A DNA stretch of 64,000 bases from Pseudomonas cichorii (lineage in GTDB: Bacteria > Pseudomonadota > Gammaproteobacteria > Pseudomonadales > Pseudomonadaceae): contig NZ_BLVZ01000004.1 of the NCBI RefSeq assembly GCF_015471405.1, positions 310,001 through 374,000 of the forward strand, read 5' to 3'. A model generated the notes under the pieces. It worked only from the letters and a program-made list of their open reading frames with translations, made no database searches and was not told the DNA's origin. Shown piece after piece: positions 1 to 64,000 of this stretch (positions are counted from its first letter, which is position 1; each line of letters opens with the position of its first letter). The position numbers were made by a program, and so were the translations under genes.

Positions 1-64
1 ATGCATTGAGGAAATGGCTGTATCGGGAAGGATCAGGAGGTTTGAAGTGAAAGACGGATCAAGG

Positions 65-400
65 TCACTCGCGGTCACTGCCGATGTCATCGACCATGGC
101 TCGCAGAAAGCGTCGCAACGCTTTTCTGTCTTCATCTGGAATCAATCGGTACTGCTCAATGATCGTGGCCTCTTCCGAGGAAATGTCCGAGATCTGCCTA
201 ACCCCGGTCACAACGTAGCCAGCATCAATGCCAAGGGAAGCCACGGCGGCAAGATAGGAGGTGTCCGGATTCCGAACCCCCCGTTCATAGCTGCCTTGAG
301 TGTTCCTATTAACACTCCCTGCTTGCGCCAAATCCTCTTGGCTTAGGCCCAGGCGCTCACGTTCTTCACGCAGCCGCTCACCTGGAATTCTTTCATCCAT
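65..400 (-). CDS. XRE-family phage repressor (CI-like)
   Basis: A 111-residue helix-turn-helix protein. Residues 8-62 form an XRE/Cro-CI DNA-binding domain (LREERERLGLSQEDLA, then an NRNTQGSYERG recognition segment). The tail is short and acidic, with no peptidase domain, so RecA-driven self-cleavage is not evident. The ATG at 400 was chosen because the HTH begins right after it; upstream in-frame codons run into the promoter region. It diverges from the Cro-like gene at 512, the usual lysis-lysogeny switch layout. By family it should repress the rightward early operon; that role is inferred. Confidence 0.85.
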   Translation of the reverse strand: MDERIPGERLREERERLGLSQEDLAQAGSVNRNTQGSYERGVRNPDTSYLAAVASLGIDAGYVVTGVRQISDISSEEATIIEQYRLIPDEDRKALRRFLRAMVDDIGSDRE

Positions 401-511
401 TAAATTCGATGCACAACTTTTCAAGCTTTCCCTCTGTACAAGACCAATTTCGCGTGCATAATGACCGTCACTGAACACAAAACACCCCAAACAAACAGGA
501 GTGACCACACT
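401..511. promoter_or_regulatory. Divergent repressor/early-operon control region
   Basis: About 110 bp separate the divergent repressor and Cro-like genes. It holds ATGCAC at 409-414 and its inverse GTGCAT at 454-459, which could be operator half-sites. A clear Shine-Dalgarno AGGAG lies before the ATG at 512. Promoter elements could not be assigned with certainty. Confidence 0.4.
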
Positions 512-733
512 ATGCCCGCGCCAGTTACGCCGGAGCAAGCCCGCAGAGCGCTTGATCGAAAAGGAATGAGCATTGCGGAATTCAGTCGGCTTCATGGTCT
601 GCACAAAAATTTGGTCAGCGACCTTCTCAACGGTCGTATCAAAGGTCGCCGGGGGGAGGCACATCGCGCTGCGGTACTGCTGGGGATCAAAGATGGCGTG
701 ATCGAAAACAGAACCAGCGCCGCCTCACAATAA
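512..733 (+). CDS. Cro-like phage DNA-binding protein (BcepMu gp16-like)
   Basis: A 73-residue protein with a lambda-repressor-like helix-turn-helix at residues 7-45 (TPEQARRALDRKGMSIAEFS, then NLVSDLLNGRIKG), ending GEAHRAAVLLGIKDG. That ending is characteristic of the small phage-associated regulators related to BcepMu gp16. A good AGGAG sits 8 nt before ATG 512, so the longer in-frame extension from 461 is not used. As the first gene of the rightward operon, opposite the repressor, it likely acts as Cro. Specific operators are not known. Confidence 0.75.
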   Translation: MPAPVTPEQARRALDRKGMSIAEFSRLHGLHKNLVSDLLNGRIKGRRGEAHRAAVLLGIKDGVIENRTSAASQ

Positions 734-762
734 CGGCGCTGGCCATCAGGGAGAACTAGAAG

Positions 763-1236
763 ATGAAACGCCAAATTCTAGATGCACGGAAAAAAATGGT
801 CAGTTCGGTTATCCGTAGTTCGGGCGGTATCCGTCTCGCAGCAAGCCGTCTCGGTATGAAGCAGAAGAAGTTTGAAAACCATGCCTTCCAAAACTGTGGC
901 AGCAGCCCTCTGACCGACTTCCAGATCCACCAGTTGGAAAATATGGTCGGAACCACACACTATCCGGCCTACATAGCTGGGATCTATGGGGGATTATTTG
1001 TCCAAGTAGCTGACCCTGAAACACTAGATAACGTCGAGCTATATGCTCGATCTGTCCAGGTCGCAGCCAAGCGCGGCACAGTCGATCAGATCATTGCTCA
1101 ATCGTTGGAAGACGGCTCGATCAGCATGGCCGAGTCCAAGCAGATTTTGAGTGCCCATAAGGACCACATGGCCGCACGGCATGGAGAGGTTTTGGCAGCA
1201 ATCAACCTGTTCCAGGCCCCGGAGTCAGCACAATGA
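763..1236 (+). CDS. CII/YmfL-like phage regulatory protein
   Basis: A 157-residue protein resembling the CII-like phage regulators of the YmfL/Phage_CP76 group. The N-terminal helix-turn-helix-like region is IRSSGGIRLAASRLGMKQKKFENH (residues about 17-40, quoted here for its position), followed by a TDFQIHQLENMVGT segment typical of the family. The C-terminal half is helical. It is the second gene of the early operon and its stop overlaps the next start by 4 nt (ATGA), implying translational coupling. A regulatory role in the lysogeny decision is inferred from the family. Confidence 0.7.
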   Translation: MKRQILDARKKMVSSVIRSSGGIRLAASRLGMKQKKFENHAFQNCGSSPLTDFQIHQLENMVGTTHYPAYIAGIYGGLFVQVADPETLDNVELYARSVQVAAKRGTVDQIIAQSLEDGSISMAESKQILSAHKDHMAARHGEVLAAINLFQAPESAQ

Positions 1237-1598
1237 ACAAGTCCCCCGTAGCCCTGGAGTATCAGGACGTGCTGAAAGCTGCGGCACTTGCCTTTCTGGA
1301 ACGTCACCACTCAGAACACCTGAGCAACGATCAGCAACTTTTCGACCGCACTGTCCAGTATCTGGTTACGGACTACGACGTCCAGAATCAAATGGCCTCA
1401 AGGATGGTTCATCTGGCCTATAGCGACCTGAGTGCGATCAGCGATCGGCAGCGCCTCGATGTCGCCAGTAGCACGGAAACCCATTCTGTTATCACCGACC
1501 CATCAACCGGCCACGCCTGGGCTATCCCGGTCAGCCTGATCTACGAACGCATCATTAACGCCCCCGACAACGGGCGCTACCGCATTACCAACTCGTAA
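1233..1598 (+). CDS. Hypothetical phage-associated protein
   Basis: A 121-residue soluble protein that I do not recognise. It starts inside the CII-like stop codon (ATGA overlap), so it is almost certainly translated from the same transcript. The sequence is helical in the first 70 residues, then has a short beta-rich tail with a SLIYERIINAPD motif. No catalytic motif, cysteine cluster or membrane segment is visible. Its place between the CII-like regulator and the replication protein suggests an early function, nothing more specific. Confidence 0.65.
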   Translation: MNKSPVALEYQDVLKAAALAFLERHHSEHLSNDQQLFDRTVQYLVTDYDVQNQMASRMVHLAYSDLSAISDRQRLDVASSTETHSVITDPSTGHAWAIPVSLIYERIINAPDNGRYRITNS

Positions 1599-1669
1599 TT
1601 CCCCTTAATCATTCCCTGCCCCGTTTGCCGTGGGTTTGGGTGAGCTATGCCCGAAATCGAGGTTTCACG

Positions 1670-1903
1670 ATGGGAAACGCCGTTGTTATCAGAGCTGAAC
1701 TGGCCCCGGCCGAGGCAACAGCACTGCTCAAACTGTTGAAGGCTAGCTACAGCCTGGCCCTTGCCGAGCACTGGTACGACGACGCCTACCGAACCGTAAA
1801 TAACCAAGAACGCCACACCGTAATTCTCATGAAAAACCCTGCAATGGCCGCGCAAAAGCGGTTGATAGGCGCACTCGCGCATAGCCTGAAGACAGTGAAG
1901 TAA
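1670..1903 (+). CDS. Small hypothetical phage-associated protein
   Basis: A 77-residue protein starting at ATG 1670 behind a GAGG ribosome site; an upstream in-frame ATG at 1625 lacks one. It is alanine/leucine-rich and predicted helical in the middle (PAEATALLKLLKASYSLALA), with a basic end. There is no recognisable domain. It ends 5 nt before the primase-helicase start, so it is in the same operon and may be translationally coupled to it. Confidence 0.6.
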   Translation: MGNAVVIRAELAPAEATALLKLLKASYSLALAEHWYDDAYRTVNNQERHTVILMKNPAMAAQKRLIGALAHSLKTVK

Positions 1904-1908
1904 TCGAA

Positions 1909-4608
1909 ATGATGGAAGCGAATATCCGTGATCAAGTGCTGAAGTATTTGGAGGATGACTACAACCTCAAGCACAAAACTAATGGAGCCAACTACATGCG
2001 CGGCGGCGAGTGTCCCAGTTGCCGCCAGAAAGAGTTGTACGCACGTTATGACAATCCTTATCAGATTCGCTGCGGACGCCCTAGATGCGGCCTGATCGAG
2101 GACGTCAAGGACATCTACCCTGACCTATTCGAGGACATGAGCAAGCGAGCACCTGCAACTGAGGAAAACCCTACCGCTACAGCACGGGCCTATCTGGAAT
2201 TTATCCGTGGGTTTGATGTTGGAATGATCGGTGCCTGGTTCACCCAAGAAACGTACGTCAATTACGAAAATCGCGACACGTCTGCAACAGTGCGTTTTGA
2301 AATGCCCAATGGTGGGTATTGGGAACGACTGATCGACCGGCCTGCACGCTTCGGCAAAATGAAGGCGCGCTTCAAGCCCCAGTACAGCATCGCGGGCCAG
2401 TGGTGGTGCCCACCTGACACTGACTTGGCCACGGAGAAAGAACTGTGGATCGTGGAAGGCGTGTTCGATGCAATCGCCCTGGGATTGAACGGGGTCAAGG
2501 CTATATCGGCCATGACCAGCACCAACTATCCCGGAGAAGCGCTGAAGGCATTGGCAGAACAGCGCAAGGGTGATCTGCCTACGCTTGTGTGGGCACTGGA
2601 CAACGAACCTACGGCCCACGTTTACCTGATGCGTTGGGTGAAACAGGCCCGTGAACTCGGCTTCACATGCCGGGCAGCACTAGTACCGCAGCGCGGCAAA
2701 AAGAAAGTGGACTGGAACGATCTACATCTGCGCTGGAACTTTGAGGAAAAAGGCGAAGCACGCGACAAGCGACGTGAGCGTGACCTGGCTGCTGCCCGTC
2801 ACGAAGGAAAGCTGCTGCTGGCCCCTACGCCAAGGGAAAAGGCGCTGCTGATGTACACCTGGGATGAGACAAATTCGGAGTTTGCCCTGGAGTTTGGTCA
2901 CCAGACCTATTGGGCCAAGTTCGACCTATCCAAGCTCGATGATGAGCCAACCGATCCCAAGGACCACGACGAACAGCTGATAAGTGATAGGGAAGCCAGG
3001 CGCAAGGCCTTGGAAAAGGTCTGCACACTCAAGCTACTGGCTAACTGCCGATTCAACACATTGTACAAGCAGGTCAATGATGTAACCGGCGACGCCTGGT
3101 TCTACGTGTGCGTAGCGGGATCTCAGGATGAGAAGGATGAAAAAATCACCTTCACTCCCAAACAGATTTCCTCAAGCGGCGAGTTCAAGACTCGCCTGAT
3201 GTATGCCGGCGCTACCTGGCTCGGAACTCAGAAACACCTTGACCAGATCATCATGCGCCAGACCGAAGGACTGCGTACGGTCGAAACCATAGACTTCCTA
3301 GGCTACAGCAAGGAACACAAGGCCTACATCTTCAATGACATCGCGATCCACAGCGGCAGCGTGTTCAAGGTCAACGATGAGGACTACTTTGAATTCGGCC
3401 GGAAGCGGGTCAAGTGCCTGATGCGGTCGGTGAAGGTGAAGATGGCCATTGATGCGAAAAACTACCGTGATGACTGGTTGAGCAATCTGTGGCTGTGCTT
3501 CGCAGAGAACGGCCTGCTGGCAGTTACTTATTGGTTTGGGTCGTTGTTCGCAGAACAGATCAGGGACGAATACGAAAGCTTTCCGTTCCTTGAGATGTCG
3601 GGTGAACCGGACTCAGGCAAGACGACACTTATCAAGTTTGTGTGGAAGCTGTTCGGGCGGCTCTATGAGGGATTCGACCCCGCCAAGACGTCAACGTCTG
3701 GCCGGAGCCGAGCCATGGGCCAAGTATCCAATCTTCCCCTGGTCTTGTTGGAAGCCGACCGGAACACCGACGCAGATAACGCAAAGTCATTTGAGTGGGA
3801 CGAGTTCAAGGATTTCTACGGCGGCGGACTTTTGCGCACTAGAGGTGTGAAGACCAATACCAACGACACCTACGAACCACCATTCCGGGCAGCAATTGTG
3901 ATCGCTCAGAACGCCATAGTTACGGCCCACGAAGCGATCATAAGCCGTATCGTCCGACTCCCGTTTATGAAGCCACAAATCACCGAGGAGAGCAGAGCTG
4001 CGGCTGATGCCCTGGTGCAGACGGACCTGGACACAGTGAATCACTTCATCGTCAAGGCCATGAAATCCGAGTCCAAGGTAATGGCGCGATTTGCCGAGAT
4101 GTACCCCAAATACCGAACAGAATTGTGGGCCTCTCGCAAACTGTCATCAGACCGGGTGATTCGGAACCACAGCATGATGTTGGCCCTGGTGGACTGCTTA
4201 CAGCTTGTGCTGCCAGTACCTGACCACATGGTCCAAGCGACACGCAAATACCTGCTCGCGATGGCGAACGAGCGGCAAGCAGCGATCACTACAGACCCTA
4301 AAGAGGTGAACGAGTTCTGGCAGTTATATGACTACCTGGAAAGCCTCACAGATCAGCCTCTGGTCAATCACAGCAAAAAGCCTGGGCTGATTGCGATCAA
4401 CCTCAACCAGTTCGCAGAGGTGGCCCACGAACACCGGCAGAAGCTTCCGGACTTGGGTGTTCTGCGCCGGCTACTGAAGGACTGCCGAACACATCCGCTA
4501 ATCGATACAAGCCGCCGTGTGGAAAGCCAGATCCGGGCGAACCAGCAAGCTCTGACGCCACTCGCCCCCCTTCCAGCAACGGTTCGTTGCTTCGTATTCA
4601 AGGAGTAA
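1909..4608 (+). CDS. Phage/satellite primase-helicase (zinc finger, Toprim, P-loop ATPase)
   Basis: An 899-residue replication protein. Residues 35-60 hold four cysteines (C35, C38, C55, C60) resembling a DnaG-type zinc ribbon. A Toprim primase core follows, with the invariant glutamate in VEGVFD (E183) and the acidic pair at LDNE (D231). The C-terminal third has a Walker A motif GEPDSGKTT (565-573) and Walker B LVLLEAD (to D617), i.e. a helicase-type ATPase. Primase fused to ATPase is typical of phages and satellites that replicate autonomously after excision. The intervening 300 residues show no motif I know. It is the largest gene of the early operon. Confidence 0.85.
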   Translation: MMEANIRDQVLKYLEDDYNLKHKTNGANYMRGGECPSCRQKELYARYDNPYQIRCGRPRCGLIEDVKDIYPDLFEDMSKRAPATEENPTATARAYLEFIRGFDVGMIGAWFTQETYVNYENRDTSATVRFEMPNGGYWERLIDRPARFGKMKARFKPQYSIAGQWWCPPDTDLATEKELWIVEGVFDAIALGLNGVKAISAMTSTNYPGEALKALAEQRKGDLPTLVWALDNEPTAHVYLMRWVKQARELGFTCRAALVPQRGKKKVDWNDLHLRWNFEEKGEARDKRRERDLAAARHEGKLLLAPTPREKALLMYTWDETNSEFALEFGHQTYWAKFDLSKLDDEPTDPKDHDEQLISDREARRKALEKVCTLKLLANCRFNTLYKQVNDVTGDAWFYVCVAGSQDEKDEKITFTPKQISSSGEFKTRLMYAGATWLGTQKHLDQIIMRQTEGLRTVETIDFLGYSKEHKAYIFNDIAIHSGSVFKVNDEDYFEFGRKRVKCLMRSVKVKMAIDAKNYRDDWLSNLWLCFAENGLLAVTYWFGSLFAEQIRDEYESFPFLEMSGEPDSGKTTLIKFVWKLFGRLYEGFDPAKTSTSGRSRAMGQVSNLPLVLLEADRNTDADNAKSFEWDEFKDFYGGGLLRTRGVKTNTNDTYEPPFRAAIVIAQNAIVTAHEAIISRIVRLPFMKPQITEESRAAADALVQTDLDTVNHFIVKAMKSESKVMARFAEMYPKYRTELWASRKLSSDRVIRNHSMMLALVDCLQLVLPVPDHMVQATRKYLLAMANERQAAITTDPKEVNEFWQLYDYLESLTDQPLVNHSKKPGLIAINLNQFAEVAHEHRQKLPDLGVLRRLLKDCRTHPLIDTSRRVESQIRANQQALTPLAPLPATVRCFVFKE

Positions 4609-4613
4609 GGGAT

Positions 4614-4904
4614 ATGCACATTCAACTTATCCCCGCTTGCGAAGGCATCGCCCGACTCAAAGCCACCCAAAAGCACCTTGAAACCAGAGGTGTCGATACA
4701 CGAATCATCAATGCAGAAGCTTATAGCGACCAAGGCCTGCTAGTGATCATGGATGTAGTAGTAAGCAGCGGACATAGAACACTTCTGGTTGATAGCTGCA
4801 CGAGAGGGCAGATCGATGCGGTTTTGATCTGGCAGTCAGAAACAGAGGATTGCGTCGATTTTAAAGACCTTGTGATTCACCTGGTCCGAAAGGATCAGAC
4901 ATAA
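4614..4904 (+). CDS. Small hypothetical phage-associated protein
   Basis: A 96-residue protein that starts 5 nt after the primase-helicase stop, behind an AAGGAGTAAGGG ribosome site that overlaps that stop. It has alternating beta strands and helices (MHIQLIPACEGIARLK, then LLVIMDVVVSSG and TLLVDSCTRGQIDAVLIW). No catalytic motif is recognised. Tight coupling to the primase suggests a replication accessory role, but this rests only on position. Confidence 0.6.
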   Translation: MHIQLIPACEGIARLKATQKHLETRGVDTRIINAEAYSDQGLLVIMDVVVSSGHRTLLVDSCTRGQIDAVLIWQSETEDCVDFKDLVIHLVRKDQT

Positions 4905-4992
4905 ATGAGCATCGGTTAACGCCGGATCTGATCAGAAATGCAGAGTACCAATACCAACTAACGTAACGCCAAACCACGAAGGGAGAAATATC

Positions 4993-5313
4993 TTGACTGC
5001 AAAAACAAATGCTACAGAAAAACCAATTACCAAATTCAAGAGCCAACTTTTCTATTTGGAAAGAGCACATGAAGAACTTTCTAAAGCGAAAGGAGATCTT
5101 GAGAGAGAGATAACAAAAGCTATCAATAGCTTTGACGCAGCTCGGGATGCAGCGAAGGGGTTCGGGAAAGAAATTCCTGAACGGTTCATGTCTGGCCAGT
5201 GGTTATTTGATTTTGGCAAGAACGGTGAGTTGAACGTTACGGAGATTCAGAACTGCGAGCCGTATCAACTTCTAGAGCTTGCACGATCAATGGGTGAGGA
5301 GGACCCGGTGTAG
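4993..5313 (+). CDS. AT-rich small hypothetical protein, possible moron gene
   Basis: A 106-residue protein beginning at TTG 4993, 2 nt after a GGGAGAAATA ribosome site. Residues 20-52 form a long charged helix, probably a coiled coil (LERAHEELSKAKGDLEREIT). The first half is visibly AT-richer than flanking genes and it is set off by 88 nt upstream and 79 nt downstream, unlike the tightly packed operon. That pattern fits a recently acquired accessory (moron) gene. I do not recognise the family; an anti-CRISPR or other host-interaction role is possible but unsupported. Confidence 0.55.
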   Translation: MTAKTNATEKPITKFKSQLFYLERAHEELSKAKGDLEREITKAINSFDAARDAAKGFGKEIPERFMSGQWLFDFGKNGELNVTEIQNCEPYQLLELARSMGEEDPV

Positions 5314-5392
5314 CAGTTTCTTAATAGAGTTGATTAGAACGGTGCCGAGGAGGGGCAACTCCCCGGCACCAACCACCACTGAGGGCAACACG

Positions 5393-5659
5393 ATGAAAGC
5401 ACAGCACCAAAGCGGCAGCGATGCGAAGGCTACCACAACACCAGATCAGCAAGCGGTAACACCTGCACGTCGCCTTATGGCCATACGGATCGTCGGCACG
5501 GCGCTATTCGACTACCAGGTGCAAAAAACACCTGTTACCCGGATCCGCCTCGAATGCCTGACCAGCATGGCTCAAGCCCAAGGTGACCTAACTGCGAGCG
5601 ATGCGGCCATTGTGGCCCAACTGCTGGCCAACCCGTTTCACCCCGGAGCACAAGCATGA
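5393..5659 (+). CDS. Small hypothetical phage-associated protein
   Basis: An 88-residue protein starting at ATG 5393 behind GAGG; the longer in-frame extension from 5279 overlaps the previous gene and has no ribosome site. The N-terminal 25 residues are polar and low in complexity (Q, T, S). The rest is a compact helical segment ending in LLANPFHPGAQA. No family is recognised. It overlaps the following gene by 4 nt (ATGA). Confidence 0.5.
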   Translation: MKAQHQSGSDAKATTTPDQQAVTPARRLMAIRIVGTALFDYQVQKTPVTRIRLECLTSMAQAQGDLTASDAAIVAQLLANPFHPGAQA

Positions 5660-6261
5660 GCACAAGCTACTTCTACAAGACCCAAGCCCCCTGCCCGGTC
5701 GCTATCATTGAAGAGTTCCATGCATCCAAGGACTTGTTTCTCAGGGCCTTAGAAACACTTGGCCAGCAATTTGGCGGGGAAGTCGCACCTATGCGCGATA
5801 TCACGTCGAACTTCGCCGGTGGTGTGAAACTCAGTGCTGGCCAAGGGCATGACGTTCATTGGCGTCTACCGGACGAATATGGCTATCGAAGCCTCCGGGT
5901 AGCAGCAAGGCTCCCCAAGGGGTCAACGAAGGAAGATCGCACAGCAGCCCGATCTGAACACCAGCGTTTGCTTGACCTTTGGCAAGCATACTGCCCTAGC
6001 CGTCTATCGATTCACGATACTTGGGATCGCTTAAACATCAACACAGGCAACCTGCTGCTGTGCGGCGGCATCTTCTTTATTCACGACAGCAGCGCTTTTT
6101 TTGAACTTGGGTTTCAAATCAATGAAGTCATGCACGCCCAAAATATTGCGACCGGTAAGCCATCAGCAGGCTGGATAGAGGGTGCGGTCGAAATCACCTC
6201 AAGCGACTACCAAGCAGCACGATCAGCCAATCAGCAGGCAAGGAAGGTTGCCAAAACCTAA
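5656..6261 (+). CDS. Hypothetical phage-associated protein
   Basis: A 201-residue soluble protein, translationally coupled to the preceding gene through an ATGA overlap. It has a mix of strands and helices (MRDITSNFAGGVKLSAG, then HWRLPDEYGYRSLRVAARLP) and a polar alanine/glutamine-rich C-terminus. No signal peptide, membrane segment or catalytic signature is visible. It lies in the accessory part of the element, between the replication gene and the integrase. Function unknown. Confidence 0.6.
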   Translation: MSTSYFYKTQAPCPVAIIEEFHASKDLFLRALETLGQQFGGEVAPMRDITSNFAGGVKLSAGQGHDVHWRLPDEYGYRSLRVAARLPKGSTKEDRTAARSEHQRLLDLWQAYCPSRLSIHDTWDRLNINTGNLLLCGGIFFIHDSSAFFELGFQINEVMHAQNIATGKPSAGWIEGAVEITSSDYQAARSANQQARKVAKT

Positions 6262-6330
6262 ACCTCACTCCGGCTGCATATAAAAATCGATATAAACCCA
6301 ATCTTTTAGTTTTAACAGAGAGTCCATTCT

Positions 6331-6639
6331 ATGACGTCTATTGCTCAAAAATACTTAAATATTGCTCGGGAAGCACAAGTCATATCTAACGACACTATCC
6401 AGTCAAAGATAAGAAACTCTCGGGAAGCTGATAAGTTCGTCATCAGGTATCCGGATGGAATGCGTGAAGAAGTTCATAACGCCTCTGTAGATCAGTACAT
6501 CAGCATGAACACATTCGTCATCCAGGCCATAGCTGAAAAACTTGACCGCCAAAAACGTCAGGACCTACTTCTTGATGCTCTTGCACAAGCAGTAGCATCG
6601 GCTCAGAAAAGACCAGGACATAGTGAGGGCCAAGCATGA
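6331..6639 (+). CDS. Arc-like ribbon-helix-helix DNA-binding protein
   Basis: A 102-residue protein. Residues 33-66 (KFVIRYPDGMREEVHN, then SMNTFVIQAIAEKL) match the Arc/MetJ ribbon-helix-helix pattern: one beta strand that dimerises and reads DNA, then two helices with the SMN-type turn. The N-terminal 30 residues and C-terminal helix are additional. An AGAGAG ribosome site precedes ATG 6331. The gene is AT-richer at its start than its neighbours. It is probably a transcriptional regulator of the element; its target is unknown. Its stop overlaps the next start by 4 nt. Confidence 0.65.
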   Translation: MTSIAQKYLNIAREAQVISNDTIQSKIRNSREADKFVIRYPDGMREEVHNASVDQYISMNTFVIQAIAEKLDRQKRQDLLLDALAQAVASAQKRPGHSEGQA

Positions 6640-6842
6640 CTCTCTCTCGTACTCGGCCAGCGATGGCCAGCAAGCGGCTTGATCTACCCAGTATCTGCGA
6701 CATATGTGGGTTCGCACGCTCAACACGTCGCCACATGGGATGCAGCAAAATAAGGCAGCAGCGGAAAAACGAGGAATGGGCAACGGTGATGGCCAACCAA
6801 GCTGCAGCCCGTGCAACCAGAGAGAAACGCTATGCACGCTGA
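6636..6842 (+). CDS. Small cysteine-rich protein, possible zinc finger
   Basis: A 68-residue basic protein overlapping the Arc-like gene by 4 nt. Residues 21-36 carry CDICGF, then a downstream HMGC, giving a plausible C-x2-C / H-x2-C zinc knuckle, followed by a basic helix rich in arginine and lysine. That arrangement fits a small nucleic-acid-binding protein. Overlap with genes on both sides argues it is translated. The family is not recognised. Confidence 0.5.
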   Translation: MTLSRTRPAMASKRLDLPSICDICGFARSTRRHMGCSKIRQQRKNEEWATVMANQAAARATREKRYAR

Positions 6843-7146
6843 ACTGCCAAACGGCGATGCAGATCTGCTTGTTTCAATCCAAAATCTGATCCGGCAACTG
6901 CAACGCCCAGCGGTGACCGCTGAAAACGAACTATGGACATCGCAAGATATCGCCGCCTACTTGAAACTTTCGACCTACACGGTTGAACGTAGAGTCGTGG
7001 TTCAGCCAGGCTTTCCGGTAAGCATGCAGCCTTGTGCCACTGGCGCGAAAGCTGCAAAGCGGTGGTTTGCTGGAGAGGTGATTACCTGGTTGCGACAACA
7101 CAGAGCCAAGTTGCCCGTTGCCAGGCGATTGCGACAGCCAGCGTGA
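6832..7146 (+). CDS. AlpA/excisionase-like helix-turn-helix protein
   Basis: A 104-residue protein starting at ATG 6832 after AGAGAG, overlapping the previous gene. Residues 36-85 form a MerR-like winged helix of the AlpA/excisionase type (WTSQDIAAYLKLSTYTVERR, then AKRWFAGEVITWL), with the usual tryptophan near the end. It is the last gene of the rightward operon and converges on the integrase, where a recombination directionality factor is expected. AlpA proteins can instead activate integrase or excision genes, so the exact role is open. Confidence 0.65.
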   Translation: MHAELPNGDADLLVSIQNLIRQLQRPAVTAENELWTSQDIAAYLKLSTYTVERRVVVQPGFPVSMQPCATGAKAAKRWFAGEVITWLRQHRAKLPVARRLRQPA

Positions 7147-7152
7147 AGAAAG

Positions 7153-7179
7153 AAGCCTGCGGATCTCGCAGGCTTTTTT
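7153..7179. terminator. Bidirectional rho-independent terminator
   Basis: A hairpin with AAGCCTGC and GCAGGCTT arms around a 7-nt loop is followed by a T-run at 7173-7179 and preceded by an A-rich stretch. It sits exactly between the convergent AlpA-like and integrase genes, so it can end both transcripts. Confidence 0.85.
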
Positions 7180-8176
7180 ATCCCAATCGCTCGGCCACCT
7201 CCGATGCGGTGGCGTTGTAATAGATCATCAACGACTTCAGATCTTTGTGCCCGGTCATGCGGGCCAAGTCCAGTACATCGATCTTACGAGCGAGCCGGGT
7301 AATAGCCTCATGCCGTGTATCGTGGAAAGTCAGTCCATCGATCCCCAGTTCGTCACGGACCCTGCGAAACATCGTATCCGCTGAAGCTGACTCAAGCCGG
7401 AACAATCGATCATTCGGCCCCTTCCCCTTGTACAACGGCTCCAGCAACTCGCACGCACGCTTGCTGAGCGGTACGTTACGACTTGAACCGTTTTTCGTTT
7501 TGGGCAGCCGAACAAAGCGCTCTCGCAGATTCACCCACTTAGCGGTCATGCCCAATATCTCCCCCTGCCTCATGGCGGACTCAATGGCAATCAAGAAGGC
7601 GTAGGACAGTTCCTGCATCAGTGTCACTGGCGCTTGACCCTCGACATGGCCCAACCTGTTGATCAGTGCACTGATCTCACCTGGAGCAACACGTCGCTCG
7701 CGGGGCGGCCCGTTGCTCGGGCGCTTTGCGTCACGAACTGGATTGGCCAAACATACCTTCCACTCCAGCCTGGCGATTTCAAATACGGATGAAAGCAAAG
7801 TCATCTCGCGCCGAACAGTAGCAGTCTTGACTACCTTCAAGCGTGCATCTCGCCATTGGGCAACTTGCTCAGAGGTGATACGTTCCATCAGATCACCGAC
7901 CCACTCCAGCTCTCTGTCAAACCGATCAAGTCGCAGCTCTTCCCAGCGCTGACCAGCCTTTGTTGGTGAAACATCAAGCTTGTAACGACGTAATGCCTCA
8001 GAGAGAGTCATCGACACAGTTAAACGCGACTTCCCGCACTGAGCCATGATCTCTACCTCGCGAGCGGTCGCCCAAGCGACGGCCGCAGCCTTGGTGTCGA
8101 ATGTCTGAGAATCCCGCACGCCTTGCTTGGCCACCTCAGCCCGCCACCCACCACTTCGCTTTCTATACGAAGCCAT
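7178..8176 (-). CDS. int: Tyrosine recombinase integrase
   Basis: A 332-residue phage-type integrase. The N-terminal part is an arm-binding and core-binding SAM-like region. The C-terminal catalytic domain shows the expected residues: R203 (AMRQGEILGM), H285 and R288 (FHDTRHE), H310 (TGHKDLKS) and the nucleophile in MIYYNA (Y319 or Y320). All are intact, so the enzyme is probably active. ATG 8176 was chosen because AGGAGG lies 7 nt upstream on the minus strand; the longer frame to 8215 has none. It should catalyse integration and, with a directionality factor, excision of this element. Confidence 0.95.
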   Translation of the reverse strand: MASYRKRSGGWRAEVAKQGVRDSQTFDTKAAAVAWATAREVEIMAQCGKSRLTVSMTLSEALRRYKLDVSPTKAGQRWEELRLDRFDRELEWVGDLMERITSEQVAQWRDARLKVVKTATVRREMTLLSSVFEIARLEWKVCLANPVRDAKRPSNGPPRERRVAPGEISALINRLGHVEGQAPVTLMQELSYAFLIAIESAMRQGEILGMTAKWVNLRERFVRLPKTKNGSSRNVPLSKRACELLEPLYKGKGPNDRLFRLESASADTMFRRVRDELGIDGLTFHDTRHEAITRLARKIDVLDLARMTGHKDLKSLMIYYNATASEVAERLG

Positions 8177-8324
8177 TGCACCCTCCTGGCGTAAAAATGG
8201 CGTAAAGGCTACCACGCAGTTGCAAGATCCTGCCGTCTATGGCCAAAACCAAACAGCTCCGATCCCCAGAGTAGCCGGGCGTTTCACCCAATTGCAGCAT
8301 TTGGTACTTTTCTGCTCAGAAGAT

Positions 8325-8416
8325 CCCGTATCCCCCTCGGGGCACCACATAGCAAGACACTCAAGCGGTTGCAGAACTTGGGTTTAAAAGAAACCGGCCA
8401 CTGAGCCGGTTTTTTT
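8325..8416. other. Candidate attachment-site region (attR) with terminator
   Basis: Just beyond the integrase promoter, CCCCCTCGGGGCACCA at 8330-8345 resembles the 3' end of a tRNA, with acceptor strand plus CCA. The T-loop consensus upstream of it is missing, so it is not a whole tRNA gene. A terminator (stem AACCGGC/GCCGGTT, loop CACTGA, T-run to 8416) lies 46 nt downstream, as is common after tRNA genes. This is what a right junction duplicated from a tRNA 3' end would look like. The partner copy would lie left of the window, so this is inference. Confidence 0.3.
8391..8416 (+). terminator. Rho-independent terminator
   Basis: Stem AACCGGC/GCCGGTT with loop CACTGA is followed by seven T. 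It faces rightward and has no gene directly before it inside the window, consistent with a terminator displaced from its native gene by integration of the element. Confidence 0.8.
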
Positions 8417-8592
8417 GTGCCTGGATTTTGTTGGTTGCTGAGCCTGGAGCCCGCTTACAGGCGACAACTATCGTCCTGCCAATGAAAGAAAGTAGCTACC
8501 TGAGTAGGAGCGAATTCATTCGCGAGACGGCATTCCAGACAATACATATTCCTTGAATGTACCGACCTCTCCCTCCGACATTGCAGATCCCG

Positions 8593-8741
8593 ATGCCGAT
8601 CATTTAAGGCACACGCAAGCTTGCAGGAGGCAGCTTGCTGGCGAAAAAGGCCTTGAAACCGACAGATATTCTGCGTCTGTACGTGAAGTCGCTAGCAAGC
8701 TGCCTCCCACAAAGCGATCTATGACCTCAACTGATCGGCAT
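8593..8741. repeat. Composite REP element with short terminal inverted repeats
   Basis: ATGCCGATCA at 8593-8602 and its inverse TGATCGGCAT at 8732-8741 bracket two inverted REP-type palindromes (8622-8644 and 8688-8710, sharing the GGCAGCTTGCT core). The layout is like a small BIME or MITE. A further REP-like motif (GGAGCGAATTCATTCGCGA) lies at 8507-8525. No gene is supported in 8177-8789. Confidence 0.6.
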
Positions 8742-8789
8742 TACTCCTAGATTGCCGATGCCAAGCCACGATTTAACTACCCCTTTTCT

Positions 8790-8921
8790 GACCCTCTTTT
8801 TTCTAGCCCTCTCAGGCTTCTTTAAAATCAATAACTTACGGAAGCCTAAGAAAAAAGGGTCAAACAGTGTTGGGCACGTGATTTCTCTTTAAAAACGGAG
8901 GGTTATAAGGCAAGGTGTCTA
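8790..8921 (+). promoter_or_regulatory. CRISPR leader of array 1
   Basis: A 132-nt leader running from GACCCTC to TGTCTA directly against the first repeat. AATCAATAACTTA at 8826-8838 matches the IHF consensus (WATCAANNNNTTR), 83 nt before the repeat. Inverted repeats bracket it (TGACCC-TTTTTTCT versus AGAAAAAAGGGTCA, and AGGCTTC versus GAAGCCT). This copy is the most diverged of the five leaders near the repeat. Known I-F systems need IHF bending here for spacer integration. Confidence 0.85.
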
Positions 8922-9430
8922 CTTCACTGCCGTATAGGCAGCTTAGAAAAACCTGGAGGACGCCAACCTGAGCGGCGCCTACTTCACTGCCGTATAGGCA
9001 GCTTAGAAAGGCGAGGATGAGTGGCAGTTCGCAGGCTGGTGCTTCACTGCCGTATAGGCAGCTTAGAAAATCCACGGCGCTGATACGCCCGCCGTTGGCG
9101 CCTTCACTGCCGTATAGGCAGCTTAGAAAATATGTTGATGTGGCACGACCAGCCCGCGTGTCTTCACTGCCGTATAGGCAGCTTAGAAATTGGTGTCAGG
9201 GTCGCGATCTGAAGCGCCCCACTTCACTGCCGTATAGGCAGCTTAGAAACATATGGCTAGGCGGGCGTCGCCGAACGACATCTTCACTGCCGTGTAGGCA
9301 GCTTAGAAACAGCTCCGAATCACCGCCAGGCGCTCGTGCGATCTTCACTGCCGTGTAGGCAGCTTAGAAAAGGCCGAGGCCGCAGAACGGCACAGGAAGC
9401 GCCTTCACTGCCGTGTAGGCAGCCCAGAAA
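8922..9430 (+). CRISPR. Type I-F CRISPR array 1 (9 repeats, 8 spacers)
   Basis: Repeats of 28 nt start at 8922, 8982, 9042, 9102, 9162, 9222, 9282, 9343 and 9403, with spacers of 32 nt (one of 33, 9310-9342). The repeat begins CTTCACTGCC, has a loop GTATA or GTGTA, then GGCAGCTTAGAAA; CTGCC/GGCAG is the Cas6f stem. The last three repeats carry the GTGTA loop and the final one is degenerate (CCCAG for CTTAG). That places the leader end on the left, agreeing with the leader found there. The CTTAG ending separates this array from the other four (CTCAG). Confidence 0.98.
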
Positions 9431-9682
9431 CCTCCTACATGTATGACCAGCAGCATCCAGATGGTTATTCGGTGACGCCCTTCCCGGATAAATCCGGTCC
9501 CACAGAAAGCGCAGTATCAGGGTCCGGTGAACATTGCTTTCATCGGACCCATTGCCTATATTCCCGCTCGGCGCTATCCACGCCTCCATCCGCGGAAAGG
9601 GCTGCGCCCAGGATCTTGCCTCTCGCATTCGTCACTACGACTCCCGACCTTCAAGCGGACAAGGTTTGTGCAAGGAGATCGT

Positions 9683-10951
9683 ATGTCTACTCGTTCTGCG
9701 TCATTGTCCAATGACGGTCGTATCAACCTTGAGCAGCAGCGCAAGCGGGCCAAGGAGCTTTTGCAGCGTATGAAAAATGGCGCTGCGCCTGATGAGCTTT
9801 CGCTGATTTCACGTAATCATTCCTCCGCGCCTGTGACGCTGTCCGATGCTCAGTGGCTGATCGCCCGGGAGTTGGGTTTCAGCAGTTGGCCCAAGCTCAA
9901 GGCGCATGTGGATGCGGTGGATTTTGCGGCGCGGCATCCGGATTTCGAGGCGAGTGATGAGGCGCGGACGGTGCATTGGCGTTGCGGCAATGACATTGCG
10001 CACAGCCTGCAACTGGCGGGTTTCAAGGGTTCATTTCGGATGCTGGCGGACCCGCTGTGCATGGGGCCGGTTCAGGATTTGCCTGCCGAGGCGTACAAGG
10101 CGCTTCGCGGTCAGTTCATCAGCGATGCTTTCGGGATTGATGTGGCCGATGCTGCGCAACGGCTCGACGATGAATACTCGAACCTTACGCAGTTGAGCGA
10201 CGCCGACCATAGTGTGCTGTGGTGTGAAGCGGATGCTTATGACCAGCTTTTCCTGATTCGGGCGCTGGCGGGGCTTGAGCGTCTGCCGCGCAAGCTTGAG
10301 CTGATTGAGGTGGATCGTGTGCCCGGCGTTCAGCGTTTTATCGGTATCGGGCAACTGGCTCCCGATGTGCTTGCCTGGCTTTGGCCGCAGCGCAGGCTGA
10401 TCGATGAGGACGCGCTGCTGTTGGCGCGCCAGGCGTGGCTGGCTTATTGCGATTCATCTCCCGTCGCGTTGGCGAAACTGGCTCATGAACCGAACGCTGC
10501 CCTACCCTTTCTCGCGCCGGCGCTGTTGCGGCAATTGCAGGAGTTGCCGGGTATTCGCGATGGTTTGTCGCTCACTGAGCGTCTGGCTTTGCAGTGTGTG
10601 GACGAAGCAGGCCCGGTGGCATGCGGCAGGGTTTTCGCCGAGCTGATGGCCAAACGCGAACCGCTGCCGTTTCTTGGGGATTTGATGTTTCACGCGATGA
10701 TGCGACCGCTGATCGATACTCCGCGCCCTTTGCTGATCGAGTCGGAGGCTCATCTGGAATGGCCTCGTCGTCTGTTGACGATTACGCCATTGGGCAAGCA
10801 GGTTTTGAGGGGTGAAGCATATTGGCTGGAGCATGCTGCTCATGAGCGTTGGGTCGGTGGTGTCTGCATACGTCCTGGGCAGTCTCATTGGGTGATTGAT
10901 GAGCAGCTATTGCCGGTTTGGCGTGAACAGCTGACTGGCTTCTCTGAATGA
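9683..10951 (+). CDS. DUF1835 domain protein
   Basis: A 422-residue cytosolic protein. Residues about 15-75 form a helical N-terminal module (QQRKRAKELLQRM, then LSDAQWLIARELGFSSWPKL) of the kind seen in front of ankyrin-type proteins. Residues 90-230 carry the DUF1835 signature HWRCGNDIAHSLQLAGF, then SFRMLADPLCMGP and VLWCEADAYDQLFLI. The biochemical role of this family is not established. ATG 9683 follows AAGGAG; the in-frame extension to 9527 has no support. It sits between the distal ends of CRISPR arrays 1 and 2. Confidence 0.8.
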   Translation: MSTRSASLSNDGRINLEQQRKRAKELLQRMKNGAAPDELSLISRNHSSAPVTLSDAQWLIARELGFSSWPKLKAHVDAVDFAARHPDFEASDEARTVHWRCGNDIAHSLQLAGFKGSFRMLADPLCMGPVQDLPAEAYKALRGQFISDAFGIDVADAAQRLDDEYSNLTQLSDADHSVLWCEADAYDQLFLIRALAGLERLPRKLELIEVDRVPGVQRFIGIGQLAPDVLAWLWPQRRLIDEDALLLARQAWLAYCDSSPVALAKLAHEPNAALPFLAPALLRQLQELPGIRDGLSLTERLALQCVDEAGPVACGRVFAELMAKREPLPFLGDLMFHAMMRPLIDTPRPLLIESEAHLEWPRRLLTITPLGKQVLRGEAYWLEHAAHERWVGGVCIRPGQSHWVIDEQLLPVWREQLTGFSE

Positions 10952-11120
10952 GCAGTGATTGAAACAGGCATCGAACGGCCAGCAGTTGCCACGTCTCGCA
11001 GTGCGCGTTAGTCTCCGCGCCGTTCGCTGCAAAATCAGCGGCCGGGTTTGACGATCCGATCTATCCAGGCGTATCAGCGTCTCCCCCACTGCCTCAGGCT
11101 TACGCTTGAAGTACGTGTTA

Positions 11121-11196
11121 TGGCGGCTGTGCGTCGGAGACCTTCGGGTCTGCCGGTTTCCTGGATACCGGTTCGTCAACCTTCGCACAGCTGCCA
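11121..11196 (+). ncRNA. C4-like antisense RNA upstream of antirepressor gene
   Basis: A multibranched RNA fold. The outer stem is 11121-11133 with 11184-11196 (13 pairs, with one G-U that pairs only on the plus strand). Inside are a UUCG-capped hairpin (AGACC TTCG GGTCT, 11138-11151) and a second hairpin (CCGGT 11153-11157 / ACCGG 11167-11171) whose loop exposes TCCTGGAT. That loop is complementary to ATCCAGGA at 11234-11241, covering the Shine-Dalgarno of the BRO gene. TCGTCAA (11173-11179) is complementary to TTGACGA (11206-11212). Two such paired segments are the hallmark of phage P1/P7 C4 RNA, which silences the antirepressor. Confidence 0.8.
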
Positions 11197-11205
11197 CCCA
11201 TTCGT

Positions 11206-11242
11206 TTGACGACGTTGTTTGGCAGCTTCAATCATCCAGGAG
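11206..11242 (+). promoter_or_regulatory. Antisense target and ribosome site of the antirepressor
   Basis: TTGACGA (11206-11212) and ATCCAGGA (11234-11241) are exact complements of unpaired segments of the C4-like RNA just upstream. The second includes most of the AGGAG ribosome site (11238-11242) that serves ATG 11251. Pairing would block translation initiation. Confidence 0.7.
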
Positions 11243-11250
11243 CTACGCCG

Positions 11251-11781
11251 ATGTACCCCCTCAATCCCTCTGCGCCCTGCACAGAACAATTTGAAGCCCT
11301 CGTTTTCAACCGCCATCACCGCGCATTGCGTGCCGTCGTGTGTGACGCTCAGGCATGGTTTTGTCTGGCAGACCTTGCGCGCCTGATGGGCAAGAAGCTG
11401 GACGAACGCGCCACCCTCAAGCTCGACCCGGATCAACGTCGCACAGCCTGGCTGCAAGCCCATGGCCGTTGGGAAAAGTGCGTGCTGCTCAGTGAATCCG
11501 GTGTGTTTGCGATGCTGGTTCACCATTACATCCCCGAAAACCGCGCCTTGCGTCACTGGCTGACTCATGACGTGTTGCCGGTTTTGCATCAGCAACATGC
11601 GGTCACGGGCGATCAACCGTGCCTGAATCAGATGCAATGGTTCGGCAATGCCCTGAGCGTATTGCAATGGCGTAACGAATCATGGATTCGGTTTCGGGAT
11701 ATGCCACATGTGGTGATGGAGGTCCCGCCGCAGCCCAGGCAAGGAATGTGGCGCAAGGTTTGGGGCGCGTTTGGTAGCTGA
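11251..11781 (+). CDS. BRO family phage antirepressor-like protein
   Basis: A 176-residue protein with an N-terminal BRO/Ant domain. Residues about 8-105 hold FEALVFNRHHRALRAVV, then AWFCLADLARLMGK, a SESGVFAMLVH segment and RALRHWLTHDVLPVL, the last being the family signature. In phages these proteins bind and inactivate CI-type repressors. The C-terminal 60 residues are less conserved. AGGAG 8 nt before ATG 11251 sets the start. It is an orphan gene here, carrying its C4 control RNA but no other phage gene, and lies between two facing CRISPR arrays. Confidence 0.85.
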   Translation: MYPLNPSAPCTEQFEALVFNRHHRALRAVVCDAQAWFCLADLARLMGKKLDERATLKLDPDQRRTAWLQAHGRWEKCVLLSESGVFAMLVHHYIPENRALRHWLTHDVLPVLHQQHAVTGDQPCLNQMQWFGNALSVLQWRNESWIRFRDMPHVVMEVPPQPRQGMWRKVWGAFGS

Positions 11782-11812
11782 GGTGATACAGGCCTTCACG
11801 ATCAACGGCTTT

Positions 11813-12322
11813 TGCCTTCACTGCCTTATAGGCAGTGAAGTCGATTGCCGGACGGCGACATTCATCCGGTGATTTTCTGAGCTGCCTATACGGCAGTGAA
11901 GCCGCCCTGGTAAGCAGCAGCGTGTCATTCGTTTTTCTGAGCTGCCTACACGGCAGTGAAGTCATGGGCACCACCCTACTGCTGGCCGAGGCCTTTCTGA
12001 GCTGCCTACACGGCAGTGAAGTTACGGCTCTCAGGACTGTGCGATTTGAATCTTTTCTGAGCTGCCTACACGGCAGTGAAGGCAAGTGGAAGGCGACAGC
12101 ATGCAGGGTGCGGTTTCTGAGCTGCCTATACGGCAGTGAAGCTGCTGCTGTTCTTCGGGGGTGATCCTGAACATTTCTGAGCTGCCTATACGGCAGTGAA
12201 GGCGGCGGGCTTCATCTTCACTTGAGGCTGACTTTTCTGAGCTGCCTATACGGCAGTGAAGACAGACAACTCATACCGGTCGCAGCTTTGGTCGTTTCTG
12301 AGCTGCCTATACGGCAGTGAAG
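11813..12322 (-). CRISPR. Type I-F CRISPR array 2 (9 repeats, 8 spacers)
   Basis: Read on the minus strand, repeats begin CTTCACTGCC and end GGCAGCTCAGAAA. Plus-strand repeat starts are 12295, 12234, 12174, 12114, 12054, 11994, 11934, 11874 and the degenerate terminal 11813. Spacers are 32 nt except two of 33 (12262-12294 and 11841-11873). Loops are GTATA in the four leader-proximal repeats, GTGTA in the next three, and GTATA at 11874. The terminal repeat has become a perfect palindrome (CTTCACTGCC TTATA GGCAGTGAAG). The leader lies on the right. Confidence 0.98.
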
Positions 12323-12454
12323 TAGACACTTTGCTCGATAACCCTCCGTTTTCAAAGAAAAATATGCACCTGAAGCCGTTTTACCCCTTTTTTCATCAAC
12401 CTTTGTAAGTCATTGATTTTTAAAGCACGAACCTGAGACGAAAAAAAGAGGGTC
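12323..12454 (-). promoter_or_regulatory. CRISPR leader of array 2
   Basis: A 132-nt leader ending in TGTCTA against the first repeat. On the minus strand AATCAATGACTTA (12406-12418) fits the IHF consensus, 83 nt from the repeat. It keeps the conserved TTTTTCTTTGAAAACGGAGG block (minus strand) close to the array and the T-rich/A-rich inverted repeats around the IHF site. Confidence 0.85.
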
Positions 12455-12537
12455 AAGAAAGGGTTCATTCCTGGCCGTTGTAGACAGGTGTTCAAACACT
12501 ATGCGACATAGCCGTACCTGTTGATATGTCGCAGCCA

Positions 12538-12620
12538 AGGCCCCTCCCACGAAAATTCATTGCCCGCGATGCATCTCACGGGTAGATCCGATCCCAGTGG
12601 GAGGGGGCTTGCCCGCGACA
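12538..12620. repeat. REP/BIME inverted pair
   Basis: CCAAGGCCCCTCCCAC and the inverse GTGGGAGGGGGCTTGCCCGCG flank about 45 bp. They match the extragenic palindromes also seen at 22218-22309 and 32070-32158. A related half element lies at 12717-12740. Confidence 0.65.
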
Positions 12621-12629
12621 GGGCACACT

Positions 12630-12657
12630 CTTCACTGCCGCATAGGCAGCTCAGAAA
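12630..12657 (+). CRISPR. Solo I-F CRISPR repeat, no leader or spacer partner
   Basis: A single intact 28-nt repeat in plus orientation (CTTCACTGCC, loop GCATA, GGCAGCTCAGAAA). It lies about 10 bp after a REP element, with no second repeat on either side and no leader. The stem CTGCC/GGCAG is intact, so Cas6f could cut it if transcribed. It is probably the remnant of a lost or rearranged array, or a repeat carried in with a REP. Confidence 0.8.
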
Positions 12658-13288
12658 TGCACCGCTGCTGATATTCGCACTGCCTGCGTTTTGAACCATG
12701 CATTTTTCATTGCCCCGTCGCGGGCAAGCGCGCTCCTGCGTATTTTCAGAGCACCATATATGCTTCTTCGTGAATGAATTCGTTCCTGCAATCGTTTGCG
12801 AATGGCAAAGTGTTAAAAAACCTGACCAAGTGGTTTATATATTTATCAAGCGTTTTTTATGGCATGACAGGCACAATATTGTAAAAGAATTTGACGGCCA
12901 TTATTTTGATGTTAATCTCTGCGCGCTTTTTCAGTGGGCCGTTATCTGCCTCGGGAAGTTTCAATACTCCCACCCACTCTGAAAGGCCTCTATCCAGGGT
13001 ACTGCCAGCGCCTGGATACGAGAGCAGCTACAAGAATTAAAATAAAAACAGTCAGCCAGGTTTTCAGAATATGCGCCGTCAAGAACGCAAAAAATTGCCG
13101 CTCCCGTTCCTATCCTCCATGCCTTGCGCTTCTCTGCGGGCTGCCTTGTTGCGCTAACTTCAAAAACATCATTGATTCGCTTATGCCTGAGGCCATGCAT
13201 CTTGTGTCATGCGTTGCCTCACCCGTTGTTGTTCCAGCAGTACTTATAAACAATAAAAAAGGTGCTTAGCACCACAGGGATGTCACAC
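12658..13288. other. AT-rich intergenic region without a supportable gene
   Basis: About 630 bp upstream of the oxygenase gene. It contains a REP half element (12717-12740), an AT-rich stretch (about 12760-12920) and an 8-bp inverted repeat TATCCAGG (12991-12998) / CCTGGATA (13011-13018). Short open frames here have no ribosome sites or recognisable products. It likely holds the promoter of the oxygenase operon. Confidence 0.5.
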
Positions 13289-14368
13289 ATGACAACAGCT
13301 ATAAAACAAAGTGCCGAATCCGTTGTATCTATCGCTCAACAGGAAGTCAGAACTTTCCGTTTTGATGACCAACAGTCCAAACTGCTGCATACATTCTCGC
13401 AAGAGTTGGCGGCCATTGGCGGGCCGCAAGCTGCGGGCGCGAGGGCCAAGGCTTCTGTGGCGGCCACTGAGTTGAAGTTCTCGATGTCGAAAGAGCAATG
13501 CGAACTTCTGGGTGCTTATTCCGATGGTCTTATCTCGCTGCTGATATTTGAAGGTTTGCAAAAGATCAGCGATGTCAGCCCTCCCGATGAGTTGCCGGAG
13601 CTGGAAGCACTGGAGAATCGAGACGACGTACTGTGCATGGCCGCACGTAATCAGATCCTGTTGAAGCTTGTGGATAACAGTTCCTTTGCCTATGACATGG
13701 ACAACGAAGGCAAACTGGTTCGTCTGGTCGCCAACTTCAAAGGCGGAGGCTTGACTAAAATCGAGGCCGAGCCAGAGATCAAGGAACTGAGTTCCCATTC
13801 AGGCCTGGCGCTCGGGCCTCATACCGAAGCACCTTACTGGTGTGCCGTGAACGCTCAGGACGGGCATTCGCCTTCACCGTCTTCGCTGATACTGTCAGCC
13901 CTCTGGAATCCGAGCCAGGAGCCGACCACAGTCATTCCGCTCCCACCGATACTGGACAAGATCGGTGTCACCAACTGTCTGGCATTAACCACCGGCAGTT
14001 TCCAGTTCACCCGCAGCGACTCTTTTGTCAGCGGTAAAGGTGAAGATGGTAAAGGCGTGTCGATTCTGGAGTTCGATAATAAAGTCGGCTTTGCGGCCCG
14101 CTTCAATTCATATCGTTTTTCAGTCAATGAAAACGCTTCGCCCTTCGTGAAAAAAGCCTACGCGGCTCTTTGCGACGGTATTAAAGAAAGCACGCCGTAT
14201 GAGTACGTACTGACTCAGGAGTCGGCCATTATCATCAATAATATTCGGGCCTTGCATTGCCGGGATGTCATCAAGGATAACCGGCGGGTACTGGTCCGTA
14301 TCTTTGGCATGTCCAAGTTCTCTTCCCCTCTCGTTATTTCAGAGGACCCGCTGTTGCTGCGTGGGTGA
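13289..14368 (+). CDS. Fe(II)/2-oxoglutarate oxygenase, clavaminate synthase-like (TauD family)
   Basis: A 359-residue enzyme. H178 and E180 (GPHTEAPYW) with H323 (RALHCRD) form the iron facial triad, and the arginine in RRVLVRIFG is placed to bind 2-oxoglutarate. This is the clavaminate synthase/TauD fold, whose relatives hydroxylate free or carrier-bound amino acids. Glutamate in place of aspartate in the triad is typical of the amino-acid hydroxylase branch. ATG 13289 follows AGGG with good spacing; an ATG at 13280 overlaps that site. It probably heads an operon with the transporter and hydrolase that follow. The substrate is unknown. Confidence 0.8.
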   Translation: MTTAIKQSAESVVSIAQQEVRTFRFDDQQSKLLHTFSQELAAIGGPQAAGARAKASVAATELKFSMSKEQCELLGAYSDGLISLLIFEGLQKISDVSPPDELPELEALENRDDVLCMAARNQILLKLVDNSSFAYDMDNEGKLVRLVANFKGGGLTKIEAEPEIKELSSHSGLALGPHTEAPYWCAVNAQDGHSPSPSSLILSALWNPSQEPTTVIPLPPILDKIGVTNCLALTTGSFQFTRSDSFVSGKGEDGKGVSILEFDNKVGFAARFNSYRFSVNENASPFVKKAYAALCDGIKESTPYEYVLTQESAIIINNIRALHCRDVIKDNRRVLVRIFGMSKFSSPLVISEDPLLLRG

Positions 14369-14403
14369 TTGCGTTGCTCTCGGTTTTGCCGAGATTCTTG
14401 AAC

Positions 14404-14427
14404 GGCCAGCCATGCAGATGGCTGGCC
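14404..14427 (+). promoter_or_regulatory. Hairpin between oxygenase and transporter genes
   Basis: A perfect 10-bp stem GGCCAGCCAT/ATGGCTGGCC with a GCAG loop and no T-run. It may stabilise the upstream mRNA end or attenuate transcription into the transporter gene. Confidence 0.5.
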
Positions 14428-14450
14428 TGTATGGGTAATGAGGGAATGTG

Positions 14451-15242
14451 ATGTCTTGGGATTTGATTGGCATGTTGGCGCTCGTGGCTTTTTGCGCCGG
14501 TTTTTTTGATGCGATTGCCGGAGGCGGCGGGCTGATAACATTGCCGGCACTGTTTCTGGCCGGTGTCGACCCGATCAGTGCAATTGCCACAAACAAGTTC
14601 CAGGCGGCTTCGGCAACCATTTCGGCAACGGTCACCTTTGCTCGCAAGGGCATGATCGAATGGCGGGAAGGTCGTTTTCTGGTGTTATGCGGGTTTATTG
14701 GCGGTGCCAGTGGTGCGTTACTGGTCAGCTCCATCGACAAGCACTATCTGGAAGTCTGTGTACCGATCATGCTGATTCTGGTTGCGCTGTATTTTGCTTT
14801 TTCGCCAAAGATCGGCAATGAAGATCGCCGCAAAAGAATCGGTATTCTATTGTTCTCATTTACCGTTGCGCCTGCCTTGGGTTTTTACGACGGTGTATTT
14901 GGCCCTGGTGTCGGTTCGTTCTTCATTGTGGGTTTCGTCCTGCTGTGCGGCCTGGGAATGATGAGAGCAATGAGTTTTACCAAACTGGCCAATGCTTCCT
15001 GCAACCTGGGTTCTCTGTCGGTCTTTATCACCAAGGGCGTGATTATCTGGCCGATAGCAATTGCCATGGCCCTGGCGGCCTTCATTGGCGCTCAACTGGG
15101 TGCACGGGCCGCTGTAAAGGTTGGCCCAAAGTTGATCAAACCCATGTTGGTCGTGGTGTGCTGCGCGCTGGCCATTAAACTCTTGAGCGTGGAAACCAAC
15201 CCGTTGCGCGTTGCATTCATGCACACACTGGCTTCGTTATGA
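14451..15242 (+). CDS. TauE/SafE family membrane exporter
   Basis: A 263-residue inner-membrane protein with about eight hydrophobic helices. The N-terminal motif GFFDAIAGGGGLITLPALF is the signature of the TauE/SafE (sulfite/organosulfonate exporter) family, and its internal repeat is visible around GFYDGVFGPGVGSFF. ATG 14451 follows AGGGA; a GTG one codon earlier is the alternative. It overlaps the hydrolase by 4 nt (ATGA). Next to an oxygenase and a hydrolase it may export the product or a small anion. The specificity cannot be read from the sequence. Confidence 0.85.
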   Translation: MSWDLIGMLALVAFCAGFFDAIAGGGGLITLPALFLAGVDPISAIATNKFQAASATISATVTFARKGMIEWREGRFLVLCGFIGGASGALLVSSIDKHYLEVCVPIMLILVALYFAFSPKIGNEDRRKRIGILLFSFTVAPALGFYDGVFGPGVGSFFIVGFVLLCGLGMMRAMSFTKLANASCNLGSLSVFITKGVIIWPIAIAMALAAFIGAQLGARAAVKVGPKLIKPMLVVVCCALAIKLLSVETNPLRVAFMHTLASL

Positions 15243-16114
15243 TCAATCTGCCGGCGTTAACCCGCGATTCTCGACTTCGGTCCCGGTTGCAGTTTGATGA
15301 AACGCCGGCGGGCCCTGCCTGTTATTTTTCACAAGCCTTCGAGGGGTATGAACTTGAAGGTCGAATCCTGTCGAACCCAGCAACGCCAGATGCAATGCCG
15401 CAGGTTCTGGCCATTCATGGCGCTCGCTCGGATTACAGCAAACTGAACGGCATTCTGTACCCTTTGCAGGCATCGGGCGTTGCCAGTTTGAGTTTCAATC
15501 TTTCCGGGCACAACACAACAACTGATATCCCGTTAGCAGACACTTCCCTGGCCAATAACCTGCAAGAAGCCTTGCGGTTTGCCGATTGCCTGGGCACAGG
15601 TTTCAATACCGTGATCGGCCACAGCATGGGCGGAGCACTGGCCCTGAAAGTGGCTGAAGCCCACAGAACCAGCGTCAAGAAGATCGTCCTGTTTTGCCCT
15701 GCCCTGTATGCAGATGCGGCGTATCAACAACCGTTTGGCGAGCCGTTCAAACGTGCCATTTCGGTCCCCTGTAACTTTCTCGACTCATCGTCGCTTGAGT
15801 TCCTGCGCGATTTCGAGGGAGAACTCATGCTGGTAATCGGCGAGTTCGATGGTCTTGAATCCACGGCTTTCGGCAAAGTTTCCGGTACATCGGTGGGGAC
15901 AGTGACAATAGATCAGGGCACGCCGCAAGAACGCATCATCAATAGCGCGATTCCTTATGAAGTGATCGAAGCCATTGAAAAGAACCTGCTTCCCCATCAG
16001 TTCAAAAAGCATGTTCTGCCCGAATGCGACCATGCTGTTTCGGCCTGGTTTCGCAATAACCCGGAATATGCGCAGCAACTTTCGTTAGAGATTTCAGATT
16101 TCATCAATAGCTGA
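15239..16114 (+). CDS. Alpha/beta hydrolase
   Basis: A 291-residue soluble alpha/beta-hydrolase. The nucleophile elbow is GHSMGG, the likely acid is in IGEFDG and the base in ECDHAV, so the catalytic triad appears complete. VLAIHGARSD supplies the oxyanion-hole HG motif. There is no signal peptide. It is translationally coupled to the TauE-like gene by an ATGA overlap. Esterase, thioesterase or amidase activity is possible; with the oxygenase upstream, release or trimming of a modified amino acid is a reasonable inference. Confidence 0.8.
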   Translation: MINLPALTRDSRLRSRLQFDETPAGPACYFSQAFEGYELEGRILSNPATPDAMPQVLAIHGARSDYSKLNGILYPLQASGVASLSFNLSGHNTTTDIPLADTSLANNLQEALRFADCLGTGFNTVIGHSMGGALALKVAEAHRTSVKKIVLFCPALYADAAYQQPFGEPFKRAISVPCNFLDSSSLEFLRDFEGELMLVIGEFDGLESTAFGKVSGTSVGTVTIDQGTPQERIINSAIPYEVIEAIEKNLLPHQFKKHVLPECDHAVSAWFRNNPEYAQQLSLEISDFINS

Positions 16115-16211
16115 ACTCGCCGACAGAATACCCACTCGCTCTTTTCGACTGGTCTATCGTTGAACCTGATCGCCCCATGAAGGGACGGCCGTTCATAACA
16201 TGGAGAAGTCT

Positions 16212-16442
16212 ATGAAGAAGCTGGTGATGGCGACATTCGCTGCAACTCTATTGCTGGGTAGCGTCACGGCTCCGGCCCTTGCCGAGAGCGAGCTGGAGAA
16301 AGGCGTCCGGCACGATGCCCGTGAAGTGGAAAAGGGTGTCAAACATGACGCCGAAGAAGTCGACAAAGGTGCCAAGCACGACGATGAAGAACGCCATAAG
16401 GCGGACAAGCATGTCGACAAGGAAGAGAAGAAACTTCTCTGA
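16212..16442 (+). CDS. Small secreted charged-repeat protein
   Basis: A 76-residue precursor. Residues 1-24 are a Sec signal peptide cut after PALA. The mature part is almost wholly charged and consists of about three 11-residue imperfect repeats of the form EVEKGVKHDAE, ending in a lysine-rich tail. It is probably an extended helix in the periplasm, or metal-binding through its histidines (inference). ATG 16212 has GGAG 6 nt upstream, which itself overlaps an unused ATG at 16200. Function unknown. Confidence 0.7.
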   Translation: MKKLVMATFAATLLLGSVTAPALAESELEKGVRHDAREVEKGVKHDAEEVDKGAKHDDEERHKADKHVDKEEKKLL

Positions 16443-16464
16443 CCTGCCCTGGATATCCAGAACC

Positions 16465-16491
16465 TGGCCGTCAGCCAAGAACTGACGGCCA
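16465..16491. terminator. Hairpin between convergent genes
   Basis: A 10-bp stem TGGCCGTCAG/CTGACGGCCA with a 7-nt loop lies between the plus-strand repeat protein and the minus-strand membrane protein. There is no strong T-run, so termination is plausible but not certain. Confidence 0.55.
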
Positions 16492-16497
16492 TCCCTG

Positions 16498-17253
16498 TCA
16501 TTCGCCCTTCTCGTCCTTTACTTTCTGCGCCACTTCACCGGCCATGGAAGTTGTCACTACGCCCCCCACACCTGGCACGACTCGCGTGACGGTTTCGTTG
16601 ACGGAGGTGCTGATAGTGCGGGTGTATTCCTCAATCTGAATGCCGCCACGCATGTGGGCAGAAACCACTTGAGGCGTAAGAACCGTACGGGTGATGGTGG
16701 AGCTGATGGTGCGGAACAGGTTGCCCAAGGCTGAAACGATGGAAATGACGGTCAGCGCCGCAAAGGGAATCGAGAGCCACATGATGCTCATCTTGAACAG
16801 CGCATTCCGGGTGGTCAGCCCGTTGAGGCTTCGGCAATAGATGATCGCAGCCACCAGATAAGCACTGGCAAGTACGGCAATAGCCAGCGGGTCACGAATA
16901 TCGAAGGCCAGTCGGGCAAGCAGCAGGCCGTAAATGACCACACTGGTGAGCACATCCGGGATCAGGCTTTTCAGGCCATCCACAGCTTTGGAGATGTTGT
17001 AGATCACAAAACCGATCACCACGATCCAGCCAATCACCGGGATGACAGCCAGTGCCATGATCAGCACTGACAACAGCAGGCCACGGATGATGCCGTGATG
17101 CAGGTTGTTCTTGATCAGGAAATAGACGAAGTAGCTACAGGAAAACAGCGCAATCAATGCGAATGAAACGCCAGCGGCTTCGGGTTGCAGAAAAAAGCTC
17201 AGGCAGCCCACGGCGAGCATGAAGGCCAGACACAGGTAACCACTTTGATTCAT
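16498..17253 (-). CDS. Integral membrane protein of unknown function
   Basis: A 251-residue inner-membrane protein. About six hydrophobic helices cover residues 5-185 (for example LLLSVLIMALAVIPVIGWIV). The C-terminal 60 residues are soluble and rich in threonine, serine and valine (EEYTRTISTSVNETVTRVV). I do not recognise the family. It converges on the charged-repeat protein gene. Nothing links it to CRISPR function apart from location. Confidence 0.65.
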   Translation of the reverse strand: MNQSGYLCLAFMLAVGCLSFFLQPEAAGVSFALIALFSCSYFVYFLIKNNLHHGIIRGLLLSVLIMALAVIPVIGWIVVIGFVIYNISKAVDGLKSLIPDVLTSVVIYGLLLARLAFDIRDPLAIAVLASAYLVAAIIYCRSLNGLTTRNALFKMSIMWLSIPFAALTVISIVSALGNLFRTISSTITRTVLTPQVVSAHMRGGIQIEEYTRTISTSVNETVTRVVPGVGGVVTTSMAGEVAQKVKDEKGE

Positions 17254-17368
17254 TGATGTTCGTCCATGACGGAAGCTCTGCGCATCCTGCGAGGTTGGGC
17301 CGAGCCGTGATTGAAGTTACAGCGGTATCGGCGTGACATCATTCATCTTTAAAAGTAATCCATCGCTC

Positions 17369-18250
17369 TCACTTCAACGACGCCTCAAGAAACCCCACCA
17401 GCGCCTGCATCCGCGCACTGCGGTGCTTGCGCGAGGGCACCAGCAAAAGAATCGGCGCGCTCTCGAACGACCAGCCCGCGAGTACCCGCACAAGGGCGCC
17501 GCTCTGGATGGCATCGTTTACATCCCACTCGGAGCGCAGGACCAACCCTTGATCCTGCTCGGCCCAACGGCGCGCAACGCTGCCATCGTTGCAGAGCATC
17601 GCAGGCTCGATACGCAGCGTATGCCGGGCGGTCTGTTTGCGCAGGTGCCAGAGCGTGACGTCTTCTTCGTTTTCGCGAATGCAGATGCAACGATGGTTAG
17701 CCAGTTCGGCCGGGCTCTGCGGTACACCGTAAGTTTTCAGATACTGCGGGCTGGCACACAGCCAACGCTCGTTTTGCACCAGCGTGCGGGCAACCCATGA
17801 GCTGTCATTGATGCTGCCGATATGGATCACGGCGTCGCTGTCATACCGATCAGGCCAAGGAGTTTCGCGCAGGTCCAGATGCAGGCGCAGCCCTGGGTGC
17901 AGCTTCGCAAACCGGGCGAGCAGTGGCGCGATGCGTTGGCGACCGTAGCCGAAGGGCGCGGCGAGTCGCAGGGTGCCGCTCAACTGATCGTCTGGCTGCT
18001 TGAAAGACTCGGGCAGTGCTTCCAGCCGCTCCAGCAAGGCTGCGCTTTCTTTGGCAAAACGCTCGCCTTCCGCCGTCAGGCTCAGGCGTCGGGCATCCCG
18101 ATTGGCCAGGTTGGAACCCAGCAAAGCCTCCAGCTTGCGCAAGCGCATGGACAGCGCCGGAGGTGAAACATTGAGGGTTCTGGCGGCTGCGCTCAGGGAT
18201 TCGGAGCGCGCCAGGGTCACGGCCAGACGCAGATCTTCGATGGTGATCAT
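17369..18250 (-). CDS. LysR-family transcriptional regulator
   Basis: A 293-residue LysR regulator. The N-terminal winged helix (residues 3-62, ITIEDLRLAVTLARSESLSA, then SPPALSMRLRKLEALLG) is followed by a periplasmic-binding-like effector domain from about residue 90. It is divergent from the D-serine dehydratase-like gene, with 95 bp between them that hold a palindrome suited to LysR binding. The usual logic makes it the activator of that divergent operon, with an amino acid or derivative as effector. The effector is inferred, not seen. Confidence 0.9.
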   Translation of the reverse strand: MITIEDLRLAVTLARSESLSAAARTLNVSPPALSMRLRKLEALLGSNLANRDARRLSLTAEGERFAKESAALLERLEALPESFKQPDDQLSGTLRLAAPFGYGRQRIAPLLARFAKLHPGLRLHLDLRETPWPDRYDSDAVIHIGSINDSSWVARTLVQNERWLCASPQYLKTYGVPQSPAELANHRCICIRENEEDVTLWHLRKQTARHTLRIEPAMLCNDGSVARRWAEQDQGLVLRSEWDVNDAIQSGALVRVLAGWSFESAPILLLVPSRKHRSARMQALVGFLEASLK

Positions 18251-18258
18251 TCAATTTT

Positions 18259-18272
18259 ACTTAATCATAAGT
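18259..18272. promoter_or_regulatory. Probable LysR binding palindrome
   Basis: ACTTA-ATCA-TAAGT is a perfect interrupted palindrome just in front of the LysR start codon, of the size of a LysR box. It lies in the divergent promoter region shared with the PLP enzyme gene. Confidence 0.55.
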
Positions 18273-18345
18273 GACAGCCGATTTAACCATGGATTTACGG
18301 TTGATCAGTAGAGTGAGGCCATCAGTCGACATTGGAGAACCGACC

Positions 18346-19482
18346 ATGCCCACCGCTCTCTCTACTCTTGAAACGCCTGCTGCGATCATTGATGTGGCCA
18401 GAATGCAGCGCAATATCCAGCGTATGCAGCAGCGCATGGACGGCCTGGGCGTTCGCCTGCGCCCTCATGTCAAAACCAGCAAGTGCCTGCCGGTGATCGA
18501 GGCGCAGATAGCAGCAGGTGCCAGTGGTGTCACGGTGTCGACCCTGAAAGAAGCCGCGCACTGCTTTGCGGCCGGGATCACTGACATTCTCTATGCGGTC
18601 GCCATGGTGCCCGGCAAGTTAGCTCAAGCACTGGCGCTCAAACGTCAGGGTTGCAAGCTGAGCATCATCACCGACAGCGTTGCCGGAGCTCAGGCCATCG
18701 TCGCTTTTGGCCAGGAGCAAGGTGAGGTGCTGAACGTCTGGATCGAAGTCGACAGCGATGGCCATCGCTCTGGAATCAAGTACGACGACGATGTGCTGAT
18801 CGAGGTCGCTCAGGTGCTGCATGACGGCGGAATGCATCTCGTCGGGGTCATGACTCATGCAGGCTCCAGCTATGAACTGAACACCCCCGAAGCCCTGCAA
18901 CGGTTGGCCGAGCAAGAGCGTTATCAATGCGTCAGCGCCGCCGAGCGGATTCGGGCGGCAGGGCTGCCGTGCCCGCAGGTGAGTGTCGGCTCGACACCCA
19001 CCGCGCTGTCGGCTGCCGATCTGCAAGGCGTCACCGAAGTGCGCGCCGGGGTCTATGTGTTCTTTGATCTGGTGATGCATAACGTCGGTGTGTGCCAGGC
19101 CGATGAACTGGCCTTGAGCGTTCTGACCACGGTCATCGGCCATCAACTGGACAAGGGCTGGGTGATTACCGACTCGGGCTGGATGGCCATGAGCCGCGAC
19201 CGTGGCACGCAACGTCAGCAGCAGGATTTCGCCTATGGCCAGGTGTGCAGCGAAGACGGCCAATGGATCGACGGCACCCTTCTGCACAGCGCCAACCAAG
19301 AGCACGGCATCGTGACTCTGCAAGCGTCAGCAGGCAGCGACCTGACCGCCTTCTTCCCGATAGGCAGCCGCCTGCGCATCCTGCCGAACCATGCCTGCGC
19401 GACGGGTGCGCAATTTCCTCATTACCACGCCCTTGATGCCAATGGCGAAACGCACATCTGGAGTCGTCTGCATGGCTGGTAA
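18346..19482 (+). CDS. D-serine dehydratase / D-threonine aldolase-like PLP enzyme
   Basis: A 378-residue fold-type III PLP enzyme (alanine racemase-like barrel plus C-terminal metal domain). K43 in RPHVKTSK is the PLP lysine. H349 and C351 in LPNHACATG are the metal ligands typical of the DSD1-type D-serine dehydratase and D-threonine aldolase group. ATG 18346 follows GGAG. Its stop overlaps the RidA-family gene by 11 nt. Dehydration of a D-hydroxy amino acid would release 2-aminoacrylate, which RidA proteins hydrolyse, so a dehydratase role fits the context better than an aldolase (inference). Confidence 0.8.
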   Translation: MPTALSTLETPAAIIDVARMQRNIQRMQQRMDGLGVRLRPHVKTSKCLPVIEAQIAAGASGVTVSTLKEAAHCFAAGITDILYAVAMVPGKLAQALALKRQGCKLSIITDSVAGAQAIVAFGQEQGEVLNVWIEVDSDGHRSGIKYDDDVLIEVAQVLHDGGMHLVGVMTHAGSSYELNTPEALQRLAEQERYQCVSAAERIRAAGLPCPQVSVGSTPTALSAADLQGVTEVRAGVYVFFDLVMHNVGVCQADELALSVLTTVIGHQLDKGWVITDSGWMAMSRDRGTQRQQQDFAYGQVCSEDGQWIDGTLLHSANQEHGIVTLQASAGSDLTAFFPIGSRLRILPNHACATGAQFPHYHALDANGETHIWSRLHGW

Positions 19483-19867
19483 TCCGATTGACCTGATCCA
19501 CACCCCGAATGCTGCGGCACCGGGCGGGCATTATTCACAGGCCGTGCGTCATCAAGGCTTGTTGTGGGTGTCCGGCCAGTTACCGGTACGCGCCGATGGC
19601 AGCCACAGTGTCGATGAGCCTTTCGAGGTACAGGCCACGATTGCCCTGAATAACCTGATGGCGATTCTCGAAAAGGCTGACAGTGGGGCAGATGATCTTC
19701 TGAAGGTGACCGTCTATATCGTCGGCATCGAACACTGGCCCGCGTTCGATCAACTCTATGCCCGCTGCCTGGGCCAACATCGCCCGGCACGCGCGGTGGT
19801 GCCCGTGCCGGTTTTGCATCATGGGTATCTGATTGAGATCGAGGCGGTTGCGCGGTGTGAGGACTGA
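19472..19867 (+). CDS. RidA-family enamine/imine deaminase
   Basis: A 131-residue YjgF/YER057c/UK114 (RidA) protein. The C-terminal signature RPARAVVPVPVLHHG with EIEAVA includes the arginine that binds the carboxylate of the enamine substrate. Residues 20-35 (APGGHYSQAVRHQGLLWVSG) are also characteristic. It starts inside the end of the PLP enzyme gene (11-nt overlap), so the two are co-translated. Members hydrolyse reactive enamines released by PLP enzymes, making it the probable partner of its neighbour. Confidence 0.85.
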   Translation: MAGNPIDLIHTPNAAAPGGHYSQAVRHQGLLWVSGQLPVRADGSHSVDEPFEVQATIALNNLMAILEKADSGADDLLKVTVYIVGIEHWPAFDQLYARCLGQHRPARAVVPVPVLHHGYLIEIEAVARCED

Positions 19868-19869
19868 CG

Positions 19870-20436
19870 TCAACGCAGGAACCCGGCCCATGCCGACACC
19901 AGCAACAACACCGCCATGCCACGGTTCAGCCGCTGCATGGCCTGCCCGGACTTGAGCAGCCGCGCCGATCCACGGCCCAGCAATGCCCAGCACGCCATGC
20001 AGGGCAGCGATACCAGGAAGAACACCAGCGCCAGATCGACCACCGTGCCCTGGCTGAAGACACTGACGACCGCCAGCGCCATCATCCATGTCTTGGGGTT
20101 GACCACTTGCAGGCCTGCCGCGCCGACAAAACCGAGCCGTTGCTGTTTGTCGTCCTGCTCGATGGTGCTGGCACTGGTGAAAATCTTCCACGCCAGCCAG
20201 GTCAACCACGCCACACCGACAACCGACATCAGCGTCTGAGCACCCGGAATCTGTACCAGAGAACGTCCCACGCCAGTCCCGACCACCAGCACCAGTGCCG
20301 CTGCGCCCATGCAGCCACCGAAAATGATCGGCAGGCTGGCCCGCAGGCCATAACGGGCGCTGTTGCTCAGGACCAGAATATTGGTCGGGCCAGGGGTAAT
20401 CGAGGAAACAAAGGCAAACAGCAGGAAGGACAACAT
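19870..20436 (-). CDS. LysE/RhtB-family amino-acid exporter
   Basis: A 188-residue membrane protein with five to six helices and the LysE-family start SFLLFAFVSSITPGPTNILV; the TPGPTN motif is diagnostic. QVVNPKTWMMA is the second conserved motif. ATG 20436 has GGAG upstream on the minus strand; a GTG two codons earlier is less likely. It converges on the RidA gene with 2 nt between the stops. It probably exports an amino acid or a homoserine-like compound, which suits the adjacent amino-acid enzymes. Confidence 0.85.
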   Translation of the reverse strand: MLSFLLFAFVSSITPGPTNILVLSNSARYGLRASLPIIFGGCMGAAALVLVVGTGVGRSLVQIPGAQTLMSVVGVAWLTWLAWKIFTSASTIEQDDKQQRLGFVGAAGLQVVNPKTWMMALAVVSVFSQGTVVDLALVFFLVSLPCMACWALLGRGSARLLKSGQAMQRLNRGMAVLLLVSAWAGFLR

Positions 20437-20486
20437 GAGCACAACTCCGGAAGCGGGATGCGCTCATGCTCGCCCGGTATGCGGCC

Positions 20487-21329
20487 TTAGTCTGGAAGAT
20501 CCGTGCAGCGGTTTCGATAGGCCGATGGTGTCATGCCGTTGGCTCGCAGAAACCATCGACCCAGGTGGCTCTGATCGGCAAAACCCAGGTCACTGGCAAC
20601 CTGAACGGGCAACGCTCCGGCAGCCAGCATCCTTCGGGCCTGGGCCAGACGCAGTTGCACAAGATAGGCATGGGGTGGCAAGCCAAATGCCGACTTGAAG
20701 GCACGACTCAGACGAAAACGATCCACGCCGCAGACCTGAGCCAGCTCATCAAGGCCAAGATCGCGTCGAAAGTTGGCATGCAGATAGTCACGGGCGCGCA
20801 AGGCGACCTGTGGCAGACGCGGGTCCTGATTCTGCCGAAGCCGCCAGCGCAGATTGCCGGTCAGCCGCTCCAGCAATCCATCGAGCGCGCTTTGCCGGAA
20901 CAACCGCGTTTCCTGCCCATGCAGCGCGGCAAAAGCAAAAAGAGTGGCGTTGGTCAGTCGCGGGTCGCTTGCCAGAGTGCTGGCGAACCCCAGTTGATAG
21001 CCATCTGGCGCGTCTTCAAACAGCGAGGGCAACTCACGGGCCACCCAGTCCGGGTCGAGGTAAAGCATCCGGTACGTAAAACCGTCTGCACTTGGCGCAT
21101 CCCCATCATGAATCTCCCCCGGCTCCAGCATGAACACCTGCCCCGGCGTACAGGCATAACGCTGCCGCCGACAATGAAACTGCTGCACACCCTGCTCCGT
21201 GACACCCACCAGATAACTGTCATGCCAATGCGGATCGTAGACATGAGCATTCCCCTGGAAATGGGCATGCAACGTCTCGATACCGGTGTCGCGGTCCTGA
21301 GCAAGATTGATCCAGTTGCTCTGAGTCAT
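20487..21329 (-). CDS. AraC-family transcriptional regulator
   Basis: A 280-residue regulator. The N-terminal half is an AraC-type cupin sensor (HWHDSYLVGVTEQGVQQFHC, then GQVFMLEPGEIHDG). The C-terminal 100 residues carry two helix-turn-helix motifs (LGLDELAQVCGVDRFRLSRA, and VASDLGFADQSHLGRWF). The start at 21329 (MTQSNWINL) was chosen because sequence upstream is not protein-like. It lies 50 bp upstream of the LysE-type exporter in the same direction and probably controls it. AraC regulators paired with LysE exporters are common. Confidence 0.9.
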   Translation of the reverse strand: MTQSNWINLAQDRDTGIETLHAHFQGNAHVYDPHWHDSYLVGVTEQGVQQFHCRRQRYACTPGQVFMLEPGEIHDGDAPSADGFTYRMLYLDPDWVARELPSLFEDAPDGYQLGFASTLASDPRLTNATLFAFAALHGQETRLFRQSALDGLLERLTGNLRWRLRQNQDPRLPQVALRARDYLHANFRRDLGLDELAQVCGVDRFRLSRAFKSAFGLPPHAYLVQLRLAQARRMLAAGALPVQVASDLGFADQSHLGRWFLRANGMTPSAYRNRCTDLPD

Positions 21330-21576
21330 GGTGGGCTTACAGGGTTTGGGGTCGGGTTGAGTGTTATCGCGTATGGGAGGCGGGAAGTCTAGAAGGTTTG
21401 TGCAGGGTTGGCTGATCACGGCCCTCAAAACCTGTAGGACCGGATTCATCCGGGAAAGGGGTATTTCAAACGACATATCTATGTCGGACGTACCCTTTCG
21501 CGAATGAATCCGCCTACCGAGTAAGGCGGATCAGTTAAGGTCATGAATTACTTTGTGGGAGGCAGCTTGCTGGCGA
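21330..21576. other. Intergenic region with REP elements
   Basis: No gene is supported. It carries a REP-like pair (GGATTCATCCGGGAAAGG near 21439 and CCTTTCGCGAATGAATCC at 21495-21512) and a GTGGGAGGCAGCTTGCTGGC element at 21554-21573 that abuts the inverted CRISPR remnant. Confidence 0.5.
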
Positions 21577-21652
21577 CTTCAGTGTCATGCAGGCAGCTTA
21601 GAAACGCCTGGGTGAATACCTGCTCGACCGAGTCGAGTTCACTGCCGTGTAG
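21577..21652 (+). CRISPR. Inverted CRISPR remnant: degenerate repeat, 32-nt spacer, half repeat
   Basis: A plus-oriented degenerate repeat at 21577-21604 (ends GGCAGCTTAGAAA but starts CTTCAGTGTC) is followed by exactly 32 nt (21605-21636). A truncated plus-oriented repeat GTTCACTGCCGTGTAG follows at 21637-21652. Five nt later the minus-oriented array 3 begins. The CTTAG ending matches array 1, not array 3. This is the tail of another array fused head-on to array 3. Confidence 0.8.
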
Positions 21653-21657
21653 CCAAA

Positions 21658-22045
21658 TTTCTGAGCTGCCTATACGGCAGTGAAGTCGCGGCGCTGAGAG
21701 CGCAGCTTCGTTGGGTCTTTCTGAGCTGCCTATACGGCAGTGAAGTCGCGGGTTTTTTATTGCCTGGAGAATCGCATTTTCTGAGCTGCCTATACGGCAG
21801 TGAAGACTGTGAAACAGTTCCGAGAATATTTGACTTGTTTCTGAGCTGCCTATACGGCAGTGAAGCGTTGGGTACGTCTGCCGCTGCCCGTGCCATTTTT
21901 CTGAGCTGCCTATACGGCAGTGAAGCCCGCGCCGCGTAAGCGCCGCCTGACCTGAAATTTCTGAGCTGCCTATACGGCAGTGAAGAGGTTGGTAAGGCGG
22001 TCGCCCCGGAACTGCCATTTCTGAGCTGCCTATACGGCAGTGAAG
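21658..22045 (-). CRISPR. Type I-F CRISPR array 3 (7 repeats, 6 spacers)
   Basis: Seven identical repeats on the minus strand, at plus-strand starts 22018, 21958, 21898, 21838, 21778, 21718 and 21658, with six 32-nt spacers. All have the GTATA loop and CTCAGAAA ending and none is degenerate. The natural leader-distal end therefore appears to be missing, having been cut and joined to the inverted remnant at 21577-21652. The leader is on the right, back to back with that of array 4. Confidence 0.98.
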
Positions 22046-22177
22046 TAGACACTCTGCTAGATAACCTACAGTTTTCAAAGAAAAATATGCACCAAAAGCT
22101 GTTTTACCCTTTTTTTTACCGAGTTTTGTAAGTCATTGATTTTTAAAGAACGAATCTGAGGCGAAAAAAAGAGGGTC
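22046..22177 (-). promoter_or_regulatory. CRISPR leader of array 3
   Basis: A 132-nt leader with an IHF match on the minus strand (AATCAATGACTTA, 22129-22141). It keeps the A/T-run inverted repeats and the TTTTTCTTTGAAAAC block. It is nearly the same as the leader of array 2. Confidence 0.85.
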
Positions 22178-22425
22178 AAAAAAGGGTTCATTGCTGGTGC
22201 ATTTCTGTCTGAGCACTGTCGCGGCCAAGGCCCCTTCCACGAAAATGTATTGCCCTCGATACCTTGTCGCAGATAAATCAAATCCCCGTGGGAGGGGCTT
22301 GCCCGCGACAAGGCAACACACGGTGACTCTCGCAGTGCTGGCACCATTGTCGGGAGGCCTTGCGCTGCGGTTGTTCGGTAATCGAGGGACGATGAGGCCG
22401 CGAGTCTGGATCAATTGCTGATCCT
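22178..22425. other. Spacer between back-to-back CRISPR leaders, with REP pair
   Basis: A REP/BIME inverted pair (22218-22240 and 22288-22309) fills most of the gap between the divergent leaders of arrays 3 and 4. No gene is supported here; the open frames across it are shadows of repeats. Confidence 0.6.
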
Positions 22426-22557
22426 GACCCTCTTTTTTTCGCCCACCATGCACCCTTTTAAAATCAATCACTTACAGAACCGACGAAAAAAAGGGGTAAA
22501 ACGATCGCAAGCTCATATTTTTCTTTGAAAACGTAAGGTTATCGAGCAGAGTGTCTA
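22426..22557 (+). promoter_or_regulatory. CRISPR leader of array 4
   Basis: A 132-nt leader with the IHF match AATCAATCACTTA at 22462-22474, 83 nt before the first repeat, bracketed by ACCCTCTTTTTTTCG and CGAAAAAAAGGGG. It is the leader nearest to the cas operon on the upstream side. Confidence 0.85.
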
Positions 22558-22825
22558 CTTCACTGCCGTATAGGCAGCTCAGAAATTTCCAAAGTTCGAT
22601 AGACACAACGGAAAGTCCTTCACTGCCGTATAGGCAGCTCAGAAAGCTTGGATGGGCCAACCGTTTCAATGCAGATGCTTCACTGCCGTATAGGCAGCTC
22701 AGAAACGAGCGCGGCAAGCCGCTTGCCGGTGGGGTCTCTTCACTGCCGTATAGGCAGCTCAGAAATACGACCCGGTCACTAACGGTCATCTGCTCTGATT
22801 AACTGCCGAACAGGCAGCTCAACAC
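22558..22825 (+). CRISPR. Type I-F CRISPR array 4 (5 repeats, 4 spacers)
   Basis: Repeats start at 22558, 22618, 22678, 22738 and the degenerate 22798, with 32-nt spacers. Loops are GTATA and endings CTCAGAAA. The last repeat (AACTGCCGAACAGGCAGCTC core) has lost both ends, as expected of the oldest unit. It is oriented toward cas1, which starts about 310 bp downstream. Confidence 0.97.
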
Positions 22826-23134
22826 CAATCAAATCATCTTTCTAAAAACCATAAACAACTGATTTACATAAATTTAAAGCACTCACTGTAGGAGCGCGCT
22901 TGCCCGCGACGGCAATATTCCTGACGACAGATGTGTATCGACTCTGTCTATGCCGTCGCGGGCAAGCACTCTCCTACGGCCCTTTCCGTAACTCCCTTCG
23001 TACACAAATCGCGGACTGGTCTTTCTGACACTCTGCCGCTCCCCGGCTCAAAAAACATAAAGCGCCGCCCTACGCTATCGGCTATATATGTTTCCTCTCA
23101 CCGGCCTAGTGCCATTAGTGGTAGTGCTTCTTTC
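22826..23134. promoter_or_regulatory. Upstream region of the cas operon with REP pair
   Basis: An inverted REP pair lies at 22888-22910 and 22955-22977 (GTAGGAGCGCGCTTGCCCGC and its inverse). The following 150 bp lead into cas1 and must hold its promoter; no convincing -35/-10 pair was assigned. The open frame running in from 22931 is not supported as coding. Confidence 0.5.
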
Positions 23135-24112
23135 ATGGATGACATCAGCTCTTCGGATCTCAAGACGATCCTGCATTCCAAACGCGCGAATATTTATTAC
23201 TTGCAGCATTGCCGGCTATTGGTAAATGGCGGTCGGGTCGAGTATGTGACCGATGCGGGCAAGCAGTCGCTGTACTGGAATATCCCCATCGCCAATACCA
23301 CGACTGTGTTGTTGGGCACCGGCACTTCGGTCACTCAGGCGGCGATGCGTGAGCTGGCCAAGGCGGGTGTGCTGGTCGGCTTTTGCGGCGGTGGCGGCAC
23401 GCCGTTGTTCAGTGCCAACGAGATCGATATCGAGGTCGCATGGTTCTCGCCGCAAAGCGAATACCGGCCAACCGAATACCTGCAACGCTGGGTCGCGTTC
23501 TGGTTCAAGGATGATCTGCGACTCGAGGCCGCCAAGGCTTTTCAACGGTTGCGGCTGGCACACATCAGGCGCCAATGGGTCGAGCACAAGGCCTTCGCCA
23601 AAGCCGGTTTCAAAGTCGATCCGGCTGAGCTGGACAGCGCACTTGAGCAATCTCTCGTAGCCCTGAACAACGCTCCAGACCACACCTTCCTGCTCACCGA
23701 AGAAGCCCGGCTGACCAAACGCCTCTTCAAACTCGCGGCCACGGCGATGAAGTATGGCGATTTCGTGCGGGCCAAGCGTGGCGCAGGTGGCGACCCGGCC
23801 AACCGGTTTCTCGATCACGGCAATTACCTCGCTTATGGCCTGGCTGCAACGGCCACGTGGGTGCTGGGCCTGCCCCATGGTCTGGCGGTGCTGCACGGCA
23901 AGACCCGGCGCGGCGGATTGGTATTCGATGCCGCCGACTTGGTCAAGGACGGGCTGATCTTGCCCCAGGCCTTTATCTCGGCCATGCGTGGCGACGATGA
24001 GCAAGCGTTCCGCCAGGCCTGCATCGAGAACCTGACCCGCAGCGAAGCACTGGATTTCATGATCGACAGCCTCAAGGACGTTGCCGAGCAACTGGGAGGC
24101 AGCGTCGCGTGA
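23135..24112 (+). CDS. cas1: CRISPR-associated endonuclease Cas1, type I-F
   Basis: A 325-residue integrase that inserts new spacers as a complex with the Cas2 domain of Cas2/3. Catalytic metal ligands are in the positions known for the Pseudomonas enzyme: E190 (LLTEEARL), H254 (LAVLHG), and D265/D268 (LVFDAADLVKD). The start MDDISSSDLKTIL and the GFCGGGGTPLF segment are typical of I-F Cas1. No clear Shine-Dalgarno precedes ATG 23135, so translation may be weak. It overlaps cas3 by 4 nt (GTGA). The protein appears intact and functional. Confidence 0.98.
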   Translation: MDDISSSDLKTILHSKRANIYYLQHCRLLVNGGRVEYVTDAGKQSLYWNIPIANTTTVLLGTGTSVTQAAMRELAKAGVLVGFCGGGGTPLFSANEIDIEVAWFSPQSEYRPTEYLQRWVAFWFKDDLRLEAAKAFQRLRLAHIRRQWVEHKAFAKAGFKVDPAELDSALEQSLVALNNAPDHTFLLTEEARLTKRLFKLAATAMKYGDFVRAKRGAGGDPANRFLDHGNYLAYGLAATATWVLGLPHGLAVLHGKTRRGGLVFDAADLVKDGLILPQAFISAMRGDDEQAFRQACIENLTRSEALDFMIDSLKDVAEQLGGSVA

Positions 24113-27100
24113 ATATTCTGCTTATCTGCCAGTGCGACAAGCGAGCACTGGTAGAAACCCGGCGCATCCTGGATCAGTTCGCCGAACGTCGTGGTGAGCG
24201 CACCTGGCAAACGCCGATCACCCAGGCCGGCCTCGACACCTTGCGCCGTCTGTTGAGAAAAAGCGCCCGCCGCAACACGGCGGTGGCCTGTCACTGGATC
24301 AGAGGACTGGACCATAGCGAATTGCTATGGATTGTCGGTGATGCCAGCCGCTTCAATGAACAGGGCGCCGTACCGACCAACGTCACACGCCGCAATGTGC
24401 TGCGCAACGGCGATGAAAACGACTGGCACACGGGCGAAGACATCACCTTGCTCGCGCAGATGGCCGCGTTACTGCACGACCTTGGCAAATCCAGCATCGC
24501 TTTTCAGAAACGCCTGACAAGCTCCATCCACGAGAAAAACCTTTATCGCCACGAGTGGGTTTCGCTGCGGCTTTTTCTGGCATTCGTCGGGCGCGACTCC
24601 GACGAAACCTGGCTTGGACGTCTGGCCAAACCCGACTCACTGGACGACGCTAGCTGGTTGGCTGAAGGCCGATACCTGCGCGATGGTCTTGACCCCGACA
24701 CGCCGCCTCCTTTTCGCCAATTGCCACCACTGGCGGCAGCGATTGCCTGGCTGGTCGTGACCCACCATCGCTTGCCGACAAAGCCTTTTGAGGATTATCT
24801 GGGCGACGAAAAGCTCTGGTTCGGCAAGCCATCGCGCACCATATCCACAGCATCGCTGAGCAATATTCTGGATGGCATCACCCACGAGTGGAACGAGCTG
24901 AAACGCCCTGCCGAACCGGGCGAGATAAAGCCTTACTGGCAGTTCGAGCACGGTTTACCGGTGACGCTGCCCAAATGGCGCACCCAGGCAGCGAAACTGG
25001 CTACTCGCCTGTTAGCACTGCTGGGCAAGGCAGGCAAAGGCGACTGGCTGAATAACCCTTATGTCATGCATGTGGCACGCATGAGTTTGATGCTGGCCGA
25101 CCATCATTACTCGGGGCTAAAGGCCGACTCGAAAAAGCGCGTCCAGGGCGATGCGCAATGCCTGCTCTACGCCAATACCGAAAATAACGTGCTCAAGCAG
25201 AAACTGGATGAACACTTGCTGGGCGTGGCTCGTCTTGCGGGCACCATTGTTCATGGGCTGCCGGGTTTCGAGCGTCATCTGCCGCGTCTTGCAAAGCACA
25301 AAGGGCTGCGCAAACGTAGTGGTTCGGAACGCTTTCAGTGGCAGGACAAAGCCACCGATGCCGCCACCAGCCTGCGCGACAAGTCATTCGAGCACGGGGC
25401 GTTCATCGTCAATATGGCTTCGACCGGCTGCGGCAAGACTCTCGCCAACGCCCGCATCATGAATGCCCTGGCCGACCCGCAACTGGGGTTTCGCTGCACG
25501 TTCGCCTTGGGCCTGCGCACGCTGACGCTGCAGACCGGGGCCAGCTATCGCCAGGATCTGCACCTGAACGAAGACGAACTGGCCGTGCATGTCGGCGGCT
25601 CGGCCAGCAAAGCCTTGTTCAAGTTCCACCAGAAGCAGGCGGAGCAAACAGGCTCGGGCTCGGTGCAGGCCTTGATCGAAGAAGACAGCCACGTTTTGTA
25701 CGAAGGCCAGTCGAGCGATCACGGTCTGCTTTCCAAAGCCATGGCCAATCAGGACATACGCTCGCTGCTCAGCGCGCCCATGCTGGTCTGCACCATCGAT
25801 CATCTGATGCCGGCCACCGAAGCCCAGCGCTCGGGCCGCCAGATCGCGCCGATGTTGCGCATGATGAGCAGTGATCTGGTGCTCGATGAACTGGACGACT
25901 TCGACCTGTCTGATTTGCCCGCCCTGACCCGCCTGATGCATTGGGCCGGTATGCTCGGCACGCGGGTCTTGCTGTCATCGGCAACATTGCCGCCGGCGCT
26001 GGTGGACGGGATGTTTCAGGCCTATCGAGCAGGTCGTGTGCATTATCGACGCAACCGCGGCTCCCATGACCATCAGACTTATTCACCATCAGATGTAGCG
26101 TGCCTGTGGGTGGATGAGTTCAGCGCCCACGGCACGACCTGCGCTGATATCCAGCACTTTCTCGCCGAGCATGAAGCCTTCGTGCAGCGTCGTGTTGAAG
26201 AACTGGGCAAAGCCGAGCCGCGAAGATGCGGTGAGCTGATACCGCTGAATATCACAGCCAAAAAACCGGAAGCCATTCGTGTCGAGTTCGCCAGGCATGT
26301 GCGCAGCGCCATGCTTGAGGCCCATGCCCGACACGCAGAAAGCTGCCCGCACAGCGGCAAGCGGGTCAGTTTCGGTCTGGTGCGCATGGCCAATATCGAG
26401 CCGCTGTTCGATACCGCTCTGGCGTTGTTTCAGGCAGGCGCTCCTGAGGATTACCGCATCCATTTATGCGTTTACCATTCGCGCTTTCCGCTACTGCTGC
26501 GCTCGGCCATCGAAGCGCAACTGGACGCCAGCCTGAACCGGCGCAAGCGTGAAGCGGTTTATGGGCTGCCGGGAATCAGGCAAGCCATCGATCAGTCTCC
26601 CGAGCAGAACCATCTGTTTGTGGTGCTGGGCTCGCCGGTGACGGAAGTCGGTCGTGATCACGATTATGACTGGGCCATCGTAGAGCCGTCGTCCATGCGC
26701 TCGTTCATTCAACTGGCCGGGCGCATACAGCGGCATCGCAACGAACCCTGCAAGTCGCCCAATGAGCTTATCTTCGATGCCAACCTGCGACACTTTGAAC
26801 ACCCGCAGGCAGCCGCTTTTGTGCAGCCGGGTTTCGAGAACAAAAATGGCACGCTTGATGATCCGTTCAGGCTGATGACTCATCGGCTCGAAAAGCTGCT
26901 GAAAGAAGATGAATACAAGACCCTTACAGCCCGCCCGCGCATCCAGCCGCGACCAGCTCAGGAGTGGCAGGCCAAGAAAAGCCTGGTGGATCTCGAACAT
27001 AGTCGGCTTGCGGCACAAATGCTGCCCAAGGATCACAACCCAGTCTCGAAAACCGCATTCAGCCTGGATGCCGCCTGCGCCTGGCAGTATCCACAGGCTT

Positions 27101-27480
27101 CACTGACCTGGATCTTGCCGCAGCATCAGCCCTTCCGCGAACAGACCACACAGGAAACCGAACTGGTGTTTCTGCCTGACGAGGATGAAGAGCAACTTGT
27201 GCTGCATCGCATTCATGAAGAAGCAAAACGCGGCAAGCCTGCAATTCATACCCTAGCCCAGAGCGAACTCACCACTATCGACCTCGACAGCTTGCTTGGC
27301 CCACGGATAACCCCTTGGGGTCGGCATGACTTGATGGAGCTGCTTGTTGAACAGGCAGAGGCTCAAGGCCTCTCCCTTGAGAGATGTGCCGAGAAATTCA
27401 CCTCGGTCAGCGTGCGTGAAAGCCGGTTTGGGTGGAGGTATCACCCGGTTTTGGGGTTTGAAAAAGCCAGAAACGAATAA
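24109..27480 (+). CDS. cas3: Cas2/3 fusion helicase-nuclease, type I-F
   Basis: A 1123-residue fusion. Residues 1-95 are the Cas2 domain (MNILLICQCDKRALVETRRI). The HD nuclease follows with H123-D124 in LLHDLGK. The SF2 helicase has Walker A at STGCGKT (K443) and a DELD box at 593-596. The C-terminal domain follows. It starts at GTG 24109, within the cas1 stop. The Cas2 part scaffolds Cas1 during adaptation; the HD/helicase part degrades target DNA when recruited by Cascade. All core motifs are present, so interference should work. Confidence 0.97.
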   Translation: MNILLICQCDKRALVETRRILDQFAERRGERTWQTPITQAGLDTLRRLLRKSARRNTAVACHWIRGLDHSELLWIVGDASRFNEQGAVPTNVTRRNVLRNGDENDWHTGEDITLLAQMAALLHDLGKSSIAFQKRLTSSIHEKNLYRHEWVSLRLFLAFVGRDSDETWLGRLAKPDSLDDASWLAEGRYLRDGLDPDTPPPFRQLPPLAAAIAWLVVTHHRLPTKPFEDYLGDEKLWFGKPSRTISTASLSNILDGITHEWNELKRPAEPGEIKPYWQFEHGLPVTLPKWRTQAAKLATRLLALLGKAGKGDWLNNPYVMHVARMSLMLADHHYSGLKADSKKRVQGDAQCLLYANTENNVLKQKLDEHLLGVARLAGTIVHGLPGFERHLPRLAKHKGLRKRSGSERFQWQDKATDAATSLRDKSFEHGAFIVNMASTGCGKTLANARIMNALADPQLGFRCTFALGLRTLTLQTGASYRQDLHLNEDELAVHVGGSASKALFKFHQKQAEQTGSGSVQALIEEDSHVLYEGQSSDHGLLSKAMANQDIRSLLSAPMLVCTIDHLMPATEAQRSGRQIAPMLRMMSSDLVLDELDDFDLSDLPALTRLMHWAGMLGTRVLLSSATLPPALVDGMFQAYRAGRVHYRRNRGSHDHQTYSPSDVACLWVDEFSAHGTTCADIQHFLAEHEAFVQRRVEELGKAEPRRCGELIPLNITAKKPEAIRVEFARHVRSAMLEAHARHAESCPHSGKRVSFGLVRMANIEPLFDTALALFQAGAPEDYRIHLCVYHSRFPLLLRSAIEAQLDASLNRRKREAVYGLPGIRQAIDQSPEQNHLFVVLGSPVTEVGRDHDYDWAIVEPSSMRSFIQLAGRIQRHRNEPCKSPNELIFDANLRHFEHPQAAAFVQPGFENKNGTLDDPFRLMTHRLEKLLKEDEYKTLTARPRIQPRPAQEWQAKKSLVDLEHSRLAAQMLPKDHNPVSKTAFSLDAACAWQYPQASLTWILPQHQPFREQTTQETELVFLPDEDEEQLVLHRIHEEAKRGKPAIHTLAQSELTTIDLDSLLGPRITPWGRHDLMELLVEQAEAQGLSLERCAEKFTSVSVRESRFGWRYHPVLGFEKARNE

Positions 27481-27502
27481 ACATCAAGACAAAGGAAGGC
27501 AT

Positions 27503-27583
27503 ATGCAGATAGAGAATTACCCAAAACCAGTCATGGGACTGGCATCCGCCAAGTCGATTTTTAAAGGTTCCGAACATGGATGA
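27503..27583 (+). CDS. Possible 26-residue leader ORF between cas3 and csy1
   Basis: A 26-codon frame beginning ATGCAGATAGAG, preceded by a strong AAGGAAGG ribosome site 4 nt upstream. It ends inside csy1: its TGA at 27581-27583 follows the csy1 ATG at 27576, an 8-nt overlap. A small hairpin CCAGTC-ATGG-GACTGG lies at 27537-27552. The peptide is not recognisable. It may be a coupling ORF that helps ribosomes reach csy1, or simply chance. There is no homology evidence. Confidence 0.35.
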   Translation: MQIENYPKPVMGLASAKSIFKGSEHG

Positions 27584-28922
27584 AGGATCTAGGCCCTCGC
27601 CCCGCTCCACCCTTTTTCGTGCCGCCATCACTGCCTTTATCAATGAGCGCAAAGAAGCAAAGCTCAAGGGCAGTGACGAGGGCGACAGTAATCAAGCTGC
27701 CGGCAAATATGATTACGCCACCTGGCTGGCCGATGCCGCTCGCCGGGTCACTCAGATTCAGGCAGTGACTCATGTGCTCAAGGCCACGCATCCCGATGCT
27801 CGGGGCAGTAGCCTGCATGTCGTGCCGCAATCGCTGCATCAACATGCCGAGGTAGGCAGCCATGTATTGGGCGGAGTGTATGCCGACGATATCGTTGGCA
27901 ATGCTGCCGCTCTCGATGTGTACAAATTTCTCAAGGTAGAAGTCGAAGGCCGTCGTCTGCTGGACTGGCTGCAAGCCAATGATCCAGACCTGCTCAATGC
28001 ATTGAATGATGATGAAGCCACTGCTCATGAGTGGGCATCGGCATTCAAGGGCCTGATCCGATCAGCCTCTACACTGGCTTCTCACACCATGGCCAAGCAG
28101 GTTTACTGGAGCGTTTCCGGTGATCCGACTGACAACTCGGGCTTTCATCTCTTGCAGCCCTTGTTCGCCAGCAGCCTTGCCCATGCGGTACATCAGAACA
28201 TCAACGATGCGCGCTTCGGTGAAGCCAACAAGGCAGCCCGGCAGGCCAGACGAGATAAACAGCTTCACGATGGCCAATACCGCGATTACCGTAATCTGGT
28301 CACCCGCAAGCTGGGGGGCACCAAGCCGCAGAACATCAGCCAGCTCAACAGCGAGCGCGGTGGGGTGAATTATCTGCTGGCCTCAATACCACCTATATGG
28401 AAGCAAAACAGACTACGTGACTTTCTCAAGATCGAAACGGCACTGGATCGTTTTGAGCATTTTGAAGGCGTGAGCGAACAGATAGATGCTTTATGCAAGC
28501 TACTGAAAAGTGACCCGCCCCAAACGCTGCCAACTCGTAATGCCCGCAAGAAAATCGAACACGCCTTGAACCAGTCACTGGCAGCCTTCGGCGTTACAAG
28601 TCGCGAACTGATAGAACCGGGCTGGAGCCGTCACACTGACTGCGAACTGCCGTTATGCGAACAACTCTGGCTCGACCCTGGCCGCATCGATCTGCCTTTG
28701 CGCGACGATCATCTTGATGAGGATCAGGCATTTATCGCGGCCTTTGAGCGCAATGACTGGCCCGATCAGGTCGCCAAGCGCTTTGGCCAATGGCTGAACG
28801 CGATCCTGCGCGATATAGGTTTGCCTGTCGGCGATGTGGAGCTGAGACACTGGACAAAACAGGCAATCATTGAGGCTGACTCTTTCATGCCGATCACTGG
28901 TCGGGAGAGCGCCAATGGCTGA
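27576..28922 (+). CDS. csy1: Csy1 / Cas8f, large subunit of type I-F Cascade
   Basis: A 448-residue subunit that binds the 5' handle end of crRNA with Csy2 and recognises the PAM. It begins STLFRAAITAFINERKEAK and has the family segments SSLHVVPQSLHQHAEVGSH and RSASTLASHTMAKQVYWS. The length is normal for the family. AAAGG lies 9 nt before ATG 27576. It overlaps csy2 by 8 nt. It is the first gene of the four-gene csy block and is separated from cas3 by about 95 nt, which may allow its own translation control. Confidence 0.95.
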   Translation: MDEGSRPSPRSTLFRAAITAFINERKEAKLKGSDEGDSNQAAGKYDYATWLADAARRVTQIQAVTHVLKATHPDARGSSLHVVPQSLHQHAEVGSHVLGGVYADDIVGNAAALDVYKFLKVEVEGRRLLDWLQANDPDLLNALNDDEATAHEWASAFKGLIRSASTLASHTMAKQVYWSVSGDPTDNSGFHLLQPLFASSLAHAVHQNINDARFGEANKAARQARRDKQLHDGQYRDYRNLVTRKLGGTKPQNISQLNSERGGVNYLLASIPPIWKQNRLRDFLKIETALDRFEHFEGVSEQIDALCKLLKSDPPQTLPTRNARKKIEHALNQSLAAFGVTSRELIEPGWSRHTDCELPLCEQLWLDPGRIDLPLRDDHLDEDQAFIAAFERNDWPDQVAKRFGQWLNAILRDIGLPVGDVELRHWTKQAIIEADSFMPITGRESANG

Positions 28923-29898
28923 CTGCCCCTCGTTCACTCACCTGCTGGTTATCCCACGTATTCGCGTGCAGAACGCCAACTCCATTTCCAGCCCGCTGAC
29001 CCACGGTTTTCCGTCGATGACGGCCTTCCTGGGCCTGATGTGGGCACTCGAACGCAAGACCCACGATGCAGGCCTGGAGCTGAAATTCAAAGCTGTCGGC
29101 GTCGTTGTGCATCATCACGAAGAGCAGACAACCGACAGCAAGTACGTGAGTGCCTTGCGCCTGACACGCAACCCCGTCAACAAGGACGGCAGCACCGCCG
29201 CGATTGTTGAAGAAGGTCGGATGCACATGGAGATCAGCCTTGTATTCGGGGTGCAAGGCGACACGTTGCCGACCGATAGCGAAGCTGCGCAATTGATCGC
29301 CAGACAAGTGCGCGATCAGCTTTCGCAAATGCGTATTGCAGGCGGCAGTGTGGTTCCGTCCAGTGCGCCGCCCTACAAGCAGCAGCCTTTCTTGGCGCTC
29401 ATGCCCAAAGAAGAGAGCGACAGGCAAGATTTGTTCAGCAAAATCCGCTTGCGCCTGCTGCCGGGCTTTGCGCTGGTTGATCGTCAGGATTTGCTCGAAA
29501 AGCGGCATGACGCATTAAAGGAAAACGATCCCGATGCATCCTCGCTCGACGCCTGGCTGTCGTTATCACGCATCAACTGGCACAGCGTTGCCAACCAGGA
29601 TCAGGACAAGAAGCCCGAGTGGGTCAACGATAAAAAAGGCGAAGGCTGGATAGTGCCCATTCCTGTCGGCTATGGCGCGTTGAGTGATGTGCTAGCCGCT
29701 GGTTCGGTGGCTAACGCCCGCGATGGGCAAACCGAGTTCTGTTTCGTCGAAAGCCTGTATGGCATCGGTGAATGGATCAGCCCCCATCGCCTGCACAAAC
29801 CAGAACACCTGCTCTGGTACGCCGATTCGCAACCCAATGATGGCCTCTATCGCTGCGCCAACGATTATCGCCCTGTTGTTTTGCACGACTTCGACTGA
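28915..29898 (+). CDS. csy2: Csy2 / Cas5f subunit of type I-F Cascade
   Basis: A 327-residue Cas5-type RAMP protein that caps the crRNA 5' end with Csy1. [20 protein letters not shown] and [19 protein letters not shown] are typical of the family, and HHHEEQT occurs near residue 65. ATG 28915 follows GAGAG and lies inside the csy1 end; the frame upstream from 28870 is not used. The length is normal and no disruption is visible. It is co-transcribed with csy3, whose start is 32 nt downstream. Confidence 0.95.
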
Positions 29899-29930
29899 CT
29901 GCTGACCATCTTCCTAAAAGGTATTTGAAC

Positions 29931-30941
29931 ATGGCTAAAGACACCCTCAAGACCGCTTCCGTTCTGGCTTTCGAGCGCAAGCTCGATCCTTCCGATGCGC
30001 TGTTTCATTCAGGCGACTGGCAGTCTCGCGAAAGCTGGACGCCGGTGGAAGTTCGTGAAAAATCGGTACGTGGCACCATTTCCAACCGCCTGAAAACCAA
30101 AGACCTGGACCCAGCCAAACTGAATACCGTGATCGAAAAGCCCAACCTGCAAACGGTAGATGTGGCCGCTCTGCCCCACGACGCCGACACCCTGCGGGTC
30201 AGCTTTACTCTGCGCATCCTGAGCGGCACCGGCCAGCCTTCGGCCTGTAATAACATCGAGTATCGGGACAAGCTGCTCGCTACCGTAAAAAGCTACTTAG
30301 ACGGCAATGGCTTCGATGAACTGGCACGCCGCTATGCCCACAATCTGGCCAACGGTCGCTTCCTGTGGCGCAATCGCATCGGTGCCGAACAGGTTGAGGT
30401 GGAAGTCACTCATCTGGTGGATGGCAAGGCTACATCGAAATGGGATTTCGATGGTCTGGCTCTATCTCTGCGGGACTTCAAAACCAACGCTGAAAACACC
30501 AAGGCGCTGGGCGAACTGACGAAATTGATCGCCAGCGGTCTGGCAGGTAAACAGCATGTACTGCTAGGCGTGACGGCTTATGTGCGTATCGGCTCAGGGC
30601 AGGAAGTTTTTCCTTCCCAAGAGCTGATTCTGGATCGCTCCAGCAGCACCAAAAGCAGAACGCTCTATCAAGTCGATGCTATCGCAGGTATCCACTCGCA
30701 AAAGATCGGCAACGCCATTCGCAGCATCGACACCTGGTATCAGGAAGCCGATATCAACGGCCCGATTGCCGTGGAACCCTATGGCTCGGTGACCACGCAG
30801 GGCAAGGCGTATCGCGCCAAGGATAACTTCTACACCCTGCTCGACGGCTGGGTGCTCAAGGACAAGGTGCCGGAGCTGGATCAGCAGCATTTCGTCATCG
30901 CGACCCTGATTCGTGGCGGCGTATTCGGTGAGGCGGGCTAA
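29931..30941 (+). CDS. csy3: Csy3 / Cas7f backbone subunit of type I-F Cascade
   Basis: A 336-residue RAMP protein, present in about six copies in the complex, forming the helical backbone along the crRNA spacer. [20 protein letters not shown] at the start, [10 protein letters not shown], and the conserved C-terminal RGGVFGEAG all match the family. AAAAGG precedes ATG 29931; an in-frame TTG two codons earlier is less likely. csy4 begins 3 nt after the stop, implying coupled translation. Confidence 0.96.
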
Positions 30942-30944
30942 GCC

Positions 30945-31508
30945 ATGGATCACTACCTAGACCTGCAATTACTGCCCGATCCGGAGTTTGCAGCCACGCA
31001 ACTGATGAGCGCGCTGATGTCCAAGCTGCATCGCGGTTTGCATGACCTGCGCCGCGATGACATCGGCATCAGCTTCCCGGCTCTTGGAGGCAAGGCCAGC
31101 GGCCTGGGCGACTGCCTGCGCTTACATGGCAGTGTGCAAGCGCTGGATGCCCTGATGGCCCAGAGCTGGCTGACGGGCATGCGCGACCATGTGCGGGTAG
31201 GCGAACTGAGCGTGGTGCCTGCTGATGCGCAGCATCGCCGCGTCAGCCGCGTGCAAGTGGACAGCAACCCGGAACGCACAAGACGGCGCCTGATAAAACG
31301 CCACGGCATCACTGAAGAACAAGCCCGAAAACGCATCTCCGACAGCGCCGCGAAACGCTGCAATCTGCCCTTCACCCAACTTCGCAGCCGCACCAGTGGC
31401 CAGACGTTTCTGCTGTTCATCCAGCATGGATCACTACAAGCCAACGCCCAGCCGGGGACCTTCAATAGCTATGGGTTGAGTGCTACGGCGACTGTTCCCT
31501 GGTTTTGA
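30945..31508 (+). CDS. csy4: Csy4 / Cas6f crRNA-processing endoribonuclease
   Basis: A 187-residue Cas6f enzyme that cuts CRISPR transcripts at the 3' base of the CTGCC/GGCAG hairpin and stays bound to it. The catalytic histidine is H29 (MSKLHRGLHD), exactly where it is in the Pseudomonas enzyme. The arginine-rich helix (NPERTRRRLIKRHG, about 109-122) inserts in the hairpin major groove. The family C-terminus (FNSYGLSATATVPWF) is intact. It converges on array 5, whose distal repeat starts about 60 bp downstream. Confidence 0.97.
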   Translation: MDHYLDLQLLPDPEFAATQLMSALMSKLHRGLHDLRRDDIGISFPALGGKASGLGDCLRLHGSVQALDALMAQSWLTGMRDHVRVGELSVVPADAQHRRVSRVQVDSNPERTRRRLIKRHGITEEQARKRISDSAAKRCNLPFTQLRSRTSGQTFLLFIQHGSLQANAQPGTFNSYGLSATATVPWF

Positions 31509-31566
31509 TGATTTTTTGGCTAATGGACCGCCCCCCCCTTGCAGGTGATGTAACTGCGAGGGGTTT

Positions 31567-31895
31567 GGTTTGGGCTGCCTATTCGGCAGTGAAGATGCAG
31601 GCGCTCGGAGCTTCCCGAGATGCATCTTTTCTGAGCTGCCTATTCGGCAGTGAAGGATAGAGGCTCGTCAGCCCGCGGCGCCGCAATTTTCTGAGCTGCC
31701 TATTCGGCAGTGAAGTGACCAAGCCCAAGCGAGGTGGTACAGCAGATTTTCTGAGCTGCCTATTCGGCAGTGAAGTCAGAGTTGCGCAAGTGCTTGGATG
31801 ATGTGATTTTCTGAGCTGCCTATTCGGCAGTGAAGGGGGGTAACGTCAATGCCTTGGTTGAGCAGGATTTCTGAGCTGCCTATTCGGCAGTGAAG
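31567..31895 (-). CRISPR. Type I-F CRISPR array 5 (6 repeats, 5 spacers)
   Basis: Minus-strand repeats at plus-strand starts 31868, 31808, 31748, 31688, 31628 and the degenerate 31567. Spacers are 32 nt except the oldest (33 nt, 31595-31627). The repeat differs from all other arrays in its loop, GAATA instead of GTATA or GTGTA, with the same stem and CTCAGAAA ending. The array runs toward the end of csy4. The leader lies on its right. Confidence 0.97.
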
Positions 31896-32027
31896 TAGAC
31901 ACTCTCCCCGATAACCCTCCGTTTTCAAAGAAAAATATGCGTTTTCAGCCGTTTTACCCCTTTTTTTATCGAGCTTTGTAAGTCGTTGATTTTTAAAGGA
32001 TGAACCTATGGTGAAAAAAAGAGGGTC
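31896..32027 (-). promoter_or_regulatory. CRISPR leader of array 5
   Basis: A 132-nt leader ending TGTCTA against the first repeat. The minus-strand IHF match is AATCAACGACTTA (31979-31991), 83 nt from the repeat. Although the repeat loop has diverged, the leader keeps the same blocks as arrays 2 to 4. Confidence 0.85.
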
Positions 32028-32038
32028 AGGAAAGGGTA

Positions 32039-32158
32039 ATGCCGATCATTTAAGGCATACATGTCACCAGTGGGAGGGGCCTTGGCCGCGACGACCTGCT
32101 TCCAGACAACATATTTTCAGCGCCTGAAACTTGAAGTCGCGGCCAAGGCCCCTCCCAC
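32039..32158. repeat. REP/BIME with perfect 23-bp inverted arms
   Basis: GTGGGAGGGGCCTTGGCCGC begins the left arm at 32070-32092 and its exact inverse fills 32136-32158. Just before it, ATGCCGATCATTTAAGGCA (32039-32057) repeats 8593-8611 exactly, in the same direction, at the other edge of the CRISPR region. Confidence 0.7.
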
Positions 32159-32281
32159 GGGGTTATGTGTTCTTGGGATAGATCTCTCAGCAGCAAACAC
32201 CCCCACTCTCGACTACCCTCAAACCCATCATTTAAGCGGTTGATGCTCTGGCCACCTTGACTGATGGGGACAAGAATAATA

Positions 32282-32941
32282 ATGAAAGACCCTTATGCCT
32301 TCGGGTTCTACAGTGCCTGTTTTGCGCTGATGGTGGTGGTTGCGGCGACTTATTACAGCGCGGCTTCCGGTACTCATCCGATTCGGACAGCAGATGCCTA
32401 TTTTGTCATTTATTCGGCCTCTTCTCTGGTCGAGGCTCTGGCGATCATCGGGATCGCGGGGGTGACGTTCAAGGCTTATGGGTCCTGGAAGCGGGATGTG
32501 CGCCAGCACAAGGCGCTTGGCGTTATCTGGGATGCCAGTGTGGCGTTCCGGGAGATCGAGATCGGGTTCAACGAGTGGTTCTTCGGCCCGGATGCCGAGC
32601 TAAAGGCCGGCAACGATGCGCGCCAGATCGATTCGCTGCTCAGCGCCAGCCCGCTGGGTCTGGCGCTGAGGGCGTTCAAAAAACAGTGCATCCTGCTGGA
32701 CAAGGTGGTGATCAAGAGTCACTGGCGCTGGCTGAACCATGCAGCCGAACTCGAAATGCTGGCACGGGCTCTAAGTGCCGAAGCGTTCGGGGCCGTGGGC
32801 AAAGGCAAGATCACCCACTCCATCGTGGATTTTCTCTATGCCCATGAGGGTGAGGCCTGGCAAAGAACCCAGGCCGATTGGGAAACCCTCATGACGACGA
32901 TCGAAGAACAGCTCACAGAGCTGGAAGAGTCCTACACATAG
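32282..32941 (+). CDS. Membrane-anchored hypothetical protein
   Basis: A 219-residue protein. Two hydrophobic helices (about residues 7-25, FGFYSACFALMVVVAATYY, and 40-62) anchor it to the inner membrane. The remaining 150 residues are a helical cytosolic domain. GGGA precedes ATG 32282 on the same strand. I recognise no catalytic motif. It is the first gene after the CRISPR region and converges on the oxidoreductase gene. Confidence 0.65.
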   Translation: MKDPYAFGFYSACFALMVVVAATYYSAASGTHPIRTADAYFVIYSASSLVEALAIIGIAGVTFKAYGSWKRDVRQHKALGVIWDASVAFREIEIGFNEWFFGPDAELKAGNDARQIDSLLSASPLGLALRAFKKQCILLDKVVIKSHWRWLNHAAELEMLARALSAEAFGAVGKGKITHSIVDFLYAHEGEAWQRTQADWETLMTTIEEQLTELEESYT

Positions 32942-32952
32942 GCCCGGACCGA

Positions 32953-33963
32953 TCAGATATCCAGCGTGATCTTGCCGAAATGCCGGTTGGTTTCCTGATA
33001 GCGGAATGCTTCGACGATATCGGTCAGCGGGAACGAGCGGTCAATGACCGGGCGGATACCGGTGGCGTTGATCGCGCGGATCATGTCCTGCTGCTGGCTG
33101 CGACTGCCGACCAGCACGCCTTGCAGGCGCAATTGCTTGATCAGGGCCGGCACGATTGCCAGTTGTCCGGCAACGCCGGTCAGAATGCCGATCACCGAGA
33201 TATGCCCGCCCACACGCGCCGCCTGCATGGACTGCTCAAGTGTCGATGGACCGCCGACTTCGATGATGTGATCGACACCACGGCCACCGGTCAGGGTGCG
33301 GGCTGTCTTGCCCCAGTTGCTGTCCTTGCGATAGTTGATCAGGTGATCGGCGCCCAGTTCGCGCAGACGCTCCAGTTTCTCGTCACTGGAGGATGTGGCG
33401 ATAACCGTTGCTCCGGCCATTTTGGCGAATTGCAGGGCGAAGATCGAAACGCCGCCTGTGCCCTGAACCAATACGGTGTCGCCTGCTTTCAGGCCGCCAT
33501 CGCTCATCAACGCACGCCATGCGGTCAGGCCAGCGGTGGTCAGGGTCGAGGCTTCGGCATGGGTGTAGCCGATAGGGGCGTGGGTGAAGGAAGTGGCGCG
33601 GGCCGTGACCTGTTGGCGGGCATAGCCATCGATGCCATCGCCTGGCACCGTGACAAAACCTTCTACCAGTGGCTCACCACTGATCCAGTCCGGGAAGAAG
33701 GTGCTGACGACTGAATCCCCGGCCTTGAACTCGCTGACGCCCTCTCCCACCGCCGTGACCACGCCAGCGCCGTCGGCCATGGGAATGCGTGACTCGCTAG
33801 GCCCCCACATGCCGCTGACCACTGCGAAGTCGTGGTAATTGAGGGAGTTGGCATGCAGGCGCACGGTGATTTCCCCGGCCTTGGGCGCCAGCACTTCGCT
33901 GTCACCGACAATAACGCGCTCGTAACCGCCACCGGCCTGTACATAAATGGTTGTGTTGCTCAT
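32953..33963 (-). CDS. NAD(P)-dependent zinc-independent alcohol dehydrogenase / quinone oxidoreductase-like
   Basis: A 336-residue medium-chain dehydrogenase/reductase. The Rossmann nucleotide site is VLVQGTGGVSIFALQFAKMAG (near residue 165). The N-terminal domain starts AGEITVRLHANSLNYHDFAV and DGAGVVTAVGEGV, but lacks the cysteine cluster of zinc alcohol dehydrogenases, so it is of the quinone-oxidoreductase type. AGGAG sits before the start at 33963. The substrate is unknown. Confidence 0.85.
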   Translation of the reverse strand: MSNTTIYVQAGGGYERVIVGDSEVLAPKAGEITVRLHANSLNYHDFAVVSGMWGPSESRIPMADGAGVVTAVGEGVSEFKAGDSVVSTFFPDWISGEPLVEGFVTVPGDGIDGYARQQVTARATSFTHAPIGYTHAEASTLTTAGLTAWRALMSDGGLKAGDTVLVQGTGGVSIFALQFAKMAGATVIATSSSDEKLERLRELGADHLINYRKDSNWGKTARTLTGGRGVDHIIEVGGPSTLEQSMQAARVGGHISVIGILTGVAGQLAIVPALIKQLRLQGVLVGSRSQQQDMIRAINATGIRPVIDRSFPLTDIVEAFRYQETNRHFGKITLDI

Positions 33964-34125
33964 GATCGATCTCCTGTCTGTTCAACGTCCTGTGAAATGA
34001 CGAAATGCTTACCCGTTAGTTCAACGAACGGGCATGGCTCTGTTGCGGCTTCACATCGCCCTGGCAAATGAAGCACTCTGCCGCGTCCGACCAAACCAAT
34101 CAAACCGCTGCGAGTATCCAGCCCC

Positions 34126-34914
34126 ATGATGAATCTGAAATACAGCGTACCGGCCGCCCTTCTGCTGGGCCTGACAGGCATGGCTCAGGCACAGGAATCA
34201 GCCTCGCATCTGGACAAGGTGATTCAGGCCGGTGAACTGTCAGTGTGTACCACCGGCGACTATAAGCCTTACACCTTCCTGCGCGAGGACGGCGAGTACG
34301 AAGGCATCGACATCACCATGGCCCGCTCGCTGGCCAAAAGCCTGGGGGTCAAGGTGACATGGGTTCCCACCACCTGGAAGACCCTGATGCCGGACATGGT
34401 CGCCGGCAAATGCGACATCGGCATGGGCGGCATCTCCGTCACCCTGGAGCGCCAGAAGAAAGCTTTCTTCAGCAACACGCTGGATGTCGACGGCAAGATC
34501 CCGCTGGTCCGCTGCGAGGACCAGGCGCTGTATCAGACCATCGAGCAAATCAACCAGCCGTCCGTACGTCTGATCGAACCGGCCGGTGGCACCAATGAAG
34601 CTTTCGCCCGCGCCTATCTGCCCAAGGCTCCGATTGCCTTCCACGACAACAAGACCATCTTCCAGGAGTTGCTGGACAAGAAGGCCGACGTGATGATCAC
34701 CGATGCCTCCGAAGCGCTCTATCAGCAGAAGCGCATGCCGGGCCTGTGTTCGGTCAACCCGACCCGTTACATGCAATACGGTGAAAAAGCCTATCTGCTG
34801 CCACGGGATGACGTGGCCTGGAAAAGCTATGTCGACCAGTGGTTGCACTTGAGTAAAGCTACAGGCGCCTACCAGCAGGCGCTGAGTGAGTGGTTGGCGG
34901 TACCGGGCCAATAA
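34126..34914 (+). CDS. Periplasmic cyclohexadienyl dehydratase-like / solute-binding protein
   Basis: A 262-residue exported protein with a signal peptide (cut near MAQAQ). The fold is a type II periplasmic binding protein. Several stretches (SVCTTGDYKPYTF, GMGGISVTLERQKKAFFS, GGTNEAFARA and KAYLLPRDD) closely follow Pseudomonas PheC, the periplasmic cyclohexadienyl/arogenate dehydratase that makes phenylpyruvate from prephenate. It may keep that activity or be a plain ligand-binding relative. There is no transporter gene next to it, which favours the enzyme reading. Alternative ATG starts at 34126 and 34129 are adjacent. Confidence 0.7.
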   Translation: MMNLKYSVPAALLLGLTGMAQAQESASHLDKVIQAGELSVCTTGDYKPYTFLREDGEYEGIDITMARSLAKSLGVKVTWVPTTWKTLMPDMVAGKCDIGMGGISVTLERQKKAFFSNTLDVDGKIPLVRCEDQALYQTIEQINQPSVRLIEPAGGTNEAFARAYLPKAPIAFHDNKTIFQELLDKKADVMITDASEALYQQKRMPGLCSVNPTRYMQYGEKAYLLPRDDVAWKSYVDQWLHLSKATGAYQQALSEWLAVPGQ

Positions 34915-34948
34915 ACTCCAGGCCATGGCTTTAGCTCAGGAGTTACAC

Positions 34949-34956
34949 GCCGATAA
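34949..34956 (+). promoter_or_regulatory. Possible sigma-28 (FliA) -10 element of the chemoreceptor gene
   Basis: GCCGATAA matches the FliA -10 consensus exactly, about 65 nt before the chemoreceptor start. The expected -35 (TAAAG) is weak here, so the assignment is tentative. Confidence 0.4.
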
Positions 34957-35022
34957 AAGATAACGCGCCTTCAGAGCGCGGCATCTCCAATCTGCGCAAC
35001 ACGCTCCATCAAGGGGAAAGTC

Positions 35023-36678
35023 ATGGCACACGCTCAAGTCGCCACCAGAACCGGCCTCACCGTAAAACAGCGTTTGATGTTCTCGACCTTCGCGATCATC
35101 GTTGCGTTTTTCGTCTTGTCGGTTTTCATGATCCAGACGCTCAAGACCTCGACCGAAAACGTCGATGCGCTCTATAACCGCGACTTTCTGGCGACAGAGA
35201 CCGTGAACAATATTGATGGCACCCTCACTCGGGTGGACATCAACATTCTGCGCATGATCGCAATTGGCAACCCGGAGCAGACCGCCGTCTGGAAAACCGA
35301 GAACGAAAACGCCTTCACTCAACTGGACAAGCTGACGAGTCAGTTGAGCCAGGAAACGACTGGCACTCTGGATGCCCAACTGACCCAGCAATTGCAGCGT
35401 GACTATGCGAAGTTGCGTGACGGCATGCGCCATCAGACCAGCGTGATCCAGACCGGCGACATTGCCGGCGCGACCAATATCAACCGCACCGAGGTCAAGC
35501 CTTTCGCGGAGCAGGTCTTCAAGACACTGCAAACCCTGCGCGAGCAAGGCAAGCAACAGGCCGGCAAACGCTTCGAGGCGCAGGAAGCGAGCGCCAGCAA
35601 GGCCAATAGCCTGGCAATTGGCGCGACGCTGGTCATTGCTCTGCTGGGTGTCATCGCGACGCTGCTGACGACTCGCAGCATTCTCGGCGCCATTGGTGGA
35701 GAACCCGACATGGTGGCTGGTATCACCCGCACCATCGCCAAGGGGGACTTGAGCAGCACCATCAACGTTGCGAGCAATGACAAGTCCAGCGTGGTGGCTG
35801 CCGTCGGTGCCATGCAGGCGCAGCTTCGCGAGACATTGCAGCAGATCTCCAGCTCGGCAAACCAGCTCGCCTCGGCAGCCGAGGAAATGACCGCCATTAC
35901 CGAAGATGGCGTCAAGGGGCTGCACAAACAGAATAACGAGATCGATCAGGCCGCCACGGCAGTCAATCAAATGACCAGCGCAGTGGAAGAAGTGGCCCGC
36001 AATGCCGAGAACACGGCACGCTCTTCCAGCAGTGCGACAGGTGCTGCGCAGGACGGGCTCGGGCTGGTCAAAAAGACGGTCAGCGCCATCGACACCATGA
36101 GCAATGATGTACAGAAGACAGCCAGCCTGATCGGCGAGCTGGCAGATCAGTCTCGTGATATCGGCAAGGTGCTGGACGTGATTCGGGGCCTGGCGGAGCA
36201 GACCAACCTGCTGGCACTGAACGCCGCCATCGAAGCAGCACGTGCGGGTGAAGCCGGCCGTGGTTTTGCCGTGGTTGCCGACGAAGTCCGCGCCCTGGCC
36301 CACCGTACACAGCAATCGACCAGCGAAATCGAACGTCTGGTCACCAACATCCAGAGCGGCACTGAACGCGCGGTAGGTTCCATGCGCGGCAATACCGAAC
36401 TGGCCAGCGAAACGCTGGGCATCGCCGAAGGTGCCAACGAGGCGCTGAGCAAGATCAATGCGGCAGTGAGCGAGATCAACGATCTCAACCTGGTGATCGC
36501 CAGCGCTGCACAGGAGCAGGCGCACGTTGCGCGGGAAGTTGACCGTAACCTGGTGAACATCCGCGACCTGTCGGCGCAGTCTTCTTCCGGCGCACAGCAA
36601 ACCAGTACGGCCAGCCGCGAGCTGTCACGACTGGCTGTGGATCTGAGCGGCATCGTCGGACGTTTCCGCCTGTCCTGA
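35023..36678 (+). CDS. Methyl-accepting chemotaxis protein
   Basis: A 551-residue chemoreceptor. A first membrane helix at about 20-40 ([20 protein letters not shown]) is followed by a four-helix-bundle periplasmic sensor of about 150 residues and a second helix ([19 protein letters not shown]). A HAMP region and a long cytoplasmic coiled coil come next. The hairpin tip [20 protein letters not shown] binds CheA/CheW. The ligand is unknown; bundles of this size commonly sense small molecules. It ends just before a strong hairpin and is a single-gene unit. Confidence 0.95.
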
Positions 36679-36686
36679 CCCAAGAC

Positions 36687-36720
36687 ACACTCTTTGCGCT
36701 GCCAGCAGCGCAAAGAGTGT
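36687..36720 (+). terminator. Long hairpin terminator after chemoreceptor
   Basis: A perfect 15-bp stem ACACTCTTTGCGCTG and its inverse with a CCAG loop, starting 8 nt after the stop codon. The following sequence is CTTCC, with only a weak T-run. Confidence 0.7.
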
Positions 36721-36796
36721 CTTCCAGCCAAACATTCGGTTGAAAGCCAGTCCGTCCTGAAATAGCGTATTGCCTTGGACGATCAAGGAAAGACGC

Positions 36797-37759
36797 ATGA
36801 AACCCAGCAAAACCATCACTCGTGCGTTCTGTGTCGAGTTGCAGCAGGAACTGTCCATTACCGCCGCCCGCCGCGAGTACTTCTCTCAGGAGCCACCGCG
36901 CTCGCGATTCGATTTTCTGTGCTCAAGTGAAGCCTGCCGTGCGCTGGGTGCGAAGGTGACAGGCGTCAGGTATGACGTAAAGCCTCAGGACAACCCGACC
37001 TTCGTGGCCGCACACTTTCGCGCCAACCCGCATTACGAGCATCACGCCACCTGCGAGTGGGTCGAGGAAGACGCCCGGCAAGCCAGGGAAGAACCCGAGG
37101 TTGAAGAGACCGATCCACAGGCCCGTATCCGCAAGGCCAAGCGCAAGCTCGATGACTACATCGATGTCTTCGATCCGGTCATAAAAGACCCGGTCAAGGA
37201 AAAGGCCGGGGCAGACAAGTCCGGCCCTCGCGCACCACAGACCACGAACGACTCTCCAGCGGCAGAAGCTTCGACGCCCGCAGCACCGCGCTACAGTGAA
37301 ACACGCACCAATAATCTTGAACGTCTGGTGGACAGCTATCGCCAGGCCAAGGCGCAACTGCCGCCCGATGATTTCAAACTGCTGACCTTGAGGATTCCCG
37401 GCCAGGGCGAGTTGTCCCTGCGCTCGTACTTTCGCCATATCAAATATGCGCAGACAGGCGACAACGGCCGCGTGCTGTATGGCGGCGGGCTGGTGGAACG
37501 TTATGGTCTGGGGTTCAAGTTCAAGTTCTTCGACCGTCTTGAAGCCAAGCTGGTGACGCTGTACGTGTCACCGGCGCAGATGCAGGCTTATCGGTCCAGT
37601 CGCTACATCACCGAACTGTTGAGCCATGCCGATGAAGTGAAGTTCTTCACGGTTTATGCACTGGGGAATGTCGTCAAAAGCCCATCGGGGAAAAGCTTCA
37701 GCGTCGAAGTCGACGACCTGCGGCATCTGGCGATTGTGCTGGGGCCAGCGAAGGAGTGA
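36797..37759 (+). CDS. Hypothetical protein with a possible Cys/His metal site
   Basis: A 320-residue soluble protein. Residues about 38-85 hold CSSEACRALG, then HFRANPHYEHHATCEW, which looks like a C-x3-5-C / H-H-C metal-binding knuckle similar to those of some nuclease-associated proteins. A charged linker (about 100-175, rich in E, P and A) leads to a C-terminal domain with LTLRIPGQGELSLRSYFRHI. AAGGAAAG precedes ATG 36797. I do not recognise the family. It converges on ilvE. Confidence 0.55.
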   Translation: MKPSKTITRAFCVELQQELSITAARREYFSQEPPRSRFDFLCSSEACRALGAKVTGVRYDVKPQDNPTFVAAHFRANPHYEHHATCEWVEEDARQAREEPEVEETDPQARIRKAKRKLDDYIDVFDPVIKDPVKEKAGADKSGPRAPQTTNDSPAAEASTPAAPRYSETRTNNLERLVDSYRQAKAQLPPDDFKLLTLRIPGQGELSLRSYFRHIKYAQTGDNGRVLYGGGLVERYGLGFKFKFFDRLEAKLVTLYVSPAQMQAYRSSRYITELLSHADEVKFFTVYALGNVVKSPSGKSFSVEVDDLRHLAIVLGPAKE

Positions 37760-37763
37760 TTGG

Positions 37764-37801
37764 GCAGGAGCGAATTCATTCGCGAATGAATTCGCTCCTG
37801 C
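37764..37801. terminator. Perfect 38-bp palindrome (REP-type) between convergent genes
   Basis: GCAGGAGCGAATTCATTCG is joined directly to its exact inverse, giving a 19-bp stem with no loop. It sits 4 nt after one stop codon and 16 nt before the other. It resembles the Pseudomonas REP family (compare 8507-8525) and can act as a bidirectional terminator or mRNA stabiliser. Confidence 0.7.
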
Positions 37802-37817
37802 ATCGATCGTGGGGAAA

Positions 37818-38837
37818 TCAGACCTTCACGATCCAGCCAGCAGGCGCTTCAACATCACCGGACTGTACGCCAGTCAGTTCAGCATAAAGCTTGCGGGTCA
37901 CGGGGCCGACGTCTGTTTCGCTATAGAAGACGTGCAGTTTTTCCTTGTAGGAAATGCCGCCGATCGGGGTGATGACAGCAGCCGTGCCGCAGGCGCCAGC
38001 TTCCGTGAAGTCACCGATCCTGTCGATCAGCACATCATCTTCCACCACGGTCAGGCCCAGACGGGTTTGAGCCAGTTCCATCAACGACAGGCGTGTAATA
38101 CCTGGCAGCACCGAAGGCGACTTGGGTGTGATGAACTTGTTGTCGGCCGTGATAGCGAAGAAGTTGGCCGAACCGACCTCTTCGATCTTGGAGTGAGTCT
38201 GCGGGTCCAGATAGATGCAGTCAGCGAAGCTGTGCTTTCTGGCTTCGGAGCCTGGCATCAGGCTGGCGGCATAGTTGCCACCCACCTTGGCCGCGCCGGT
38301 GCCGTTCGGTGCGGCACGGTCGTAACCGGAGATCACGAAGTTGTTCGGCTTCAGGCCACCCTTGAAATAGGCGCCGACCGGAATGCAGAAGATCGAAAAG
38401 ATGAATTCAGGTGCGCTTCGCACGCCGATGTTGTCGCCTACGCCGATCACGAACGGACGCAGGTACAGGGCACCGCCCGAGCCATAAGGCGGGATGAAGC
38501 GTTCGTTGGCCTTGACGACCTTCTTGCACGCCTCGATGAAGACTTCGGTCGGCACATGGGGCATCAGCAGGCGCGAACAGCTGCGCTGCATGCGCTGGGC
38601 GTTCTGGTCAGGACGAAACAGGTTGATCGAGCCATCCTTGCAGCGATAGGCCTTCAGGCCCTCAAAGCACTGCTGACCGTAATGAAGCGCGGTAGAACCT
38701 TCGCTGATATGCAGAAGGTTGTCTTCAGTCAGCGAGCCTTCATCCCAGGCACCGTCACGCCAGTGAGAGAGGTAGCGCTTGTCGGTTTTGATGTAGTCAA
38801 AACCCAGGGTTTCCCAGTTAATGCTTTCTTGACTCAT
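37818..38837 (-). CDS. ilvE: Branched-chain amino-acid aminotransferase
   Basis: A 339-residue fold-type IV PLP aminotransferase of the large (eukaryotic-like) branched-chain group. It interconverts leucine, isoleucine and valine with their 2-keto acids. K184 in GAAKVGGNYA binds PLP. HYGQQCFEGLKAYR near residue 52 and the GDFTEAGACGTAAVITPI segment are family signatures. The ATG at 38837 (MSQESINWE) is preceded by GAGGG; an extension to 38852 is less likely. It stands alone, with its own promoter in 38838-39119. Confidence 0.95.
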   Translation of the reverse strand: MSQESINWETLGFDYIKTDKRYLSHWRDGAWDEGSLTEDNLLHISEGSTALHYGQQCFEGLKAYRCKDGSINLFRPDQNAQRMQRSCSRLLMPHVPTEVFIEACKKVVKANERFIPPYGSGGALYLRPFVIGVGDNIGVRSAPEFIFSIFCIPVGAYFKGGLKPNNFVISGYDRAAPNGTGAAKVGGNYAASLMPGSEARKHSFADCIYLDPQTHSKIEEVGSANFFAITADNKFITPKSPSVLPGITRLSLMELAQTRLGLTVVEDDVLIDRIGDFTEAGACGTAAVITPIGGISYKEKLHVFYSETDVGPVTRKLYAELTGVQSGDVEAPAGWIVKV

Positions 38838-39119
38838 AACGCCCTCTATCATTTAGCCGCTGCCTGGACGAGTCAGGCCAATGCCGTATTCTGCCAGATC
38901 ATTTCGACCCTGAGGCTTGAAATAAGCATAATCCGCGGGTTTTGAAACGGTAGCTGCCAGAGCCCCGTCATTTTTCTTGCCCCTGGCCACCAGGAGCTTG
39001 AGTATCTAGTGAACGATGACTGCCTTTCCTTGGCGATCATTTAGTCATTCAGCGTTGTTTTGTTATACCTTCAGCTAACGAAACTACAACCCCCCACGCA
39101 GAAATGACGGAGCACAACC

Positions 39120-39344
39120 ATGGGTGTAGAAAAAATCCTGCTGGCCTTGACCCTGACCGGCCTCGTCAGCGTGGCCAGTGCGGCTGACAGCAAGCCTGTC
39201 AACTCAAGCAAGCCGACAACGAGCCAGAGCACCACGGCTCAACAGCCCCGAAGCCAGCAGCCGTCCACAAACAATGCGGTTGTCACTCCTGAAGACATCA
39301 AGCGCTTCAAGGCGGGCAACGTGACAAAAGACGAAGTGAAATGA
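39120..39344 (+). CDS. Small secreted low-complexity protein
   Basis: A 74-residue precursor with a signal peptide (residues 1-21, ending VASA). A region rich in S, T, Q and P follows (about 24-50), then a short conserved-looking tail TPEDIKRFKAGNVTKDEVK. GGAG precedes the ATG. It is probably periplasmic. No function is known to me. A terminator follows 12 nt after the stop. Confidence 0.6.
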   Translation: MGVEKILLALTLTGLVSVASAADSKPVNSSKPTTSQSTTAQQPRSQQPSTNNAVVTPEDIKRFKAGNVTKDEVK

Positions 39345-39356
39345 GCAGACGAAAAA

Positions 39357-39384
39357 AAACCCTGTGCCTTTCGGAACAGGGTTT
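39357..39384. terminator. Bidirectional terminator between small gene and cyoE
   Basis: Stem AAACCCTGT/ACAGGGTTT with a 10-nt loop. The A-run at 39352-39359 gives a good U-run for the minus-strand cyo operon; the plus side is weaker. Confidence 0.75.
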
Positions 39385-39408
39385 CTGATTTTCGGGCTCA
39401 GGTGCAAG

Positions 39409-40296
39409 TCAGAAGGCGTAAGTCACCAGCAACTCTTTGGTCACCTGAAAGTCCACCGACATCATCACGCTCAGTGCAGTGATGGTGAAGATGGAGAACA
39501 CGAACAGCTTGCGGGCCCAGACAGTATCGTCCGCAGCCTTGTAGCCTTTCCAGGCCATGTACAACCAGTACATGCCCATGCCCGCCGCAACGGCGAGGTA
39601 GTTCAGACCCGCGTAACCGCCGAACGTCAACATCAGGGTCGCCACGAGGAACGCCAGGATGTAGAGCAGGATGTGACGCTTGGTGACCAGAATGCCGCGC
39701 TTGACCGGCAATACCGGAATTTTCGCTGCACGATAGTCGTTGAAACGGAAGATCGCGATCGCATACGAATGCGGCATCTGCCACAGGCTGAACATCACCA
39801 GTAGCGTCCAGGCAGCAAAGTCGAAGCTGTTGCTTACTGCGCAGTAGCCAATCACCGGAGGCATGGCCCCCGACAGGCTGCCTATCAGGGTGCCATGCAC
39901 GGATTTACGCTTGAAGTACAGGCTGTAGAAGCCCACGTAAATCACAAAACCGATGACTGCCAGCAAGGCAGCCAACGGGTTTGCATAGGTGTACAGCAGG
40001 CTGACACCGACGATGCCAAGAATCGTGGCATAGAGCAGTGCAAGCTTGATGGACACCAGACCCTGCACCAGCACACGGTTGCGAGTCCGCTCCATGCGCT
40101 GGTCGATATCCCGATCGATGCAGTTGTTGAATACGCAACCTGACGCTACGACCAGAGAGGTACCGATTACCGCCGCAAGAAACACGATGAAATCGATATC
40201 CCCCTTGGAAGCCAGAAAAAAGCCACCTGCCACCGAAAGCACGTTACCGAAAATGATCCCCGGCTTGGTGATTTGGATAAAGTGCTTCAGGGACAT
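39409..40296 (-). CDS. cyoE: Protohaem IX farnesyltransferase (haem O synthase)
   Basis: A 295-residue UbiA-type prenyltransferase with about nine membrane helices. It adds farnesyl to haem B to make haem O for the bo3 oxidase. The catalytic metal motif [18 protein letters not shown] is clear near residue 57, and the second motif is [13 protein letters not shown]. It is the last gene of the cyo operon, 10 nt after cyoD. Confidence 0.96.
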
Positions 40297-40306
40297 CTGG
40301 TATTCC

Positions 40307-40639
40307 TCAATGCGCCATCATTTCGCGATGGATACTGAAAATGATCCACAGCGAGAGGCCGACCAGCAGAACGATAACCAACGCGGTGAAGGCAAACGCC
40401 AGCACGTTGTTACGTTGCGCACTCGTGAAGTCCAGGTGCAGGAAGTAATGCAGATGCACCAGGATCTGAACGATCGCAAAGGCCAGGATGATCGCAATGG
40501 TCAGGTCTTTCGGCAGAACCGGGGACATGACCAGGGCGAACGGGATGGCGGTCAGGATGATCGACAGCACGAAACCGATGATGTAGGACTTCACGGAACC
40601 GTGGCTATTGTCTTCAGCTGGATGATGTGAATTCGCCAT
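40307..40639 (-). CDS. cyoD: Cytochrome bo3 ubiquinol oxidase subunit IV
   Basis: A 110-residue subunit with three membrane helices. [20 protein letters not shown] and [18 protein letters not shown] are typical of CyoD. It assists assembly of the CuB site in subunit I. It starts directly at the end of cyoC (no gap) and precedes cyoE. Confidence 0.95.
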
Positions 40640-41269
40640 TTACAGGGCTCCCATCAGATAGACGATAGTGAACACACCGATCCAGACCACGTCCAGGAAG
40701 TGCCAGAACAGGCTCAGGCAGCTCAGGCGGGTCTTGTTGGTGTTGGTCAGGCCCTTTTTCTGGACCTGATACATCATGATACCCATCCAGATCAGACCGC
40801 TGGTTACGTGCAGACCGTGCAGGCCGACCAGGGCGAAGAACGCCGACAGGAAGCCGCTGCGGCTAGGACCGTAGCCTTCGTGGATCAGGTGATGGAACTC
40901 GTAGATTTCCATACCGATAAAGGCAGCACCACAGAGGAAGGTCAGGGCCAACCAGCCCAGGACCTGACTCTTCTTGCCTTTGTACAGCGCCAGCATGGCG
41001 AAGCCATAAGTGATACTACTGATCAGCAGGAACGCGGTTTCGACCGCCACGAAAGGCAGCAGGAAGATGTCCTGGCCCGACGGGCCACCCGCGACACTGT
41101 TGACCATCACGGCGTAGACCGCGAAGAACGATGCGAACAACACGCAGTCGGTCATCAGGTACAGCCAGAAGCCGTAGACCGTCATTCCACCGCTGTCGTG
41201 GTGATCGTCATGCCCATGGTCATGAGCGTCATGACCGTGGGCTCCGGAGTTGATAGCAATATTTGACAT
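40640..41269 (-). CDS. cyoC: Cytochrome bo3 ubiquinol oxidase subunit III
   Basis: A 209-residue subunit with five membrane helices. The first 25 residues are very rich in histidine ([15 protein letters not shown]), an extra metal-binding-like tail. [20 protein letters not shown] and [20 protein letters not shown] match the family. It lies 2 nt after cyoB and abuts cyoD. Confidence 0.95.
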
Positions 41270-41271
41270 GT

Positions 41272-43284
41272 TTAAACCTGTTCCAGCGAGGACTTGACAG
41301 GAGTGTATGCACCGTTGGCCGCCAGGACCTTGTGATGCTCACCTTCAATACGCGCTACATCTTCAGCAGGCACCATGTAGCCCTGATCGTCACGTGCAGC
41401 GTGAGCAACGAACACAGCAATGGTCGCTACCAGACTTACGCCAACCAGCCACCAGATGTGCCAGATGAACGCGAAGCCGAAGACGGTCAACAGCAGGCCC
41501 ATGTACAGGCCGGTGGCCGTGTTGTTAGGCATGTGGATAGCCGAGTAGTGAGCTGGAACCTTGTAGGCGGTACCTGCGCGCTTGGCATCCGTGAATGCGT
41601 CGATGTCTTTTGCCTCAGGCAGCTCGGCAAAGTTGTAGAACGGCGGTGGCGAAGAAGTGGACCACTCAAGCGTGTGGCCATTCCATGGGTCACCGGTCAG
41701 ATCGCGGTTCTTGTTGCGGTCACGGATACTGACGAACAACTGGATCAGCTGCGAAGCGATACCGGCTGCGATCAGGAACGCACCGAACAGAGCAACGTTC
41801 AGGTAGATGTTCCACTCAGGCATGTCGGTAGCGTTGAGGCGACGGGTCATACCCAGGAAGCCCAGCGCGTACAGCGGCATGAATGCAACGAAGAAACCGC
41901 TGATCCAGAACCAGAACGCTGCCTTGCCCCACTTCTCGTTCAGGGTGAAACCGAACGCTTTAGGGAACCAGAACGCGAAGCCGGCGATGTAACCGAATAC
42001 CGCACCGCCGATGATGACGTTGTGGAAGTGAGCGATTACGAACAGGCTGTTGTGCAGTACGAAGTCAGCACCAGGAATCGCCAACAGAACGCCGGTCATG
42101 CCGCCGATCGAGAAGGTGACCATGAAGCCCAGGGTCCAGAGTACTGGCGCAGTGAAGCGCAGGCGGCCCTGGTAGATGGTGAACAGCCAGTTGAATAGCT
42201 TCACACCCGTCGGTATCGCGATGAGCATCGTCGCCAGACCGAAGAAGGCGTTGACGTTCGCACCCGCACCCATGGTGAAGAAGTGGTGCAGCCAGACCAT
42301 GAAGCCCAGTACACAGATCGCGCCGGAAGCGAAGATCATGGACTTGTGGCCGAACAGACGCTTGCCCGAGAACGTCGAGATGACTTCGGAGAAGACACCG
42401 AACGCAGGCAGAATCAGGATGTAAACCTCAGGGTGACCCCATGCCCAGAACAGGTTCACGTACATCATGGGGTTACCGCCCATTTCGTTCGTGAAGATGT
42501 GGAAGTCCAGGTAACGGTCAAGGGTCAGCAACGCCAGGGTAGCGGTCAGGATCGGGAACGAAGCCACGATCAGGATGTTTGCCCAGGTGCAGGTCCAGGT
42601 GAAGATCGGCATGTCCATCAGTTTCATGCCAGGGGTACGCATCTTCAGCACGGTCACCAGGAAGTTGACGCCCGTAAGGGTCGTACCTAGCCCGGATAGC
42701 TGTAGCGCCCAGATGTAGTAGTCAACACCTACTCCAGGACTGTATTGCAGACCCGACAACGGCGGATACGCAACCCAGCCGGTCTTGGCGAACTCGCCGA
42801 CACCCAGGGAGATGTTGATCAGCAGCATGCCCGATACCAGCAGCCAGAAGCTGAGGGAGTTCAGGAACGGGAAGGCTACGTCACGAGCACCGATCTGCAG
42901 TGGCAGAACGATGTTCATCAGACCGGTGAAGAACGGCATCGCCATGAAGATGATCATGATCACACCGTGAGCGGTGAAGATCTGGTCATAGTGTTCAGGC
43001 GGCAGGAAGCCTTCGGCGCCATTCTGGGCCATGGCCAGCTGGGCACGCATCATGATTGCGTCGGCAAAACCGCGCAGCAGCATGATCATGGCAACGATGA
43101 TGTACATCACGCCGATTTTCTTGTGGTCGACGGACGTCAGCCACTCGGTCCACAGGTAAGACCACTTCTTGAAGTAAGTGATTGCCCCGACAACGCCCAG
43201 ACCACCGAGCGCGATCATGGCAAGGGTCACCATGACTATCGGCTCGTGGAAGGGTACCGATTCCCAACTTAATTTACCTAACAT
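41272..43284 (-). CDS. cyoB: Cytochrome bo3 ubiquinol oxidase subunit I
   Basis: A 670-residue haem-copper oxidase core with about fifteen membrane helices. It binds low-spin haem b, haem o3 and CuB and reduces O2 while pumping protons. [33 protein letters not shown] (CuB histidine and cross-linked tyrosine) and [18 protein letters not shown] (haem histidines) are all present. The length is normal. It begins 3 nt after the cyoA stop. Confidence 0.97.
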
Positions 43285-43287
43285 CGT

Positions 43288-44229
43288 TTACTCCTCTGCC
43301 CCAGCAGCTGAATTTTTGCCCTTTTCCGCACCTTCGGTACCGGCAACTTCCTTCTCACCAGGGATAACCTTCTTGCCTGGATTCATACCTTCATACTTGT
43401 CGATGATGATCTGGAACAGGTTCGGAGTAACCGTGGAATAAAGTTCGACGGGATTGCGTTCGCTAGGTTTGGCCAGTTCAGCGTATTCAGCAGCACCAAG
43501 CTGTTTAGGTGAACTCTTGACTTCGTTGATCCAGGCATCGAAATCAGCCTGGCTGGTGGCGATAGCCTTGAATTTCATGCCGGTGAAACCCGCGCCACTG
43601 TAGTTGGCCGAGATACCGTTGAACTCGTGGTTTTCATTGGCGATCAGATGCAGCTTGGTGTGCATGCCAGCCATTGCGTAGATCTGGCCACCCAGGCCTG
43701 GAATGAAGAACGAGTTCATTACAGAGTCGGATGTAACCTGGAAATTGATCGGGGTATTGGCAGGGAAGACGATCTTGTTGACCGTGGCGATGCCTTGTTC
43801 CGGATAGATGAACACCCATTTCCAGTCGAGTGCGACAACCTGGATGGTCACAGGCTTGACGTCTGACTCAAGCGGACGGTACGGGTCCAGCGAGTGAGTG
43901 GAGATGTAGGTGAAGTAGCCCAGGAAGACCAGCAGGATCATGGGGATACCCCAGACCGCGACTTCGATCTTGGTCGAGTGCGACCAGTCTGGCGTGTACT
44001 TGGCAGCCTTGTTGGAGGCGCGATACTTCCAGGCGAAGACGAAGGTCAGGACGATGACCGGGATGACCACGATCAGCATCAGCAACGTGGCGATGATGAT
44101 CAGGTTCCGCTGCTCGATACCCACCTGCCCTTTCGGATCGAGCAGAGGGACGCCGTCACAGCCGCTGAGCAACAGCATGCTGAACAGGGCCAAGTAGCCA
44201 AAAAACCTGGGGTACCTTTTTTTACTCAT
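43288..44229 (-). CDS. cyoA: Cytochrome bo3 ubiquinol oxidase subunit II
   Basis: A 313-residue lipoprotein subunit. The signal peptide ends in the lipobox LLLSGC, with C24 the lipid-modified residue. Two membrane helices follow, then a periplasmic cupredoxin domain that lacks the CuA cysteines, as expected of a quinol oxidase. GAGG precedes the ATG at 44229; the extension to 44283 is not supported. It is the first gene of the cyoABCDE operon. Confidence 0.96.
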   Translation of the reverse strand: MSKKRYPRFFGYLALFSMLLLSGCDGVPLLDPKGQVGIEQRNLIIIATLLMLIVVIPVIVLTFVFAWKYRASNKAAKYTPDWSHSTKIEVAVWGIPMILLVFLGYFTYISTHSLDPYRPLESDVKPVTIQVVALDWKWVFIYPEQGIATVNKIVFPANTPINFQVTSDSVMNSFFIPGLGGQIYAMAGMHTKLHLIANENHEFNGISANYSGAGFTGMKFKAIATSQADFDAWINEVKSSPKQLGAAEYAELAKPSERNPVELYSTVTPNLFQIIIDKYEGMNPGKKVIPGEKEVAGTEGAEKGKNSAAGAEE

Positions 44230-44647
44230 CTCACGACCTCTAAAAGCAGCTTGCGCGGTGCAGTGGGTTTCGACCGCCAACACTTTACCCTGCCAGTGCC
44301 GGCATCTTTTTTAAATTGAACAAGGACCTGCCGGAACGCTCTGTTGCGAAACGACAAATCCGGGGGTTTAGCTATGAATTCTTATTCTGAGTCGCCGGAA
44401 ACTGCCCCGCTTTCGCAGTTCAATCGCCTTGCACGCGGTCATTCCTGCGCGCTCAGAGGCAAGCATTGCGCTGCCTGTTTAGCCTGCACAGGGCGCTCCG
44501 AGCCTCAAAATTTCTGATCGCCAAGCCTGGCTGGACGATGAGTGCTGGCGATTGTAGATATGTAAATTTTTATTGACTATGCCTAATTTTGTAACAGTTA
44601 ATATCAAAACTTGCAACAATCGCAAATCATTGATCTTCATAACCAGA
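44230..44647. other. Upstream region of the cyo operon
   Basis: About 420 bp without a supportable gene. It must contain the cyo promoter. I saw no convincing ANR/FNR-type site (TTGAT-N4-ATCAA) by eye. The stretch near 44560-44640 is AT-rich. Confidence 0.5.
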
Positions 44648-44677
44648 AAAAATGCCTCGTCAAAACGAGGCATTTTT
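44648..44677 (-). terminator. Rho-independent terminator after dsbB
   Basis: A 13-bp stem AAAAATGCCTCGT/ACGAGGCATTTTT with loop CAAA, T/A-tailed on both sides. It ends the leftward dsbB transcript and could also work in the other direction. Confidence 0.9.
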
Positions 44678-44695
44678 CCACCAAAGCCCTTGTGA

Positions 44696-45205
44696 TCAGT
44701 AAGGTCTACGGCGGTTACGAATGACCCCTGCCGGGACCAGAACGGCCGTCAGAACGAATGCTATCAGAGCCCACTGAGCCAATGACAACCCCATGACGGG
44801 CGGATAGGGAGTGGAGCAGAAACCACTGACCTGAAATACCAGCGGGAAAAGCGATGCCAGAGGCAGGCCGTCGACGATAGGTTGCAGGGTGTCGATGCCG
44901 CAGCTGACGGCCGGATACGCCAGGGTGTAGACATGGTGACCGGCTGCTGCGATACCGCCCAGGGCGCTGAAGGTCACCAGGGTTTCCAGCACCGTGATGC
45001 TGCGGCGGCCCGGCATGGCCGCGCCGATGAAAGCGAAGATGGCGATGAACAGCAATGCATAGCGTTGCAGGATGCACAGCGGGCAAGGCGCCTCGCCCAG
45101 CACGATCTGCATGTACAGGGCGCCACCGATCAGGGACAGGCAGATAATTCCCAGCAAGACCAGAAAACGCTTTTCACGCCTCAGGTACAACGTGTTGTCG
45201 CTCAT
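44696..45205 (-). CDS. dsbB: Disulfide bond formation protein DsbB
   Basis: A 169-residue inner-membrane protein with four helices that reoxidises DsbA and passes electrons to quinone. Both redox pairs are present: C41/C44 (APCPLC) and C102/C130 (SCGIDTLQP and SGFCSTPYP). The length and layout are normal. It is a single-gene unit, ending at a strong terminator. Confidence 0.93.
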   Translation of the reverse strand: MSDNTLYLRREKRFLVLLGIICLSLIGGALYMQIVLGEAPCPLCILQRYALLFIAIFAFIGAAMPGRRSITVLETLVTFSALGGIAAAGHHVYTLAYPAVSCGIDTLQPIVDGLPLASLFPLVFQVSGFCSTPYPPVMGLSLAQWALIAFVLTAVLVPAGVIRNRRRPY

Positions 45206-45808
45206 TCACATACCTTATCGAAATGGTGTGCAGGTGCGCAGGGCCAGCACTGGCACTTGCAGGAGGGCTGACCCGCGAGTGTAAACACCCTCTGTCGGGG
45301 CGTGCGCGATATTCATCTCTCGTCTCCGCCAACTCAAGCACCCACCCGCCATACGGATGTATTTACCAACCGGATGGTTCCCGAGGGCCGAAAGAGGAAG
45401 TGGAGGACCGAGGTGAAAAAACAGATCTCTTCCTTATATATAGAAGGATGCGTCTTTTTGTCGCACCCGACCCTCTGCAAGCCGAAGTGCGACAGTTTAC
45501 CGCAGGGCAATCCCGGGACACAGCCACCGGCTCCTGAAAGACACAATCGGTAATTCTCTTTCGTTCTGTGACGCAATCAACCGTTTGACGTCAAACAAAT
45601 CAAACTGCCAGTATTGCGACCCCGGCTCTTGCGGCCGAAAACAATCCTGCACGAAGTGAAAATCACTTTTCAAGAAGAGTGACTGAACACACAGGCCTTC
45701 AACGCTGCGGCCAGTTAGCCTAAAGCCAGCCTGTCGCATGTCGATAACCTGTCACTGAAAGTTGTTTTGCGCCCTGTAGCGACGAACACCTATAGCCAGA
45801 AGGTTTTT
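45206..45808. other. Intergenic region between dsbB and cheV
   Basis: About 600 bp. Apart from the sigma-28-like promoter at 45721-45747 and a short AT-rich stretch near 45441 (CTTCCTTATATATAGAAGG, imperfectly palindromic), I see no gene or structured RNA. Open frames here lack ribosome sites and recognisable products. Confidence 0.5.
45721..45747 (+). promoter_or_regulatory. Sigma-28 (FliA) promoter of cheV
   Basis: TAAAGCCA, 11 nt, GTCGATAA: this fits the flagellar consensus TAAAGTTT-N11-GCCGATAA in spacing and in 12 of 16 positions, including TAAAG and CGATAA. It lies about 60 nt before the cheV start, placing cheV in the flagellar/chemotaxis regulon. Confidence 0.7.
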
Positions 45809-46708
45809 ATGTCACCCACCAACGTCCGAGCAGATTCACTTTCGCTGCTGCTGTTCACTTTACGCAGCGGCAAGCTGATGGCGATCAACTTGCTCAAGGT
45901 CAGTGAAATCATCCCCTGCCCGCCCCTGACTCACCTGCCCGAATCCCATCCGCACGTCAAAGGTGTTGCGACACTGCGCGGTGCCTCTCTGTCGGTGATC
46001 GATCTCAGCCGAGCCATCGGCGAGCGTCCGCTGGCCGATCCCGATGGCGGGTGCCTGATCGTCACCGACGTAAGCCGCTCCAAGCAGGGTCTGCATGTGC
46101 AGGCGGTGAGCAAGATTGTCCATTGCCTGACCACCGATATCCGTCCTCCGCCTTTCGGTTCGAGCGGCCGCTCGTTCATCACCGGCGTGACCCAGGTCGA
46201 TGGCGTCCTGGTACAAGTGCTGGATATCGAAAAAGTGATTCACGGCATCGCTCCGGCACAAATCGTTGTCCAGTCCGACGAGTTGCCTGCCGAAGACGTC
46301 ATGGTTCTGTCCCAGGCCCGGATTCTGGTCGTCGACGACAGCCAGGTCGCCCTGCAGCAATCGATCATCACCTTGCGCAATCTTGGTCTGGAGTGCCACA
46401 CAGCCCGTAGCGCCAAGGAAGCCATCGATGTCTTGCTTGAACTGCAAGGCACCCCGGCGCAAATCAACATCGTGGTTTCAGACATCGAAATGTCCGAAAT
46501 GGATGGCTATGCCCTGACCCGGACCCTGCGCGAAACCCCGGACTTCCAGAAGCTGTACATCCTGCTGCACACTTCTCTGGACAGCGCGATGAATGGCGAA
46601 AAGGCTCAGTTGGCAGGCGCCAATGCGGTACTGACCAAGTTCTCGTCCCCCGAGTTGACCAAATGTCTGATCACGGCGGCACACTCGGTCGTGGCTCAGG
46701 ATATCTGA
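45809..46708 (+). CDS. cheV: Chemotaxis coupling/response-regulator protein CheV
   Basis: A 299-residue protein. Residues 10-155 are a CheW-like coupling domain (LLLFTLRSGKLMAINLLKVS, then HPHVKGVATLRG). Residues 175-295 are a receiver domain with VVDDS at its acidic pocket and the phosphorylation aspartate in VVSDIEMSEMDGY. It links receptors to CheA and is itself phosphorylated, aiding adaptation. ATG 45809 follows AGAAGG; the extension to 45767 is unsupported. The sigma-28-like promoter upstream fits its function. Confidence 0.95.
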   Translation: MSPTNVRADSLSLLLFTLRSGKLMAINLLKVSEIIPCPPLTHLPESHPHVKGVATLRGASLSVIDLSRAIGERPLADPDGGCLIVTDVSRSKQGLHVQAVSKIVHCLTTDIRPPPFGSSGRSFITGVTQVDGVLVQVLDIEKVIHGIAPAQIVVQSDELPAEDVMVLSQARILVVDDSQVALQQSIITLRNLGLECHTARSAKEAIDVLLELQGTPAQINIVVSDIEMSEMDGYALTRTLRETPDFQKLYILLHTSLDSAMNGEKAQLAGANAVLTKFSSPELTKCLITAAHSVVAQDI

Positions 46709-46773
46709 CCCGCAACCCGCCACGTCCAGCAGGCCCATCCAGTACCGACGCATCAGCCCGACATTGCTGGCTG

Positions 46774-47235
46774 ATGCGTCGGGATCTCGGGCAGCCAGTG
46801 CCTTTGCAGCATTGGCCCGCGCCTGTGCGCCCCCTGCCCTTTACGCTTGATCAAGCCCCGGACATCCATTGCCTGCTGACCCTGGGTTATCGGGGTGGCA
46901 GCGGAAGCGTGCCGGACTATCGCCACTGGCTAATGGCTTTCGAGCATGACCCCGAGTTCGACACCGACCTGTGTTTCGTCGCTCAGGACGATCAAGGACC
47001 GGTCGGTGTGATTACCTGCTGGACCAGCGCCTTCATCAAGGATCTTGTGGTTCACCCACGGGCTCGCCGCAAAGGCGTCGCGATGGCGCTGCTGACTCAT
47101 CTGTTCGGGCACTTGCGCCAACGCGGCGAAGCATGTGTCGACCTGTTGGTGATGGAGAACAATCTATCGGCCCGGCGACTGTATGAAAAATCAGATATGT
47201 CCTACATCCGACGCTCAGCAATCGAACAGGAGTGA
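46774..47235 (+). CDS. GNAT-family acetyltransferase
   Basis: A 153-residue GNAT. The acetyl-CoA motif A is FIKDLVVHPRARRKGVAMAL (R-x-x-G-x-A pattern), followed by LLVMENNLSARRLYEKSDMS, which is motif B. The substrate is unknown. No strong ribosome site is visible at ATG 46774; an in-frame start at 46663 inside cheV is possible but gives an unlikely N-terminus. It lies 65 nt after cheV and overlaps the next upstream frame only in untranslated sequence. Confidence 0.75.
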   Translation: MRRDLGQPVPLQHWPAPVRPLPFTLDQAPDIHCLLTLGYRGGSGSVPDYRHWLMAFEHDPEFDTDLCFVAQDDQGPVGVITCWTSAFIKDLVVHPRARRKGVAMALLTHLFGHLRQRGEACVDLLVMENNLSARRLYEKSDMSYIRRSAIEQE

Positions 47236-47279
47236 TCTGCCATAATCCAGGCCCGAAGCACTGCCCCTGGAGGTCGATC

Positions 47280-47594
47280 ATGAAACCATTCCTCGCACTG
47301 CCGATAATCCTCTCGGCTCTCGCCTGCCAGGCCAATGCGGCCACCCCGCAAGCATGGGATGCTCTGGACAAGGCCATGCTCGACGCCTGCCTCAAGGCCA
47401 GCCAGCTCAAGGGCAGTAAACCCGTCGGCACCAGCGCACAGTTCGATGACCGGGTTGGCTACAGCGCCCTGCTCCTGCAAGGACGCTACCCCCAAAAACA
47501 CATGAACAACCGCAAGGGCACCGAGCTGTGCCTGTACAGCCGTAAAAACCGGCAAGCCAGCGTGACCGAATGGGACAGCCTCCCCCTCAAGTGA
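47280..47594 (+). CDS. Small secreted hypothetical protein
   Basis: A 104-residue precursor. The signal peptide covers residues 1-20 (ends CQANA). The mature part has two cysteines (DACLKAS and ELCLYSR), which could pair in the periplasm. GGAGG 8 nt before ATG 47280 supports the start. The function is unknown; similar small proteins are common in Pseudomonas. Confidence 0.65.
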   Translation: MKPFLALPIILSALACQANAATPQAWDALDKAMLDACLKASQLKGSKPVGTSAQFDDRVGYSALLLQGRYPQKHMNNRKGTELCLYSRKNRQASVTEWDSLPLK

Positions 47595-47695
47595 AGCAGC
47601 GCTGGCGCACAATTTGCTTTGCAACCTGTCCAGGCCGCGAATGACAGCAACTCGCTGGCAGTCGCGGCAGCTACTCTGAACGGGTTACCGAAACA

Positions 47696-48448
47696 ATGAA
47701 CACTCAGTTTTCCTGCGTAGGTTGCGGTGGCTGCTGCACCGATCACCATGTTCCCCTGACCCTGGTCGAAGCCACGCAATGGGCGGCTGACGGCGGTTCG
47801 GTGATCATTCTGACCGAGGCGTTCCTGAGTAATGGCTACGGTGTGCCCGAAGCACAACTGACCCACGCCACACGCCGCTCGACAGTGGTGAACAGCGGTT
47901 CTGCACAAGCCTATGTGGCGATCACCTTTGCCGCTTACAACGTCGGTCGTTGCCGGAATCTTGACGCAGAAAACCTCTGCCGCATCTACGAACGCCGCCC
48001 GCTGGTGTGCCGTATCTATCCGATGGAGATCAACCCGCACATTCCACTGCGCCCCGAAGCCAAGGACTGCCCGCCGGAATCCTGGGAGCAGGGTCCGGAC
48101 TTGATCGTTGGCAACAAGCTGGTCGATACCCAACTGATGGCGCTGATCGAGCAATCACGTCAGGCCGACAGGGATGAAATCGCTACCAAACAATCGATCT
48201 GCCAGCTATTGGGGATTCGCACCACGGCGCTCAAGGGCAACGGGTTTGTGGCTTACCTGCCGGACATGCAGGCTTTTGCAGCCGCCATCGAACAGGTCAC
48301 TCACGGCACAGAGCTGGTTGCGGGTGATACAGGCTGGGAATTTCACGTGGCCGGGCAAGAGGTCATCAGCACGCTGAGCCTGGCAGGTGCCGAAGTGACA
48401 ACCCGCGACCCGCTGTCCTATATGTTCATTCCCCTGCAAGCCACCTGA
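47696..48448 (+). CDS. YkgJ-type cysteine cluster protein
   Basis: A 250-residue protein with an N-terminal CVGCGGCC cluster (C7, C10, C13, C14) and further cysteines in GRCRNLDAENLCRIYERRPLV (from about residue 84) and RIYPME. This is the putative zinc or iron-binding YkgJ/UPF0153 family. The rest is a helical C-terminal domain. The biochemical role of the family is not established. It is monocistronic as far as can be seen. Confidence 0.8.
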   Translation: MNTQFSCVGCGGCCTDHHVPLTLVEATQWAADGGSVIILTEAFLSNGYGVPEAQLTHATRRSTVVNSGSAQAYVAITFAAYNVGRCRNLDAENLCRIYERRPLVCRIYPMEINPHIPLRPEAKDCPPESWEQGPDLIVGNKLVDTQLMALIEQSRQADRDEIATKQSICQLLGIRTTALKGNGFVAYLPDMQAFAAAIEQVTHGTELVAGDTGWEFHVAGQEVISTLSLAGAEVTTRDPLSYMFIPLQAT

Positions 48449-48479
48449 GTGCAGGCAGCCTGAACGCAGGCCGCCCGAA

Positions 48480-48704
48480 TCAGCGCTTGCCCATCGAACG
48501 ACGGGTTCCGGCAGGCGCAGCGCCGGGAGTCTTGTGGTGCGAAGATTTGCCCGCTTTCTGATACCAGGCCTGATCTTTCTTGGCTTGAGCGAATTCAGAA
48601 GGCTTGAACGGAAAGCTGAACGGTGCAATCGCGGGTTTCTTGTCAGTCTCCGGCACTGAGTCGGTGACGGCTTCTGGAGCTGGTGTTTGTTCAGGGGTTG
48701 TCAT
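48480..48704 (-). CDS. Small hypothetical protein
   Basis: A 74-residue protein with an acidic proline-rich N-terminus (TTPEQTPAPEAVTDSVPETD) and a basic C-terminus (KSSHHKTPGAAPAGTRRSMG). FPFKPSEFAQAKKDQAWYQ is the only ordered-looking part. The start at 48704 is chosen over an extension to 48737 that overlaps low-quality sequence. It resembles small conserved Pseudomonas proteins of unknown role and lies just downstream of the fimbrial adhesin gene on the same strand. Confidence 0.5.
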   Translation of the reverse strand: MTTPEQTPAPEAVTDSVPETDKKPAIAPFSFPFKPSEFAQAKKDQAWYQKAGKSSHHKTPGAAPAGTRRSMGKR

Positions 48705-48806
48705 GGCGACACCAAAAGTCGAAATGGCCGGGCACATGCCCGTGGGCGCGCAGCATACCTCAATCGCTGAACGCTTGCCCGGCCAGACATCAGCCGTGCG
48801 TCGTCA

Positions 48807-49805
48807 TCATTTGTAGAACAGATCCACCATGACCTCTGCCTCGAACGGCCCGGCCTTGGGTCGGGTAGTCTGCCAAAGCAGCTCGGCATTGAAGTCCACC
48901 CTCGCCGCCTGGTTTTCACCCAGCAGATCGGCCAGATGAAACAGCTCGTTATAACGCAGTGGCGCATTAGTCCGTTCGCTCACGATGCGAATGCCCAATG
49001 AATTGTTGTTGCCCGGCACCAGAACATCGCCGGACAGGCGTCCCGTCACGGGCCTGAAACGCGCATTGAGACTGAACGGTGATTCACAGCTGCGGTTGGC
49101 CAGGAGCGAAAACGGACGCCTGGCAAAAACCTTCCCGACCTCTACACGCTGAATGCCCAGCGAACCGAACTCCAGTGTTTCGGGCAAGACCTGCAACTGG
49201 GCCTCACAGGCAATGAAACGCAAACCCGACAGGTTGTTGATGACATAACTCAGGCTGCGGCCCGGCACCGGGTCCAGGCCAGCAGCATCGTCAAGCTGGA
49301 ACATCCGGTAATCCAGCAGGTCGCTGGCCACTCCCGAAGGCGGTGTCGGCCCATGCTTTTGCACGAACACCGAAAACGCCATATTGAAACGCACCTTGGG
49401 ACAAGCGCCGATATTGGAATCCCCTTCATGGCACACCGGCACGTACTGCCGGGTACTGATACGCCCGCTGGTTTGCAGGTAGTCCACGCCATCGAGGGTC
49501 AAACCGGCCCGAATACCCTGGCCGATCACCCGATTGTCCGGGTTGAGGTAGATGAAGACTTCCTGCTGCACGGACTGCTGCCCTTCCCGAGCGCATTCGA
49601 CCTGAATGTTCAGCCGCTCGGAACGCCATACCACGTCCCCATCGGGGACCGAGGCAGGTATGGCGACCGTGCTGCTCAAGTCACCATGAATGGCGGACTC
49701 ACCCGTCCCCTGTGTCTTGCACACCAGAGCAAAACCGGTGGCCGGGCTCAGTGCCACTGAAAGAACGAGGGTTTTCAACCAGCGATTGGCAGGGAAACAG
49801 GTCAT
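48807..49805 (-). CDS. Fimbrial tip adhesin (two-domain)
   Basis: A 332-residue exported protein with a signal peptide (to about residue 25, GFALVC). The N-terminal domain to about 200 would be the receptor-binding lectin-like part. The C-terminal domain (RPFSLLANRSCESPFSLNAR to the end AEVMVDLFYK) is a pilin domain with the terminal beta strand for chaperone capture. It follows the chaperone by 1 nt. The ligand cannot be told from sequence. The last-gene position is usual for chaperone-usher adhesins. Confidence 0.75.
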   Translation of the reverse strand: MTCFPANRWLKTLVLSVALSPATGFALVCKTQGTGESAIHGDLSSTVAIPASVPDGDVVWRSERLNIQVECAREGQQSVQQEVFIYLNPDNRVIGQGIRAGLTLDGVDYLQTSGRISTRQYVPVCHEGDSNIGACPKVRFNMAFSVFVQKHGPTPPSGVASDLLDYRMFQLDDAAGLDPVPGRSLSYVINNLSGLRFIACEAQLQVLPETLEFGSLGIQRVEVGKVFARRPFSLLANRSCESPFSLNARFRPVTGRLSGDVLVPGNNNSLGIRIVSERTNAPLRYNELFHLADLLGENQAARVDFNAELLWQTTRPKAGPFEAEVMVDLFYK

Positions 49806-49806
49806 G

Positions 49807-50550
49807 TCAGCATTCTTCTTGAAGTTTGATGGAGTCGGGCGTGAAGGGCATCCGCCCTTTCAACCGCGTGCAATAGGCGCGCTGAGCGCCGTAGTCGGTC
49901 AGCGCCTTGAATGAAAATATCTGCGGCTGGATGCGTCGAGGCACTGGCAGTTCAAGGCGAGCCCCCGGCTCCAGCAACAGATAATCACTGAGCAGAAGGT
50001 CACCGAGCCTCACGGTTTGCAACGTGACGTGGTAAGGCGTGGGATTGCGGACCTGCACCTCTTCATCAGCCAGATTCCAGCTCAGGCGCTGTGCGGTTTC
50101 AGCCGGATCGCCCTGCAAACCGGGAGGCCGATAGAACACGTTGATACGCTGGCGCACAGCAATATTGAGCTGGTTACTGCCCTCACGACGCCTGGGCACC
50201 TCCAGAACATACAGGTGCAACAGGGACTCACGGTCCTCAGGCATGCCTGCGCCCTGATACAGCACCCGCAGCTCCTGCTTTCCAGCCGATGGCAGATGGA
50301 AAAAATGCGGGGTGATGGCAAATGGCAGAACAGTGCGCTGCTCCCTTGGGGTTTCATCGCTGTCCTGCGGAGCGCTCAGCCAGGCCTGAACCAGCACCTC
50401 ATGCTCACCGGGGTTGCTGGTCTGGATAGTGGCTTCCCGGAAGGCACCATCAAAAATCAGTCGGGTGCCCGCCAGCGACACTGCTGCCTGCACACTGCCG
50501 CACGCCCAGCAGAGCAACACAACCAGCCCGTTACGAAATGCCCGACTCAT
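49807..50550 (-). CDS. Periplasmic fimbrial chaperone (PapD-like), second copy
   Basis: A 247-residue chaperone with a signal peptide (ends VQA) and two immunoglobulin-like domains. AVSLAGTRLIFDGAFREATI and QLNIAVRQRINVFYRPPGL are the donor-strand regions of the family. It delivers subunits, probably the adhesin encoded next to it, to the usher. The ATG at 50550 overlaps the usher stop (ATGA). It differs clearly in sequence from the chaperone at 53257-54006. Confidence 0.9.
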   Translation of the reverse strand: MSRAFRNGLVVLLCWACGSVQAAVSLAGTRLIFDGAFREATIQTSNPGEHEVLVQAWLSAPQDSDETPREQRTVLPFAITPHFFHLPSAGKQELRVLYQGAGMPEDRESLLHLYVLEVPRRREGSNQLNIAVRQRINVFYRPPGLQGDPAETAQRLSWNLADEEVQVRNPTPYHVTLQTVRLGDLLLSDYLLLEPGARLELPVPRRIQPQIFSFKALTDYGAQRAYCTRLKGRMPFTPDSIKLQEEC

Positions 50551-53111
50551 TGGCAAACCACCTTGAGCCGTTCATACGCATGCCTGGGGTCTTTGGGTGG
50601 CAAAGTGAACGGAGCCCGGCAACCTTGCCCGGACCACTGCACGCGCAACACGCCGCTGTCCTTCTCGCTAAGCACCAATGCCTGACTGTTCGGATCGACA
50701 ACGGCAAGGGTTTTACCCTGTTCGTCTTCGACCGTGGCGCCCAGTGGAATCTGCGTGGCATCGGCACGTACCAGCTCGAACTGCACACGCCGACCTTGCG
50801 AGGCCTTGAAAACCACCAATGGTATTGCGCCACGACGCGGCACGATCTGGGAGATCGCGTTATCCAGATCGATATCGGCACCCAGTTGACGGGTGTCCAG
50901 CGAAACCCAGTTGGAACGATAAGGCTGGGCATAAGGCAGGACCGCATAGCCATTGTCCGAAGTTTCCACATTGTTGTAGGACTTCAGCTTTGCACCACCG
51001 ACATCAGGCACCTGCACCAGCGCGAAGGTTTCCCCCAGCGGCTGACCCAGGTTGATCCCTGCACCATGGGCCACCAATGAACCGGACGCGGCCAGGGTCA
51101 AGGCGTCATAGTCTCGACCCTGGCTGTAGCCCGTCTCGAAACGACCGAAAGGCGTCGTGACATTGAGTTTGCCGGCACCAAAACTGCCCGAGTTGCTGTC
51201 ATGACCGGCCTGGACGGAATAGAACAGGTCGCGCTGATCCAGCACCTGACCGTTGAGCCCGGTCTGCATGGAGTATTCGCCGGAGTCATCACGCACGGCA
51301 TTGAACGAGAGACGCGAAGACCCCGGCTTGTCGCCCAGTGGCAAGGTCATGCTCAGGGCAATGCGGTTATCGGTTTCTCCCCTCCTGTCAGTACCGGACT
51401 CCTGGTTGCGTTCGAGGGACAGGCTGTAATTCAAGGTGCGCCAGACGGCGTTGTAGGACAGATAAAGCTGCCGGGTCTTGCCGGGCAGGTTCCAGTAACG
51501 CTGCTCGGAAGCGGTCAGGCTCAGCGAGCCCGTCTGGCTCGGCAATACCTGAGTGACGTTAAGCTCCAGCCGGTCCCTCGCTCGCCCGTTTGGAATCAGG
51601 GCAGGCCGCTCGTCCGTTTCACTGACATGCTGGTTGAGGGTTCGATACTGCTCGGTCGAATAGCGATAGCCAGCCACAGCCAGTGTGGTGTTGGTCACAT
51701 CCAGCGTATTGGCATAACGTACCCGTATGCTCTGGCCGCTACGGGTCTGCTCCTTCAACTCGCTGATCGAATGGGTGATATCGAGAGAGACCGCCCCCAG
51801 CCCGGTATTGACCCCGGCCCCGACATTGGCGGCGTTGTAGTCTTCGGCCAGTTGCAGACCACCAAAGCCGGTGACCCGCTCGGAAAGGCCATATATCACG
51901 GCAGCACTGGTGAAGTCGGGCGAGGCCTGATGATCGTCATTGCTGTCCACCTGCCCTGCGGCGAGGCTGTAGCGAAACGAACCGGCAGGCACCATGATCG
52001 GCAAGGATGCATACGCCTGAGTGAAAGTACGCCGCCGGCCATCAGCCTCGATAATGGTCACCAACAGATCGCCATTGGAACCGCTGGGATAGATGTCGGT
52101 GATCTCGAACGGCCCCGGCGAGACGTTGCCGCTGTAAAGCATGAAACCGTTTTGCCGAACCTCGACCGTGGCATTGGTTTCGGCGGTGCCACGAATCACG
52201 GGCGCATAAGTGCGCTCGCTGTCGGACAGCATTCCATCGTCAGACGCCATCGCAGCGCCCTTGAAACGCACACTGTCGAAGACCTGGGAATCGGTGAAGG
52301 TTTCACCCAGGGTCAACTGGCTCTTGAGAGCCGTGATATCGCGCTGGGCGAAAGTGCGGTTGCTGCGAAAACGATAGGACTGATTATCGCCATGGACCAG
52401 CGAAGACTCATTGCGCAATCGCCAGGCACCGATGTTGAATCCATTGCGCAGCCCCAGATAATACTGATCCGTTTGCAGCCCGCGTTGACGGCGCCTTGCG
52501 CCATTGAAGTTGTAATTGACGAAGCCTGCCGTTTCGCCTTGGTCCCAAAGCTCCGGCGACACATAGCCTCGCCTGCTGCGCGCCATGACAGCCTGGGGAA
52601 CACTGATATCGAGCCGCAAGGCATCGGGGCGATAATCGACGCGGGCAAATTCAATACTGGCTGCCAGATCGAAACACTCTTGCTGCGCAGCGCCCGTCAG
52701 ATACTTTGGGTCCAGCCCGAAGTTCTGAAGCATATCCGGGCTCAGGCAGGGCTCGATCAGACCTGACTGGCTGTCAGGAATGAACGTAATATCCCGGCGG
52801 CCGCTCAATGCCCGGTTGACATACACATCCACCCGATAAGTACCGGGTAATACGCTGTTGGCGCGCAGAAACTCCTGAAGATCAGGAGGCTGGTCACTGC
52901 CTTGAATGAAAGCGGTATTGAACTTGACGGCTTGGACACTTCGCGTGTCCGCCGATGCGCTGGTGAGCGCGGTCATGCATAAACTCATCCCCACCATTGC
53001 CAGCCGACAACGCCGCAATGACCTTCGGGTATTGCAGTTCATCCAGTGTGCTGTGTCATAAAGGTCAAAGCCCGACATGACTTTCTTGTTGTTCTGGTTG
53101 TGCCATTCCAT
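50547..53111 (-). CDS. Outer-membrane fimbrial usher (FimD/PapC family)
   Basis: An 854-residue usher. The N-terminal region VKFNTAFIQGSDQPPDLQEF captures chaperone-subunit complexes. The 24-strand barrel region follows, with the plug at about residues 270-350 (PVIRGTAETNATVEVRQNGF), and the C-terminal domain ends with a cysteine pair (SGQGCRAPF and VVCQ). The N-terminus before ALTSASADTRSV acts as a signal peptide, though the exact start (53111, or 53078) is uncertain. It forms the pore for pilus assembly between two chaperone genes. Confidence 0.92.
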   Translation of the reverse strand: MEWHNQNNKKVMSGFDLYDTAHWMNCNTRRSLRRCRLAMVGMSLCMTALTSASADTRSVQAVKFNTAFIQGSDQPPDLQEFLRANSVLPGTYRVDVYVNRALSGRRDITFIPDSQSGLIEPCLSPDMLQNFGLDPKYLTGAAQQECFDLAASIEFARVDYRPDALRLDISVPQAVMARSRRGYVSPELWDQGETAGFVNYNFNGARRRQRGLQTDQYYLGLRNGFNIGAWRLRNESSLVHGDNQSYRFRSNRTFAQRDITALKSQLTLGETFTDSQVFDSVRFKGAAMASDDGMLSDSERTYAPVIRGTAETNATVEVRQNGFMLYSGNVSPGPFEITDIYPSGSNGDLLVTIIEADGRRRTFTQAYASLPIMVPAGSFRYSLAAGQVDSNDDHQASPDFTSAAVIYGLSERVTGFGGLQLAEDYNAANVGAGVNTGLGAVSLDITHSISELKEQTRSGQSIRVRYANTLDVTNTTLAVAGYRYSTEQYRTLNQHVSETDERPALIPNGRARDRLELNVTQVLPSQTGSLSLTASEQRYWNLPGKTRQLYLSYNAVWRTLNYSLSLERNQESGTDRRGETDNRIALSMTLPLGDKPGSSRLSFNAVRDDSGEYSMQTGLNGQVLDQRDLFYSVQAGHDSNSGSFGAGKLNVTTPFGRFETGYSQGRDYDALTLAASGSLVAHGAGINLGQPLGETFALVQVPDVGGAKLKSYNNVETSDNGYAVLPYAQPYRSNWVSLDTRQLGADIDLDNAISQIVPRRGAIPLVVFKASQGRRVQFELVRADATQIPLGATVEDEQGKTLAVVDPNSQALVLSEKDSGVLRVQWSGQGCRAPFTLPPKDPRHAYERLKVVCQ

Positions 53112-53256
53112 TAGCTGTTTTCACTCTACTTCGCAGATTTAACGTGCAGCGGAATCCTTTCACGCAGATGCACGGCTACCGAGCCACTGTTATCGTCAGG
53201 ACTCAAAGGGTTAAGAATCAATAAAAGCGTCCAGGCTAATATTGGGAGAGTTATCG

Positions 53257-54006
53257 CTATCGGGCTTTACTGGCCAGAGTGATTTGTTCCCCCTTCAAGG
53301 TCGCTTGATAAGGAACTTGCCCACCGAAGTCGTTGATGCTGATAAAACTTAGCGACACTGGCCCGCCAGCGGACCTGTGCATCAACGTCAGACGCAGGCT
53401 CTGGCCCGGCGAAAGCATCTGGCTTTCAAGGCTGGCCAGTTCCTTGCCGCCCTGGCGGGTGGACAGTTTGAGCATCGATACATGGTAAGGACCCGGATTT
53501 TCCACCTCCAGGATATCCCCCTTGAGTAGCCGCCAGCGCAACGTCTCCGGGGCAACCGTCGGGTCGCCCGGCAGGCCCTGGGGCCGGAAGAAAACCTTGA
53601 TGCGCTGGCGTATCGCGATCTGCAATGTGTTTTCCGATGCCGTCTGGGGAATCTCCTGCACATTGAGCCAGAGCACTGATTCGCGGTCTTGCGGCAAACC
53701 GGAACCGGCATAGATGATACGCAGCAATTGCTTGCTGCCACCGGCCATCCGGGCAAGGGTCGGCGTCACGACAAAAGGCAGTTTTGCAGCCACGGTATTG
53801 GCCGCAACGGACTCCGTAGCCGGAGCCTCAAGCCAGGATTGCAGGAGAATCTCCCCTCCGCCGCTGTTGTGTACGCCAAAACTGGCTTCCTTGTCACCGC
53901 CCTGATAAACGACCCGTGTAGTGTTGAGCACAATGCCCGCCTCGACGACGGACATCCATAACCCCACCGCAAGAAGTACGGCAGAGCGAAAATAGGTAAA
54001 AGACAT
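53257..54006 (-). CDS. Periplasmic fimbrial chaperone (PapD-like), first copy
   Basis: A 249-residue chaperone with a signal peptide (ends VEAG). GIVLNTTRVVYQGGDKEASF and TLQIAIRQRIKVFFRPQGL are the conserved edge strands. It lies between the major pilin and the usher, 61 nt after the pilin, so it most likely serves that pilin. ATG 54006 (MSFTYFR) was chosen; an extension to 54048 is not supported. Confidence 0.92.
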   Translation of the reverse strand: MSFTYFRSAVLLAVGLWMSVVEAGIVLNTTRVVYQGGDKEASFGVHNSGGGEILLQSWLEAPATESVAANTVAAKLPFVVTPTLARMAGGSKQLLRIIYAGSGLPQDRESVLWLNVQEIPQTASENTLQIAIRQRIKVFFRPQGLPGDPTVAPETLRWRLLKGDILEVENPGPYHVSMLKLSTRQGGKELASLESQMLSPGQSLRLTLMHRSAGGPVSLSFISINDFGGQVPYQATLKGEQITLASKAR

Positions 54007-54067
54007 GGGAGCATTCGCTTTGAGTTCGGCATGAGGCAGGGCGAGCAACGCTCACCCTGCCGTTTCA

Positions 54068-54652
54068 TCACTCGTAGTCCAGCACGAAAGGCATGAAACC
54101 ATCGGCATTACCCGGATTGGTTGGCGTGCCATTGAGGACATAGACAGCACCGAAGTTGATTTCTGCCGTCGCACCACCCGCGCCGTCCTTGATCAGGGTG
54201 TTGTCGATAGTTTCGTTACCGCTCAGATCCATAAGTACATTGGATGCGTTAAGCAAACCAATGCCGACACCGTCCGCTGCACCGGTAGTGCGCAACAGTT
54301 TTGAATCATTGTTATCCAGACCACTGCCATTACGGGCGGTAAAGCGCATCTTCACCATGTTGTATTGATCGGCACCCGCGCTGCAGTTGACCAGCAACTG
54401 AATGGGCATCGCCGTTTCAAGCTTGCTTTCACTCGAAAGACCGATATCGGAAAACGAAACATTTCCCAGATCGACATTGATCTCACCAGGGTTGGTGCCA
54501 GGGCTGACACCGGTACCCGGAGCAACATCACAGGAAATATTGGTCAATGTTCCATTGAATATCAACTTACCGTTGTTGGCCGCATTAGCCATGTTTGCGG
54601 TACCCAAACCCAGTACACCCATTACAGCCAACGTGAGAGAAAACTTTTTCAT
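54068..54652 (-). CDS. Major fimbrial subunit (type 1 pilin-like)
   Basis: A 194-residue pilin precursor. The signal peptide ends at ANA. GKLIFNGTLTNISCDVAPGT starts the pilin fold, with a cysteine pair (ISCDV and VNCSAG). The C-terminus FGAVYVLNGTPTNPGNADGF to the end FVLDYE is the usual donor-strand acceptor region ending in an aromatic two before the end. A promoter should lie in the 260 bp before it, after the terminator at 54916-54943. Confidence 0.9.
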   Translation of the reverse strand: MKKFSLTLAVMGVLGLGTANMANAANNGKLIFNGTLTNISCDVAPGTGVSPGTNPGEINVDLGNVSFSDIGLSSESKLETAMPIQLLVNCSAGADQYNMVKMRFTARNGSGLDNNDSKLLRTTGAADGVGIGLLNASNVLMDLSGNETIDNTLIKDGAGGATAEINFGAVYVLNGTPTNPGNADGFMPFVLDYE

Positions 54653-54915
54653 ACCAACGACATTCCTTGTGTTATTTCGTGTGTGCCCACTATCGGACGG
54701 CGAGCACTATAGGTCCCGGACTTTTTCGCCGCTGTCAGGCCAATGACTTTGAAACGCGAGATAAAAAGATTTAACGTGAAGTACTTTTCTGTAGGAAAAG
54801 TAAAAAACAGCCTACACGCCATATAATTCAAGGATGTCGCAGAAAAACCCACTAAAAGAGTCAACCAAAGATTGCATTTGGATAAAAACACTTTTCTGTT
54901 TTTCAGGCATAAAAA

Positions 54916-54943
54916 AACCGTCACATTGGCAAACGTGACGGTT
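54916..54943 (-). terminator. Rho-independent terminator after the small pilin-like gene
   Basis: Stem AACCGTCAC/GTGACGGTT with a 10-nt loop. The A-run at 54911-54917 is a U-run on the minus strand. It ends the transcript from 54961-55341 and separates it from the main fimbrial genes. Confidence 0.85.
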
Positions 54944-54960
54944 GGAGAGAAGGGAAATAG

Positions 54961-55341
54961 TTACTGGTAGGTAATTATTAACAACCCTGTCTGGTTTTTA
55001 CTCTGATTCTGTAGGGTTGCCTGCAATGAAGTGGATGACAACACTTGGTACTGCGTGCTGAACGGAATGGCTTTATCGCTGCATGCATTGCGCGAGGTAC
55101 TCATCTGGAACGTGATACCGGAAACCTGGACATACCGGACATCATTGCCAGGCCCGACGGCAGCGGCCTGCACGATATCACAGCCGGTATTGACAACTTT
55201 GCCGTGAAACCTCAGCGCCTCCGCCTGCACCGTTACAGGAACAGCCAGGAACAGCCCGGGAATAACCATCGCGGCAGCCACTCTTCGAGCTTTGGACAGA
55301 GCTTCCAGAAAACATCTACAAACCGACGCCTCGCTCTTCAT
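54961..55341 (-). CDS. Small fimbrial (pilin-like) protein
   Basis: A 126-residue precursor. The signal peptide is long (to about residue 36, VTVQA). The mature 90 residues start EALRFHGKVVNTGCDIV, a type 1 pilin N-terminal strand, with a second cysteine in RNACSDK. The normal C-terminal pilin half is short, so it may be a minor subunit or terminator subunit. GGAG supports ATG 55341; the longer frame to 55572 adds an implausible basic region. It has its own terminator, so is separate from the main operon. Confidence 0.65.
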   Translation of the reverse strand: MKSEASVCRCFLEALSKARRVAAAMVIPGLFLAVPVTVQAEALRFHGKVVNTGCDIVQAAAVGPGNDVRYVQVSGITFQMSTSRNACSDKAIPFSTQYQVLSSTSLQATLQNQSKNQTGLLIITYQ

Positions 55342-55688
55342 GGCAACACTCCGTTTGATCATCTGACAGATTTCAGTTAAGTCGACGAAAGGATTAACCG
55401 CCAGAAAAATCACACGCACACGTAGGACTTTTCTCATAGAAGTGCGAAATGCCTGCACCGTATCTGCAATAACTTTCCGCACACGTACCATGAGCGATTC
55501 AAGCGTTTTCCAGTTCAACCTATAAACCAGATATCGCCCGAAGCGGGCTTTTCTTGATGCTGTGCCTGTCATATGACGCTTGCTGACATTTCTGACAGCT
55601 AAAAGTCATTCTACTGACCGGATTTACCCGTTATAAGGAACACCTGACATTGCGGTTTCTCACTTGACCCTCCCGGCGCCTCCTTCAC
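55342..55688. other. Divergent intergenic region (fimbrial protein / RND pump)
   Basis: About 345 bp between the leftward small fimbrial gene and the rightward membrane-fusion gene. It must hold both promoters. I could not assign individual -35/-10 elements. No further gene is supported. Confidence 0.45.
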
Positions 55689-56849
55689 ATGCGTAAACAG
55701 ACCAGAATCGTCATTATTGTGGCCACCCTTGCAACGCTTGCCGCGATTGCCGCCTGGAACCTGACTCGCCCTGCTGCTGCCAAGATAAGCACCCCGGTCG
55801 CCGTGCCGGTCAAAGTGATCAGTGTCAGTGCCGAAGACGTACCGCGCTTCGTAACCGGAATAGGTTCGGTGCTGTCCTTGCAAAGCGTAGTGATTCGCCC
55901 GCAGGTAGACGGCATCCTCACCCGCCTGCTGGTCAAGGAAGGGCAATCGGTCAAGGCCGGCGACCTGCTGGCAACCCTGGATGATCGATCGATTCGGGCC
56001 GCACTCGAACAGGCCAAGGCACAACTGGCCCAGAGCCAGGCGCAACTGGATGTGGCGCAAGTGGACCTCAAGCGCTACCGCCAGCTCACTGACGACAATG
56101 GCATTTCCAGGCAGACCTTCGATCAGCAACAGGCCCTGGTTCGCCAGCTCAGTGCCACCGTGCTGGGTAATCAGGCAACGATCAATGCCGCACAGGTCCA
56201 GCTTTCCCACACTCAGATTCGCTCGCCAGTGACAGGCCGGGTCGGGATTCGCAATGTGGATGAAGGCAACTTCCTGCGCGTCAGCGATACCGCCGGAATG
56301 TTTTCCGTTACCCAGATAAACCCGGTAGCGGTCGAGTTCTCCCTGCCGCAACAGATGCTGCCCACTTTGCAGAGCCTGACCGCGAACACCACCTCGGCGA
56401 CGGTCAAGGCTTATCTGGGCGATGGCGCCAACGGCACGCTGCTGGGTGAAGGCAAACTGGCCTTGATCGATAACCAGGTCTCGGCCACCACCGGCACCAT
56501 TCGCGCCAAGGCACAGTTCGACAACGCCGAGGAAAAACTCTGGCCCGGGCAACTGGTCACGGTAAAAATCCAGACCGGCATCGAACGCAACTCGCTCAAG
56601 GTTCCGCCTCAAGTCGTGCAGCGCGGTATCGATCAGCATTATGTCTACAGGGTGACGAGCGAACAGAAAGTCGAAGTCGTGCCCGTCACCGTGCTTTATC
56701 AGGATAGCGACCTGACTCTGATCAGCGGGCCAAGTGCCGGTGATGTACTGGTCAGCGACGGTCAATCCCGACTCAAGCCGGGCGTGCGGATCGAAGTCGT
56801 GAATGAGTCGCCTCAGCCTCCCCTGCTCAAAGTGGGGAGTGCTAAATGA
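55689..56849 (+). CDS. RND efflux periplasmic adaptor (membrane fusion protein)
   Basis: A 386-residue HlyD/MexA-type adaptor anchored by an N-terminal hydrophobic segment (IVIIVATLATLAAIAAW). The lipoyl domain halves are VIRPQVDGILTRLLVKEGQ and HTQIRSPVTGRVGIRNVDEG, joined by a coiled-coil hairpin (about 105-165). It links the inner-membrane pump to an outer-membrane channel. It overlaps the permease gene by 4 nt (ATGA). The drug or metal exported is unknown. Confidence 0.93.
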   Translation: MRKQTRIVIIVATLATLAAIAAWNLTRPAAAKISTPVAVPVKVISVSAEDVPRFVTGIGSVLSLQSVVIRPQVDGILTRLLVKEGQSVKAGDLLATLDDRSIRAALEQAKAQLAQSQAQLDVAQVDLKRYRQLTDDNGISRQTFDQQQALVRQLSATVLGNQATINAAQVQLSHTQIRSPVTGRVGIRNVDEGNFLRVSDTAGMFSVTQINPVAVEFSLPQQMLPTLQSLTANTTSATVKAYLGDGANGTLLGEGKLALIDNQVSATTGTIRAKAQFDNAEEKLWPGQLVTVKIQTGIERNSLKVPPQVVQRGIDQHYVYRVTSEQKVEVVPVTVLYQDSDLTLISGPSAGDVLVSDGQSRLKPGVRIEVVNESPQPPLLKVGSAK

Positions 56850-59800
56850 AGGGCCAGGGTTCCATTTCGGCCTGGTGCATCGATCATCCGGTCGCCACTC
56901 TACTGCTGACGTTCGCTCTGGTGCTGCTGGGTGTCATCGCCTTCCCGCGCCTGCCCATTGCCCCGCTGCCCGAAGCGGAATTTCCGACGATCCAGGTCAA
57001 CGCGCAGCTTCCCGGCGCCAGCCCGGAAACCATGGCTTCTTCGGTCGCCACGCCCCTTGAAGTGCAGTTCAGCGCGATACCGGGCATGACACAAATGACC
57101 TCCAGCAGTGCGCTGGGGTCGACCAACCTGACGCTGCAATTCACACTCAACAAAAGCATCGATACCGCCGCCCAGGAGGTCCAGGCCGCCATCAATACGG
57201 CCGCTGGCCGCTTGCCCGCCGACCTGCCGAACCTGCCGACCTGGCGCAAGGTCAACCCGGCCGACAGCCCGGTGCTGATCCTGAGTGTCAGCTCCAACCT
57301 GATGCCCGGCACCGAACTGAGTGACATCACCGAAACCCTTCTGGCCCGCCAGCTCAGCCAGATAGAAGGCGTGGGACAAGTTGCCATCGCCGGTCAGCAA
57401 CGCCCGGCGATCCGTATCCAGGCTGCACCGGAAAAACTCGCCGCACTGGGCCTGACCCTGGCGGATATACGCCAGTCCGTGCAACAGACCAGCCTGAACC
57501 TGGCCAAAGGTGCCTTGTATGGCAAGGACAGTATTTCCACGCTGTCCTCCAACGATCAGTTGTTCAAGCCGCAGGACTACGCGCAGTTGATCGTTTCCTA
57601 CAAGGACGGTGCCCCCGTCCACCTCAAGGATGTGGCGAGAGTCATCAACGGTTCGGAAAACGCTTACGTCAAGACCTGGTCCGGCGACCAACAGGGCGTC
57701 AACATCGCGATTTTCCGCCAGCCCGGCGCCAACATTGTCGATACCGTGGACCGCATTCAACGCGAACTGCCACGCTTGCAGGAAATGCTGCCCGCGTCAG
57801 TAGACGTCTCGGTCCTCAACGACCGGACCCGCACCATCCGCGCCTCGCTGCATGAAGTCGAGCTGACCCTGCTGATCGCCGTGTTGCTGGTGATCGCAGT
57901 CATGGCACTGTTCCTGCGCCAGCTGTCGGCCACGCTGATCGTCAGCAGCGTACTGGGCGTGTCGCTGGTTGCCAGCTTTGCGATGATGTACGTCATGGGC
58001 TTCAGCCTGAACAACCTGACGCTGGTTGCGATTGTGGTGGCCGTCGGCTTCGTGGTGGACGATGCGATTGTCGTGGTGGAAAACATCCATCGCCATCTTG
58101 AAACAGGCCAAGGCATGCGTGAGGCGGCGATCAAGGGCTCGGGGGAAATCGGCTTCACGGTGGTATCGATCAGTTTCTCTCTGGTGGCCGCCTTCATTCC
58201 GCTGTTGTTCATGGGCGGCGTGGTCGGGCGACTGTTCAAGGAGTTCGCCCTGACAGCCACGGCGACCATTCTGATTTCCGTCGTGGTTTCCCTGACACTG
58301 GCTCCAACGCTCGCCGCCATGTTCATGCGCGCCCCCAAGCACAGCCAGCATCAGAAACCGGGCTTTGGCGAGCGGCTGCTGGCGCTCTATGAGCGCGGCT
58401 TGCGCAAGGCTCTGGCTCACCAGCGTCTGACGCTCGGGGTCTTCGGCCTGACGCTGGTCCTCGCGGTTGTCGGTTATGTGGTCATTCCCAAGGGTTTCTT
58501 CCCGGTCCAGGACACCGCATTCGCTCTGGGGACCACCGAAGCCGCAGCCGATATTTCCTATCCGGACATGGTGAAAAAACACCTGGAGCTGGCAAAGATC
58601 GTCGGGGCCGACCCGGCGGTGCTGGCGTTCTCGCATTCGGTCGGGGTCAGCGGCAACAACCAGACCATCGCCAACGGCCGCTTCTGGATTTCTCTCAAGC
58701 CCCGAGCCCAGCGTGATGTGTCGGTCAATGAGTTCATCGACCGCCTGCGTCCGAAACTGGCCAAGGTCCCCGGCATCGTTCTTTACCTGCGCGCCGGGCA
58801 GGACATCAACCTCAGTTCCGGCCCCAGCCGTAGCCAGTATCAATATGTGCTCAAGAGCAACGATGGCGACCTGCTCAATACCTGGACCCAGCGCCTGACC
58901 GAAAAACTGCGCAGCAATCCGGCATTCCGCGACCTGTCCAACGACCTGCAACTGGGCGGCAGCGTGACCCATATCGAAATCGACCGCAGCGCCGCCTCGC
59001 GTTTCGGGCTGACCACCGCCGATGTCGATCAGGCGCTCTACGACGCCTTCGGCCAGCGGCAGATCAGTGAATTCCAGACCGAGGTCAACCAGTACAAGGT
59101 CGTGCTGGAGCTGGACGCACAACAGCGCGGCAAGGCCGAGAGCCTGAACTACTTCTACCTGCGCTCGCCGTTGACCAACGAGATGGTGCCGCTGTCGGCA
59201 CTGGCCAAGGTCAGTGCGCCGACCATGGGGCCGCTGTCCATCAGTCATGACGGCATGTTCCCGGCCGCTAACCTGTCATTCAACCTTGCCTCAGGCGTGG
59301 CACTGGGCGATGCAGTACGGATGCTGGATGAGGCCAAGAAAGAAATCGCCATGCCAGCGGCAATCATCGGCAACTTCCAGGGCGCAGCCCAGGCATTCCA
59401 GAGTTCACTGGCCAACCAGCCATGGCTGATTCTGGCGGCGCTGGTGGCGGTGTACATCATTCTGGGTGTGCTTTACGAGAGTTTCGTTCACCCGTTGACC
59501 ATCATTTCCACCCTGCCCTCGGCGGGCATCGGCGCGCTGTTGTTGCTGTGGATGATGGGCCAGGACTTCTCGATCATGGCGCTGATCGGTGTGGTGCTGC
59601 TGATCGGCATCGTCAAGAAAAACGGCATCCTGCTGGTGGACTTCGCACTTGAAGCCCAGCGTGAACAAGGTCTGACGCCACGGGAAGCAATCTATGAAGC
59701 CTGCATGACACGCTTTCGTCCGATTATCATGACCACCCTCGCCGCCCTGCTCGGCGCGCTGCCGTTGATGCTCGGCTTCGGGGTCGGTGCCGAACTGCGC

Positions 59801-59947
59801 CAGCCACTGGGGATTGCAGTGGTCGGCGGCCTGCTGGTCAGCCAGATGCTGACGCTGTTCACCACGCCGGTCATCTATCTGCAACTGGAGCGGCTGTTCC
59901 ATCGCCGCCAGCCAGAGCCTGCGCCAGCGCTGGCCATCCACAAGTGA
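56846..59947 (+). CDS. RND efflux permease (MdtB/MuxB-like)
   Basis: A 1033-residue HAE1-type proton/drug antiporter with twelve membrane helices and two large periplasmic loops. The TM4 motif GFVVDDAIVVVENIHRH contains the proton-relay aspartates. ISAWCIDHPVATLLLTFALV begins helix 1, and PASVDVSVLNDRTRTIRASL precedes helix 2. The length is normal. It lies between its adaptor and a two-component system, 10 nt before the regulator gene. No outer-membrane factor gene is adjacent, so it must borrow one from elsewhere. Confidence 0.94.
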   Translation: MKGQGSISAWCIDHPVATLLLTFALVLLGVIAFPRLPIAPLPEAEFPTIQVNAQLPGASPETMASSVATPLEVQFSAIPGMTQMTSSSALGSTNLTLQFTLNKSIDTAAQEVQAAINTAAGRLPADLPNLPTWRKVNPADSPVLILSVSSNLMPGTELSDITETLLARQLSQIEGVGQVAIAGQQRPAIRIQAAPEKLAALGLTLADIRQSVQQTSLNLAKGALYGKDSISTLSSNDQLFKPQDYAQLIVSYKDGAPVHLKDVARVINGSENAYVKTWSGDQQGVNIAIFRQPGANIVDTVDRIQRELPRLQEMLPASVDVSVLNDRTRTIRASLHEVELTLLIAVLLVIAVMALFLRQLSATLIVSSVLGVSLVASFAMMYVMGFSLNNLTLVAIVVAVGFVVDDAIVVVENIHRHLETGQGMREAAIKGSGEIGFTVVSISFSLVAAFIPLLFMGGVVGRLFKEFALTATATILISVVVSLTLAPTLAAMFMRAPKHSQHQKPGFGERLLALYERGLRKALAHQRLTLGVFGLTLVLAVVGYVVIPKGFFPVQDTAFALGTTEAAADISYPDMVKKHLELAKIVGADPAVLAFSHSVGVSGNNQTIANGRFWISLKPRAQRDVSVNEFIDRLRPKLAKVPGIVLYLRAGQDINLSSGPSRSQYQYVLKSNDGDLLNTWTQRLTEKLRSNPAFRDLSNDLQLGGSVTHIEIDRSAASRFGLTTADVDQALYDAFGQRQISEFQTEVNQYKVVLELDAQQRGKAESLNYFYLRSPLTNEMVPLSALAKVSAPTMGPLSISHDGMFPAANLSFNLASGVALGDAVRMLDEAKKEIAMPAAIIGNFQGAAQAFQSSLANQPWLILAALVAVYIILGVLYESFVHPLTIISTLPSAGIGALLLLWMMGQDFSIMALIGVVLLIGIVKKNGILLVDFALEAQREQGLTPREAIYEACMTRFRPIIMTTLAALLGALPLMLGFGVGAELRQPLGIAVVGGLLVSQMLTLFTTPVIYLQLERLFHRRQPEPAPALAIHK

Positions 59948-59957
59948 GAGTCGTCCC

Positions 59958-60635
59958 ATGCGCGTGCTGATTATCGAAGACGAAGAGAAAACAGCGGATT
60001 ACCTGCATCGCGGCCTGACCGAACAAGGCTATACCGTGGATCTGGCCCGGGACGGTATCGAAGGGCTGCACCAGGCCCTTGAAAACGAATACGAGGTCAT
60101 CATCCTCGATGTCATGCTGCCAGGCCTTGATGGCTTTGGCGTGCTGCGCGCATTGCGGGCAAAGAAGCAGACACCCGTGATCATGCTGACCGCACGCGAG
60201 CAGGTCGATGACCGGATTCGCGGCCTGCGCGAAGGTGCAGACGATTATCTGGGCAAACCGTTTTCCTTCCTGGAACTGGTCGCACGCCTGCAAGCGCTGA
60301 CCCGGCGCAGCGGCGGCCATGAACCGGTGCAGATCAGCATCGCCGACCTGTGGATCGACCTGATCAGCCGCAAGGCCACGCGCTCCGGCGTACGCCTGGA
60401 ACTGACCGCCAAGGAGTTCTCGCTGCTCAGTGTACTGGCCCGACGTCAGGGCGAGATTCTGTCCAAGACCGCCATTGCCGAGATGGTCTGGGACATCAAT
60501 TTCGACAGCGACGCCAATGTCGTGGAAGTCGCGATCAAGCGTCTGCGCGCCAAGCTGGACGGCCCTCACGAACAGAAACTGCTGCACACCATTCGCGGCA
60601 TGGGCTACGTGCTGGAGAACCGTGGTGCGGACTGA
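59958..60635 (+). CDS. OmpR-family response regulator (CopR/CusR-like)
   Basis: A 225-residue regulator. The receiver domain has D51 as phosphorylation site (VIILDVMLPGLDGF) and the DNA-binding winged helix is at about 125-222 (LELTAKEFSLLSVLARRQGE, then VVEVAIKRLRAKLDG). It resembles the metal-responsive CopR/CusR/CzcR branch. It follows the pump gene by 10 nt and overlaps the kinase gene by 11 nt, so it probably controls this pump. Confidence 0.92.
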   Translation: MRVLIIEDEEKTADYLHRGLTEQGYTVDLARDGIEGLHQALENEYEVIILDVMLPGLDGFGVLRALRAKKQTPVIMLTAREQVDDRIRGLREGADDYLGKPFSFLELVARLQALTRRSGGHEPVQISIADLWIDLISRKATRSGVRLELTAKEFSLLSVLARRQGEILSKTAIAEMVWDINFDSDANVVEVAIKRLRAKLDGPHEQKLLHTIRGMGYVLENRGAD

Positions 60636-61989
60636 CTCCATCGCCTTGCGCCTGAGCGGCCTGTTCGCGCTGGTCGCCTTCGGGGTGTTTCTGCTGATCG
60701 GCTGGGCCTTGTACCTGCAAGTCGACAAGAGCCTGGACCTGCTGCCCAAAGCCGAAGTGGATGCGCGCTACAGTGTGCTGGAGTCGGCAGTCAGTCGCTT
60801 CGGCAACCCCGAGCACTGGGGCAAGATCAAGAACAAGCTCACCTTGCTGAGCGAAGAAGACAAGCGTATCCGCTTCTGGGTCGTCAGCGACGATCCGGTC
60901 TATGAGTATGGTCGCCCGAGCGCCGATATCCGCAATTTTGCCCACGGTCCGCTGGGCATGCGCGATCTGAAACTGGCCGATCACCCGTATCCTTTCAAGG
61001 TACTGGTCAGCGAGTTTCCAGCCAAGGACCAGCGCCCCACGCTGCGCTTCATGACAGCCATCGACACGGAAACGTTCTGGCATACACAGCACTCGCTGCT
61101 GATTGCGCTGGTCAGCCTGGCAGTCGTCGGGATTGCCCTGGCTTCAGTGCTGGGCTACTGGGTGGCGCGCATTGGCTTGCGACCGCTGGCCAGCCTTTCG
61201 TGGGAGGCCCAGAAACTGTCACCGCCGCATTTGTCCGGTCGCCTGCAAATGTCGCCATTGCCCCCGGAGCTGGAACAGTTCGTCACCTCTTTCAACTCGA
61301 CGCTGGAGCGTGTCGAACAGGCCTATTCACGGCTTGAGTCTTTCAACGCCGATGTGGCCCATGAACTGCGCTCACCGCTGACCAACCTCATCGGCCAGAC
61401 TCAGGTAGCACTGACTCGCGGTCGCTCGGCCGAGCATTATTTCGAGGTGCTGCAATCGAACCTTGAAGAACTGGAGCGGCTGCGCTCGATCATCAACGAC
61501 ATGCTGTTCCTGGCCAGTGCCGATCAGGGCAGTAAGGTCACTGAGCTGACCTGTTCCTCTCTTGCTCAGGAAGTCGCCACCACCCTCGATTACCTGGATT
61601 TCATCCTTGAAGACGCTCAGGTCAAAGTCGAGGTGCAAGGTGACGCCAGCGTGCCTATCGAGAAAGCCCATCTTCGCCGGGCCCTGATCAATCTGCTGCA
61701 CAATGCGGTGCAACATACCGAGCCGGGCGAAGTGATTCGCGTGGACATTCAGCCAGGCAGCGGGCATGTCAGCATCGGCGTCGCCAACCCCGGCCCCCAG
61801 ATACCGGGAGAACATCTGCCCCGACTGTTCGAGCGCTTCTATCGGGTAGATGCATCACGCAGCAACAGCGGCGCAAATCATGGCCTGGGGCTGGCGATCG
61901 TCAAAGCCATTGCGCTGATGCACGGCGGTACAGTCTTTGTGAAAAGCGAGCAGGGTTTCAATACGTTCGGAATCCATTTACCGCTCTAA
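60625..61989 (+). CDS. Sensor histidine kinase (CusS/CopS-like)
   Basis: A 454-residue kinase. Two membrane helices (about 10-30, LFALVAFGVFLLIGWALYL, and 158-182) flank a periplasmic sensor. HAMP and dimerisation domains follow, with H246 as phospho-acceptor (FNADVAHELRSPL), then a HATPase domain (ALINLLHNAVQHTEPGE, GLGLAIVKAIALMHGG). GTG 60625 lies 8 nt after GGAG, inside the regulator end. The stimulus is probably a metal or toxic compound (inference from the family). Confidence 0.92.
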   Translation: MRTDSIALRLSGLFALVAFGVFLLIGWALYLQVDKSLDLLPKAEVDARYSVLESAVSRFGNPEHWGKIKNKLTLLSEEDKRIRFWVVSDDPVYEYGRPSADIRNFAHGPLGMRDLKLADHPYPFKVLVSEFPAKDQRPTLRFMTAIDTETFWHTQHSLLIALVSLAVVGIALASVLGYWVARIGLRPLASLSWEAQKLSPPHLSGRLQMSPLPPELEQFVTSFNSTLERVEQAYSRLESFNADVAHELRSPLTNLIGQTQVALTRGRSAEHYFEVLQSNLEELERLRSIINDMLFLASADQGSKVTELTCSSLAQEVATTLDYLDFILEDAQVKVEVQGDASVPIEKAHLRRALINLLHNAVQHTEPGEVIRVDIQPGSGHVSIGVANPGPQIPGEHLPRLFERFYRVDASRSNSGANHGLGLAIVKAIALMHGGTVFVKSEQGFNTFGIHLPL

Positions 61990-62160
61990 CTCCAGCGTCA
62001 TAAAAACCACGCCAACAAACAGCACACTAATGAAATATTCTTATTCACTGTGCTGCCCCCGAAAAACCCGTCCTTACTTGAATTAATTCATATGTTTTCA
62101 TAAAGAGCGTGATATATATCCCGGCCTGAACCGCCCTGTTTTGGACGTACAACGGCTGCG

Positions 62161-63672
62161 ATGAATTCTCCTGTGCCCGTGCAATCTGCAAAATATAAAT
62201 GGACTCGTTCCGAGAACGTGCTGATCTGTGGAAGCTCGCTGTCAATGCTGGCCATACTGCTCATTGTCGCGTTCCTGCTGGCGCGTGAGCGTTCTGACGC
62301 AACATTGTCAGCGGCCCGTACAGCCTCCAATATCGTTCAATTGATCAATGCCGATGTACTGCGCAATGCCGAGCTGTATGACACTTCATTACAAGGCATC
62401 CTCAAGTCGTGGAAGCGTCCGGACCTGCCAGACATTTCGCCGGAACTGCGACAGCTTGTCCTGTTTGATCGCTCCACAATAGCGCCGTTCAAGGGCGATA
62501 TGGTGCTGCTGGATAAAACCGGAAAGATTATTGCGGACTCTTTGTCGGTGACGCCGCGTAACGATAACTTTTCAGATCGTGCCTATTTCCAGAGCCACCT
62601 GAAAAACCCGTCCCAGGGCCTGCACGTAAGCGGTCCGTTCAAGACACGCTGGGGCAATCCGGATTGGTGCATCAGCCTCAGCCGTCGCATGTCTGGCCCC
62701 AATGGCGAATTCGAAGGCGTCGCCAGTGGCGTCATACGGCTGATTTACTTCAAGCAACTGTTCAAGAGCCAGGTGCTGGAAAAAGGCAGCAGCATCAGCC
62801 TGATCACGGCACAGGGCACCATGCTGGTCCGCTACCCAGATATTGAAGGCCAGGACCTGACGGGGAAGGATTACAGCGCCTCGGAAAACTTCAAGCGTAT
62901 CGTGCAGGAAGGCACCGGCAGCTTCACCGCCATGTCATCCCAGCTCAAGGCCATGCGCTTCTATACCTTTTCCCGTGTCGGCGATTTACAACTGATTGTT
63001 GTGATCGGTCAGGCCGAGGAAGAGGTGTATGCGGTCTGGAGACGCAATGCCTGGCTGGTGGGCAGCGCCACTGGTGTGCTGTGCATCGGGATTGTCTGGC
63101 TGACCTTGCTGCTGTGCCGTGAACTGCGCCGCCGCCACATGGCTGAAGACAAACTGGCCAGCCTCGCCGCGACCGATGGCCTGACCGGGCTGGCAAACCG
63201 GCGTCAGCTCGATGATGCGCTGGACATCGAATGGGCGCGAGCGCTGCGCTCCGGCAAGCCACTGTCGCTGTTGATGATCGATGTGGACCATTTCAAGGCC
63301 TTCAACGAACGCCATGGCCATCAAGGCGGAGATGAGGCACTGCGCAAGGTCGCCTACACCATTTCACGCAATATCCGTCGCCCTGGCGATATAGCCGCAC
63401 GCTATGGTGGCGAGGAGTTTGTCGTGGTGCTGCCTGAAACCGATCTGCAGGGCGCGATGGTATTGGCTGAGTCGATCCGTCTGGCAGTCGAATCCATTCC
63501 TCCGTTTACCGACGACACACAATCGATCACGGTCAGCATTGGTGTCGCATCACAGATCGTCCATCAGGACAATAAGCTCGAAGCCCTGTTCGGGCTGGCC
63601 GACAAGGCGCTGTATCAGGCCAAGAACAATGGACGCAACAGAGTGGAACAGAGGCTGTTCGCCCGGAGCTGA
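62161..63672 (+). CDS. Diguanylate cyclase with periplasmic Cache sensor
   Basis: A 503-residue membrane protein. Helices at about 20-42 and 295-318 flank a double-Cache-type sensor (FSDRAYFQSHLKNPSQGLHV is typical of this fold). The C-terminal GGDEF domain has the active-site variant GGEEF, with the allosteric I-site RPGD five residues before it, so it should make cyclic di-GMP and be product-inhibited. It probably links an external amino acid or organic acid to biofilm/motility control; the ligand is unknown. A terminator follows. Confidence 0.92.
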   Translation: MNSPVPVQSAKYKWTRSENVLICGSSLSMLAILLIVAFLLARERSDATLSAARTASNIVQLINADVLRNAELYDTSLQGILKSWKRPDLPDISPELRQLVLFDRSTIAPFKGDMVLLDKTGKIIADSLSVTPRNDNFSDRAYFQSHLKNPSQGLHVSGPFKTRWGNPDWCISLSRRMSGPNGEFEGVASGVIRLIYFKQLFKSQVLEKGSSISLITAQGTMLVRYPDIEGQDLTGKDYSASENFKRIVQEGTGSFTAMSSQLKAMRFYTFSRVGDLQLIVVIGQAEEEVYAVWRRNAWLVGSATGVLCIGIVWLTLLLCRELRRRHMAEDKLASLAATDGLTGLANRRQLDDALDIEWARALRSGKPLSLLMIDVDHFKAFNERHGHQGGDEALRKVAYTISRNIRRPGDIAARYGGEEFVVVLPETDLQGAMVLAESIRLAVESIPPFTDDTQSITVSIGVASQIVHQDNKLEALFGLADKALYQAKNNGRNRVEQRLFARS

Positions 63673-63678
63673 ACGCAA

Positions 63679-63704
63679 AAAACGCCAGACTGGCTGGCGT
63701 TTTT
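63679..63704. terminator. Bidirectional terminator
   Basis: Stem AACGCCAG/CTGGCGTT with loop ACTGG, A-run before and T-run after. It lies between the convergent diguanylate cyclase and four-helix-bundle protein genes. Confidence 0.88.
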
Positions 63705-63728
63705 CTTCAAGCCTGCGGCAAACCGCTA

Positions 63729-64000
63729 TCAGGAAGCGCGACGCACCTGATCACGCAATGCCTTGACCTGATCGTGATTGCGCTGGGTGCCATCAAGCTG
63801 CTTGCGCACAAGGGCAACCACGTTGGTAGGCAAGGATTTCTCCTGAGCCTTTTGCAGGGCTTTCTTGTAGGCTTCCAGAGCATGATCCTCGCCACGCTCC
63901 ACTTCATTGAGAATGGCTTCGTCGCTCTTGCCGGTCAGCGCTGACTTGAGGTCAACCCAGACGCGGTGCAGAGAGCCAGCAGCGCTGGAACTGGTTTCCG
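63729..64000 (-). CDS. PA2169-type four-helix-bundle protein (partial)
   Basis: The 3' part of a minus-strand gene running off the right edge. The readable end gives VWVDLKSALTGKSDEAILNE, then VERGEDHALEAYKKALQKAQ, followed by a basic helix and a final VRRAS. The E-x2-x2-H pattern and length fit the ferritin-like DUF2383/PA2169 family of stress-associated four-helix-bundle proteins. The N-terminus lies beyond the window, so the start is not known. The plus-strand and other-frame readings here are shadows. Confidence 0.75.
   Translation of the reverse strand, partial: ETSSSAAGSLHRVWVDLKSALTGKSDEAILNEVERGEDHALEAYKKALQKAQEKSLPTNVVALVRKQLDGTQRNHDQVKALRDQVRRAS

Follow-up and report, generated by a model that had tools for sequence, protein, structure and literature searches.

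C4 is known as an RNA of the phages P1 and P7; in P1, where it is a substrate of RNase P, it silences a gene for lytic growth. In the annotated P1 record, the elements follow one another in the order a1, b1, C4 (77 nt), a2, b2, icd, and ant. P1 C4 is described as binding the ant mRNA around the ribosome site by base pairing and blocking its translation (PMC12197685) and as required for full repression of ant (PMC8198154). In Salmonella prophage Gifsy-1, the isrK-orf45-anrP transcript adopts an inactive fold, and the short IsrK RNA activates translation of the antirepressor-like gene anrP in trans (PMC4825925). Weinberg et al. 2010 (PMC2864571) list C4 and its upstream element for Proteobacteria/gamma-Proteobacteria and phages, and C4 is annotated beside isrK in a genome of Xylella fastidiosa (PMC12189769).

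Here, a stretch of 64,000 nucleotides of a Pseudomonas cichorii genome (hereafter, the window) was analyzed, which very probably holds a chromosomal RNA switch of the C4 type that has the layout of the P1 immI operon and silences a BRO gene. A first-pass annotation, made from the letters alone, had proposed a C4-like RNA with two complementary segments in front of this gene. All of its coordinates proved correct when rechecked against the sequence, and a covariance search with the Rfam C4 model (RF01695) placed a plus-strand match at 11116-11201 (79.4 bits; gathering score, 45; E value, 6.5e-14). At the level of sequence, membership of the C4 family is thereby established, and we infer that the RNA is produced and silences BRO. 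The features of the module are as follows.

10986-11014, plus strand: promoter-like hexamers TTGCCA (10986-10991) and TAGTCT (11009-11014) with a 17-base spacer (sequence pattern)
11008-11062, plus strand: putative c4-a1b1 element, a hairpin and then a second hairpin displaying a1 (Rfam RF03163, slightly below the gathering score)
11048-11054, plus strand: upstream target a1, TTGACGA, complementary to C4 11173-11179 (census, 113/126 copies)
11062-11069, plus strand: upstream target b1, TATCCAGG, complementary to the C4 loop at 11160-11167 (census, 59/126 copies)
11116-11201, plus strand: C4 antisense RNA (Rfam match, 79.4 bits)
11159-11167, plus strand: C4 loop segment, b' in P1 naming, TCCTGGATA (read from the sequence)
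11173-11179, plus strand: C4 second segment, a' in P1 naming, TCGTCAA (read from the sequence)
11206-11212, plus strand: downstream target a2, TTGACGA (census, 111/126 copies)
11234-11241, plus strand: downstream target b2, ATCCAGGA, overlapping the AGGAG ribosome site at 11238-11242 (census, 72/126 copies)
11251-11781, plus strand: BRO gene, 176 amino acids, Bro-N domain, antirepressor-like (Pfam PF02498, PHROGs)

Judging from the alignment with the P1 RNA, the mature C4 would extend from about 11122 to 11198 and, like the P1 RNA, would be 77 nt long. Its outer stem (11121-11133 with 11184-11196) comprises 13 pairs with a single G-U (G11125-U11192); as the reverse strand would have mismatched C and A at this place, the whole stem forms on the plus strand only, which had been pointed out in the first pass and was borne out from the sequence. 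The predicted fold of 11122-11196 has an energy of -42.3 kcal/mol. All 8 nt of the loop TCCTGGAT (11159-11166) are complementary to b2, and all 7 nt of the second segment, TCGTCAA, are complementary to a2, so the two pairings claimed earlier are both exact. C4 and all four of its targets lie on one strand within a span of about 195 bases. The two-segment logic and the placement agree with the annotated P1 record, as had been suggested.

The promoter-like site and the upstream a1/b1 pair had been absent from the earlier description; with them, the window shows the regulatory arrangement of the P1 immI operon. The window matches RF03163 ("a1, b1 targets of C4 antisense RNA") with 44.7 bits, slightly below the gathering score of 46.7 (E value, 3.2e-10), and a1 and b1 are situated within or next to this match. 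The orthologous locus of Pseudomonas capsici (L085) scores over the cut-off (53.3 bits), and that of a P. cichorii relative is absent from the list of matches over the cut-off. A weak match of the a1b1 element to the isrK model was obtained as well (E value, 0.0056). In a census of 126 C4 copies from five genomes, which takes in one match below the cut-off (genome G100), the pattern TTGnnn-(15-19)-TAnnnT was found 5' of the hairpin in 77 of the 98 copies that have a hairpin anchor (mean of shuffles, 2.65), the 28 copies lacking this anchor being omitted. A terminator-like hairpin followed by a T run lies between a1/b1 and C4 in 12/126 copies, for example at L051 and L041 (strict pattern; mean of shuffles, 1.65), and this terminator is likely to be real in the subset that carries it; such copies look as if a short IsrK-like a1/b1 RNA were made. 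With the same strict pattern, no intrinsic terminator was found between b1 and C4 in the window copy. Attenuation, or a short IsrK-like RNA, was therefore dropped from the main explanation.

The gene behind C4 is of the BRO antirepressor type, as the first-pass annotation had it: its product matches PF02498 with an E value of 1.2e-9 (39.1 bits; cut-off, 25.6) and the anti-repressor families of PHROGs with a best E value of 1.9e-11. No PDB sequence match was found at E values up to 0.1. BRO proteins and antirepressors head the viral fold matches of the predicted structure, which is of low confidence (pLDDT, 61.7), and for this reason the action suggested for BRO is drawn from its sequence families. 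Once made, the protein would most likely inactivate a repressor-type regulator; a phage repressor would be the plain reading of the family, and a host regulator is a possible target.

Named relatives of the BRO protein occur in P. capsici (89% identity) and P. cichorii (81%). Both orthologous loci retain C4, a1, b1, and both downstream pairs, and 129/135 and 133/135 bases of C4 plus leader, respectively, are identical to those of the window. BRO itself is under purifying selection (dS of 0.51 and 0.92 against the P. capsici and P. cichorii orthologues; dN/dS, 0.11). At a locus whose BRO protein is 59% identical (L058), TCGCTAA/TTAGCGA stands in place of TCGTCAA/TTGACGA; both sides of the second pair have changed together, which is co-variation. 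Conservation of the two pairs in relatives, on which the first pass had staked its reading, thus takes the form of retention in close relatives and co-variation in more distant copies.

The locus resembles P1 immI (RF01695, RF03163) in the fold, the two segments, candidate a1/b1 targets upstream and a2/b2 downstream, the closeness of b2 to the first gene's start codon, and the antirepressor-type gene. It differs in being chromosomal, with at least 25 copies in one genome, whereas P1 is a phage; in having BRO directly after C4, whereas icd separates C4 and ant in P1; and in that most of its Pseudomonas sister copies precede DUF6124 or DUF3077 genes instead of antirepressor genes. Gifsy-1 isrK-orf45-anrP likewise has an antirepressor-like gene behind an upstream element, to which the weak isrK match of the window corresponds, and its translation is off by default, as is proposed here (PMC4825925). 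In contrast to the window, Gifsy-1 is a resident prophage with a leader ORF, orf45, and a switch centered on IsrK, and PMC4825925 makes no use of the term "C4 RNA."

The order of the window's elements, from promoter through a1/b1, C4, and a2/b2 over the ribosome site to the target gene, is that of the P1 immI operon. By analogy with P1, the single promoter would give rise to one RNA carrying both C4 and the BRO gene, and C4 RNA would be cut from this common transcript. Its two exposed segments would bind a2 and b2, blocking the loading of ribosomes on BRO and keeping the gene silent. The upstream a1 and b1 may compete for the same segments of C4 and thus set a threshold or permit relief. Where silencing failed, the Bro-N protein would be made and a repressor-type regulator most likely inactivated.

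To place the window's copy among its relatives, C4 was counted in genome samples. The window's genome contains at least 25 C4 matches, all above the cut-off (a lower bound, since scoring covered 150 of the 1405 first-look candidates), and four further genomes, with 150 candidates scored, contain at least 35 (one below the cut-off), 30, 14, and 22 copies. At least one C4 over the cut-off was found in 274 of 298 Pseudomonas genomes with 14 candidates scored per genome; since many genomes reach all 14, the per-genome counts are lower bounds. Across the phylum, with 10 candidates scored per genome, C4 exceeded the cut-off in 60/398 genomes and, counted by genus at the E-value limit, occurred in 41/212, again as lower bounds. 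No C4 was found in 14 well-known control genomes. At C4 loci outside the genus (L089, L093 to L112, L114, and L115), the same pairing is mostly retained in front of varied small ORFs; by eye, the gene at L106 is AntA-like and that at L112 is Bro-N-like.

Sixteen of the 25 copies in the window's genome, the window copy not among them, have a flank in common with a C4 locus in G018, a genome from another species, so most copies occupy shared, probably inherited sites; in this count, the flanks of two own copies that lie 300 bases apart (L008 and C8:293979) overlap. ORFs in the flanks were called mechanically and 17/98 were excluded by hand, leaving 81. The Pfam families listed for them, 25 of 98, belong to metabolism and regulation and include no integrase, capsid, or terminase. 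Against PHROGs, the 81 ORFs matched 38 families at E values up to 1e-10; a kinase, an NAD-dependent DNA ligase, and a ParA-like protein are named among the 25 families listed, and phage is not singled out. A tandem pair of C4 copies before one DUF6124 gene was found in two species, in the window's genome (L046; G000:C8:293979 and 294284) and in G018 (L193). In the window's genome, the loop sequence is identical in both members of the pair, and the upstream C4 has no leader of its own.

The pairing between C4 and its leader was analyzed by determining the longest perfect complement of each of the 126 C4 copies with its own leader and with all other leaders. A complement of at least 7 nt between the loop segment and the downstream leader, including the ribosome site, was present in 72/126 own combinations and in 5.0% of swapped ones; for the second segment and the downstream leader, the corresponding values were 111/126 and 8.2%. 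Against the upstream region, the loop segment reached this length in 59/126 copies (swapped, 5.5%) and the second segment in 113/126 (swapped, 13.6%). None of 20,000 permutations reached the observed total at any of the four target sites, and in the window's genome alone (25 copies), none of 100,000 leader permutations reached the downstream total for either segment. Because permutations among sister copies never reach the observed totals, chance pairing is excluded. The loop-to-ribosome-site match is shorter than 7 nt in 54/126 copies, and in 7 copies neither downstream pairing is present (less than 7 and less than 6 nt). Six of these 7 have no usable ORF behind them, as expected if pairing persists only where something remains to be silenced; as counter-evidence, 12 of all 18 copies lacking a usable ORF retain a pairing, although several of the latter have a short leader ORF.

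The summed duplex energy is best for the own leader within its genome in only 63/126 copies, and for the window's C4 it is -26.9 with its own leader and -25.9 with the next best. Strictly private addressing was rejected on these grounds, and we accordingly claim specificity but not orthogonality. A possible third pairing, in which the 3' arm of C4 would bind a part of the leader resembling GGCAGCT, was rejected as shared consensus, since the own mean (5.42) is barely above the swapped one (5.26) and 832 of 20,000 permutations reach the own value.

A clear downstream ORF is present behind 108/126 copies. The 18 copies without a usable one, several of which are followed by a short leader ORF and then by further genes, were omitted from the family counts. 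At Pfam E values up to 0.001, DUF6124 was matched by 74 of the 108 target proteins, Bro-N by 18, and DUF3077 by 15, where one protein may fall into both the DUF6124 and the DUF3077 counts. Against PHROGs, the largest family had 18 matches, which equals the Bro-N number, and the named families were anti-repressors save for one HNH endonuclease match. In the window's own genome, the other C4 copies mostly lie before DUF6124 genes, and some lie before BRO, DUF3077-like, or QslA-like genes. Conversely, by hand comparison in this genome and G188, 33 of 38 DUF6124 matches (14/15 and 19/23) stand directly behind a same-strand C4. DUF6124 is nearly absent outside the genus, with matches in 3 of 200 phylum genomes, two of which are in the genus and the third of which is marginal. 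For one DUF6124 protein, a two-helix hairpin was confidently predicted (pLDDT, 90.5); the model has no PDB fold match at E values up to 0.001 and the protein no PDB sequence match at E values up to 1, so function does not follow from the fold. DUF6124 was named in no paper found by our literature search, which also returned no paper on multicopy chromosomal C4 in Pseudomonas or on C4 together with DUF6124, DUF3077, or QslA.

C4 is not universal for Bro-N genes. Among BRO genes from other Pseudomonas whose products are about 45 to 50% identical, 21 of 24 loci (L061 to L084) had no match to the C4 DNA profile, an absence that is not firm because the profile, which derives from C4 copies of Pseudomonas, has less power than the Rfam model.

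QslA (PF18226) is the LasR antiactivator of P. aeruginosa and a brake on quorum sensing. Genes of this family occur in 32 of 149 genus genomes. Fifteen of 30 QslA loci, namely, the 13 best scoring, the one in the window's genome, and a weak one, were searched with Rfam. C4 was found before 11 of the 13 best-scoring loci and before the window genome's own (L140), with the same kind of pairing as at BRO, while none was found in front of the weak locus; in the remaining 15 (among L116 to L145), the C4 DNA profile matched at 3 (L141, L142, and L144) and missed at 12. C4 lies about 430 bases 5' of the QslA domain at L116 to L126 and L140. At the 11 best-scoring loci with C4, the order is C4, a leader peptide of 28 to 30 amino acids, an overlapping ORF of 80 to 91 amino acids, and the QslA-type ORF, whereas L140 has the leader peptide and then one longer ORF. 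Operons of this kind, with C4, leader peptide, and overlapping ORFs, recall c4-icd-ant of P1. QslA differs from the window's gene in that it is unrelated to Bro-N, is the third operon gene behind the leader peptide, and in its weaker members mostly shows no C4 with the DNA profile. In the available text of a paper on QslA (PMC6068238), the word "antisense" occurs only for a primer.

The surroundings of the module contain CRISPR arrays and an integrative element.

65-8215: small integrative element, satellite-like, with an integrase, an HTH gene of repressor type, and a gene resembling a Toprim primase (annotation)
8922-9430, 11874-12322, 12630-12657, 21658-22045, 22558-22765, and 31628-31895, both strands: CRISPR arrays of one repeat type in both orientations, plus one solitary repeat (Rfam CRISPR-DR4)

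In the first pass, the RNA had been described as silencing an orphan BRO gene and as trapped between CRISPR arrays, and the module as either a phage remnant or a switch kept by the host, which might derepress prophages, for example the element at 1 to 8 kb. The position itself was confirmed by a repeat scan, with repeats on the plus strand at 8923-9404 and on the minus strand at 11874-12295, but neither "orphan" nor "trapped" marks the copy as special, given at least 25 copies in the genome and repeats at only 1 of the 24 own C4 loci scanned, the window's. A functional tie to the arrays, with C4-BRO acting for instance as a guard or regulator of CRISPR-Cas, might be read from this position and from the relatives, as an array stands directly 5' of the DUF1835-C4-BRO block in the P. 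cichorii relative and two repeats stand directly 3' of C4-BRO in P. capsici. The upstream array and the DUF1835 gene are absent in P. capsici, which has the window's downstream neighbors, whereas the P. cichorii relative has its upstream ones and no downstream array within 6 kb; both arrays together were found in neither species within 6 kb on each side. Defense-system models applied to the 108 target proteins gave nothing except one stray match. Such a tie is therefore very hard to credit, and the placement looks incidental, since the other 23 scanned loci have no repeats and the neighborhood varies by species. According to PMC6068238, some P. aeruginosa strains carry an 8.4-kb insert with CRISPR-associated genes adjoining qslA; a gene of a C4-linked kind again adjoins CRISPR-Cas there, possibly by coincidence.

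The arrays also enter the remnant explanation, in which a phage or satellite integrated between them and decayed until the remainder was lost. C4 and Bro-N are phage hallmarks, and C4 is still carried by mobile elements: the two phage records checked with Rfam, satellite phiAH14b (L239; 3957-4043, 89 bits) and P. aeruginosa phage Phipami28 (L240; 3001-3086, 75.8 bits), contain it. The integrase-bearing element, with a repressor-like gene annotated at 65-664, ends at 8215, about 2.9 kb 5' of C4, although no C4 match over the cut-off was found inside it. Beside the CRISPR arrays, the annotated genes at 9.7 to 16.1 kb encode DUF1835, BRO, a protein with no family, TauE, and a hydrolase, and there are no further phage genes among them. 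DNA similar to C4 plus leader occurs in 26 of 50,697 phage records, the two checked ones included, and searches of phages and plasmids gave distant relatives only; the highest-ranked BRO relative in a phage shares 31% identity across 67% of the query, and none of the 637 phage records with a match reaches 60%. A decaying remnant is also at odds with purifying selection on BRO, a leader almost invariant across three species, and at least 25 copies whose listed neighbor families are of host type. Because most copies precede non-phage gene families, we consider an origin as a remnant improbable and a host-kept switch likely. A more serious competitor, if still an unlikely one, concerns the mechanism: the C4 hairpin might never be released and might act in cis by alternative folding with a1/b1 or a2/b2, as modeled for Gifsy-1 isrK-orf45-anrP. 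The location of C4 and all targets on one strand within about 195 bases would suit this, as would the weak isrK match and the inactive fold of the Gifsy-1 RNA, which IsrK activates in trans (PMC4825925). In P1, by contrast, the annotation gives C4 as an RNA of its own, 77 nt long, and C4 is described as acting on the ant mRNA by base pairing (PMC12197685). Moreover, ACC or GCC follows the outer stem in 119/126 copies, resembling the end of a tRNA, and such an end is not obviously needed by a pure cis switch. We thus favor a C4 RNA that would be released from the transcript and silence BRO by pairing.

The window's element belongs to a family known from Rfam, within which its setting, copy number, and targets set it apart. 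Collectively, these findings raise the prospect, with the balance of evidence about even, of a dispersed Pseudomonas C4 regulon, in which a phage immunity RNA was taken over by the host and now, in 14 to 35 copies found per genome in the five genomes, most of which have their own pairing code, forms a standard silencer before small regulator-blocking proteins (BRO, QslA-type, and DUF6124/DUF3077). If this is true, DUF6124 and DUF3077, which are helical hairpins by model, would be a large unrecognized class of host anti-regulators. As a multicopy chromosomal fixture with mostly non-phage targets, C4 ceases to be a curiosity of phages and becomes a candidate for a regulatory system of the host. 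It provides an initial clue to how DUF6124 is controlled and places QslA-family genes in operons behind C4, and the copies constitute natural sets of parallel antisense switches within one cell, whose cross-talk is directly measurable.
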